Origin: a gamma proteobacterium symbiont of Ctena orbiculata
GTDB lineage: Bacteria > Pseudomonadota > Gammaproteobacteria > Chromatiales > Chromatiaceae
Direction of reading: 5' to 3'
Assembly: GCA_003058525.1 (NCBI GenBank)
Contig: QBVD01000007.1
Span: 1-37,662 of the forward strand
DNA length: 37,662 bases
This document shows, piece after piece, positions 1 through 37,662 of the stretch. How positions within the stretch are numbered: the first letter of the stretch is position 1; the number at the start of each line of letters is the position of its first letter. The notes beneath the pieces were generated by a model. It had not been told where the DNA came from. It saw nothing but the letters and a program-made list of their open reading frames with translations, and did no database searches. The position numbers and the translations under genes were made by a program.

Positions 1-267
1 TGTGAGGTATATGTGCTGAGCAAGGATGAGGGTGGCCGTCATACGCCGTTTTTCAGCAACTATCGTCCGCAGTTTTATTTCCGGACCACCGACGTGACGG
101 GAGCCTGTGACCTGCCGGAGGGCGTGGAGATGGTGATGCCCGGCGACAACGTGAAGATGGTCGTGAAGCTGATCGCGCCGATCGCGATGGAAGAGGGACT
201 GCGTTTTGCGATTCGCGAAGGCGGCCGGACCGTGGGTGCCGGTGTGGTATCCAAAATTATCGAGTAA
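1..267 (+). CDS. tuf: Elongation factor Tu, C-terminal part (cut by window start)
   Basis: The frame is open from base 1 and ends at TAA 265-267, giving the last 88 residues of EF-Tu, the GTPase that delivers aminoacyl-tRNA to the ribosome. Visible are the domain III stretch [19 protein letters not shown], the [10 protein letters not shown] segment and the ending VSKIIE, all typical of EF-Tu. The GTPase domain lies outside the window. An internal start at 13 is possible on paper but is not real, because homology continues upstream to base 1. The stop is only 6 nt before rpsJ, so tuf and the S10 genes are almost certainly co-transcribed. Confidence 0.97.
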
Positions 268-273
268 GTGATA

Positions 274-585
274 ATGGCTAACCAGAGAATACGAATTCGT
301 CTGAAAGCATTTGATCATCGACTGATTGATCAATCTGCACGTGAGATAGTGGAGACCGCTAAGCGTACCGGCGCACATGTGCGTGGTCCTATTCCACTGC
401 CGACAAAGAATGAGCGATATACCATTTTGATTTCACCGCATGTCAACAAAGATGCACGTGATCAATATGAGATTCGCACCCACAAACGTCTGCTCGATAT
501 CGTCGAGCCGACCGATAAGACCGTGGATGCGCTGATGAAGCTCGATTTGGCTGCCGGCGTCGACGTGCAGATCAAACTGAACTGA
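274..585 (+). CDS. rpsJ: 30S ribosomal protein S10 (NusE)
   Basis: A 103-residue protein beginning [16 protein letters not shown], the same length and start as E. coli S10. It is part of the 30S head and, as NusE, works with NusB in transcription antitermination. A GTG two codons earlier (268) keeps the frame open, but the ATG at 274 matches the family start. It is the first gene of the S10 group and sits 6 nt after tuf, leaving no room for an S10 leader like that of E. coli. Confidence 0.98.
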
Positions 586-596
586 GGTTAACAACG

Positions 597-1247
597 ATGG
601 CGATTGGAGTAGTCGGCCGGAAGGCAGGAATGACCAGGATATTTACCGAGCAGGGAGAATCCATCCCGGTTACGGTGATCGAGGTTGAACCCAACCGTGT
701 CACGCAAATGAAAAGTGACGAGAATGATGGTTACTTGGCTATTCAGGTCACCACCGGTGATCGTAAGAGCTCGCGTGTGAACAAGCCCGCTTCAGGCCAT
801 TTTGCCAAAGCAGGCATCGAGGCCGGACGTGGTGTATGGGAGTTCCGTGCTGAGGAATCCGATATCGACGGCATTGAAGTAGGCAGTGAAATCAAGGCTG
901 ACCAGTTCGAGGCTGGTCAGATAGTCGATGTACGTGGACGCTCCCAGGGTAAAGGATATCAAGGTGGTGTTAAGCGCCATAACTTCCGCATGCAGGATGC
1001 CACTCACGGCAACTCGTTGTCTCATCGTGCACCCGGATCGATCGGACAGTGTCAGACGCCGGGGCGTGTATTCAAAGGCAAGAAGATGGCCGGACAGATG
1101 GGTGCAGTACAGCGCTGCCAGCAGAATCTGGAAGTCGTGCGCGTCGATGCGGAGCGTAACCTGTTGTTGGTGAAGGGCTCTGTGCCAGGCTCAAAAGGTG
1201 GTGATCTGATTATCACCCCCGCTGTGAAGATGATTAATAAAGGGTGA
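597..1247 (+). CDS. rplC: 50S ribosomal protein L3
   Basis: A 216-residue L3, slightly longer than the 209 residues in E. coli. It binds 23S rRNA near the peptidyl transferase centre and is an early assembly protein. The N-terminus [16 protein letters not shown] and the central loop [17 protein letters not shown] are diagnostic; the Gln before TPG is the residue that PrmB methylates in E. coli, though the residue before it is Cys here rather than Asn. It starts 11 nt after rpsJ, and its stop is 5 nt before the rplD ATG. Confidence 0.98.
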
Positions 1248-1252
1248 GTCTG

Positions 1253-1864
1253 ATGGAACTCAATGTACAAACAGCAGTAGGTGCACAAACGCTGAAGGTC
1301 TCTGACGAGGTCTTCGGTGCAGAGTTTAAGCAATCACTGGTGCATCAGGTGGTATCGGCCTACATGGCAGGTGCCCGTGCCGGCACCAAGGCACAGAAAA
1401 ACCGCTCTGCAGTTGCCGGTGGCGGCGCCAAGCCTTTCCGTCAAAAGGGTACAGGTCGCGCGCGTGCCGGTACCAATCGCAGCCCGATCTGGCGCAGTGG
1501 CGGCGTGAACTTCGCGGCTTCCCCGCGCAGTTACGCCCAGAAGATTAACCGCAAGATGTACCGGGGCGCGATTCGCTCGATACTCTCTGAGCTCAATCGG
1601 CAGGATAGACTGGTCGTGGTGGATGAAATCAGCGTTTCCAAACCCAAAACCAAGGAGCTGGTTGAGAAGCTGAAGGGTATGGAGCTGAGCGATGTATTGG
1701 TTGTGACTCCCGATCCGGATGAGAACCTCTATCTGGCATCCAGGAACCTCTACGGTGTTGATGTGCGTGATATCGATGAGATCGATCCGGTAAGTCTGGT
1801 GGCTTATGAGAAGGTATTGGTTACCGAAAGCGCAGTGAAGAAACTCGAGGAGACACTGGCATGA
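1253..1864 (+). CDS. rplD: 50S ribosomal protein L4
   Basis: A 203-residue L4 starting [10 protein letters not shown]. It binds 23S rRNA and its long loop ([14 protein letters not shown]) lines the exit tunnel; in E. coli L4 also represses the S10 operon. The frame is open from a GTG at 1244 that overlaps the rplC stop, but the ATG at 1253 fits both the E. coli start and the spacing from the GGGTGAG Shine-Dalgarno-like sequence at 1242-1248. Its stop overlaps the rplW start (ATGA), so the two are likely translationally coupled. Confidence 0.97.
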
Positions 1865-2157
1865 ATAACGAGCGTCTCATGAAGGTTCTTCTGAGTCCCG
1901 TGGTATCTGAGAAGAGCAGCGTGGTTGCCGATGCCAACCAGCAATACACATTTCGCGTGGCAACCGATGCGACCAAGCGGGAGATCGCACAGGCGGTCGA
2001 AAAGCTGTTCGAGGTCGAAGTCGAACGGGTACAGGTTGTAAATTGCAAGGGCAAAACCAAACGTTTTGGTCAAGTCAACGGTAAACGTTCTGACTGGAAG
2101 AAGGCATATGTTCGTCTCAAGCCTGGTAACGATATCGATTTCGCGGCCGGTGCATGA
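1861..2157 (+). CDS. rplW: 50S ribosomal protein L23
   Basis: A 98-residue L23 beginning [19 protein letters not shown], close to the E. coli length of 100. It sits at the exit of the peptide tunnel and is the docking site for trigger factor and SRP. The VSEKS and [19 protein letters not shown] stretches are conserved. The ATG overlaps the rplD stop by 4 nt, the usual S10-operon arrangement; rplB follows after 23 nt. Confidence 0.98.
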
Positions 2158-2180
2158 GCAAATAAGATAGGATTTGGATT

Positions 2181-3008
2181 ATGGCAGTCGTTAAATCAAA
2201 ACCGACCTCCGCAGGCCGCAGATTTGTGGTCAAGGTCGTCAACGATGAGCTCCATAAGGGTGCGCCCTATGGTCCATTGGTGGCAAAAAAGAGTAAAACT
2301 GGCGGGCGTAACAATAACGGTCGTATAACTACGCGTCATCGTGGCGGTGGACATAAACAGCGCTACCGCATCATCGATTTCAAGCGTAACAAGGAAGGTA
2401 TTCCGGCAACAGTTGAACGCCTTGAATATGATCCGAATCGGACCGCGCATATTGCACTGATCCGTTATGCAGACGGTGAACGCGCCTACATCATCGCGCC
2501 CAGCAACCTGCATGTGGGTGACCAGGTCGAATCAGGGTCGGGTGTGGCGATCAAGGTGGGTAACTGCCTGCCGTTGAGGAACATGCCGATGGGTTCCGTG
2601 GTGCATTGTATCGAGATGAAACCAGGCAAGGGTGCCCAGCTTGCACGTTCCGCCGGTGCATCGGTGCAATTGGTGGCACGGGAAGGCGAGTATGCCACCC
2701 TGCGTCTCCGCTCTGGTGAAATGCGCAAGGTCCCCGCTGATTGCCGAGCAGTTATCGGTGAGGTTTCAAACTCCGAGCACACGCTACGCTCATTAGGCAA
2801 GGCGGGAGCCACACGTTGGAAGGGTATACGCCCGACTGTGCGTGGTGTTGTCATGAACCCTGTTGATCATCCGCATGGTGGTGGTGAAGGTCGTACCTCG
2901 GGCGGCCGTCATCCGGTATCGCCATGGGGTGTGCCAACCAAAGGGTATAAAACCCGTACCAACAAACGCACAAACAAGATGATTGTGCGCCGTAGAAACC
3001 GTAAATAA
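2181..3008 (+). CDS. rplB: 50S ribosomal protein L2
   Basis: A 275-residue L2 (273 in E. coli), a primary 23S rRNA-binding protein needed for subunit association and peptidyl transferase activity. The C-terminal signature [20 protein letters not shown] is present and includes the conserved His of the HPHGGG motif implicated in catalysis-related function. The ATG at 2181 follows GATAGGATTT. The N-terminus ([19 protein letters not shown]) matches the family, so the start is secure. Confidence 0.98.
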
Positions 3009-3027
3009 TTGATTAGGGGTTAGAGTC

Positions 3028-3297
3028 GTGCCACGTTCAATCAGAAAAGGCCCATTCATTGACCACCATTTGATGAAGAAGGTGGATGAGGCGGTAGCCC
3101 AGAACAACAAACGTCCCATCAAGACCTGGTCACGCAGATCTCTCGTGGCGCCGGAGATGGTGGGACTGACGATCGCTGTATACAACGGCAAGCAGCATGT
3201 CCCGGTGTTGGTATCGGAGAACATGGTCGGACACAAGCTGGGTGAGTTTGCACTGACCCGCACTTATCGTGGCCACGCCGCTGATAAGAAGTCCTAG
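3028..3297 (+). CDS. rpsS: 30S ribosomal protein S19
   Basis: An 89-residue S19 with the canonical start [18 protein letters not shown] and the ending [11 protein letters not shown]. It binds 16S rRNA in the 30S head together with S13. The start codon is GTG (3028-3030), preceded by a GGGGTTAGAG purine stretch; no in-frame ATG gives a family-like N-terminus. It is slightly shorter than E. coli S19 (92 aa), mostly at the C-terminal tail. Confidence 0.97.
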
Positions 3298-3311
3298 TAG
3301 AGGAAGTGACG

Positions 3312-3644
3312 ATGCAGACTACAGCAAAATTGCGTCATGCCCGGATTTCGGCTCAGAAAGGGCGACTGATCGCCGATCAGATTCGCGGCCTTCCGGTTGA
3401 GCAGGCCCTTGATATTCTGTCGTTCAGTAAGAAGAAGGGTGCCGGGCTGGTAAAAAAGGTGCTTGAATCGGCGATTGCCAATGCAGAGCACAATGATGGT
3501 GCGGACATCGATGAATTGAAGGTGGCAGCCGTCAGTGTCGATGAAGGGCCGACCATGAAGCGTATTCGCGCACGTGCCAAAGGACGTGCAACCAGGATTC
3601 TCAAACGCACTAGTCACATCAATGTGACTGTGGCGGAAAAGTAA
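3312..3644 (+). CDS. rplV: 50S ribosomal protein L22
   Basis: A 110-residue L22 starting [19 protein letters not shown], the E. coli length. It contacts all 23S domains, and its beta-hairpin (around [15 protein letters not shown]) lines the exit tunnel; changes in that hairpin give macrolide resistance in other species, but nothing unusual is seen here. A GTG at 3306 is in frame but lies too close to GAGGAAGTGA, which is well placed for the ATG at 3312. Confidence 0.97.
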
Positions 3645-3662
3645 CAGGCAAGAGAGGCCGAA

Positions 3663-4346
3663 ATGGGTCAAAAAGTACATCCAACCGGGATACGTCTTGG
3701 CATTGTAAAAGACTGGACTTCCAAGTGGTATGCGGATTCCAAGCACTACGCGGATCTGTTGAACAATGATCTCGTAGTCAGAGATTTTTTGAAAAAGAAG
3801 CTGTCACAGGCGTCAGTCAGTCGAATACAGATCGATCGTCCGGCGAATAATGCCCACATTACCGTCCACACGGCACGGCCCGGACTGGTAATCGGCAAAA
3901 AGGGCGAGGACATCGATGCATTGAGATCCGAAGTGTCCGGCATGATGGGGATTCCCGTACACATGAGCATTGAGGAGATCCGCAAACCGGAACTTGATGC
4001 TCAGTTGGTCGGCGAGAGTATTGCGCAACAGCTGGAAAGACGTGTCATGTTCAGGCGTGCTATGAAGCGGGCTGTACAGAATGCCATGCGTCTCGGTGCA
4101 GAGGGTATCAAGGTCCATATCAGTGGACGACTCAACGGTGCTGAAATTGCACGTTCCGAATGGTATCGGGAGGGGCGTGTACCATTGCATACGCTGCGTG
4201 CGGATATCGATTACGGTTTTGCTGAAGCGAATACAACCTACGGTATCATCGGTGTCAAGGTATGGGTCTTCAAAGGTGAAGTCTACGGTGATAATGAGGA
4301 AGTTGAAGTAGAAACCAAGACTACTTCGTCGGGTAAGAGGTCGTAA
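3663..4346 (+). CDS. rpsC: 30S ribosomal protein S3
   Basis: A 227-residue S3 (233 in E. coli) starting [18 protein letters not shown]. It forms the mRNA entry site with S4 and S5. A type II KH domain is seen around residues 40-110 with the GXXG loop [10 protein letters not shown]. The C-terminal domain has [21 protein letters not shown]-type sequence. The tail is short and mixed in charge ([15 protein letters not shown]). rplP starts 3 nt after the stop. Confidence 0.98.
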
Positions 4347-4349
4347 GCA

Positions 4350-4763
4350 ATGTTGCAACCTAAACGGACAAAATTTCGCAAACAGCATAAAGGGCGCAAT
4401 CGCGGGTTGGCGATCAAAGGCAGCGATGTCTCTTTTGGTGAATACGGACTTAAATCAACCGGACGGGGTCGTATTACCGCAAGACAGATCGAGGCCGCTC
4501 GTCGTGCTATTACCAGGCATGTAAAGCGTGGTGGAAAAATCTGGATCCGAATCTTTCCGGACAAGCCGATCACTAAGAAGCCTCTGGAAGTTCGCCAAGG
4601 TAAAGGTAAAGGCAACGTTGAGTACTGGGTTGCTCAGATTCAACCCGGCCGGATGCTCTATGAGATTGAAGGTATTTCCGAAGAGCTGGCCCGCGAGGCA
4701 TTCGCGCTTGCTTCTGCCAAGTTGCCTGTTTCGACCACATTCGTGAAGCGGACGGTAATGTAA
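4350..4763 (+). CDS. rplP: 50S ribosomal protein L16
   Basis: A 137-residue L16 starting [19 protein letters not shown], one residue longer than E. coli. It sits by the A-site tRNA and 5S rRNA. The conserved segments [22 protein letters not shown] and [11 protein letters not shown] are all present. Its TAA stop overlaps the rpmC ATG in a TAATG junction, suggesting translational coupling. Confidence 0.98.
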
Positions 4764-4963
4764 TGAAAGCATCAGAGTTAAGAGAGAAGTCCCAACAAGA
4801 GCTGACAACTACGCTCGAAGAGCTTCTGAAAGAGCAGTTTAACCTGCGTATGCAGCGGGGCACAGGCCAGTTGGCCAAGCCGTCGCGCATGAGGGAAGTT
4901 CGCAAGGATATAGCACGTGTAAAGACTCTTATGAATGAACAGAAGTCGGGTGAGGCATCATGA
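4763..4963 (+). CDS. rpmC: 50S ribosomal protein L29
   Basis: A 66-residue L29, close to 63 aa in E. coli, predicted as the usual long helical hairpin. It lies near the tunnel exit beside L23. Conserved pieces are [22 protein letters not shown] and [11 protein letters not shown]. It overlaps rplP upstream (TAATG) and rpsQ downstream (ATGA). Confidence 0.97.
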
Positions 4964-5220
4964 GTGAACAGCAGGCAACAAACCGGACGCTGATTGGACA
5001 GGTTGTCAGTAGCGCGATGGATAAATCGATCACTGTATCCGTCGAACGCCGTGTAAAGCATCCGGTTTATGGGAAATTCATGCGCCGTTCGACAAAGGTA
5101 CATGCGCATGACGAAGCGAATGAGTGCCAGAAAGGCGATACCGTGATGGTGGAACAGTGTCGTCCACTGTCGAAAACCAAAACCTGGCGTTTGGTTAAAG
5201 TGCTGGAGCGTGCCGGCTGA
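4960..5220 (+). CDS. rpsQ: 30S ribosomal protein S17
   Basis: An 86-residue S17 (84 in E. coli), an OB-fold primary 16S rRNA-binding protein. The conserved core is [19 protein letters not shown] followed by [19 protein letters not shown] and [10 protein letters not shown]. The start overlaps the rpmC stop by 4 nt. It is the last gene of the S10 group. The 54-nt gap to rplN is where E. coli has its spc promoter, but only a weak promoter-like sequence is seen here. Confidence 0.98.
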
Positions 5221-5274
5221 GACGATGTTCTCAGAGTGCGTCCAATCGAAACTATTTGGAATTAGGGCAATACC

Positions 5275-5643
5275 ATGATTCAGATGCAGACCAACCTCAG
5301 TGTTGCTGACAACAGTGGCGCGAAGCAGGTTCAGTGCATAAAGGTGCTGGGTGGTTCTCATCGCCGCTATGCAGGGATCGGAGATATCGTAAAAGTCAGT
5401 GTCAAAGATGCCATACCTAGAGGTAAAGTGAAAAAAGGTGATGTCTACAATGCGGTTGTAGTCAGAACCAAGAAGGGCGTTCGTCGTCCGGACGGATCAG
5501 TGATCCGTTTCGACACCAACGCTGCCGTGCTGTTGAACAACGCACTGCAGCCCATAGGTACGCGTATCTTTGGCCCCGTGACCCGTGAATTAAGGAGTGA
5601 GCGATTTATGAAGATCATTTCGCTCGCACCAGAAGTTTTGTGA
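5275..5643 (+). CDS. rplN: 50S ribosomal protein L14
   Basis: A 122-residue L14, essentially E. coli length (123). It starts [17 protein letters not shown] and has the signature [22 protein letters not shown]. It forms an intersubunit bridge and is the docking partner of the silencing factor RsfS. It opens the spc group. The 54-nt upstream space contains a purine run (ATTAGGG) suited as ribosome binding site. Confidence 0.98.
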
Positions 5644-5653
5644 GGCGGCATCA

Positions 5654-5974
5654 ATGGCAAACAAGATTAAAAAGGGCGACGAGGTAATCGTCATCAGCGG
5701 AAAAGACAGAGGCAAACGCGGTACTGTAGTCAGAATGCTGCAGGACGACAGGCTGGTTGTTGAAAATGTCAATATGGCAAAAAAACACACCAAGCCCAAT
5801 CCAAATCGCGGAGAGCCTGGCGGCATACTTGATAAAGAGATGCCTTTACACATTTCCAACGTGGCCCTCTACAATCCGGCAACCGATAAGGGTGACCGGG
5901 TCGGCTTTAAAATTCTTGAAGATGGCAAGAAGGTTCGAATCTTCAAATCGAATCAAGAAGTCGTCGACATCTGA
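5654..5974 (+). CDS. rplX: 50S ribosomal protein L24
   Basis: A 106-residue L24 (104 in E. coli), an assembly initiator at the 5' end of 23S rRNA. A KOW motif is visible at the N-terminus ([18 protein letters not shown]), followed by [11 protein letters not shown] and the glycine-containing loop [18 protein letters not shown]. It starts 10 nt after rplN and is followed by rplE after 13 nt. Confidence 0.98.
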
Positions 5975-5987
5975 GGCGTGATCAGAC

Positions 5988-6527
5988 ATGGCAAGATTAC
6001 AGCAACAATATAGTGAAACCATTGTCCAGGAGTTGATGGACAAGTTTCAGTTCGGCAGCGTCATGCAGGTTCCCAAGATCACCAAGATCACTCTGAATAT
6101 GGGAGTGGGCGAGGCGATCGGCGATAAGAAAGTCCTGGAAAACGCGGTCGGTGATATGGAAAAAATCGCGGGTCAAAAAGCGGTCATTACCCATGCCCGC
6201 AAATCCATCGCCGGTTTCAAGGTGCGTGAAGGATGGCCGATCGGTTGTAAGGTGACCCTGCGCCGCGAGCGGATGTACGAATTTCTCGATCGCCTGATCA
6301 ACATAGCGATACCCAGAATTCGGGATTTCCGTGGCCTGAACGGCAAGTCATTCGACGGCCGTGGGAACTACTCCATGGGCGTTAAAGAGCAAATCATGTT
6401 TCCAGAGATCGATTACGACAAGATCGACGCTATTCGTGGCTTGGATATCACCATTACCACTACGGCGAAGACCGATGAAGAGGGTCGTGCGTTGCTGGAA
6501 GCCTTCAAATTTCCTTTTAAGAACTGA
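5988..6527 (+). CDS. rplE: 50S ribosomal protein L5
   Basis: A 179-residue L5, identical in length to E. coli L5. It binds 5S rRNA in the central protuberance and contacts P-site tRNA and S13. Conserved stretches include [33 protein letters not shown] and [17 protein letters not shown]. In E. coli the S8 repressor binds spc mRNA near the start of this gene; whether that target is kept here was not worked out. Confidence 0.98.
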
Positions 6528-6536
6528 GTCCGGAAT

Positions 6537-6842
6537 ATGGCAAAAAAGAGCATGATCGCACGCGAAAACAAGCGTGCCCGAATCGCCTCCCAATATGCTG
6601 CCAAGCGTAGTGCCCTGAAGGCGGTTATCAAGAATCCAAACAGCACATTCGAGCAGATCGAAGAGGCGACGCTGAAACTGCAGAAGCTGCCTCGGGATGC
6701 AAGTCCATCCCGCAAGCAGAACCGCTGTCGGGTGACAGGTCGGCCACACGGTGTCTATCGCAAATTCGGACTCTGCAGAAATAAACTGCGCGAAGCCGCG
6801 ATGCGCGGCGATGTTCCGGGGCTTGTTAAAGCCAGTTGGTAA
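6537..6842 (+). CDS. rpsN: 30S ribosomal protein S14 (zinc-independent form)
   Basis: A 101-residue S14 of the long, cysteine-poor (C-minus) type. It lacks the paired CXXC motifs of the short zinc form; two cysteines are seen near [20 protein letters not shown] but they are not zinc-ribbon spaced. It belongs to the 30S head. The start [13 protein letters not shown] is canonical, 9 nt after rplE. A promoter -35 element overlaps the last codons of this gene (from 6823). Confidence 0.97.
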
Positions 6843-6851
6843 GCGTATAAT
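6823..6851 (+). promoter_or_regulatory. Sigma-70 promoter before rpsH
   Basis: TTGTTA (6823-6828) and a perfect TATAAT (6846-6851) are separated by exactly 17 bp. The bases after the -10 are TGCGCGCC, a GC-rich discriminator of the kind found at promoters under stringent (ppGpp/DksA) control. Transcription would begin near 6858, leaving a leader of about 87 nt before rpsH. The elements are read directly; the regulation is inferred. Confidence 0.72.
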
Positions 6852-6865
6852 TGCGCGCCTTTACT

Positions 6866-6897
6866 CGGGTCAGCTGCTGGCCCGTTTTGTTATTTTA
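6866..6897 (+). terminator. Terminator-like hairpin in the rpsH leader (possible attenuator)
   Basis: An 8-bp stem (6866-6873 with 6877-6884, one G-T pair, 3-nt loop) is followed directly by a T-rich stretch, TTTTGTTATTTT. It has the shape of an intrinsic terminator, but it lies inside the ribosomal gene cluster between the promoter at 6823 and rpsH. It may attenuate the new transcript, partly stop readthrough from upstream, or be overridden by antitermination. Its activity is inferred. Confidence 0.55.
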
Positions 6898-6944
6898 TGT
6901 TTCGGTATCGCGCCACAAAGGCGGACTGACCACAGGAGCTCATT

Positions 6945-7340
6945 ATGAGTATGTCAGATCCCATCGCGGATATGCTTACACGCATCCGTAATGGCCAGGC
7001 AGCCAAGAAGACGACTGTAGAGCTGCCCTCCTCAAAGCTTAAGCTCTCAATTGCTAACCTTCTGAAAAATGAAGGTTTTCTTCAGGAAGTCTCAATCAAT
7101 GGCGAATCCAAGAAACCGACCCTGGTTTTGGAGCTGCGCTACTATCAAGGTCGACCTGTTATCGATTTGATCAAGCGAGTCAGTCGGCCCGGGCTGCGTG
7201 TCTACAAGGGCAAGGATGAACTGCCCAAGGTGCGTGGTGGTCTGGGTGTGGCGATTATCTCCACCTCAAAAGGTGTGATGTCCGACCGTGCTGCCCGGGA
7301 GACGGGTCAGGGCGGTGAAGTCATCGCCTACGTTGCGTAA
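6945..7340 (+). CDS. rpsH: 30S ribosomal protein S8
   Basis: A 131-residue S8 starting [18 protein letters not shown] (E. coli 130 aa). It binds 16S helix 21 and in E. coli represses the spc operon. The C-terminal [20 protein letters not shown] and GGEVIAYVA match the family. Unlike the tight neighbours it has a 102-nt upstream gap holding its own promoter and a hairpin. ACAGGAGCTC gives a good ribosome binding site. Confidence 0.98.
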
Positions 7341-7353
7341 GGGGGATGATGAG

Positions 7354-7887
7354 ATGTCACGTGTAGCTAAGAGCCCGATTACACTTCCATCCGGCGTTAC
7401 GGTCAAAAAGAGTGAACAGTCGCTCAGTGTCAAGGGACCGAAGGGTGAAATGGCGATGGAGATACACCCATCGATAGATGTTTCCGAAGAGGAAAACTCC
7501 CTTAAGGTAGCGCCGAAGAGCGAGAACAAGGCAACCTGGGCCATGGCTGGCACCATGCGGGCGCTGGTCAACAATATGGTGACCGGTGTCAGTCAGGGAT
7601 TTGAGAAGAAATTACAATTAGTTGGCGTCGGTTATCGTGCCCAAGCCGGTGGTAAATCGCTCAACCTCAATCTGGGTTTCTCGCATCCCATTGACTATCC
7701 GGTTCCTGAGGGTATCAGTATTGCGACACCCTCGGCCACTGAAATAGTCGTCAGTGGAAGCAACAAACAGCGTGTCGGTCAGGTGGCAGCGGAAATTCGC
7801 GCTTTTCGTCCGCCGGAGCCTTACAAAGGCAAGGGCGTACGTTATGTAGACGAATATGTGGCGCGTAAAGAAGCCAAGAAGAAATAG
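7354..7887 (+). CDS. rplF: 50S ribosomal protein L6
   Basis: A 177-residue L6, the same length as in E. coli, starting [15 protein letters not shown]. It binds 23S rRNA near the sarcin-ricin loop. The signature [14 protein letters not shown] is present near the C-terminus. The frame is open from 7288 inside rpsH, but the ATG at 7354 matches the family and is preceded by the strong ribosome binding sequence GGGGGATGATGAG. Confidence 0.97.
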
Positions 7888-7896
7888 GGTAGAACG

Positions 7897-8253
7897 ATGG
7901 AAAAGAAAATATCACGCATACGTCGTGGACGTCGTACTCGGGCAAAGATTCAGGAGCTTGGCGCGCATCGTCTCTCTATTCATCGCACGCCCCGACATAT
8001 CTATGCTCAGGTGATCAGCCCGGATGGCGGCAATGTGCTTGCCAGCGCCTCGACACTCGATAAAGCGATTCGGGGTGAGATCGAGGGCGCCTGCGGTAAT
8101 GTCGATGCGGCAAAGATCGTCGGTAAATATATCGCTGAGCGGGCTAAATCCGCCGGTGTAGAGAATGTGGCCTTCGACCGCTCAGGTTTTCGTTACCATG
8201 GGCGGGTCAAAGCACTCGCAGAAGCGGCGCGTGAAGCCGGTCTTCAATTTTAA
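7897..8253 (+). CDS. rplR: 50S ribosomal protein L18
   Basis: A 118-residue L18 (117 in E. coli), a 5S rRNA-binding protein of the central protuberance. It starts [18 protein letters not shown], with a basic N-terminal tail and the core [21 protein letters not shown] and [20 protein letters not shown]. It begins 9 nt after rplF and ends 12 nt before rpsE. Confidence 0.98.
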
Positions 8254-8265
8254 AGGTTCTGGATT

Positions 8266-8772
8266 ATGGCTAATTTCAATGCAAAGCCTGAGGGCGACGA
8301 GTTTCTTGAAAAGCTGGTCAATGTAAACCGGGTGGCAAAAGTAGTTAAAGGCGGCCGTCAGTTCGGATTCTCCGCACTGACTGTTGTCGGTGATGGCAAA
8401 GGACGAGTCGGTTTCGGTACCGGCAAGGCGCGTGAAGTTCCGGTGGCAATTCAAAAGGCCATGGAGACGGCGCGCAAGAACATGGTATCGGTTCGCCTCA
8501 GCGGTTCTACCTTGCAATATCCCGTTACAGGCAGACATGGTGCTGCAAAGGTACATATGCAGCCAGCCTCTGACGGTACCGGCATTATCGCCGGCGGTGC
8601 GATGCGTGCCGTTTTTGAAGTGCTGGGTGTACAGAATGTACTGGCGAAGTGTATCGGGACGAACAATCCAATGAACGTTGTTCGGGCGACCATCAACGGC
8701 TTGCAAGAGATGACAGATGCCGAGTCCGCTGCTCTGAAGCGCGGCAAGAGCGTCGAGGATATCCTGGGGTAG
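8266..8772 (+). CDS. rpsE: 30S ribosomal protein S5
   Basis: A 168-residue S5 (167 in E. coli) involved in decoding fidelity at the S4-S5 interface. It has the N-terminal double-stranded RNA-binding domain ([19 protein letters not shown]) and the C-terminal segment [19 protein letters not shown]. The loop VVKGGRQ, where spectinomycin resistance changes arise in other species, has a normal-looking sequence. Confidence 0.98.
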
Positions 8773-8775
8773 GTC

Positions 8776-8964
8776 ATGGCTAAGAAAAAAATGATGCGTG
8801 TGACTCTGGTGCGCAGCACAAGTGGCAGATTGGCAAGCCATAAAGCGTGTGTCGCCGGGTTGGGATTACGACGTATGCACCAGATCGTAGAAGTGGAGGA
8901 TACTCCGGCAACACGAGGCATGGTGAATAAAGTCAACTATATGGTCAAGGTTGTGGAGGCCTGA
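8776..8964 (+). CDS. rpmD: 50S ribosomal protein L30
   Basis: A 62-residue L30 (59 in E. coli). The conserved pattern is [29 protein letters not shown] followed by [18 protein letters not shown]. It starts 3 nt after rpsE and ends 2 nt before rplO, so these genes are translated as a tight block. Confidence 0.97.
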
Positions 8965-8966
8965 AG

Positions 8967-9398
8967 ATGCGCTTGAATACACTACAACCTGCCGCTGGCA
9001 GCAAGACCGCCCGTAAACGGGTCGGGCGAGGTATCGGCAGTGGACTTGGTAAGACCTGTGGTCGCGGCCACAAAGGACAGAAATCACGCTCCGGCGGCTA
9101 TCACAAGGTTGGATTTGAAGGTGGCCAGATGCCACTGCAAAGACGCCTGCCGAAGGTTGGTTTCACTTCGCGTGTCTCTTTGGCAGCGGCTGAGGTACGT
9201 CTAGGCGAGTTGGCGAAGGTCGATGCAGACGTGATCGATCTTGACGCCCTGAAAAAGGCAAACCTGGTCACTCGATCGATAAAAAGAGCGAAGATCTTCG
9301 CTTCGGGCAATATTGATCGTGCCGTTACCGTGAATGGTATTGCTGTGACCAAGGGCGCTAAGGCAGCAATCGAAGCGGCTGGTGGCAAGGTCGAGTAA
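8967..9398 (+). CDS. rplO: 50S ribosomal protein L15
   Basis: A 143-residue L15 (144 in E. coli), a late assembly protein. The basic glycine-rich N-terminus ([20 protein letters not shown]) and [17 protein letters not shown] are family signatures. The C-terminal domain ends [14 protein letters not shown]. Its stop is 2 nt before the secY start. Confidence 0.98.
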
Positions 9399-9400
9399 TC

Positions 9401-10753
9401 ATGGCCAATCAGGGAACACAAATGATGGGTGCGCTTGGCAGCATGGGCCGATTGACGGAGCTTCGTCAACGGCTGTTGTTTGTCGCAGGTGCGCTGTTGG
9501 TGTTCCGCATCGGTACCTTTATACCTGTGCCTGGTGTCAATCCGGTAGCATTGGCAGCTCTTTTTGAACAGGCCCAGGGGTCAATTCTGGACATGTTCAA
9601 CATGTTTTCCGGGGGTGCCCTGGAACGTGCCAGCCTGTTCGCGCTAGGCATCATGCCCTATATATCCGCGTCGATTATCATGCAGCTGATGTCTGCAGTC
9701 ATTCCATCTTTGGAACAGTTGAAAAAAGAGGGTGAGTCGGGGCGTAGAAAGATAACCCAATATACCCGTTACGGCACGGTCGTTTTGGCGACTTTCCAAG
9801 CCGTGGGTATTTCGATTGCGTTGCAGAGCCAGACAGTCGGCGGCGAAACCATCGTTATCCACCAGGGTATGGGGTTTGTCGTCACTGCTGCCGTATCGCT
9901 GGTAACAGGCACCATGTTCCTGATGTGGCTGGGTGAGCAGATCACCGAGCGTGGCATTGGCAACGGTATTTCGCTAATCATCTTTGCCGGAATCGTTGCA
10001 GGTCTTCCATCCGCTATCGGTGGTACGCTGGAACTTGCCCGTACCGGTGAACTCAATGCGCTGACGATCCTTTTCCTTTTTGTATTGGCGATTGCTGTAA
10101 CCGCCTTCGTTGTCTTCGTTGAACGAGGGCAGCGCAGGATTACAATCAATTATGCCAAACGTCAGCAGGGCAGAAAAATGCTGGCCGCGCAAAGCACGCA
10201 TCTGCCGTTGAAATTGAATATGGCAGGTGTCATTCCGCCGATCTTTGCGTCCAGTATCATCCTTTTTCCGGCAACACTCGGGCAGTGGTTCGGTAATACT
10301 GAGGGCACACGCTGGATACAGGATATATTCGCCAAGCTGTCTCCAGGTGAGCCGGTATATGTAATGGCCTACGCAGCGGCGATAATCTTTTTCTGTTTTT
10401 TCTACACTGCGTTGGTCTTCAATTCACGGGAGACCGCCGACAATCTGAAGCGGTCAGGTGCGTTCATACCCGGTATCCGTCCGGGGGAACAAACGGCCAA
10501 GTACATCGACGGTGTGATGAGTAAATTGACCTTTTGGGGTGCGATCTACATCACCCTGGTCTGTTTGCTGCCTGAGTTCCTGATCGTGGGCTGGAATGTC
10601 CCCTTCTATTTTGGTGGTACATCATTGCTGATTATTGTCGTGGTGGTTATGGATTTCATGGCGCAGATACAGGCGCACATGATGTCGCATCAATACGATG
10701 GGCTGATGAAAAAGGCCAATCTGAAGGGCGGCGGTGCGGGATTGTTACGCTAG
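9401..10753 (+). CDS. secY: Preprotein translocase subunit SecY
   Basis: A 450-residue SecY (443 in E. coli), the channel-forming inner-membrane subunit of the Sec translocon. Ten hydrophobic segments are evident. Signature sequences include [16 protein letters not shown] in TM2, [19 protein letters not shown], and the cytoplasmic loop [18 protein letters not shown] that takes part in SecA and ribosome binding. The position between rplO and rpmJ is the standard spc-operon place. A 39-nt gap follows before rpmJ. Confidence 0.98.
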
Positions 10754-10792
10754 CGTCGAGCGCTACAGTTTTAAATATTTGGAGTCTGAATC

Positions 10793-10906
10793 ATGAAAGT
10801 GCGTGCATCGGTAAAAAAGATCTGCCGAAATTGCAAAATTGTACGCCGGAATGGCGTCGTCAGAGTGATCTGTAAAGAAGGGCGTCATAAGCAGCGTCAG
10901 GGTTAA
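10793..10906 (+). CDS. rpmJ: 50S ribosomal protein L36 (zinc-ribbon form)
   Basis: A 37-residue L36 reading [20 protein letters not shown] and ending [11 protein letters not shown]. Cys11, Cys14, Cys27 and His32 form the zinc ribbon of the C-plus type. GGAG at 10781-10784 is well spaced from the ATG. It is the last gene of the spc group; the following 107 nt hold a hairpin and a promoter for the alpha group. Confidence 0.96.
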
Positions 10907-10924
10907 TCAGGGCAAAATTAGTGC

Positions 10925-10951
10925 CACATCCGCTTGATGCAAGCGGTTGTG
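10925..10951 (+). repeat. Inverted repeat after rpmJ, overlapping the alpha promoter
   Basis: CACA-T-CCGCTT (10925-10935) pairs with AAGCGG-T-TGTG (10941-10951) around a 5-nt loop, giving a 10-bp stem with one T-T mismatch. No T-run follows, so it is not a classical terminator. It contains the start of the -35 hexamer of the next promoter, so it could act as an operator as DNA, or protect the 3' end of spc mRNA as RNA. Both roles are inference. Confidence 0.55.
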
Positions 10952-10962
10952 TAGAGTAATAT
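10934..10962 (+). promoter_or_regulatory. Sigma-70 promoter of the alpha group (before rpsM)
   Basis: TTGATG (10934-10939) and TAATAT (10957-10962) are separated by exactly 17 bp. The discriminator TGCGCGTT is nearly identical to that of the promoter before rpsH. E. coli also has a promoter here. The predicted leader of about 45 nt is the region where S4 autoregulation acts in E. coli, though the pseudoknot was not modelled here. Confidence 0.65.
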
Positions 10963-11013
10963 TGCGCGTTTACCTTTGGCAGAGTGCCAGGGGTTTGTTC
11001 AGGAGATTTAGAG

Positions 11014-11370
11014 ATGGCTCGAATTGCAGGGGTCAACATTCCAGACCGAAAACATGCGGTCATTGCACTGACATCGATATACGGTATCGGGCGTTCTCGT
11101 GCGGGCGATATTTGTAAAGAGGCCGGTATAGAACCGAACGTCAAGATCCAGGAACTCAGTGAGGACCAGGTGGAGAGCATACGTACAATCGTTGCGCGCT
11201 ACACCGTCGAAGGCGATCTCCGTCGTGAAATCTCCATGAATATCAAACGTCTGATGGACCTCGGCTGCAATCGTGGGATACGCCATCGTCGCGGACTACC
11301 GCTCCGTGGCCAGCGTACCCGTACCAATGCCAGGACACGCAAAGGGCCACGTCGCCCGATCAAGCGTTAA
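11014..11370 (+). CDS. rpsM: 30S ribosomal protein S13
   Basis: A 118-residue S13, identical in length to E. coli, starting [19 protein letters not shown]. It sits in the 30S head and contacts tRNA through its C-terminal tail [19 protein letters not shown]. The frame extends up to 10984, but AGGAG at 11001-11005 sits correctly before the ATG at 11014, and the family start agrees. First gene of the alpha group. Confidence 0.97.
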
Positions 11371-11404
11371 ACAAACCATATTTATGAATCTGTAGGTGCA
11401 GAAG

Positions 11405-11794
11405 ATGGCTAAACCTAGTATCCGTGGTAAGAAAAAGGTAAAGAAGAGTGTGACCGATGGGATCGCGCATATACATGCCTCTTTCAACAACACAATCATT
11501 ACCATTAGTGACCGCCAGGGCAATGCGCTGGCTTGGGCCACCGCTGGTGGATCGGGATTCCGCGGTTCTAGAAAGAGCACCCCGTTTGCGGCCCAGGTGG
11601 CTGCTGATCGCGTGGGACAGATGGTCAAGGAGTATGGCGTCAAAAATCTTGATGTGAACGTGAAAGGCCCCGGGCCTGGCCGCGAATCCGCTGTGCGTTC
11701 CCTGAACAATGCGGGATTCAAGATCACCAGCATCTCTGATGTTACGCCCATTCCACACAATGGCTGCCGTCCTCCCAAGAAGCGCCGCGTCTAA
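11405..11794 (+). CDS. rpsK: 30S ribosomal protein S11
   Basis: A 129-residue S11, same length as E. coli, starting [16 protein letters not shown]. It forms part of the 30S platform near the Shine-Dalgarno helix. The signature [15 protein letters not shown] and the ending [14 protein letters not shown] are present. An in-frame start three codons earlier (11396) is less likely, since the ATG at 11405 matches the family and has a TAGGTG ribosome binding site. Confidence 0.97.
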
Positions 11795-11812
11795 TTACTG
11801 GAGTTACTGAAA

Positions 11813-12433
11813 ATGGCAAGGTACATCGGACCCAAGTGTAAGCTAAGCCGCAGGGAAGGTACTGATCTTTTCCTGAAGAGCCGCGTGCGTTCACTCGATT
11901 CCAAATGCAATATGGAGAAGGTGCCCGGGCAGATGGGAGATCGCCGTCGTCGGGTATCCGATTACGGTTTGCAGCTGCGTGAGAAGCAGAAGGTGCGTCG
12001 TATCTACGGCATAATGGAAAAGCAGTTCCGCAACTACTACAAAACTGCTGCGCAGAGTAAAGGCGCAACCGGTGAGAACCTGCTGCAACTGCTTGAGACG
12101 CGTCTCGACAACATTGTCTATCGAATGGGTTTTGGCTCTACCCGAGCTGAAGCGCGTCAACTTGTGAGCCATAAGGCGATAGAGGTCAATGGCAAGGTAG
12201 TTAACGTACCCTCATTCAAAGTTACAGCGGAAGATGAAGTCTCTATCCGGGAAAAGGCAAAGAAACAGCTCAGAATTCAAGGGGCACTCGAACTGCAAGG
12301 GCAGTATGGTTTTGTCGATTGGGTTGAAGTTGATCCGAAAGCGATGAAAGGCAAGCTGAAACGTGTACCGGATCGATCAGATTTGTCAGCAGAGATTAAT
12401 GAACAACTGGTCGTCGAGCTCTACTCCAAGTAA
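11813..12433 (+). CDS. rpsD: 30S ribosomal protein S4
   Basis: A 206-residue S4, same length as E. coli. It begins 16S rRNA assembly and in E. coli represses the alpha operon by binding its leader. The N-terminus [16 protein letters not shown] is canonical. An S4 RNA-binding domain is visible around residues 95-155 ([23 protein letters not shown], then [14 protein letters not shown]). No zinc-type cysteine cluster is seen. Confidence 0.98.
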
Positions 12434-12453
12434 GCCTTGACGAGGGAATATAC

Positions 12454-13452
12454 ATGATCGATAGCGTTACGGAATTTCTCAAGCCCCGGATAGTAAACGT
12501 TCAGCCCCTCACGGCTACACGTGCGAAAGTGACCCTTGAGCCGTTGGAGCGGGGCTTTGGCCACACCTTGGGGAATGCATTAAGGCGCATCCTGCTTTCA
12601 TCGATGCCTGGCAGCGCGATCACTGAAGTGGAGATCGCCGATGTACTTCACGAATACACCACGATGGAAGGTATTCAAGAAGATGTGCTTGATGTGCTGC
12701 TTAATCTCAAGCAGGTTGCGATCATTATGCATGCACGCGATGAGGCGACCCTAAAATTGCAGAAGAAGGGTCCGGGACAAGTGCTTGCCAGCGATATCAC
12801 TCTGGATCACGATGTGGAGATTGCCAACCCGGATCTGGTTATCGCCAACCTGACGAAGTCAGGTGAAATCAACATGACGCTGAATGTACGCCGTGGACGT
12901 GGTTACCATCCGGCGGCTGCCCGCGCGGGTAGCGCGGGGGATGAGCGTCCGATCGGCATGTTGCAGGTGGATGCATCATTCAGCCCGATAAGAGAAGTGG
13001 CGTACAGTGTCGAAGCGGCCCGTGTCGAGCAGAATACAGGCCTTGACCGTCTTGTCATAGAACTGGAGACAAACGGTACCATCGATCCGGAAGAGGCTAT
13101 CAGGCGCTCCGCCAGCATATTGCGTGATCAGCTCTCCGTGTTTGTCGATCTGGAAGCTGAAGCCGCCGAGTCGGTATCCGAGCCCGAAGAGCCGGCAATC
13201 GATCCCATACTGCTGCGTCCCGTGGACGATCTCGAGCTGACGGTACGCTCTGCGAACTGTCTGAAGGCGGAAAATATCTTCCTTATCGGCGATCTCATCC
13301 AACGCACAGAGGTGGAATTGCTGAAAACCCCGAATCTCGGCAAGAAATCACTGACCGAGATAAAGGACGTACTTGCCCGCCGCGGACTTTCGCTGGGTAT
13401 GCGCCTTGAGCATTGGCCACCGGAAAACATCGAAGAGCAGCTGACTCACTAA
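12454..13452 (+). CDS. rpoA: DNA-directed RNA polymerase subunit alpha
   Basis: A 332-residue alpha subunit (329 in E. coli). The N-terminal dimerisation domain (about 1-235) includes [20 protein letters not shown]. An acidic linker ([17 protein letters not shown]) leads to the C-terminal domain (about 250-325), which binds UP elements and activators through the [12 protein letters not shown] helix and has the helix-hairpin-helix [12 protein letters not shown]. It follows rpsD after 20 nt, standard alpha-operon order. Confidence 0.98.
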
Positions 13453-13501
13453 GCAGTTGCACTGACTATTTTTTAACTTTTGAATTTGTGGAAGTCGAAT
13501 C

Positions 13502-13912
13502 ATGCGCCATCGCAAATCAGGCCGGCAGCTAAATCGTAACAGCAGCCACCGCAATGCCATGTTCAGAAACATGACCGTCTCTCTGATCAATCATGAAATG
13601 ATCAAGACAACCCTGCCCAAGGCAAAAGAGTTGCGACGTGTCGCCGAGCCGCTTATCACTCTCTCCAAGACGGACAGTGTGGCAAAGCGCCGCCTGGCCT
13701 TCACCCGGCTGCGGGACAAGGCTGCAGTTGGAAAGCTGTTCGCTGAACTGGGTCCTCGTTATCAGGAACGCCCAGGAGGTTACCTACGCATCATGAAGTG
13801 TGGTTATCGCCCCGGCGATCAGGCGCCTATGGCTTATGTGGAGCTGGTTGACCGCCCGCTGCCTGAAGAGCCTCAGGACAGCGAAGACGAAACTGAGGCT
13901 GAAGAAGCCTAA
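13502..13912 (+). CDS. rplQ: 50S ribosomal protein L17
   Basis: A 136-residue L17 starting [20 protein letters not shown]. It lies near the tunnel exit. It is longer than E. coli L17 (127 aa) because of a strongly acidic tail, [15 protein letters not shown], which is unusual for a ribosomal protein but occurs in relatives. Last gene of the alpha group; a terminator follows 24 nt after the stop. Confidence 0.97.
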
Positions 13913-13936
13913 GCCAGAGCAACTAATCAGGCTCTG

Positions 13937-13967
13937 AAAACCCACATCTATTGATGTGGGTTTTTTT
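13937..13967. terminator. Bidirectional intrinsic terminator between rplQ and the cytochrome b gene
   Basis: A perfect 12-bp stem (13937-13948 with 13953-13964, loop TATT) runs into seven T on the plus strand (13961-13967), with four A at its left edge acting as the T-run on the minus strand. It ends the alpha operon and probably also the convergent cytochrome gene. Confidence 0.9.
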
Positions 13968-14013
13968 ATGCGCGTCATAATGCAGATTAACCAGGTTAGA
14001 AACCGGAGCAAGG

Positions 14014-14676
14014 TCAGCGTTTCAAACTTTTCATCAGTTCCTCAAGTGCAATGCTCTGGGTTCCAATGTTGTCGTCATGCCGGGGGTTATCTGTTTCAAA
14101 GATACGTTGCCCATTAATCATGCCAGATATGTCCGATCCCTTGCCAGCAAGATCATGACTGAAAACCGCAATGATGTGGAGCAGGGTAAAAGTTGCTATC
14201 ACCAGGTAACTCAAGAGATGCAGGTCGTTGAGACTCAACCCGCCAATCATCGAGATACCCTTGAGCAGAAACAGACCGCTGGCAGCAATCAAAAGCATGA
14301 AAAAGTGGAGTGCCAGGTAGACAGGTCCCCAAAGCGGGTTGTGGCTGTACCATTTGGGTAAGGGTGCTTTACCGAGAGTTAAATAAAACTTCAACACTAA
14401 CCATGCTTGCGACAGACGATGCAGGTCCGGCTCACAGGAGGAGAGGTGTTCGCTGCCTTTACCGAATAGGAGCAGGTAAATTCTCAACAGCAGTGCCGGC
14501 AGAAACAGGCCGCTGAGCATAAAGTGAATCTCGGCAGCGCTTTGTGCCATCAGGGGTGTATTGTTCATGAGCCAACCGGTGATCAGCAACCCGATGCAGG
14601 AGAGCCCGAGAGTCCAGTGGGCGAGTCTGAGTCTACTGCTCCAGACCAGGACCCGGCTGACATTAGTTACCTGCAT
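14014..14676 (-). CDS. Cytochrome b561/b6-type membrane protein
   Basis: A 220-residue membrane protein of the bacterial di-haem b-type cytochrome fold (cytochrome b561, as in Ni-Fe hydrogenase and formate dehydrogenase gamma subunits). Hydrophobic segments near residues 22-38, 50-70, 118-140 and 155-175 carry candidate haem ligands in RLAHW, EIHFM, ALHFF, DLHLL and TLLHI. Such proteins pass electrons between quinones and a partner, but no partner gene is adjacent. An upstream TTG (14682) is possible; the ATG at 14676 is better spaced from GGCGGGTGA. It converges on rplQ and shares its terminator. Confidence 0.75.
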   Translation of the reverse strand: MQVTNVSRVLVWSSRLRLAHWTLGLSCIGLLITGWLMNNTPLMAQSAAEIHFMLSGLFLPALLLRIYLLLFGKGSEHLSSCEPDLHRLSQAWLVLKFYLTLGKAPLPKWYSHNPLWGPVYLALHFFMLLIAASGLFLLKGISMIGGLSLNDLHLLSYLVIATFTLLHIIAVFSHDLAGKGSDISGMINGQRIFETDNPRHDDNIGTQSIALEELMKSLKR

Positions 14677-14830
14677 ATTCAATCACCCGCCTATTCACTT
14701 TCGTGCTGGTATTACAGCATGCATAATCCAACAACGGAACGAGAATAGCCTGGACAATTGTCATGGTCTTTGTGCCGATTGGATGTATCCCGGCAGGCTG
14801 TTGTCAAATCAACGACCACCAAGATTTATT

Positions 14831-15388
14831 ATGATCAGAGAGAGAAAAAGCAAAAAAGAACGCAGAGTTGAGCGGGATCAGGCAATGCTGCGGTACACCA
14901 AGCAGCGCCAGAGAAACCTGTTGGCGAAGCCCGGTGTACATCAGTTTATCCTGGTACTGGATCAGATGAAGGCCGGGTTCAACGTGGCGAAGATCTTTCG
15001 CAGTGCCGAGGCTTTCGGCGCGCACGAAGTTCACTTGGTGAATATTGGTCCTTTTGATCCTGCGCCAGGGAAGGGGGCATTTAAAAAGGTACCGGCGCTT
15101 TTTTTCGACAGCTTCGATCAAAGTTATCGGGAACTTACTAAACGTGGATACCAGATTGTAAAGCTGGAAGGGGGGTGTAAGCGCATACTAACCAATTTCA
15201 GTATGGATAGCAGGATTGCCTTTGTTCTGGGCCATGAGGAGTGGGGGCACAGCTTCAACGAGGAGGACTACCCGGATATCCTGTCGGTGTCCATTCCTCA
15301 ATTCGGGCAGGTGGAGAGTCTGAATGTCTCGGTGGCGGCATCTATCGTTATGTACGAGTATGTGCGCCAGCATCAGAGTCCGGTGTGA
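14831..15388 (+). CDS. SpoU/TrmH-family RNA methyltransferase
   Basis: A 185-residue protein of the SPOUT (knotted) methyltransferase superfamily that 2'-O-methylates tRNA or rRNA using S-adenosylmethionine. The three family motifs are visible: NVAKIFRSAEAFGAHEV, IAFVLGHEEWG and ESLNVSVAASIVMYE. The N-terminal 30 residues are highly basic (RERKSKKERRVERDQ), as expected for RNA contact. The frame is open from 14561, but that extension runs antisense through the divergent cytochrome gene and has no homology, so the ATG at 14831 is chosen. The exact RNA target cannot be told. Confidence 0.88.
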   Translation: MIRERKSKKERRVERDQAMLRYTKQRQRNLLAKPGVHQFILVLDQMKAGFNVAKIFRSAEAFGAHEVHLVNIGPFDPAPGKGAFKKVPALFFDSFDQSYRELTKRGYQIVKLEGGCKRILTNFSMDSRIAFVLGHEEWGHSFNEEDYPDILSVSIPQFGQVESLNVSVAASIVMYEYVRQHQSPV

Positions 15389-15412
15389 CCCGGGTTTTCC
15401 CGATTAGGTCAC
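15385..15412 (+). terminator. Weak hairpin at the end of the SpoU/TrmH gene
   Basis: GTGACC-CGGG (15385-15394), loop TTTT, CCCG (15399-15402), a 4-nt bulge and GGTCAC (15407-15412) form a bulged 10-bp stem that includes the stop codon. No T-run follows, so termination strength is doubtful. Confidence 0.35.
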
Positions 15413-15438
15413 ATGTCGACTAGGGTTATAGTAAAAAT

Positions 15439-15522
15439 CTATCGATCAGGAAATTCTATAGATTTCATCGTTAACACGGACACAACAATGACAGTCAGTG
15501 ACGCGAGTAGTAACCATGTCAT
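15439..15522 (-). CDS. 27-residue single-span membrane micro-protein (candidate)
   Basis: On the minus strand an ATG (15522-15520) preceded by AAGAGGAGAAATCAA opens a 27-codon frame ending at TAG 15439. The peptide begins MTWLLLASLTVIVVSVLTMK and ends SIEFPDR: a single hydrophobic helix (residues 3-18) followed by a short polar tail, typical of small membrane accessory proteins. The AGGAG box is ideally spaced. It is separate from the phosphatase gene, which ends at 15669 with a possible terminator. I do not recognise the family; the sequence is not clearly CydX, KdpF or CcoQ. Function unknown. Confidence 0.5.
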   Translation of the reverse strand: MTWLLLASLTVIVVSVLTMKSIEFPDR

Positions 15523-15633
15523 TTGATTTCTCCTCTTATTATGTTTGAACTGCACTGAGCCAGTTACGCCAACCATAGATCAGATACAGTCAGTTTTATG
15601 TGATATATAACTGAGTTAGCTTAAAAAAGGCTT

Positions 15634-15656
15634 AAAAAAAGCGTGAATCAGTTCAC
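15634..15656 (-). terminator. Possible terminator of the phosphatase/ampE transcript
   Basis: Read on the minus strand, GTGAA-CTGA-TTCAC (15656-15643) is followed by GC and seven T (15640-15634), with a second T-run just beyond. The stem is only 5 bp, so this is a weak call. It lies 13 nt past the phosphatase stop codon. Confidence 0.4.
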
Positions 15657-15668
15657 ATTCGTTTGCAA

Positions 15669-16271
15669 TTAAAGACGGGACCTGCCCATGAAGATCAGTG
15701 TGGGGGGGCGCTCGCTGTCTATCCTGATACGCGTAAGGCTGGCGGTGGCAATGGAAAGCCGGTACATGGAATTGAGGGGGGCTTGCAGGGTGTGGTTGAT
15801 AATCGAGCGAATCACGCCCGCATGGGCCACAAGCAGCAGATGCTGGCCCAGAAAACGCTCACAGGCGTTGCTGTAGGCGTCAAGAACCCGTTCATTAAAA
15901 TGATTCAAATCCTCGGCCTGTTGAGGCCGGTTTTGAATTGGGTCGTGGTAAAAGCGTGACAGGATTGCCTGGTCACGCATGCGGAGCTGGTCACCCGTTT
16001 GGCCTTCCCAGTCGCCGAAACCAACCTCTTTCAGCCGTTCATCAAGCTCTACGGCAATCTTGAGTTCACGTCCCAGGGCAGTGGCAAATTCGCTGCAACG
16101 ACGCAGGGGTGAACTGACAATGGCCTGCCAGGGGCGTCCACCGGAAACGGCTTGCCACATCTGTTCCCATCCGCGGTCACTCAAGGGATCATCAATCTGT
16201 CCCCGATAGCGCCTCCCGCCGACAGGTTCTCCATGGCGCAACAGATCGATCCTGGTGACCCTGTCAGCCAC
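15669..16271 (-). CDS. Histidine phosphatase family protein (CobC-like)
   Basis: A 200-residue protein of the phosphoglycerate mutase/histidine phosphatase family. The catalytic LLRHGEP motif (Arg12-His13) and the second histidine in LLLVAHAGVIRS (His150) are both present, with SSPLRRCSEFA and EVGFGDWEG in expected places. The sequence resembles alpha-ribazole phosphatases (CobC), which dephosphorylate the cobalamin lower-ligand precursor, but no other cobalamin gene is in the window, so the substrate is open. It starts with GTG directly after the ampE stop (no gap), so it is likely translated with ampE. Confidence 0.82.
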   Translation of the reverse strand: MADRVTRIDLLRHGEPVGGRRYRGQIDDPLSDRGWEQMWQAVSGGRPWQAIVSSPLRRCSEFATALGRELKIAVELDERLKEVGFGDWEGQTGDQLRMRDQAILSRFYHDPIQNRPQQAEDLNHFNERVLDAYSNACERFLGQHLLLVAHAGVIRSIINHTLQAPLNSMYRLSIATASLTRIRIDSERPPTLIFMGRSRL

Positions 16272-17159
16272 CTAAACCAGTCCGCTGAATGTGAGAAGCG
16301 CGACTATCACCAGATAGACAACAAGCGATCTCCAGACGAGGGCCATGGCGGCTTTGGCAAGAAAGCTGAAGGATTGCACTCCCTCATTCGCTTCGTTGAT
16401 CAGCGTCGAGAGCCGCATGGCACCGCCGCCGCTACAGATCAGGGTTCCGTTGTTGCTGTCGGCGAATTCGCTGAATCGGTTTTCGTGGTAGCTGCGCCAG
16501 CCGTAAAGGGCGTCCTCGAAACTGCCTGCGATGGCGTAACAGAAAGCGGTTAATCTAGCAGGAATCCAATCAAGGATTGTGACCAACTGTTTGCTGTTGA
16601 GGTGGAAATCGGGATCTTGATTGGCCTGCTCCATTGTCGGCAACCAGGTGGCGATGCGATAGGCCATCGAGCCGATTGGACCCAACAGTATGAACCAAAA
16701 GAGTACTGAAAACAGACTTTGGTTTGCCTGGGCCAGCACGCCTTCGGCCACCGCTTGAGAGCGTGCCGGTTCGCTGGTTGGCGGTTCATCCTTGATAAGC
16801 GCGGCGGCAGAGGCCCTGATTTCGTTATCCTCATCACTATCGACGGCCTCGATATAGCGGTTGACTTGCGTGTCCAGGTCATTGGGGCCCAGACAGTAGA
16901 GCAGAATTGCCACCGAGAGTGCGAACCAGAGCAATCCGAATAGGGCATCTTCAAACAGATGTTGCAATATTGACAGCGCAAGCACGGGTGGCAGTATCAA
17001 CAGCAGTACCCCGATGACACCCCGCCTCATCCGTTGGGGTAGCTGGTGCCGGTCAAACCACTGGTAATAGGTAGTGAACCAGCCATTGTCACGCAATCCG
17101 CTGTAACCGAGTAGAAAACGTTCTGCTATCAGACAGATTAAAATGATCGTCAGAGTCAT
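16272..17159 (-). CDS. ampE: AmpE-family membrane protein
   Basis: A 295-residue inner-membrane protein resembling E. coli AmpE (284 aa), distantly related to the CbiB/CobD family. Hydrophobic segments lie at the N-terminus (after MTLTIILICLIAERFLLGY), near residues 45-62 and 75-92, at 150-168 and at the C-terminal end (WRSLVVYLVIVALLTFSGLV). The conserved LDWIPARLTAFCYAIAGSFE block is clear. AmpE is linked to ampD and beta-lactamase induction in enterobacteria, but its activity is unproven. It lies 219 nt downstream of ampD rather than abutting it, and the gap has no gene on either strand that I can support. A TATAAT-like box at about 17356-17361 (minus strand) lacks a convincing -35. Confidence 0.82.
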   Translation of the reverse strand: MTLTIILICLIAERFLLGYSGLRDNGWFTTYYQWFDRHQLPQRMRRGVIGVLLLILPPVLALSILQHLFEDALFGLLWFALSVAILLYCLGPNDLDTQVNRYIEAVDSDEDNEIRASAAALIKDEPPTSEPARSQAVAEGVLAQANQSLFSVLFWFILLGPIGSMAYRIATWLPTMEQANQDPDFHLNSKQLVTILDWIPARLTAFCYAIAGSFEDALYGWRSYHENRFSEFADSNNGTLICSGGGAMRLSTLINEANEGVQSFSFLAKAAMALVWRSLVVYLVIVALLTFSGLV

Positions 17160-17378
17160 CGGGCAAGTGTCAGATAATCGAAGATAAGTTTCAATACATA
17201 TCCTGAGGTTTGAGGCATGTTATGCAACTTTGTATGGGATTCAACCCTTACAAGCCGGCTCCCTTATCGATGTTATGCCTCGACAGGGACATGCCCAGCG
17301 AAGCATATATCGCCATCACCAGGCAGCGGTTGGATCTTCCCCGGAAGCAGAATTCTCATTATATGACGGCAGGGAGAG

Positions 17379-17933
17379 TCACTCCGGTGCTGATATCGAG
17401 TCTAAATAGCGTGGCCAGTCGAACATCGGCCCGGGGTCTGTTTTACGCCCCGGCGCAATGGCGGCATGGCTTGTTATACGATCGTGGGTGATCGCAGGAT
17501 AGTGGTGCATGACTTCTCTGGTGACTTGCTGCAGGGCCTGGTATTGATCATCTGTGAAGGGTATCTCGTCCGAGCCTTCGAGTTCGATGCCGATGGAGAA
17601 ATCATTGCAGCAGCTCCGACCGCAATAATGAGATTCCCCGGCATGCCACGCCCGCCGGTTCAAGGGGACATATTGCGTTATTTTGCCTGTGCGCTGGATG
17701 AGTAGGTGACAAGAGACCTTGAGCGCTTTTATTTCGGTAAAATATGGGTCTGCCGTAACATCGAGTTTGTTTATGAACAGATCATCGATCCAGCCCCCTC
17801 CAAACTCGCCGGGAGGCAGGCTGATACTGTGAATGACAAGCAGGTCGACCTCAGTTTCAGGAGGTCGGTCATCCATGTTTTCCGATGGGTGAAACTCAGC
17901 GCAATCCAGTAGAATGTCTTCAGATTGGATCAA
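17379..17933 (-). CDS. ampD: 1,6-anhydro-N-acetylmuramyl-L-alanine amidase AmpD
   Basis: A 184-residue amidase_2 enzyme (183 in E. coli) that cleaves anhydro-muropeptides in the cytoplasm during cell-wall recycling; its loss raises AmpR-driven beta-lactamase expression in some species. Zinc ligands match AmpD: His35 (LLVIHSISLPPGEFGG), His156 and Asp166 (ITSHAAIAPGRKTDPGP). The RAWHAGESHYCGRSCCNDFS and IGIELEGSDEIPFTD segments are also conserved. The start is TTG at 17933, overlapping the CBS gene stop (TTGA); the next in-frame ATG would delete part of the fold. The overlap places ampD in the DUF1538/PII/CBS transcript. No signal peptide is seen. Confidence 0.92.
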   Translation of the reverse strand: MIQSEDILLDCAEFHPSENMDDRPPETEVDLLVIHSISLPPGEFGGGWIDDLFINKLDVTADPYFTEIKALKVSCHLLIQRTGKITQYVPLNRRAWHAGESHYCGRSCCNDFSIGIELEGSDEIPFTDDQYQALQQVTREVMHHYPAITHDRITSHAAIAPGRKTDPGPMFDWPRYLDSISAPE

Positions 17934-18343
17934 CTCAGTTCCGATTTGGTTTTGAGCCCTTTCAACACCATATCGGTATAGCTGACGATACCCACGATTT
18001 CGCGGTTGTCCACGACAGGCGCTCTGGAAAGGTCAAAGCGGCTGAAGATTCTTGCGCAGTAGCGAATGTCCATACTTGAAGAGACGGTCAATGCAGGCTT
18101 GGTCATGATTTCATAAATATTGACCCGCTCCGGCGCCCGGTCCTTGGCCAGTACCTGGCGGGCAATATCGGAAAGCATCACCAATCCATACTCGTCGTCG
18201 TCATTGCGTTTTTTGACAATCAACGATTTGGTCTCTATATGGATCATGCGTTCAAGTGCCATTAGTACGGTATCCATCCCGTCGACCATGTCAAAGTCGG
18301 TTTTCATGACATCCCGAACCCTGATTAGTTGTCGATCGTTCAT
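17930..18343 (-). CDS. CBS-domain pair protein
   Basis: A 137-residue stand-alone Bateman module. CBS1 spans about residues 10-65 (RVRDVMKTDFDMVDGMDTV to YGLVMLSDIARQVL) and CBS2 about 76-132 (IYEIMTKPALTVSSS to APVVDNREIVGIVSYTDM). Such pairs bind adenosine nucleotides (AMP, ATP, SAM, c-di-AMP) and control partner proteins; the partner is probably encoded next door. It overlaps the PII-like gene upstream (ATGA) and ampD downstream (TTGA). The ligand cannot be read from sequence alone. Confidence 0.85.
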   Translation of the reverse strand: MNDRQLIRVRDVMKTDFDMVDGMDTVLMALERMIHIETKSLIVKKRNDDDEYGLVMLSDIARQVLAKDRAPERVNIYEIMTKPALTVSSSMDIRYCARIFSRFDLSRAPVVDNREIVGIVSYTDMVLKGLKTKSELS

Positions 18344-18690
18344 AACTCCTCCTCGATAACTTGTGTGAGTGTCTGGATCTGGTGGCTGACGCCGACCGCA
18401 TCTTCGATGTCTAGTTGAAAGGCGATGCCATTTCCCGGTTCTTCATCAAACTGGCCGGCTTTTGATATTGTCTCCAGAATGGTACGGCTGAGATGCTCCT
18501 CGACCAGCAGCAACAATACATCCCGTTGAGTATCAAGGGTCAAACCGAGAAATGTCTTTGACTGGTTGACACCCTCGCCACGCGCATGATTGATGACTGT
18601 GGAGCCTGTGGCTCCTGCGGATCGGGCAGCCTCAAGAACCTTTTCGGTTGTAGTGTCTTCTACCAGGGCGATGATGAGTTTGAAGTGCAT
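18340..18690 (-). CDS. PII-like signalling protein
   Basis: A 116-residue protein with a PII/GlnB-like layout (112 aa in GlnB). It starts MHFKLIIALVEDTTTEKVLEAARSAG, has an altered T-loop region (about 37-56, HARGEGVNQSKTFLG), the core strand RDVLLLLVEE, and a B-loop-like FDEEPGNGIAFQ (81-92) in place of the usual TGxxGDGKIF. The tyrosine uridylylated in GlnB is absent, and the C-terminal RTGE-type segment is not recognisable. It probably senses a nucleotide or metabolite for the DUF1538 proteins: it starts 5 nt after the second DUF1538 stop and overlaps the CBS gene. It is not a classical nitrogen regulator. Confidence 0.75.
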   Translation of the reverse strand: MHFKLIIALVEDTTTEKVLEAARSAGATGSTVINHARGEGVNQSKTFLGLTLDTQRDVLLLLVEEHLSRTILETISKAGQFDEEPGNGIAFQLDIEDAVGVSHQIQTLTQVIEEEL

Positions 18691-18695
18691 GAGAT

Positions 18696-19478
18696 TTACC
18701 TCGTTGTATCATCTGTCTTTCTTTTCGAACGCCATTCGCTCAGCTGAGCGTAGGCCATGACTGACATGATCGGAAAAAGGCAGGTAAAGGCGATGAGGCC
18801 AAAGCCGTCCATCACAGGATTGCGTCCCGGTATATTACTCGATAGTCCAAGTCCAAGAGCCGCAACTAGTGGAACCGTGACAGTGGAAGTGGTTACCCCT
18901 CCGGAATCGTAAGCCAGGGCGATGATCGAACGGGGGGCATAGACTGTCTGCACAATCACCACCACATAACCCGCCATGATGTACCAGTGTAAAGGCGTGC
19001 CGGAAATTATCCGGTAGCAACCCAGGGAGACACCGACCGCAGCGCCGATGGCGACCGCAATGCGTAATCCCCACTGACTGATGGCGCCTGCAGAGACTTG
19101 ATTCGCCTTGATGGCGACAGCAATCAGGGAGGGTTCTGCAATGGTGGTGGAGAAGCCGATGCTGGCCGCAAACAGATAGACCCAGAAGTAGTGGTGCCAT
19201 TGAACGGTACCGGCTGTAGTGGGAATATTGAGTATTTCAGGGGAGGTGAGCTGATTCGCCATCAACTCGCCCAGTGGGAAGAGGGCCAGATCCAGCCCCT
19301 CCAGGAAAAATACCAGGCCAAACAGAACCAGAAGAAAGCCAAACAGGACCTCTTTAGGGTTTTTTATCGGTCTGCGCAGAACCAGGAACTGGAAGCCAAT
19401 AAGGATACCGGCGATCGGCAGGACATCGAGGATCGTGCCTATCATCACTGCGAAGAAGTGCTGCAAGGCTTCGTTCAT
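18696..19478 (-). CDS. DUF1538 membrane protein, second copy
   Basis: A 260-residue multi-pass membrane protein of the DUF1538 family (Pfam), function unknown, proposed to be transporter-like. Hydrophobic segments cover most of the length. The highly conserved [21 protein letters not shown] and [11 protein letters not shown] are present, as is [14 protein letters not shown]. The C-terminus is a short basic cytoplasmic tail ([14 protein letters not shown]). It overlaps the first copy by 4 nt (ATGA) and shares its core motifs, so the two probably arose by duplication and may form a heteromer. Confidence 0.83.
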
Positions 19479-20278
19479 AGCAGTAATCCATATCCCATGA
19501 CGAAGATCATCGGGGTCAGAGAGGCAAAGGCGATCAGGCCGAATCCATCGGTCATTGGATTGCGGCCCTTGATGCTGGAGGCGAGTCCTACGCCAAGGGC
19601 GGTAACCAGGGGAACGGTGACTGTGGATGTGGTGACCCCACCTGAGTCATATGCAATACCAATAATTTCTTTTGGTGCTATAGCTGTCATTAATACAACA
19701 CCAAGATAACCGCCAATGATCAGATACTCCACGGGCCAGCCCTTAACGATACGCACTACGCCGAACACAATTGCGAATCCGACGGATATCGCTACGGTGT
19801 AGCGTAATCCTTGGGCATATTCCTCTTGTGCATGGGCTGTATTTTCGATCATACCGCCGACAGCGGCCACATTGGCTGCCTCCTGGGCGATTTTGATCAA
19901 TGCGGGCTCAGCCACCGTTGTACCGAATCCGAGGGCGAAAGCGAACAGCAGCAGCCAGGTCAGGCTGCCCTTCCTTGCAAAATCCCATGCCATGCCTTCG
20001 CCGATTGGAAATAGGCCAAGATTCAAGCCCTCGATAAACAGGGTCAGGCCCAGCAGGACCAGCACCGATCCTATGAGGATGGTGCCGAGATTGGGTATTG
20101 GCTGTTGCAGGACCACCAACTGAAAAAAGGTGATGACCAGTACAATCGGCAACAGATCACGGATGCTGTCGGCGAGGGAAGAGAATAGGCGTTTGAGTAG
20201 GCGCATCGATGGAGGTGGGGCTGTTTCAGGTCGTTTATTGCTCTTCTTTGGGACAGGCCTTTTGGAGCTATTCCGCAA
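19475..20278 (-). CDS. DUF1538 membrane protein, first copy
   Basis: A DUF1538-family protein of up to 267 residues and the first gene of the cluster. The conserved [35 protein letters not shown] and [13 protein letters not shown] match the second copy. The start is uncertain: the listed TTG gives a basic N-terminal extension ([17 protein letters not shown]), while an ATG at 20206 ([15 protein letters not shown]) would begin just before the first membrane segment. Neither has a good Shine-Dalgarno sequence. The family tends to occur as pairs or fused repeats, which fits the tandem here. Confidence 0.78.
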
Positions 20279-20730
20279 TCATTGAACGATACCTTAGATT
20301 CACGTCAGCTTCTATTCCTCAAATTACCCTATATTGGAGATCGGGTCGATCCGTTTTGATGGAAAAAACGCCCATAGGTATCTATCCACCTGCCAAGTCG
20401 GGCGAGATTCTCTCTTCATCGATGGGTGGAAGAATGGCGAATCGGAATTAATTTCGCAAAAGTATGAGGCACTCAGCTGGGATGGTGCCGGCTGGCATGA
20501 CGACCATATGATTGGTTTTTTGTAGAACTCATTGATTATACGTGCGTTTGGTGCTAATTTTCCCTTTGTGCCCTGGGTATTTAGCTTCATTTCTTATCGC
20601 TGAAAGGCGCTTAGTGTGAGGTTATTCTCAAACGATATCCGTGAAGTAACATAGCCTTAGGCTAGATGCGGGTATCAGGGACCGGTCGGCATCTTTTTGG
20701 ATATTGATGGATACCTTCAAGTGGCAATAG
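20279..20730. other. Divergent intergenic region without a supported gene
   Basis: This 452-nt stretch separates the divergent DUF1538 cluster and the DUF1631 gene and should hold both promoters. A possible plus-strand promoter is TTGGTT, 18 bp, TTATAC near 20513-20542. A small inverted repeat (TAGCC-TTA-GGCTA) lies near 20651-20663. Short open frames of 88 codons (minus) and 63 codons (plus) lack ribosome binding sites and known features. Confidence 0.4.
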
Positions 20731-23070
20731 ATGCAAAGGCAAGACAACATTATTACATTCGGCTCAGCTGTGCCCCGTCGAAAAAAAATCACTCTTGACG
20801 TGAACGGACGTAGGATTGCGTCTGAGTGTCGCAATCTCGTAGGTAAAACGTTACCAAAATTGATGAGCGGCCTATTCGAGAATCTCGATGATGCTCTCTA
20901 TGAAATGGCCAACAAATCCGAGAGCAACGCCCTGCAGAATATCTATTTCGACTCCATGCGAGAGCTCCGCAAGCAGCGGTCAGGTATCGATCGCAGGTTT
21001 AACCAGGAAGTTCTGCGGGCCTACGATAGTTACTGGCAAACGGGCGAAATAACGATCCAACAACCGACCCTCGATGAACTGAGTCTGGAATCGGAAATGT
21101 CGCTGGTGGATGATGAGGATCTGGAAGACTCATTAGCCGTCACTAATATGGTCAGCAAATCCGAGAGCCGCTACACTCGCGAACTCTACGCCATGAGTCA
21201 ACGTTTCGGCTACCTGATCGGGGGTGGATCTGTCGATGAGACTATGGCCCAACACACCCCACTGGCGCCGGGTGTCATCTGCAACGCATTCCAGATCTCG
21301 ATGGCGGGTGTTCCAGTTGAGCTGCCGGTCAAATTGGTTGTCTACAAGTTGTTTGACCGCCACGTGATGCACTATATCGGTGGCCTGTATGATGAGATCA
21401 ATCTGCTCTTGGGCCGTGCCGGTGTCATACCCAAGCTGACACCAAAGGTCCGCCGCAATCCGGTTTCCCCAAGCTTGCGTGGTGATGGGGGCGAAAGCTA
21501 CATGGCAAGTGACTCATCCTATATGAGTTCATCCGCACCCGCATCCACCGCAACAGCCGCAACGGAAGAGGTGATCCAGGCTGAGTTGTTTTCAAACCTG
21601 CAGCAACTGCTCAACCTCAGACGTGCAAGTGCCGGTGGAAGCAGTCTGTTGGCATCCAGTCTGATGCTTACCCCACCGGCCGGCAATGTTCCAGTTGTCG
21701 ATACAGGTGAACTCCTGGGTGCGCTCTCAGCTATCCAGCAGTCGAATGTGGTGATGCTGCCTCAAGGGCGTCGAGTCAATCAACCCCTGACACCCGATGA
21801 GATGCGGGCTCAATTGGTCACTGATCTGCAGATCGCCAGGGATGGTCAGGTCGTACGCTCTCTTGGGGATGCGGACAACGATACTATCGATGTCATCTCC
21901 ATGATCTTCGAGTTTATCCTCGATGATTACAGCCTGCCCGATGCCATGAAGGCACTGATCAGTCGTCTGCAGATACCCATGCTGAAAGTGGCGATCATCG
22001 ACAAGACTTTTTTCAGTCAGAAGGTTCATCCCGCAAGGCGATTACTCAACAGCCTGGCTCAGGCAGCTGTTGGCTGGAATGATACAGGTGATCGTGCCAA
22101 CGACACCCTGTATAAAAAGATCGAGCAGGTAGTAAAAAGGGTTTTGAACGAGTTCCACGACGATCCCGGTCTGTTTGCGGAGTTGGAAGAGGATTTCTCG
22201 AGTTGGTGGCAGAAGGAGCAGCGAGGCGCACAGATTGCGGAGCAGCGCACCAATCAGATAACCAAGGGAAAAGAGCAGCTCAAATCAGCCAAGCAGATCG
22301 TTTCTGAAGAGCTAAACAAGCGGTTACGCACTCAAAATGTCATTCCCGAGGCGGTGATGTCTATTCTTGAGGACGGCTGGAAAGATGTACTGTTACTTAT
22401 CTACCTGCGTGAAGGATCGGAGAGTAAAGGCTGGAGCGAGGCATTGGAACTCGTTGACAGGCTGTTGTGGAGTGTACAACCCAAGTCCGAATATGGGGAA
22501 AGGCAGCAATTACTGCGCGGTATCCCTGAACTGTTGAGAAATATCCGCGAACGGCTGAATAGCATCTCATTTGATCAACATAAAATGGCCAAGTTGTTTA
22601 AAGAGTTGCAAAACTGCCATATCGGCGTCTTGCGTGGCGGAGACAGCAGTCAGATACATACCGCTGGAACGATGCCGGTTAACCAGTATGAGATCCATTT
22701 TCCGGATAGCAAACTTGTGGCTGATCCCAACAGCCAGCTGCATGAAATGGCTGAAGAAGCGATCAGTGAGAATGATGATTTCACTCAGCAGGCGGTTGAT
22801 CTGGAAACCGGTGAATGGCTTGAAATTATTGATGGAAGCAGTAAGGTTCGGGTCAAATTGTCGTGGAAAAGCAATGTTACAGATACCTATATCTTCGTTA
22901 ACCGTAAAGGCATGAAAGCCATGGAACTCACCACCTTCGGCCTGGCCAAGCGTTTGCGTGAAGGCACGGCGAAAAAGGTGGAACTTTCAGCCAAGCCGAT
23001 CATGGATCGAGCCCTGGATGCAATGCTCGATGCTTTGAAGAAAACAACTTCAACCTCTGCATCAGCCTAG
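20731..23070 (+). CDS. DUF1631 family protein
   Basis: A 779-residue cytoplasmic protein of the DUF1631 family, common in gammaproteobacteria and of unknown function. N-terminal helical region about 1-250 (ECRNLVGKTLPKLMSGLFENLDDALYEMANKS), a Ser/Ala/Thr-rich linker at about 257-280, a long middle helical region, and a C-terminal beta-rich part at about 690-760 (GEWLEIIDGSSKVRVKLSWKS then YIFVNRKGMKAMELT) whose pattern recalls PilZ-type c-di-GMP domains, though the RxxxR motif is not evident. No signal peptide or membrane segment is seen. It is transcribed alone; a strong hairpin follows the stop. Confidence 0.82.
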   Translation: MQRQDNIITFGSAVPRRKKITLDVNGRRIASECRNLVGKTLPKLMSGLFENLDDALYEMANKSESNALQNIYFDSMRELRKQRSGIDRRFNQEVLRAYDSYWQTGEITIQQPTLDELSLESEMSLVDDEDLEDSLAVTNMVSKSESRYTRELYAMSQRFGYLIGGGSVDETMAQHTPLAPGVICNAFQISMAGVPVELPVKLVVYKLFDRHVMHYIGGLYDEINLLLGRAGVIPKLTPKVRRNPVSPSLRGDGGESYMASDSSYMSSSAPASTATAATEEVIQAELFSNLQQLLNLRRASAGGSSLLASSLMLTPPAGNVPVVDTGELLGALSAIQQSNVVMLPQGRRVNQPLTPDEMRAQLVTDLQIARDGQVVRSLGDADNDTIDVISMIFEFILDDYSLPDAMKALISRLQIPMLKVAIIDKTFFSQKVHPARRLLNSLAQAAVGWNDTGDRANDTLYKKIEQVVKRVLNEFHDDPGLFAELEEDFSSWWQKEQRGAQIAEQRTNQITKGKEQLKSAKQIVSEELNKRLRTQNVIPEAVMSILEDGWKDVLLLIYLREGSESKGWSEALELVDRLLWSVQPKSEYGERQQLLRGIPELLRNIRERLNSISFDQHKMAKLFKELQNCHIGVLRGGDSSQIHTAGTMPVNQYEIHFPDSKLVADPNSQLHEMAEEAISENDDFTQQAVDLETGEWLEIIDGSSKVRVKLSWKSNVTDTYIFVNRKGMKAMELTTFGLAKRLREGTAKKVELSAKPIMDRALDAMLDALKKTTSTSASA

Positions 23071-23087
23071 GGCCGATTGGATGAGTG

Positions 23088-23109
23088 TTAACAGGCCCTA
23101 GCCTGTTAA
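23088..23109 (+). repeat. Perfect hairpin after the DUF1631 gene
   Basis: TTAACAGGC (23088-23096) and GCCTGTTAA (23101-23109) form a perfect 9-bp stem with loop CCTA, 17 nt after the stop codon. There is no T-run, so it is either a weak terminator or a 3'-end stabilising structure. Confidence 0.6.
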
Positions 23110-23255
23110 AGAAGCAGATTTATCCCTATCTGGCGCCACATGCCACACAAAGCGATGGCTTGACGCCATGCATAAGCAGCTGATAAGAAATTCCAATCGA
23201 CCGTACATCGGTCAGTTAACTGTTTTATTGCACCGTTAAGAGGACAGGGTTGATC

Positions 23256-23603
23256 ATGAGTGAAAAAATCACAGACTCCGGGCTGAAGTTTGAAGATCTG
23301 AACAAGGGGACAGGGGATATTGCAATATCCGGTAATCGGGTCTCGGTACACTATACCGGCTGGCTGCTCGATGGAGAAAAATTCGACTCCTCCCTGGATC
23401 GTAACCAACCCTTTGATTTTACTTTAGGCAAGGGCATGGTGATTGCCGGATGGGATGAGGGGGTTGCCGGCATGAAGGTGGGTGGCAAAAGAAGGCTGAC
23501 AATTCCACCGCAATTGGGGTATGGCGCTCAGGGAGCCGGTGGCGTGATCCCTCCGAATGCCACATTGGTATTCGATGTTGAACTACTTTCCGTCGAGGGA
23601 TGA
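23256..23603 (+). CDS. FKBP-type peptidyl-prolyl cis-trans isomerase
   Basis: A 115-residue single-domain FKBP, a prolyl isomerase and folding helper, probably cytoplasmic because no signal peptide is seen. Family signatures are [57 protein letters not shown] and [14 protein letters not shown]; the active-site aromatic and Asp residues are kept. The frame opens at a TTG (23250), but the ATG at 23256 is preferred, with AGGACAGGG upstream. Its stop overlaps the nadC start (ATGA), so the two are coupled. Confidence 0.93.
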
Positions 23604-24442
23604 GCAGGCTGCCGCCCCTCAACCTGATCAATGAACAGGTTGGACTGGCATTGTCGGAGGATCTTGGCACTGGCGATTTGACTGCCGAGTTGCTGGATGA
23701 GCACGTTCTAGCGCGAGCACACATTATCTGCCGACAACATGCCGTGATATGTGGTGTTGCCTGGGTGAATCAAGTCTTCGGTCAATTGGATGGTAGCATT
23801 GAACTCGATTGGCGGGTTGCAGATGGAGACTCTGTCACACCCGGCTCGGTGCTTTGCAGGTTGCAGGGTAACAATAGATCCTTGTTGAGCGGTGAACGGA
23901 CGGCACTCAATTATCTACAGACCCTATCGGCAACCGCAACGGTGACACGTCGCTATGTGGAGGCAGTGGAGGGAACGGGTGTGACCATACTCGACACCCG
24001 AAAGACCATTCCCGGCCTTAGGGTGCAGCAGAAATACGCGGTGGCCTGTGGTGGCGGCCGAAATCACCGTATTGGTCTGTATGACGCCATCCTCCTTAAA
24101 GAGAATCATGTGCAAATTGCCGGATCGATTGGGGCCGCACTGAAACGGGCTAACCAGATCGCAACCGACGGGGTGGAGATCGAAGTGGAGGTGGAATCCT
24201 TGGCTCAGCTTGATGAGGCGTTGTCCGCCGGAGCCAAAAGGATACTGTTGGATAACTTTGGGCTGAAGATGTTGCGTGAGGCGGTGGAGATGAATGCCGG
24301 ACAGGCAAGGCTTGAGGCTTCCGGCGGCGTTAACCTCGAGACAATACGCTCGATTGCCGAAACGGGTGTGGATGATATCTCTGTCGGAGCCTTGACCAAG
24401 GATGTCAGGGCAGTTGATCTCTCGATGTTGTTTATAGACTAA
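23600..24442 (+). CDS. nadC: Nicotinate-nucleotide pyrophosphorylase (quinolinate phosphoribosyltransferase)
   Basis: A 280-residue enzyme that converts quinolinate and PRPP to nicotinate mononucleotide, CO2 and pyrophosphate in de novo NAD synthesis. The N-terminal [13 protein letters not shown], the [17 protein letters not shown] segment, the [20 protein letters not shown] motif that binds substrate, and [15 protein letters not shown] are all conserved. Length is normal (about 280-297). Translation is coupled to the FKBP gene; it converges on the FlgC-like gene with only 12 nt between stops. Confidence 0.96.
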
Positions 24443-24454
24443 ACAACCCTGTTT

Positions 24455-24691
24455 CTATACGCGCTCATCGATCAGTGTGCCGATCAGTTCATTGGCGGTT
24501 TTCAGGGTTTTCACTTGTGCCTTGGTATGGTTGGCATGTTGTTGCAGTTCAACCATGGCACGGGAGAGATCTGTCGGTTTGGCTTGATTGATCTGCTGGG
24601 TGCTGGCGATCTCCGATGCTACACGACGCATCCCCTGGAATCCCTTTTGAATCCCCTGAAGTGCCGGTCCTGTTATCGAATTGATACCCAT
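24455..24691 (-). CDS. Mini FlgC-like protein (flagellar rod N- and C-terminal segments only)
   Basis: A 78-residue protein that looks like the two ends of a flagellar rod/hook protein joined with the middle missing. The N-terminal half, MGINSITGPALQGIQKGFQG, resembles the N-terminal helix of FlgB/FlgC; the C-terminal half (VELQQHANHTKAQVKTLKTANELIGTLIDE) resembles the coiled C-terminal helix of FlgC/FlgE-type proteins. The ATG at 24691 has GGAAG upstream; the longer frame up to 24976 lies opposite the 3' end of the FGE-like gene's neighbourhood and carries proline-rich nonsense. No other flagellar gene is nearby. Role unknown. Confidence 0.65.
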   Translation of the reverse strand: MGINSITGPALQGIQKGFQGMRRVASEIASTQQINQAKPTDLSRAMVELQQHANHTKAQVKTLKTANELIGTLIDERV

Positions 24692-24848
24692 GATAGATGC
24701 AGCTTCCTTTAAATACAGCCGTTCTAATCCGTTTGTTGGCAGTTTTTCCCGATTCTTTAATTGATTCGTTCTTAAATAGGGGGTGGGTGGTCGAATTGGT
24801 GAATTCCGTTCCCGAGGGTGGGGGGCTACAGGGTTTGTGATAGCAGGC

Positions 24849-26054
24849 CTATGAAGTCCATTGATGGCGTGGCGGGAAGACCAGCCGGACGGTTGTGAAC
24901 TGGTGGTGGTCAGAGGGCAAGGCCCAGTGACGGAAGCTGGCGCGACGCAGCATAGGTTGTGTGTGTAAGCTGGCACCCCGCAGAGAGTAGTGTTTATCGC
25001 CTACAGTCTGGGTTGAAGCTCTGTCATCGGGAAAGGGTTGAAATGAGGGATAGTGGTGATATTTGTTACCGCACCACTCCCAGGCGCGCCCCATTTGGCT
25101 CACAACACCCGTGCGCACTGCCAATTCCCACTGATATTCATGCTGGATCACGGCACCTGAGAATTCACCGTTTTCACGGCGACCAACCCAGTTGCAGAAG
25201 GCTTGGGCCTCATAGTGGGAGATACCGGTAACCGGTTCATTGGGCGGCAGGTGGGAGATTCCATTGATAGCCACTTCATACCATCCACCCCTATGATCCT
25301 GCCGCCAATACTCGGGGTGTCCGTGACCATGATGATTCAGCCACTGCCAACCTTCGTTACTCCACAGCGAATCATCGTTATAACCGTCCGCCTGCATAAA
25401 ACTGAGATATTGCGCATTTGATACCGGCATCAGTGCTATCCGAAAACTGCTGAGTTCAACGGCTTGTGGTGGCAGCTCATTATCGTAAGCGCGTGGTTCA
25501 TCCCGGGCGCCGATGCGATAGTGTCCCTGGGAAATCTCCCTGGTTTCCCACTTGGGTATGCCGGGTTCAAGCGGTTCCTTGCATTGATATGCCTGATCCC
25601 GTTGCTGGAGAGATCGCTGGTTAAGAAGTATCAACATGGCTTCATAGAGTTTCGCCTGCTCTTGCAGCAGGAACCAGGGGAGCCTGTCATGATGGAGCCA
25701 GGGATGATCGGGCAGTGCAGATGGAGTGGCTAGTCTGCGCAGATGTTCGTCATGGATCTCCGAACCCCAGTTGATCAGGTGATCAACAGGTGGCAACCGG
25801 TTGCATTGCTGTTCCAGAGTCAATGCATTCGGAGAAAAGAGTTGTTCAACTCTCATGGAAAGGTCGTCATCGTGTTGCAACCGCTCTCTGAGCCATAGCA
25901 GTTCCAGATAGACGCCACGGCCGAAATACCAGTTGAGTGAGGCAAGTCGTGGATGAAATTGTCTAGCGCAATCTGCGGCTGGAATGGATGTCAATAGATC
26001 AATCTGCGAAGCATGCAGACTGCTCAGTTGGCCAAGCAGTGTGGTTGAGGTCAT
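24849..26054 (-). CDS. EgtB-like protein with DinB-like and formylglycine-generating-enzyme-type domains
   Basis: A 401-residue protein with the EgtB layout: an N-terminal DinB-like helical domain (about 1-150) and a C-terminal FGE/SUMF1-type domain (about 165-400). The C-terminal part matches EgtB-type sulfoxide synthases: ELSSFRIALMPVSNAQYLSF, GISHYEAQAFCNWVGRR, GRAWEWCGNKYHHYPSFQPFP and LRGASLHTQPMLRRASFRHWALP. EgtB uses non-haem iron held by three N-terminal histidines, one before the ELWL helix and an HxxxHxE pair. Here the equivalent regions read LNWYFGRGVYLELLWL and LQEQAKLYEAML, with no histidine. Catalysis of the ergothioneine-type reaction is therefore doubtful. No egtD-like gene is in the window. 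Confidence 0.78.
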   Translation of the reverse strand: MTSTTLLGQLSSLHASQIDLLTSIPAADCARQFHPRLASLNWYFGRGVYLELLWLRERLQHDDDLSMRVEQLFSPNALTLEQQCNRLPPVDHLINWGSEIHDEHLRRLATPSALPDHPWLHHDRLPWFLLQEQAKLYEAMLILLNQRSLQQRDQAYQCKEPLEPGIPKWETREISQGHYRIGARDEPRAYDNELPPQAVELSSFRIALMPVSNAQYLSFMQADGYNDDSLWSNEGWQWLNHHGHGHPEYWRQDHRGGWYEVAINGISHLPPNEPVTGISHYEAQAFCNWVGRRENGEFSGAVIQHEYQWELAVRTGVVSQMGRAWEWCGNKYHHYPSFQPFPDDRASTQTVGDKHYSLRGASLHTQPMLRRASFRHWALPSDHHQFTTVRLVFPPRHQWTS

Positions 26055-26208
26055 ATCACCCTTTTCCGTTCGACAAAGCTGACTATGTTAACGGAGGGAT
26101 ATATTGGGGGGAAGTCTACCGACAGTTCTCAAGTTATAGTACGTCAAGCCTCACCCTAGGCTTCGGATCCCGGCAGGGTGTGGTTTGTCGTAGGGGATAA
26201 ACTCATTA

Positions 26209-26508
26209 TTAGACGCAGCCGGTGGGTTTTGGCAGCCCGCCATATTTGGTAATCGGTTTCATCGGACCCGTAAGCCAGAGTGTGAACATGGCTTTCTGAT
26301 CGGCGCCGAGATATTTTGAGAATTTGCGGATAGGCGGCACTACGTTGAACTCATCATAATACTCCCGAGCTTTCAGGATCTGCTGCCATTTCTCATCGGT
26401 GAGTTCATACTCGTCGTCTTCTGCCATGGCTCTGGCGACTTCCGGAGTCCATGCGTTCATATCGGCGAGATAACCATCTCCATCGCGCTCGGGTAGTTCT
26501 GTATTCAT
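26209..26508 (-). CDS. DsrC/TusE-family sulfur-carrier-like protein, single cysteine, shortened
   Basis: A 99-residue DsrC/TusE/DsvC-family protein. It begins MNTELPERDGDGYLADMNAW and ends with the family signature GGLPKPTGCV; the penultimate Cys98 is the conserved sulfur-carrying cysteine. The second DsrC cysteine, 11 residues earlier, is Thr87 here, so the pair needed for the DsrC trisulfide cycle is missing, as in TusE. It is shorter than DsrC or TusE (about 109-112 aa) owing to a gap around residues 64-80. A GGAGAG site precedes the ATG at 26508. It may serve sulfur relay to tRNA or act as a regulatory DsrC paralogue. Confidence 0.82.
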   Translation of the reverse strand: MNTELPERDGDGYLADMNAWTPEVARAMAEDDEYELTDEKWQQILKAREYYDEFNVVPPIRKFSKYLGADQKAMFTLWLTGPMKPITKYGGLPKPTGCV

Positions 26509-26618
26509 TTTGTCTCTCCAATTACCAACTAAAAAGGTAGGTTATTTACGAAGCGAAGTTTAATGTGAAATACCAGTCTGTTTCCACCCCAAAAAAATCC
26601 TGGTTTTAGGAATCCGGT

Positions 26619-27344
26619 CTAAGGCGTGTCTGATGTGGAAGCGTTGGAGAGTGCAAAAATGTGTTTCAGGAATGCTGATTTATCTTCACAACTGGTTTTA
26701 AACTGGAGGCGCCTCAAGCCTGTGGTCAGGCGGACATCCAACCCGAAGGGATCAAGACCGACAACTTCGACGGGGGTATCGGCCGGTATGCCATTGCTAT
26801 CGAGCAGTTGTTTCAGCAGATCATGGTTGTGGGCGTTCAACTGGTAAATCAATTCCGCTTCATCCGCAGTTGAAAAGGGGATGGGTGGCGGGATACGGCT
26901 TGGATCAAACCAGCGGGCAGATCCGAATCCGCCGATATAGTAATAGTGTTTCACATCCAGTCGATAGAAACGGAAGTTGAGCTCTTTCCGATAGCGGCGT
27001 GCCTCCGGATAGAAACGAAAATATCGCTCGGCTGCGGCAGTTGAATTGACAGTTTCGGCCTGTGCCAGGCAAGTAAGCCGCGCCAGCTGCTGCACATCGC
27101 CATCCCCCTGGCCAGTCAGTGTCAGGGAACAGCGAGGGTCGTGTTCGAGGTTCCTTGTATGTTGCGCCAGGTGAGAAATCAGCAACAGAAGGTTGCCCTT
27201 CGTATCACGGCAAAAGGGCAATAGCGAACCAAAGGGGTAACCTTGGTATTTCACTGAATGAGTAGACAGTAAACCGTGATAGCTTTCCGACCAGAGTTTG
27301 TTTATATCGTTTAACAGCTCTCCCGTTGATGATTCGGTATTCAT
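26619..27344 (-). CDS. HugZ-like pyridoxamine-5'-phosphate-oxidase-fold protein with DUF2470-type tail
   Basis: A 241-residue protein with an N-terminal FMN-binding split-barrel (about 15-165: GLLSTHSVKYQGYPFGSLLPF, LLLLISHLAQHTRNLEHDPR, FRFYRLDVKHYYYIGGFGSA) and a C-terminal DUF2470-type domain (about 170-240: ELIYQLNAHNHDLLKQLL, VVGLDPFGLDVRL). This matches the HugZ/HutZ family, some of which bind or degrade haem. The typical HMNxDH haem-linked stretch is changed here to LNAHNHD. The ATG at 27344 has GGTGAG upstream. Confidence 0.82.
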   Translation of the reverse strand: MNTESSTGELLNDINKLWSESYHGLLSTHSVKYQGYPFGSLLPFCRDTKGNLLLLISHLAQHTRNLEHDPRCSLTLTGQGDGDVQQLARLTCLAQAETVNSTAAAERYFRFYPEARRYRKELNFRFYRLDVKHYYYIGGFGSARWFDPSRIPPPIPFSTADEAELIYQLNAHNHDLLKQLLDSNGIPADTPVEVVGLDPFGLDVRLTTGLRRLQFKTSCEDKSAFLKHIFALSNASTSDTP

Positions 27345-27387
27345 TTTATTATTCTCACCGTGGTTCAGTTAAAGCTTAGTAGTTCTG

Positions 27388-27723
27388 CTAATCAGACTCG
27401 ATGCCCGGATTGAGGTTAACCTCTCCGAGCCGTTTTTGAATGGACTCTATTTTACCTTGAAGGCCATGTTCTCTGGTTGGGCGGCTGTCGATCTTTATCG
27501 CGGCATAAACGCGCTGGCATCCAGTCCCATGAATAATCTGGGCAGCCTGCTCAACAATCGCCAGGGCCTGGGTGATATTCGGGGTTTCTATCAAGGTTCC
27601 CATCGCTGTCAATTGGTATTCGATTCCAGTGCTGTCGATCATTTCGATCACCCGGCTCACTTCTTCACTGACGCTCACCCCTTTGTCCAGGGGAAAGATG
27701 CTGAATTCCAATAAAACAGACAT
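27388..27723 (-). CDS. MTH1187-family thiamine-binding protein
   Basis: A 111-residue ferredoxin-like-fold protein of the MTH1187/YkoF type. It starts MSVLLEFSIFPLDKGVSVSE and has GIEYQLTAMGTLIETPN and CQRVYAAIKIDSRPTR, the usual pattern. Members bind thiamine or related ligands as dimers or tetramers, but the physiological role is unsettled. The frame is open to 27792; the ATG at 27723 matches the family start. It lies 43 nt upstream of the HugZ-like gene in the same direction. Confidence 0.85.
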   Translation of the reverse strand: MSVLLEFSIFPLDKGVSVSEEVSRVIEMIDSTGIEYQLTAMGTLIETPNITQALAIVEQAAQIIHGTGCQRVYAAIKIDSRPTREHGLQGKIESIQKRLGEVNLNPGIESD

Positions 27724-27913
27724 GGCTCGCTCTCTGATTCTCTCAACACAACCATAGTATACATCTGAGCAATTTTTCCCTGGATTGGGCATGGATGAGC
27801 GGTTGGCATCTGGAAAATGAAATATCGATTTAACAATTCTTCACAGGCTTTGGGTTTATTCCGGTGCAGGGATTGCCCTAAGCTGCAGGCAGTATTCCAG
27901 GGCCGAGACAGAT

Positions 27914-28156
27914 ATGAGCGTGCTGGCTTTTCTAATGGTTGGTATGGCTGCCGGCTGGCTGGCCGGAATAGTTATGAAAGGCCATGGCCATGGGCTATCG
28001 GGTAATCTGTTTCTGGGGATTCTGGGGGCATTGATAGGTGGATATCTTTTTGAATTTTTTGCGGTCGACAGCAAGGGGTTGCTCCCGTCATTGATCACTG
28101 CAACAGCTGGCGCGATACTTGTTCTTACCATCACCGGACTGGCCAACAAGCGTTGA
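27914..28156 (+). CDS. GlsB/YeaQ/YmgE family small membrane protein
   Basis: An 80-residue, glycine-rich protein with three hydrophobic segments (about 3-22, 29-48, 57-76), typical of the GlsB/YeaQ/YmgE (transglycosylase-associated) family linked to general stress in enterobacteria. Conserved features are GMAAGWLAGIVMKG and NLFLGILGALIGGYLF. The ATG at 27914 has only a weak purine stretch upstream. It lies 55 nt before the MscS gene in the same direction, so they may share a transcript. Confidence 0.85.
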   Translation: MSVLAFLMVGMAAGWLAGIVMKGHGHGLSGNLFLGILGALIGGYLFEFFAVDSKGLLPSLITATAGAILVLTITGLANKR

Positions 28157-28211
28157 ACATCAATTTGGCCAAGCAGAGAGACAGTATCGCAACAATGACG
28201 GGAGAAGATTC

Positions 28212-29030
28212 ATGGATCTTACAATAGAGACTATTTTGAACACTTACATTATTCCCTGGGGAACCAAGATCGTTATGGCACTGTTGGTGTTCATTATCGG
28301 TCGATGGATAGCAAAATTGCTGACCCGTACGCTGAAAAGACTCATGGAGAGAGGGGACATCGACCAGATGCTGATCAGTTTCCTCGGTAATATCGCATAC
28401 GCAGTACTGCTGGCAGTGGTGGTGCTTGCCGCGTTGGAGCAACTCGGTGTCAATACAACATCTGCACTGGCTATTCTGGGTGCTGCAGGCCTGGCCGTCG
28501 GTTTGGCATTGAAGGATTCGTTGGCAAGCTTTGCTGCGGGTGTGATGTTGATCATCTTCAGGCCGTTTAAATTGGGGGATTTCGTCGAAGCAGGCGGTGT
28601 GTCCGGCGTGGTTGAGGAGATCCGCATCTTCCACACGGTTCTCAAGACCGGTGACAACCGCGAGATCACCATGCCCAATGCGCAAATATATAGCGGCACT
28701 ATCATCAACTATTCCGCCAGGAACACAAGACGAATCGATCTGGTGATCGGTATCGGTTATGACGATGACATTAAAAAGGCAAGAGACCTGCTGCAGCAGA
28801 TCCTCGATGCCGATAGCACAGTGCTAAAAGATCCCGCGCCGACGATTATGTTGTTGGAATTGGGCGAGAGCAGCGTCGATTTTGCTGTACGTCCCTGGGT
28901 GAAATCTGGGGATTACTGGGTGACGCGGGCAGCGCTGCTTGAAGCCATCAAGGCGACATTTGATAAGCAGGGTATCAGTATTCCCTACCCGCAACGGGAT
29001 ATTCATATGATTCAAGCGACGGCTGCCTAG
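28212..29030 (+). CDS. Small-conductance mechanosensitive channel (MscS family)
   Basis: A 272-residue MscS channel, about the length of E. coli MscS (286). Three membrane helices are followed by the pore-lining TM3 region LGAAGLAVGLALKDSLASFAAG and the beta domain RPFKLGDFVEAGGVSGVVEEI, then TVLKTGDNREITMPN and a C-terminal alpha/beta domain ending near IPYPQRDIHM. It releases solutes during hypo-osmotic shock. The frame is open back to 28119, but the ATG at 28212 gives a family-like start after GGGAGAAG. Confidence 0.95.
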   Translation: MDLTIETILNTYIIPWGTKIVMALLVFIIGRWIAKLLTRTLKRLMERGDIDQMLISFLGNIAYAVLLAVVVLAALEQLGVNTTSALAILGAAGLAVGLALKDSLASFAAGVMLIIFRPFKLGDFVEAGGVSGVVEEIRIFHTVLKTGDNREITMPNAQIYSGTIINYSARNTRRIDLVIGIGYDDDIKKARDLLQQILDADSTVLKDPAPTIMLLELGESSVDFAVRPWVKSGDYWVTRAALLEAIKATFDKQGISIPYPQRDIHMIQATAA

Positions 29031-29079
29031 GAGTTGTAGCCGCCGTATCCGTAATTTAAAAAAACCTGGAGGTTTGATT

Positions 29080-29898
29080 ATGCACATTAAAAGAATTGCC
29101 ATAGCCCTGGCCTTAACGCCGATACTGATCAGTAGTCACGCAGTGGCAGAAAAGGGACTGGCCTACGATAGTGTTAATTCGGTTTGGCGTACCGGCTATG
29201 GTGAGTGTTGGACCACCTCCCACCGTGACAAGGCACCGGCTGATACCAGCTGTTTCGGTGAGCCGGCAATGGAAATGACAAAGGCTGAAGGCGATGCCGA
29301 CAATGATGGTGTTGTGGATAGTAAGGACCAGTGCCCCGGTACGCCAGCCGGGGTACAGGTCGATGACAAAGGATGCGCCCTCGACAGTGATGGAGACGGT
29401 GTGGCCGACAGCAGTGATAAATGCCCGGATACGCCTGCCGGCGCAAAGGTCGACGCCAGTGGCTGTGAGCTGGATAGTGATGGCGACGGCGTGGCCGACA
29501 GTAAGGATGACTGCCCGAATACGCCTGCCGGCGCTACGGTAACCGATGCCGGGTGCGCGGTTCAGATCGTCTTGCAGAATGTCCTGTTTGATCTCAACAG
29601 CGATAAGGTCAGCGGTGAATACACATCCACATTGAACCAAATTGCCGATTCACTCAAGGCACGTCCCGATATCAAATCGATTGAGGTTATCGGACATACC
29701 GACTCCACGGGTTCTGCGGCCTATAACCAGTCCCTTTCCGAGAGGCGTGCGAAGGCAGTGGCTGACAATCTTAAGGCACAGGGAGTGAATGGCGCACTGT
29801 TCACCACCAAGGGGATGGGGGAAGCGTCTCCCGTTGCCGACAATGCAACAGCAGAAGGGCGCGCGCAGAATCGGCGTGTCGAATTGAAACTTGACTAA
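29080..29898 (+). CDS. OmpA-family outer-membrane/peptidoglycan-binding protein with calcium-type repeats
   Basis: A 272-residue exported protein. A signal peptide (about 1-24, ending SSHAVA) is followed by an N-terminal motif, WRTGYGECWTTS, seen in many OmpA-like proteins. Three thrombospondin type 3-like repeats (about 70-155, each with DxDxDGVxDxxDxCPxTP and a closing GC) probably bind calcium. The C-terminal OmpA domain (about 165-272) has the peptidoglycan-binding NxxLSxxRAxxV pattern (NQSLSERRAKAV) and NRRVELKL. There is no beta-barrel, so it is most likely periplasmic. GGAGG upstream supports the ATG at 29080. Confidence 0.92.
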   Translation: MHIKRIAIALALTPILISSHAVAEKGLAYDSVNSVWRTGYGECWTTSHRDKAPADTSCFGEPAMEMTKAEGDADNDGVVDSKDQCPGTPAGVQVDDKGCALDSDGDGVADSSDKCPDTPAGAKVDASGCELDSDGDGVADSKDDCPNTPAGATVTDAGCAVQIVLQNVLFDLNSDKVSGEYTSTLNQIADSLKARPDIKSIEVIGHTDSTGSAAYNQSLSERRAKAVADNLKAQGVNGALFTTKGMGEASPVADNATAEGRAQNRRVELKLD

Positions 29899-29924
29899 AT
29901 ATTGTCAATAAACAATGTTCATTA

Positions 29925-29958
29925 AGGCAACAGCTTGACTTTTGTCATGCTGTTGCCT
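29925..29958 (+). terminator. Long hairpin after the OmpA-family gene
   Basis: A 10-bp stem (29925-29934 with 29949-29958) continues past one T-T mismatch into a 4-bp stem with a TTTT loop, starting 27 nt after the stop codon. It is strong and symmetrical but lacks a following T-run. It probably insulates this gene from the downstream signalling module. Confidence 0.55.
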
Positions 29959-30130
29959 GGAACTTACTGCGTATTATGAGAACACTTATGTTGACACCAT
30001 CGCCAGGCAGTGGTCAGTTAGTAGGCATGGATCAGCTGAATCCTGAACAGCCGCAGCAGGTATGTCCGGTGTGTTTGAATCCTCGCCAGTATGGTGGGAT
30101 TGTATGACGTTAACTACCTTGGAGTCATCT

Positions 30131-30817
30131 ATGCGAATAGCCTATTTGGAAGATGATAAAGTGCAGTCAGCGGTAATGAAGGAATGGTTGGAAGCTGAAG
30201 GCTATGTCTGCAGGGCATTTGATAATGCTGATGCTTTTATGCGTGAGTTGCGTCATGAAACCTATGATTTGTTGATAATGGATTGGGAATTACCGGAAAA
30301 AAGCGGTGTAGAGGTGCTCTCCTGGTTGCGAGGCGACCGGGAGTGGGATCTGCCCGTATTCTTTATCACCCACAGGGATGGTGAAGCTGACATCATCGAA
30401 GCGCTGGAAAAAGGTGCCGATGACTACCTGGCGAAACCGGTCAACCGCGAAATCATGCTGGCACGGATCAAAGCCCTGGTCAGGCGGCATAGTGGTCGGC
30501 GCGATCATTTGGAAGTGAGTGGTTTTTCACTTAACAAGGATAACAAAACGCTCACCTTGAACGGTGAGCCTGTGGATATGACGGAGAAGGAATTTCAATT
30601 GGCGTGGATGCTCTTCACCAACATCGGACGCCTGCTTTCCCGCGACCATCTGCTGGAGAGCATATGGGGATTCGGACCGGGCCTGATGACCCGTACTGTG
30701 GATACTCATATCAGTCGACTCCGCCGTAAACTCGGTCTGACACCGGAGAACGGATGGCGTCTGAAGGCGGTCTATCACCAAGGTTACCGTCTCGAGCAGC
30801 TGACCGAGCAAGAGTAG
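30131..30817 (+). CDS. OmpR/PhoB-type response regulator
   Basis: A 228-residue two-component regulator. The receiver domain (1-120) has the acidic pair Asp8-Asp9, phosphoacceptor Asp51 (LLIMDWELP), Thr80 and Lys102 (DDYLAKPVN), so it should be phosphorylated. The C-terminal winged helix (about 130-225) shows MTEKEFQLAWMLFTNIGRLLSRDHLLESIWG and RTVDTHISRLRRKLG. The ATG at 30131 has TTGGAG at the right distance; earlier in-frame starts (30062, 30104) lack support. It opens the module with the FecR-like protein and CHASE2 kinase, its likely partner. Confidence 0.93.
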   Translation: MRIAYLEDDKVQSAVMKEWLEAEGYVCRAFDNADAFMRELRHETYDLLIMDWELPEKSGVEVLSWLRGDREWDLPVFFITHRDGEADIIEALEKGADDYLAKPVNREIMLARIKALVRRHSGRRDHLEVSGFSLNKDNKTLTLNGEPVDMTEKEFQLAWMLFTNIGRLLSRDHLLESIWGFGPGLMTRTVDTHISRLRRKLGLTPENGWRLKAVYHQGYRLEQLTEQE

Positions 30818-30988
30818 TTCGCTGGAATCCCGGCTTGAGCGGGTATATCCTATTGCATGCTGATTCCGGCATGGATCGCCAGTAATATTATCCTGAAATC
30901 GAACACATAGGGTCATTTCGAAGGTCCGGAGCGGAAGCCGATTGAGTGATCTTCAAGTCCAAATTGTGGTCGATGAGTAACTGGCAAG

Positions 30989-32310
30989 ATGACTAGAATC
31001 ATCACATCGCTCCTGTTCTTCGTCCTAGTCGTGATAACGGGACAGGCATGGTCGGAAGACTGGGCCTATCGAATTCACGAGGGAGAGAATCTTTCCATCG
31101 TCGCAGAACGCTTCCTCAAGTCGGAATTCACCCCCGAGCAATTACAGATCTACAACGGTATCGCCAATAACACAGAAATTCCGATCGGAACTGAGATCCG
31201 TGTGCCGATCGACTGGCTGAAAGAGGTGCTTGCGGGCGTAAAGGTCAAAAGTGTTTTCGGGGATGCCTCTCTGCAGCGAACGGGAGCGAGCGTATCAATC
31301 GTTTTGGTAGCAGGTACGATGCTCAATGCTGGTGATAGAATTTCTACCGGTGTCGGTGCTTCAGTTTCATTGCAATTCGCGGATAATTCCACACTGTTGA
31401 TCGGCGAACAGAGTGAAGTGGTATTCGATGCACTCTCATCTTTTCATGGCATGGGTATGCTGGATACTAGGATTCGCCTGCAACGGGGGCGAATCGAGAA
31501 TCGCATCAAGCCGCTTAGAAAGCCGGAATATCGATATGAAATACACACCCCGGCTGCAGTGACCATGGTCCGTGGCACGGAATTTCGCGTTTTTTCGGAT
31601 GCCGGGGATGAGCAGACCCGCAGTGAAGTGACTGAGGGGGGGTCAACATTACCGCTGAAGGTGAGACTGTATTGGTTGAACAGGGAGAGGGGACTCTGAT
31701 AGAAAAGGGTAAGCCCCCGTCTCCCCCGCGTGCGCTGTTGGCACAGCCGGATCTGACGGAAATGACACACCAATTCACGATGGATGGCGTGGTGATTGAA
31801 TGGTCGCCGCTTGACGGGGCGGCTGCTTATCGCTATCAGCTTATCAACAGGGAGGAAATGATGGTCGCAGGGGGAATGAGTTCGGACAATCGCATTGAGT
31901 TGCCGCGACTGCTTGCGGGTGATTACCGGATCGTATTGAGAGGTATTGACGAATTGGGATTTGAGGGATTCAATGCCTATCGTAATTTCACCCTGCAAGC
32001 GGTGGCGCCATTACCTGTGCGGGCGGAGCCTGAAGGACTGACAGCGCCGACGCTCTTTCGACCGCAGTTCAGTCGTCATGGTATCCATATCCGTTGGACA
32101 CAGGTAGCGGGTGCTTGGGCGTATAGGTTGATTCTTGCCAGAGATATCGAACTTGAGGATAAGCTTTTCACCAGGTTGTCCGAAGATAACGCATTCATTT
32201 TGCAACCCTTGCCCCCAGGGCACTACTTTATCGGTGTGGAGGCGCTATCTGCGATTAACGATGATCGATCACGATCCGATATATACCGTATCGGTATACC
32301 TGTTTGGTGA
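30989..32310 (+). pseudogene. LysM-FecR periplasmic protein gene split by a frameshift
   Basis: Two frames together make one protein. The first (30989-31699, 236 codons) has a signal peptide (about 1-22), a LysM domain (about 25-72: YRIHEGENLSIVAERFL to IPIGTEIRVP) and a FecR domain (about 100-205: STGVGASVSLQFADNSTLL, YEIHTPAAVTMVRGTEFRV). The continuing frame ends at 32310 and carries two fibronectin-like repeats (IEWSPLDGAAAYRYQL; IRWTQVAGAWAYRLIL). The frames switch at seven G (31636-31642): reading GTC from 31642 restores a normal FecR ending, VNITAEGETVLVEQGEG. The second frame's only nearby start is a TTG without a ribosome site. One base lost or a sequencing error is likely; slippage is possible. 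Confidence 0.8.
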
Positions 32311-32350
32311 TGGCGCAGTGTGATGGTGGAGCTTTCATGACAGGTAAAAG

Positions 32351-34999
32351 ATGAGGGATGACATAAATCCTACAGGCACGGTGACACGATCCAAGGCGTA
32401 CTCAGAACGTACACGCAGTGCTTTGATCATGTTGCTGCTAACCAGCTTGTTGGCGGCCAGCAACTGGCTCTGGCGATGGGATCTGCTGTTGTATGATTTA
32501 CAGATGGGTTTTATCTCCAAACCCGTTGCTGAAGATATCATTATCGTCGCGGTGGACGAGAAGAGCCTGGAAGCCCTGGGACGTTGGCCCTGGTCGCGTC
32601 AGATACACGCAAAGCTTGTGGACCGGCTCACCCAGGCAGGGGCCAGAGCCATTATCCTCGATATCCTGTTCGCCGAGCCAGACCGAATCGATCCCGAATC
32701 AGACAACCAACTGATCCAGGCAATCGCCGCCAGTGAACGCGTGTTTATGCCGGTTATTCTGGAAGAGCATCGGCAGGGAGGAATGTTGGTGGAGTCGATG
32801 CCATTGCCGGCGCTCTCAAATGTGGCTGCGGGGCTGGGGCATGTGCATATGGATCTGGATGCCGACGGTATTGCCCGTGGCGTGTTTCTCTATGAAGGAT
32901 TGGGCCAGGCGTATTGGCCGCATTTGATGCTGTCTGTGTTGAACTGGTTAGAGCCCGGGAGGGAGGGAATGCGTACCGCACCCACCAGCCGGCAGGCGCC
33001 GAATATCCACACAATCAACCGACATACCCATCGCCTGATACCCTTTTATGGTCCGGCAGGTCACTATCACCGATACAGCTACAGTCAGGTACTCGATGGC
33101 GATTTTCTACCCGATCTCTTCCGCGACAAGGTTGTATTGGTTGGTGTTACGGCGACTGGGATAGGCGATGCCCTGCCTACCCCTGTGTCCGGCTATGGGG
33201 TGCCTATGCCCGGTGTGGAGATCAACGCCAATGTCCTGCAGAGTTTGAGACAGGATGAGGCGATTACCCCGGTTTCCTATCTGCCCCATTTGTTGGGCAG
33301 CGCCCTGGTCGTGGTTCTTCCCTTTGTCCTCTACCCCTACTTTCCCACCCGAGCGGCGCCGCTCGTGTCCCTGGTTCTTCTGGTTGGCTTTTTTCTTTTT
33401 ACCATTGCGCTGCTGCGCGGGGCAGAGTATTGGTTCCCGCCATCCGCCGCCTTGCTCGGGTTGTTGCTGAGTTATCCGCTATGGAGTTGGCGACGCCTTG
33501 ATCAAGCGGTGCGTTATCTCAACGAACAGCTTGAACGCATGCAAAGTGAACAACGTCTATTGCCGGTAGAACAGCCTCCCAGCGATATGACTACGGCAAT
33601 GGAGTTTCTTGCCAGATTGATGCCGTTGCAGGGATGGGTGCTCTACGATGCCGACAGCGGTAAGCAACTGCTGCAAAACGGCACCGCACTGGGGCCGCCA
33701 TTGGAGTCTCTGGCAATCGGCGCATGGCAGCGATCAGGCGCAGAGCTATGGACTGAGATACAACGACCGGATACGGCCTGGCGGTTGGGTTTGGTCTGGC
33801 CGAGAAATGAGGTGCCGGTGGGCCGCTCGATGAAACTGGTCGACGAGTTCGCCCTGCAATTCTCACTTGAATCAGAAGCCAAACAGGACAGTGTGCTGGA
33901 AAGAGTGGAATTGCGTATGCAACAGATGCAGGAGGCCAATGCCCGTTTGCAGCGCTTTCGCCATCTGATCAGTAATGCGGTGGGACAGATGGATGACGGG
34001 CTGATGGTCATCAATGGCCTGGGGCAGGTTGTGATGTCAAATCCCCGAACCTCCTTCTATCTTGGCCATCCGGCCGAAAAGGAGCTGTTGGGCGAAGATG
34101 CCTATCACCTGTTGAGCGTATTGGAGATACAGGGTGCGGATACCTGGCAGGAAGTCTTCAGGAAGGTATTGCTGCATAAAGAGCCTGTACGTTTTGAAGC
34201 CGTTCGCCCCCCCGACACTGAACTGTTTGTCCAGCTGAAGGCCCTCGAAGCGGTTGATACTGAGTTTCCGGGTATGATCATTAACCTCTCGTATATCGGT
34301 GCGTTGAAGCGATCAGAACGCACGCGGGCAAAGATGCTTAATTTTCTCTCCCACGATATCCGTTCTCCCATCACCTCTCTGCTCTCATTGACTCAGTCCA
34401 GGCAGCTGTTGGATGGGAGTGCAAAGGAGATGGCCGAACAGATTCAGCCTTTGGCGCGCCGATCACTAAAATTGGCGGATAACTTCCTGCGCCTGGCACG
34501 GGCCGAGGTTGCTGAAACCACCTCATTCACCGATACCAATTTTATTGAGGTGGCACATAATGCCGTAGACGAGGTCTATGTCCAGGCCAAAGCCAAGCAG
34601 GTAAGACTGCAGCGGCTGTTTAACGAGGATGAAATGTGGTTGCGGGGTGATTTGGGCTTGCTGGAGCGGGCTCTGGTCAACCTGCTGGAGAATGCGATTA
34701 AATTCTCTCCGCCACAGAGCCAGGTGACGATGACCCTGTCGATTAAACACTCTCGACTGATATGTGAAATCGAGGATCAGGGTGCCGGTATCCCGGAGCA
34801 CCAGTTGAATGACATCTTTATGCCGTTTATGCAGGCGGATTCAAATCAAATCCTGCGCAAAAAAGGTGTTGGTCTGGGGCTGAGTTTTGTCAAGGTGGTC
34901 GCGGAAAAACATCATGGATCGGTAGCGGCGAATAATGGGAAGAATGGAGGTGCGGTGTTTACACTCAATCTGCCGTGTGAGGATAGTGCGTCGCCTTAA
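32351..34999 (+). CDS. CHASE2-domain sensor histidine kinase
   Basis: An 882-residue membrane kinase. One N-terminal membrane helix (about 24-43), a periplasmic CHASE2 domain (about 45-310: VAVDEKSLEALGRWPWSRQIHAKLVDRL, ILFAEPDRID, FRDKVVLVGVTATGIGD), three membrane helices (about 311-380), a coiled stretch, a PAS-like region (about 533-650), then HisKA with phosphorylatable His668 (FLSHDIRSPITSLLSL) and HATPase_c with N box NLLENAIKFS (about 777-786), G1 EDQGAGIPE and G2 GVGLGLSF. All catalytic boxes are intact. It follows the FecR-like gene by 40 nt and probably phosphorylates the regulator at 30131. Confidence 0.93.
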   Translation: MRDDINPTGTVTRSKAYSERTRSALIMLLLTSLLAASNWLWRWDLLLYDLQMGFISKPVAEDIIIVAVDEKSLEALGRWPWSRQIHAKLVDRLTQAGARAIILDILFAEPDRIDPESDNQLIQAIAASERVFMPVILEEHRQGGMLVESMPLPALSNVAAGLGHVHMDLDADGIARGVFLYEGLGQAYWPHLMLSVLNWLEPGREGMRTAPTSRQAPNIHTINRHTHRLIPFYGPAGHYHRYSYSQVLDGDFLPDLFRDKVVLVGVTATGIGDALPTPVSGYGVPMPGVEINANVLQSLRQDEAITPVSYLPHLLGSALVVVLPFVLYPYFPTRAAPLVSLVLLVGFFLFTIALLRGAEYWFPPSAALLGLLLSYPLWSWRRLDQAVRYLNEQLERMQSEQRLLPVEQPPSDMTTAMEFLARLMPLQGWVLYDADSGKQLLQNGTALGPPLESLAIGAWQRSGAELWTEIQRPDTAWRLGLVWPRNEVPVGRSMKLVDEFALQFSLESEAKQDSVLERVELRMQQMQEANARLQRFRHLISNAVGQMDDGLMVINGLGQVVMSNPRTSFYLGHPAEKELLGEDAYHLLSVLEIQGADTWQEVFRKVLLHKEPVRFEAVRPPDTELFVQLKALEAVDTEFPGMIINLSYIGALKRSERTRAKMLNFLSHDIRSPITSLLSLTQSRQLLDGSAKEMAEQIQPLARRSLKLADNFLRLARAEVAETTSFTDTNFIEVAHNAVDEVYVQAKAKQVRLQRLFNEDEMWLRGDLGLLERALVNLLENAIKFSPPQSQVTMTLSIKHSRLICEIEDQGAGIPEHQLNDIFMPFMQADSNQILRKKGVGLGLSFVKVVAEKHHGSVAANNGKNGGAVFTLNLPCEDSASP

Positions 35000-35052
35000 A
35001 GCGTTTACTGTCCACACGGGATGGCAGTTCGCTAAAACCGTGTCGAGGGTGT

Positions 35053-35082
35053 TTGTTTGCGGCAAGGAAAAGCGTGCATAAT
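35053..35082 (+). promoter_or_regulatory. Possible promoter of ilvD
   Basis: TTGTTT (35053-35058), an 18-bp spacer and CATAAT (35077-35082) lie 33 nt before the ilvD start. The -35 is moderate and the -10 differs from consensus by one base. No branched-chain amino acid leader peptide or attenuator was seen in the short gap after the kinase gene. Confidence 0.45.
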
Positions 35083-35114
35083 GGGCGTTTTCGACAGATT
35101 ATCCGGAGTGACCG

Positions 35115-36968
35115 ATGCCGCAATACCGTTCCCGTACGACCACCCATGGGCGCAATATGGCCGGTGCCAGAGCCTTGTGGCGGGCCACAGGCATGCAGGA
35201 TGGCGACTTCGATAAACCGATTATTGCGATCGCCAACTCGTTTACCCAGTTCGTTCCGGGCCACGTACACCTGAAGGATCTTGGGCAGCTGGTTGCAAGA
35301 GAGATTGAGGCGGCTGGTGGAGTGGCCAAAGAGTTCAATACCATTGCCGTGGACGATGGCATCGCGATGGGGCATGGCGGCATGCTCTATTCCCTGCCAT
35401 CAAGGGATATCATAGCCGACTCCGTGGAGTATATGGTCAACGCACATTGTGCCGATGCGCTGGTCTGCATATCCAATTGCGACAAGATTACCCCGGGCAT
35501 GCTGATGGCTGCACTGAGATTGAACATCCCGACCCTGTTTGTTTCCGGTGGTCCCATGGAAGCGGGCAAGGTCCGGTTGCATGGCAAGGAATACCACCTC
35601 GATCTTGTCGACGCCATGGTATCGGCTGCCAATCCGGATGAGAGCGACGAGGATGTAGAGAAGATCGAGCGATCCGCCTGTCCCACCTGTGGCTCATGCT
35701 CAGGCATGTTCACCGCGAACTCCATGAACTGCCTCACCGAGGCCTTAGGGCTGTCGTTGCCCGGTAACGGTTCGCTGCTGGCGACCCACGCCGACCGGAA
35801 ACAGCTCTTTTTGGAAGCGGGGCAGCGTGTCGTCGAGTTGGCTAAACGATGGTACGAACAGGAGGATGCCACGGCCCTGCCGCGCAATGTGGCGACCTTC
35901 AAGGCCTTTGAGAATGCCATGAGTCTGGATATCGCCATGGGTGGTTCCACCAATACCGTACTGCATCTGCTCGCCGCTGCTTATGAGGGTGAAGTCGATT
36001 TCACCATGGCCGATATCGACCGGTTGAGTCGTAAAGTGCCTAACCTTTGCAAGGTCGCCCCCGCCACGCAACAGTTTCATATGGAGGATGTGCATCGGGC
36101 CGGTGGAGTGATCGGCATCCTGGGAGAACTGGACCGTGCAGGTTTGGTTCATCGCGATGTGCCGACTGTCCATGCGGCCAGTATCGGTGAAGCGATCGAT
36201 CGCTGGGACATCGTTCGCAGCATGGAGGAGGAGGCGCGAAACCGCTATCTGGCGGCACCCGGTGGCGTGCCCACACAAGTAGCTTTCAGCCAGTCGTCCC
36301 GCTGGCCCGACCTGGATCTCGATAGAGAACAGGGCTGTATTCGGGATCTCGAACACGCCTACTCCCAAGACGGGGGATTGGCCGTCCTATATGGCAACCT
36401 GGCAAAACAGGGATGTATCGTCAAGACGGCCGGTGTGGATGAATCGAATCTGAAGTTTAGCGGGCCGGCACGTATCTTCGAGAGTCAGGAGAGTGCTGTA
36501 GAGGCGATTCTGAATGACAGCATCCAGGCGGGCGATGTGGTCATCATTCGCTATGAGGGTCCGAAAGGGGGACCGGGTATGCAGGAGATGCTCTACCCGA
36601 CCAGTTATCTCAAGTCAAAGGGATTGGGCAAGGCCTGTGCGTTGATTACGGATGGTCGTTTTTCCGGCGGTACATCCGGGTTGTCCATCGGACACTGTTC
36701 ACCCGAGGCGGCGGAAGGTGGAAATATCGGTTTGGTGGAGGAGGGCGATATCATCGAAATCGATATCCCGGGGCGCAGCATACAGGTAGCGTTGGGCGAT
36801 GATGTGCTGCAGCAAAGGCGTGAGACCATGATCGCAAGGGGTAACCAGGCCTGGCAACCGGCCGGCAGAGAGCGGACAGTATCTCAAGCCTTGAAGGCAT
36901 ATGCCGCATTGACAACTTCGGCTGCCCGCGGCGCTGTTCGGGATCTTACTCAACTCGATAAGGTGTGA
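35115..36968 (+). CDS. ilvD: Dihydroxy-acid dehydratase
   Basis: A 617-residue iron-sulfur dehydratase (616 in E. coli) that makes 2-keto acids from dihydroxy acids in valine, isoleucine and pantothenate synthesis. Cluster-region cysteines are visible in [15 protein letters not shown] (Cys118, Cys122) and [19 protein letters not shown] (from Cys189). The C-terminal [17 protein letters not shown] and [12 protein letters not shown] signatures are present. The start [19 protein letters not shown] matches the family. No other ilv gene is adjacent. Its stop overlaps the lipoprotein start. Confidence 0.97.
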
Positions 36969-37381
36969 TGCGGCCACACTTTGTTTTGTTATTTATCATT
37001 GCGGGTTGTAGTGGAGGTGATCCGACAGCCACCAATCCAGTATTGATTTTCGAGGACGCGTTTGAGAACGCGCTCGATGAAGTGGATATCCTGGCCGAAG
37101 GGGGTACCATGGTGCGCGGTTTCGATGCCTGGTTGAAACTGTCTCCCAAGTTGACGACCCTGCATCCTCGCAATGAGGCTGAATATGCCTATCGCGATTG
37201 CGAAGAAATGGTGGACTGGTTCCATACCGTTAGCGGTGACGATAACCTTCAGCGGCCGTATAGCGGACTGGTCTGCCAGGTTTCCAAGGAGACCAGATTC
37301 AAGTTTGACAATGGTCGCTGGCTATTAACAGACCGAAGCCGAGGTTTATCCTATTATCGGATCTGGAAATATAATAACTGA
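36968..37381 (+). CDS. Predicted small lipoprotein of unknown function
   Basis: A 137-residue protein with a lipoprotein signal: [14 protein letters not shown], with a lipobox ending at Cys14 followed by SGGDP (Gly at +2, so outer-membrane sorting is likely). The mature part is mixed alpha/beta with no family that I recognise; it contains three further cysteines (EAEYAYRDCEEMV, GLVCQVSKE region). The ATG overlaps the ilvD stop (TGATG), so translation is probably coupled; a GTG one codon earlier is also possible. It lacks a clear link to branched-chain amino acid synthesis. Confidence 0.7.
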   Translation: MRPHFVLLFIIAGCSGGDPTATNPVLIFEDAFENALDEVDILAEGGTMVRGFDAWLKLSPKLTTLHPRNEAEYAYRDCEEMVDWFHTVSGDDNLQRPYSGLVCQVSKETRFKFDNGRWLLTDRSRGLSYYRIWKYNN

Positions 37382-37433
37382 ATAACTATAACGTTTAATT
37401 ATATAGCCATGACCACTGCTGTCCCGTTAACTT

Positions 37434-37662
37434 TCACAACAAAACCATCTGGTTGAAATCATCTTGAGGATCATGGACAGGGTCTCCTCGAAGCAACGCC
37501 ATTAGGTCGCGCTTTTCAAATAGATTGAGTTGTAATAACCGTAAAATATGTTGCATGCTTTTCTTCGGCTTTGATTGAAACTTGAGAAAAGCTAACAGCA
37601 GATAAACACACAAAGCAATCCATATCTGCGTCATTACCGCATTTTTACTGGTACCGACAAAG
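37434..37662 (-). mobile_element. IS4-family transposase, C-terminal end (runs off the window)
   Basis: The minus strand reads FVGTSKNAVMTQIWIALCVY from the window edge, then LLLAFLKFQ and LLQLNLFEKRDLMALLRGD, ending at TGA 37434-37436. This is the C-terminal end of an IS4-family DDE transposase, including the conserved FVGTSKNAV strand-helix that follows the last catalytic region. The N-terminus lies beyond the window. The sequence just past the stop (minus strand TTAACGGGACAGCAGTGG, about 37412-37430) could be part of the terminal inverted repeat, which would put the element boundary near 37400-37412; the other end is not available to confirm it. Confidence 0.8.

Follow-up and report, generated by a model that had tools for sequence, protein, structure and literature searches.

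The window, the 37,662-nt stretch of DNA analysed here, carries four open reading frames on the minus strand, arranged head to tail: umpA-like, umpB-like, P and C. These genes and two neighbours are as follows.

19475..20206, minus strand: umpA-like DUF1538 membrane protein, 243 aa from ATG; Pfam PF07556, 1.1e-68; NCBIfam UmpA, 379.6 bits
18696..19478, minus strand: umpB-like DUF1538 membrane protein, 260 aa, hydrophilic C-terminus; Pfam PF07556, 4.2e-67; NCBIfam UmpB, 352.5 bits
18340..18690, minus strand: P, PII-like protein, proposed dedicated antiporter gate, 116 aa; Pfam P-II, 3.6e-12
17930..18343, minus strand: C, stand-alone CBS-pair protein, proposed adenylate sensor, 137 aa; Pfam CBS, two stretches, 7.7e-17
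17379..17933, minus strand: AmpD (anhydro-muramyl amidase), local neighbour outside the conserved unit; NCBIfam PRK11789, 2.7e-80
16272..17159, minus strand: AmpE/CobD-like membrane protein, local neighbour outside the unit; Pfam CobD_Cbib and AmpE

An earlier, sequence-only reading described the four genes as linked by overlaps or a 5-nt gap. They are: umpA/umpB and P/C each overlap by 4 nt, and 5 nt separate umpB from P. The same core that it saw in both DUF1538 proteins ([16 protein letters not shown]) is present in each. Its end for the first gene, 20278, is an upstream TTG to which the umpA ORF extends; the ATG start gives 19475–20206, a usual length among relatives. C is also overlapped, by 4 nt, by the next gene, AmpD. 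AmpD and AmpE are excluded from the unit because they are found in just 18 and 10, respectively, of 80 named loci, i.e., the closest 80 of 568 relatives, with flanks of up to 5 kb. None of five window neighbours tested beside the unit is conserved (AmpD in 18 of the 80 loci, the remaining four in 6 to 11). Scans for repeats, promoters and terminators gave nothing informative.

The UmpA/UmpB pair

Both DUF1538 proteins match the full PF07556 profile, at 231.1 and 226 bits against a Pfam gathering threshold of 22.6. The best NCBIfam models are UmpA, then UmpB (NF041627/NF041628), the order of paired subunits A and B. The scores lie below the equivalog cut-offs of 490 (UmpA) and 500 bits (UmpB), and the UmpB cut-off is passed by none of 369 gammaproteobacterial genomes, the best score being 469.9 (G342). 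The window pair belongs to the UmpA/UmpB family. When a natural UmpA–UmpB fusion (L080) is aligned with the separate subunits, the conserved columns all fall on one half.

The pair had been taken for proteins of unknown function, a view ruled out by the UmpA/UmpB models together with PMC5484666. That paper established Halomonas UmpAB, in 2017, as a heterodimeric Na+(Li+,K+)/H+ antiporter; it was assayed in E. coli KNabc with K0.5 values of 0.26–0.46 mM, and UmpA and UmpB co-immunoprecipitate. The proposed DUF1538 heterodimer thereby gains a precedent, as the pair's family includes a heterodimeric transporter. In E. coli KNabc, UmpAB transports although neither P nor C is present (PMC5484666); thus, P and C are not needed for transport. 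By analogy, the same antiport is predicted for the window pair, the experimental case being that of Halomonas.

Recurrence of P and C beside DUF1538

The neighbourhood survey that the sequence-only reading had recommended, of PII-like and CBS partners of DUF1538, reveals wide recurrence. The gammaproteobacterial sample was an even draw of 369 genomes, 126 DUF1538-positive and 243 negative. P adjoins DUF1538 in 122 of the 126 positive genomes, three of the other four being contig ends, and C does so in 109. A reciprocal search found a P match in 125/126 positive versus 4/243 negative genomes. The four are two contig ends with P–C and two weak PII matches below 22 bits. The weakest matches in positive genomes (G268, 21.9; G228, 25.7; G113, 30 bits) come near the latter scores, and are counted because they are located inside the unit. 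That is, contig ends aside, DUF1538-negative gammaproteobacterial genomes have no clear P.

Among other Pseudomonadota classes, 42 of 103 positive genomes were inspected; P adjoins DUF1538 in 37 and C lies beside it in 17. The P–DUF1538 linkage is kept where C is absent. The idea that C is a purely gammaproteobacterial addition was rejected, as 11 of 17 added genomes of other classes carry C, mostly family f200. Of the two soluble regulators originally envisaged as partners, P is near-constant, whereas C is less constant, common in Gammaproteobacteria and patchy elsewhere. DUF1538 lacks an adjacent P in five genomes outside Gammaproteobacteria (L332, L358, L359, L370, L329), at the second, fused DUF1538 locus of G034 (L038), and in G318, a 72% complete genome with a single 223-aa DUF1538. 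On annotated plasmids of Chelativorans, Methylocystis, Peptoclostridium, Vescimonas and Paraclostridium, DUF1538 is directly followed by a "P-II family nitrogen regulator"; three of the five are clostridial. To summarize, the linkage of P to DUF1538 is near-constant in Pseudomonadota and is also found on three clostridial plasmids.

The order DUF1538, P, C holds in 79 of the 80 named loci, partial, fused or split copies counted, and is far beyond chance. The exception, L099, retains 666 bp downstream of umpB, and these contain neither P nor C. Within these best 80 of 568 relatives, the nearest named ones are Candidatus Thiodiazotropha, and the unit is found in Vibrio, Photobacterium, Shewanella, methanotrophs and clam symbionts.

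Because the linkage is conserved, we infer that P and C regulate UmpAB. The four genes probably encode a regulated monovalent cation/proton antiporter, with P as a dedicated docking gate on UmpAB and C as an adenylate input. The suggestion that PII-like and CBS partners point to a gated transporter is supported. Neighbourhood alone may leave room for P and C acting on something else. They could read UmpAB activity, in the way that AmtB sequesters GlnK, and then regulate something else, for instance transcription or an enzyme; the transporter would in that case be the sensor. Several targets are known for canonical PII proteins (PMC10710835), and transport that proceeds without P or C would suit this arrangement. 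Yet the P–DUF1538 link outlasts the absence of C, so any other target of P would be unlinked, and no tested neighbour is conserved beside the unit. We regard this alternative as unlikely.

Residues and folds of P and C

P is a member of the PII superfamily, with a P-II profile score of 47 bits against a cut-off of 25, and a PII fold. Its model (pLDDT 77) aligns to PII-type structures in Foldseek with TM-scores of about 0.5–0.6. Among the 50 matches listed, 47 have PII-type names and three are Thermus TT1020, which we take to be a PII protein. CPII is among the structural neighbours. In canonical PII proteins, the T-loop Tyr is uridylylated, and the GDGK Lys, the C-terminal RxR and the T-loop Gln are the ligand residues. 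All four GlnB/GlnK features are replaced in P. In all 45 aligned P rows, Ile or Met stands in place of the GDGK Lys, and the T-loop of P is ~6 residues shorter than in canonical PII. Two canonical-type PII proteins that keep all four features (L408, L409) are encoded in the genome besides P.

C contains two tandem CBS domains, seen as two PF00571 stretches, and is thus a CBS-pair (Bateman) protein. The adenosine-ribose motif of CBS domains is (S/T)xxD. In the first CBS of C, all 31 rows have Asp59, but 26 of the 31 have Leu or Met where the motif calls for S/T; in the second, Ser121 is found in 27/31 and Asp124 in 17/31. Both proteins had been assigned to nucleotide-binding kinds. For P, whose canonical ligand residues are replaced, the motifs lend that assignment no support; C appears to keep CBS site residues only in part. 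c-di-AMP is disfavoured as a ligand in this host because a search, positive in 11 of 14 control genomes, found no DAC cyclase domain in its genome; in Clostridia it may still serve.

Might P and C instead be subunits that stabilise or help to assemble the antiporter, and not switches driven by a ligand? The close gene coupling, with the 4-nt P/C overlap in 70 of 78 loci scored, and the loss of PII ligand residues from P are what such subunits would predict. They would not predict the 28 of 116 positions of P that are invariant across 45 relatives, several of them charged, nor the retention of Asp59 and Ser121 in C. Moreover, UmpAB co-precipitates and works in E. coli without P and C (PMC5484666). 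Such a structural role is accordingly quite improbable.

CPII bears on a further alternative, in which the unit would transport another substrate, e.g., bicarbonate or an organic anion, under SbtB-like control, the antiport of Halomonas UmpAB being secondary. Both SbtB and CPII, which are PII-like, have a link to bicarbonate. The nearest named relatives, Candidatus Thiodiazotropha, are CO2-fixing symbionts of lucinid clams. However, Vibrio, Photobacterium and Shewanella also have the unit, and clostridial plasmids carry DUF1538 with P-II; to our knowledge, none of these bacteria is a CO2-fixing specialist. Antiport has been directly assayed for a family member (PMC5484666), and a model of growth pH tabulates DUF1538 among its key features for pH adaptation (PMC13255231). 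We give this substrate change very little credence, and return to the regulated cation/proton antiporter.

A proposed gated antiporter and known systems

For docking, the direction of control, the identity of the ligand and the role of C, we infer the following. UmpA and UmpB would form a heterodimeric antiporter that moves Na+ or K+ out, with protons in exchange. P, dedicated to UmpAB, would dock on its cytoplasmic face and, depending on a bound ligand, would slow or stop antiport. The ligand would most likely be an adenine nucleotide, or else something that likewise reports energy or ion status, and gating would prevent waste of proton-motive force by the antiporter, or K+ loss. The soluble CBS pair, C, would supply a second, adenylate, input via P or directly on UmpAB. 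AmtB and SbtA are under direct control of PII proteins, and the known PII-gated transporters are reported to be trimers (PMC10710835); UmpAB is reported as a heterodimer, a point against gating.

Some relatives have two PII-like genes, or join two or three such domains in one chain. The three-domain chain occurs in G177, G268 and G328. The triple count was first taken from raw domain lines; judged by significance, two of the domains are clear-cut, and the third, at an i-E of 0.14–0.35, is not. A profile–profile comparison gave the third domain 91.9% (E 7e-7), versus 0.1% for a control against a CBS alignment; it is weaker than the other two because it rests on this single comparison of three rows. 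At L299, the DUF1538 part before the PII region is split over two ORFs.

A P paralogue lies away from the unit in seven genomes, with a CPA2-type antiporter alongside in six of seven loci. Other P copies without a nearby DUF1538 lie upstream of a cytochrome-bd-like gene (G394, L283; label by eye), near a protein without a Pfam match (G297, L284) and, as tandem P genes, convergent with a BCCT-like gene (G256, L289; label by eye). The DUF1538-free copies share no theme beyond G282 and CPA2.

A tentative extension, which we consider possible but doubtful, is that P represents a distinct PII branch specialised as gates of cation/proton antiporters, with UmpAB as the target in both Pseudomonadota and Bacillota and a CPA2-type antiporter as an occasional one. 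Facing a pseudo-twofold pair instead of a trimer, the PII ring would repeatedly have lost its symmetry, whether by using two unlike PII genes, by joining two domains in one chain or by joining three PII-like domains. If so, a trimeric transporter is no requirement for PII control, and PII-family signalling acts directly on ion and pH homeostasis.

As to novelty, the antiporter half of the supposedly undescribed system is the published UmpAB; for the recurrent PII-like and CBS half, putatively regulatory, no published description was found. Searches of an open-licence library of papers turned up nothing that connects DUF1538/UmpAB with PII or CBS. Open-licence texts naming DUF1538 lack PII/CBS terms, bar one letter match inside a motif string. 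In related genomes, two further genes almost always come after those of this published antiporter, and its characterisation did not include them. If P and C gate UmpAB, then marine bacteria, methanotrophs and clam symbionts have a cation/proton antiporter that is served by PII and CBS regulators of its own, PII-type sensing is tied to Na+/K+ and pH balance, and some proteins labelled P-II family nitrogen regulator serve a role outside nitrogen control. Regulation by P and C is directly testable in the existing E. coli assay strain.

Like the window pair, UmpAB of Halomonas zhaodongensis consists of paired DUF1538 proteins from overlapping genes (PMC5484666), although the window pair is under the NCBIfam equivalog cut-offs (380 of 490 and 352 of 500 bits). 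The terms PII, P-II and CBS are absent from PMC5484666, and the ORF sizes that it gives leave too little room for P and C in the 4.2-kb clone. CPA2-type antiporters (PF00999 plus TrkA_N) share cation/proton antiport and, as noted, adjoin P paralogues. In contrast, a Pfam search finds no PF00999 match in the DUF1538 proteins, and the AlphaFold2 model of UmpB (pLDDT 87.6) has no confident PDB match. In SbtB–SbtA, where SbtB is an AMP-dependent inhibitor of a bicarbonate transporter, a non-canonical PII-like protein is likewise linked to one transporter; UmpAB, however, belongs to another transporter family, and we know of no CBS partner of SbtB–SbtA. MgtE and OpuA use a CBS pair as the nucleotide or ion sensor of a transporter (PMC10710835), whereas C is free-standing and unfused. 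As in GlnK–AmtB, a PII-fold protein is encoded next to a transporter, and docking is proposed for P. Unlike GlnK, P has a shortened T-loop and carries neither the Tyr that is uridylylated nor the Lys/Arg/Gln ligand residues, and while AmtB is a trimeric channel, the partner of P, UmpAB, is a reported heterodimer.

The unit in the window and its neighborhood within the class

The window carries four genes on its minus strand, i.e., umpA and umpB, which encode two DUF1538 membrane proteins, and the genes for a PII-like protein (P) and a stand-alone CBS-pair protein (C). A fifth gene lies upstream. The layout is as follows.

20206–19475, minus strand: umpA, DUF1538 (Pfam)
19478–18696, minus strand: umpB, DUF1538 (Pfam)
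18690–18340, minus strand: P, P-II (Pfam)
18343–17930, minus strand: C, two CBS stretches (Pfam)
20731–23070, upstream of umpA: divergent DUF1631 protein (PF07793, 693 bits; PacR family, 298 bits against a cut-off of 1200)

The close joins claimed in the sequence-only reading are borne out: umpA/umpB and P/C overlap by 4 nt, and 5 nt separate umpB from P. The best NCBIfam models, in gene order, are UmpA and UmpB, both with scores under the equivalog cut-offs. Among named relatives, the one nearest to UmpB of the window (95% identical) is in a Candidatus Thiodiazotropha MAG (L062). Conservation of the unit does not extend to its window neighbors: AmpD is present in 18 and DUF1631 in 10 of the 80 named loci (the closest 80 of 568 relatives). 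The TTG start codon of AmpD overlaps the C stop (TTGA, 17930–17933), so that here one mRNA may encode both C and this amidase.

The order DUF1538, P, C is found in 79 of the 80 named loci, a sample biased to close relatives, when partial, fused, and split copies are counted; the sole miss is L099, where the 666 bp remaining downstream of umpB contain neither P nor C. Of 78 scored loci, 70 have the 4-nt P/C overlap, and the umpB-to-P gap is −16 to 162 nt in 77 loci and 797 nt in one (P taken as 116 residues). A first set of 56 genomes near the host included 36 positives, i.e., genomes matching UmpB/DUF1538. There, P and C are present in 28 of 29 short loci, the exception (L024) being a contig end, and P in 29 of 30 wider loci, the exception being L038. 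L038:4932–6665 is a second, fused DUF1538 locus of genome G034, without adjoining P or C; the other copy (L037) has both.

An even draw of Gammaproteobacteria yielded 369 genomes, of which 126 were positive and all 126 were inspected (110 + 16). P adjoins DUF1538 in 122 and C in 109; PII-like and CBS partners recur across the class. In G066, G067, and G229, the locus is cut by a contig end, and P is found elsewhere in each genome; G318 has a single DUF1538 and no P. The 122 include two imperfect cases: G156 (L175), where ~1.4 kb separates umpB from P, and G224, where UmpB is reduced to a remnant. A rearranged order, P-C-DUF1538 fusion (L292:2023–4283), settles G087. An apparent decayed extra copy, L285 (G280:C2), consists of DUF1538 fragments followed by P-like and CBS-like pieces.

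A reciprocal search of the same genomes found P in 125 of the 126 positives, with matches as weak as 21.9 bits (G268) counted by position, and in 4 of the 243 negatives. In two of these four (G132, G351), P-C sits at a contig end, and the matches in the others (G035, G250) are below 22 bits, to 112-residue PII proteins. Apart from the two contig ends, none of the 243 negatives shows a clear orphan P of this kind. A predicted functional tie between P and DUF1538 is strongly supported by this conservation.

Other Pseudomonadota and plasmids

Drawn genomes of other Pseudomonadota classes include 103 positives, of which 42 were inspected, 25 spread over many families and 17 from the best-scoring loci. 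P adjoins in 37 (21/25 and 16/17) and C in 17 (6/25 and 11/17, where the short flanks of the 17 could miss a distant C). Widening the sample from 25 to 42 made C less specific to Gammaproteobacteria. No P lies beside DUF1538 in L332, L358, L359, L370, and L329, although G480 and G505 hold further DUF1538 copies outside the count. Nine plasmid records have a match, and six were opened, the sixth carrying no annotation. On the other five, from Chelativorans, Methylocystis, Peptoclostridium, Vescimonas, and Paraclostridium, DUF1538 is directly followed by a protein labeled P-II family nitrogen regulator, and their incomplete gene tables list no CBS gene. Together, these counts and annotations indicate that P is the constant partner of DUF1538, whereas C is patchier.

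Fold and variation of the PII part

PII-type names appear on 47 of the 50 Foldseek rows shown for the P model (pLDDT 77), with TM-scores of ~0.5–0.6; the remaining three are Thermus TT1020, which we take to be a PII protein. Compared with the host's two canonical-type PII proteins, P has a T-loop ~6 residues shorter and lacks their uridylylation Tyr, GDGK Lys, and RxR, residues with roles in canonical PII proteins. Invariant among 45 of the 80 named relatives are R37, G38, E39, G40, E64, H66, R69, G86, G88, D97, and Q104. P is therefore a PII-fold protein and not a GlnB/GlnK-type sensor. A search of the host genome found no DAC family member, and this speaks against c-di-AMP as the ligand here. 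In C, Asp59 is kept in 31/31 aligned relatives, Ser121 in 27/31, and Asp124 in only 17/31.

Where a single chain carries both DUF1538 domains, P then C follow in 10 loci (part of the class-draw set). Elsewhere, the fusion is followed by P and a second, unlike PII-like gene (e.g., L032–L035, L039, L258–L260), or by one chain of 384–392 residues (L300:5159–6313, L299:5087–6265, L272:227–1402), the preceding DUF1538 part being split over two ORFs in L299. Two PII domains of this chain are clear by profile, and a third is probable, by profile-profile comparison only. The three clostridial PII proteins have 222–224 residues, and Pfam detects two P-II stretches in one of them. Since PII proteins are homotrimers, the linked copies suggest a ring with non-equivalent positions. 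GlnK and SbtB are both trimeric (PMC10710835). At L289:3903–4668, two tandem PII-like genes without DUF1538 are convergent with a BCCT-type transporter gene (labeled by eye).

Antiport and its proposed control

The umpAB genes were cloned from Halomonas zhaodongensis by Meng et al. 2017; joint expression of umpA and umpB rescues E. coli KNabc, the two proteins co-precipitate, and UmpAB has Na+/H+, Li+/H+, and K+/H+ antiport activity at pH 6.5–9.5, with K0.5 of 0.26–0.46 mM (PMC5484666). The 4.2-kb insert holds ORFs of 323, 402, 254, and 271 codons, ~3.75 kb, and the <0.5 kb remaining would not accommodate both P and C; by a term check, PII, P-II, and CBS are absent from the text of that paper (PMC5484666). 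No link of DUF1538/UmpAB to PII or CBS proteins was found in the open-licence papers searched. In G342, which among the relatives found comes nearest to the Halomonas UmpB profile (470 bits vs a cut-off of 500), P lies 15 nt downstream, followed after 14 nt by C (L142/L250).

A second pairing comes from G282 (L282:4033–6415), where a P paralogue, 43% identical, has the same direction as an adjoining PF00999 + TrkA_N + TrkA_C protein, i.e., a CPA2-type antiporter separate from DUF1538 proteins. Close orthologues of this paralogue (82–100% identical) occur in 7 of 61 genomes near G282, and the antiporter adjoins in 6 of the 7 loci, from two genera, being recognized by Pfam in L282 and L376 and by sequence likeness in L372, L373, L375, and L377. 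In L378, the antiporter is missing beside the paralogue, its place taken by a gene that by eye looks transposase-like. Within one small group, this pairing independently supports PII control of cation/proton antiport.

We propose that UmpAB is a cation/proton antiporter gated by P, with adenylate input from C. Antiport by the window's UmpAB we infer from the activity known in a relative. The role of C is the weakest part of the mechanism. More speculatively, control might take the form of inhibition at low energy; its direction and the ligand of P are both conjectural. Direct docking of P on the antiporter is likely, by analogy with AmtB–GlnK and SbtA–SbtB.
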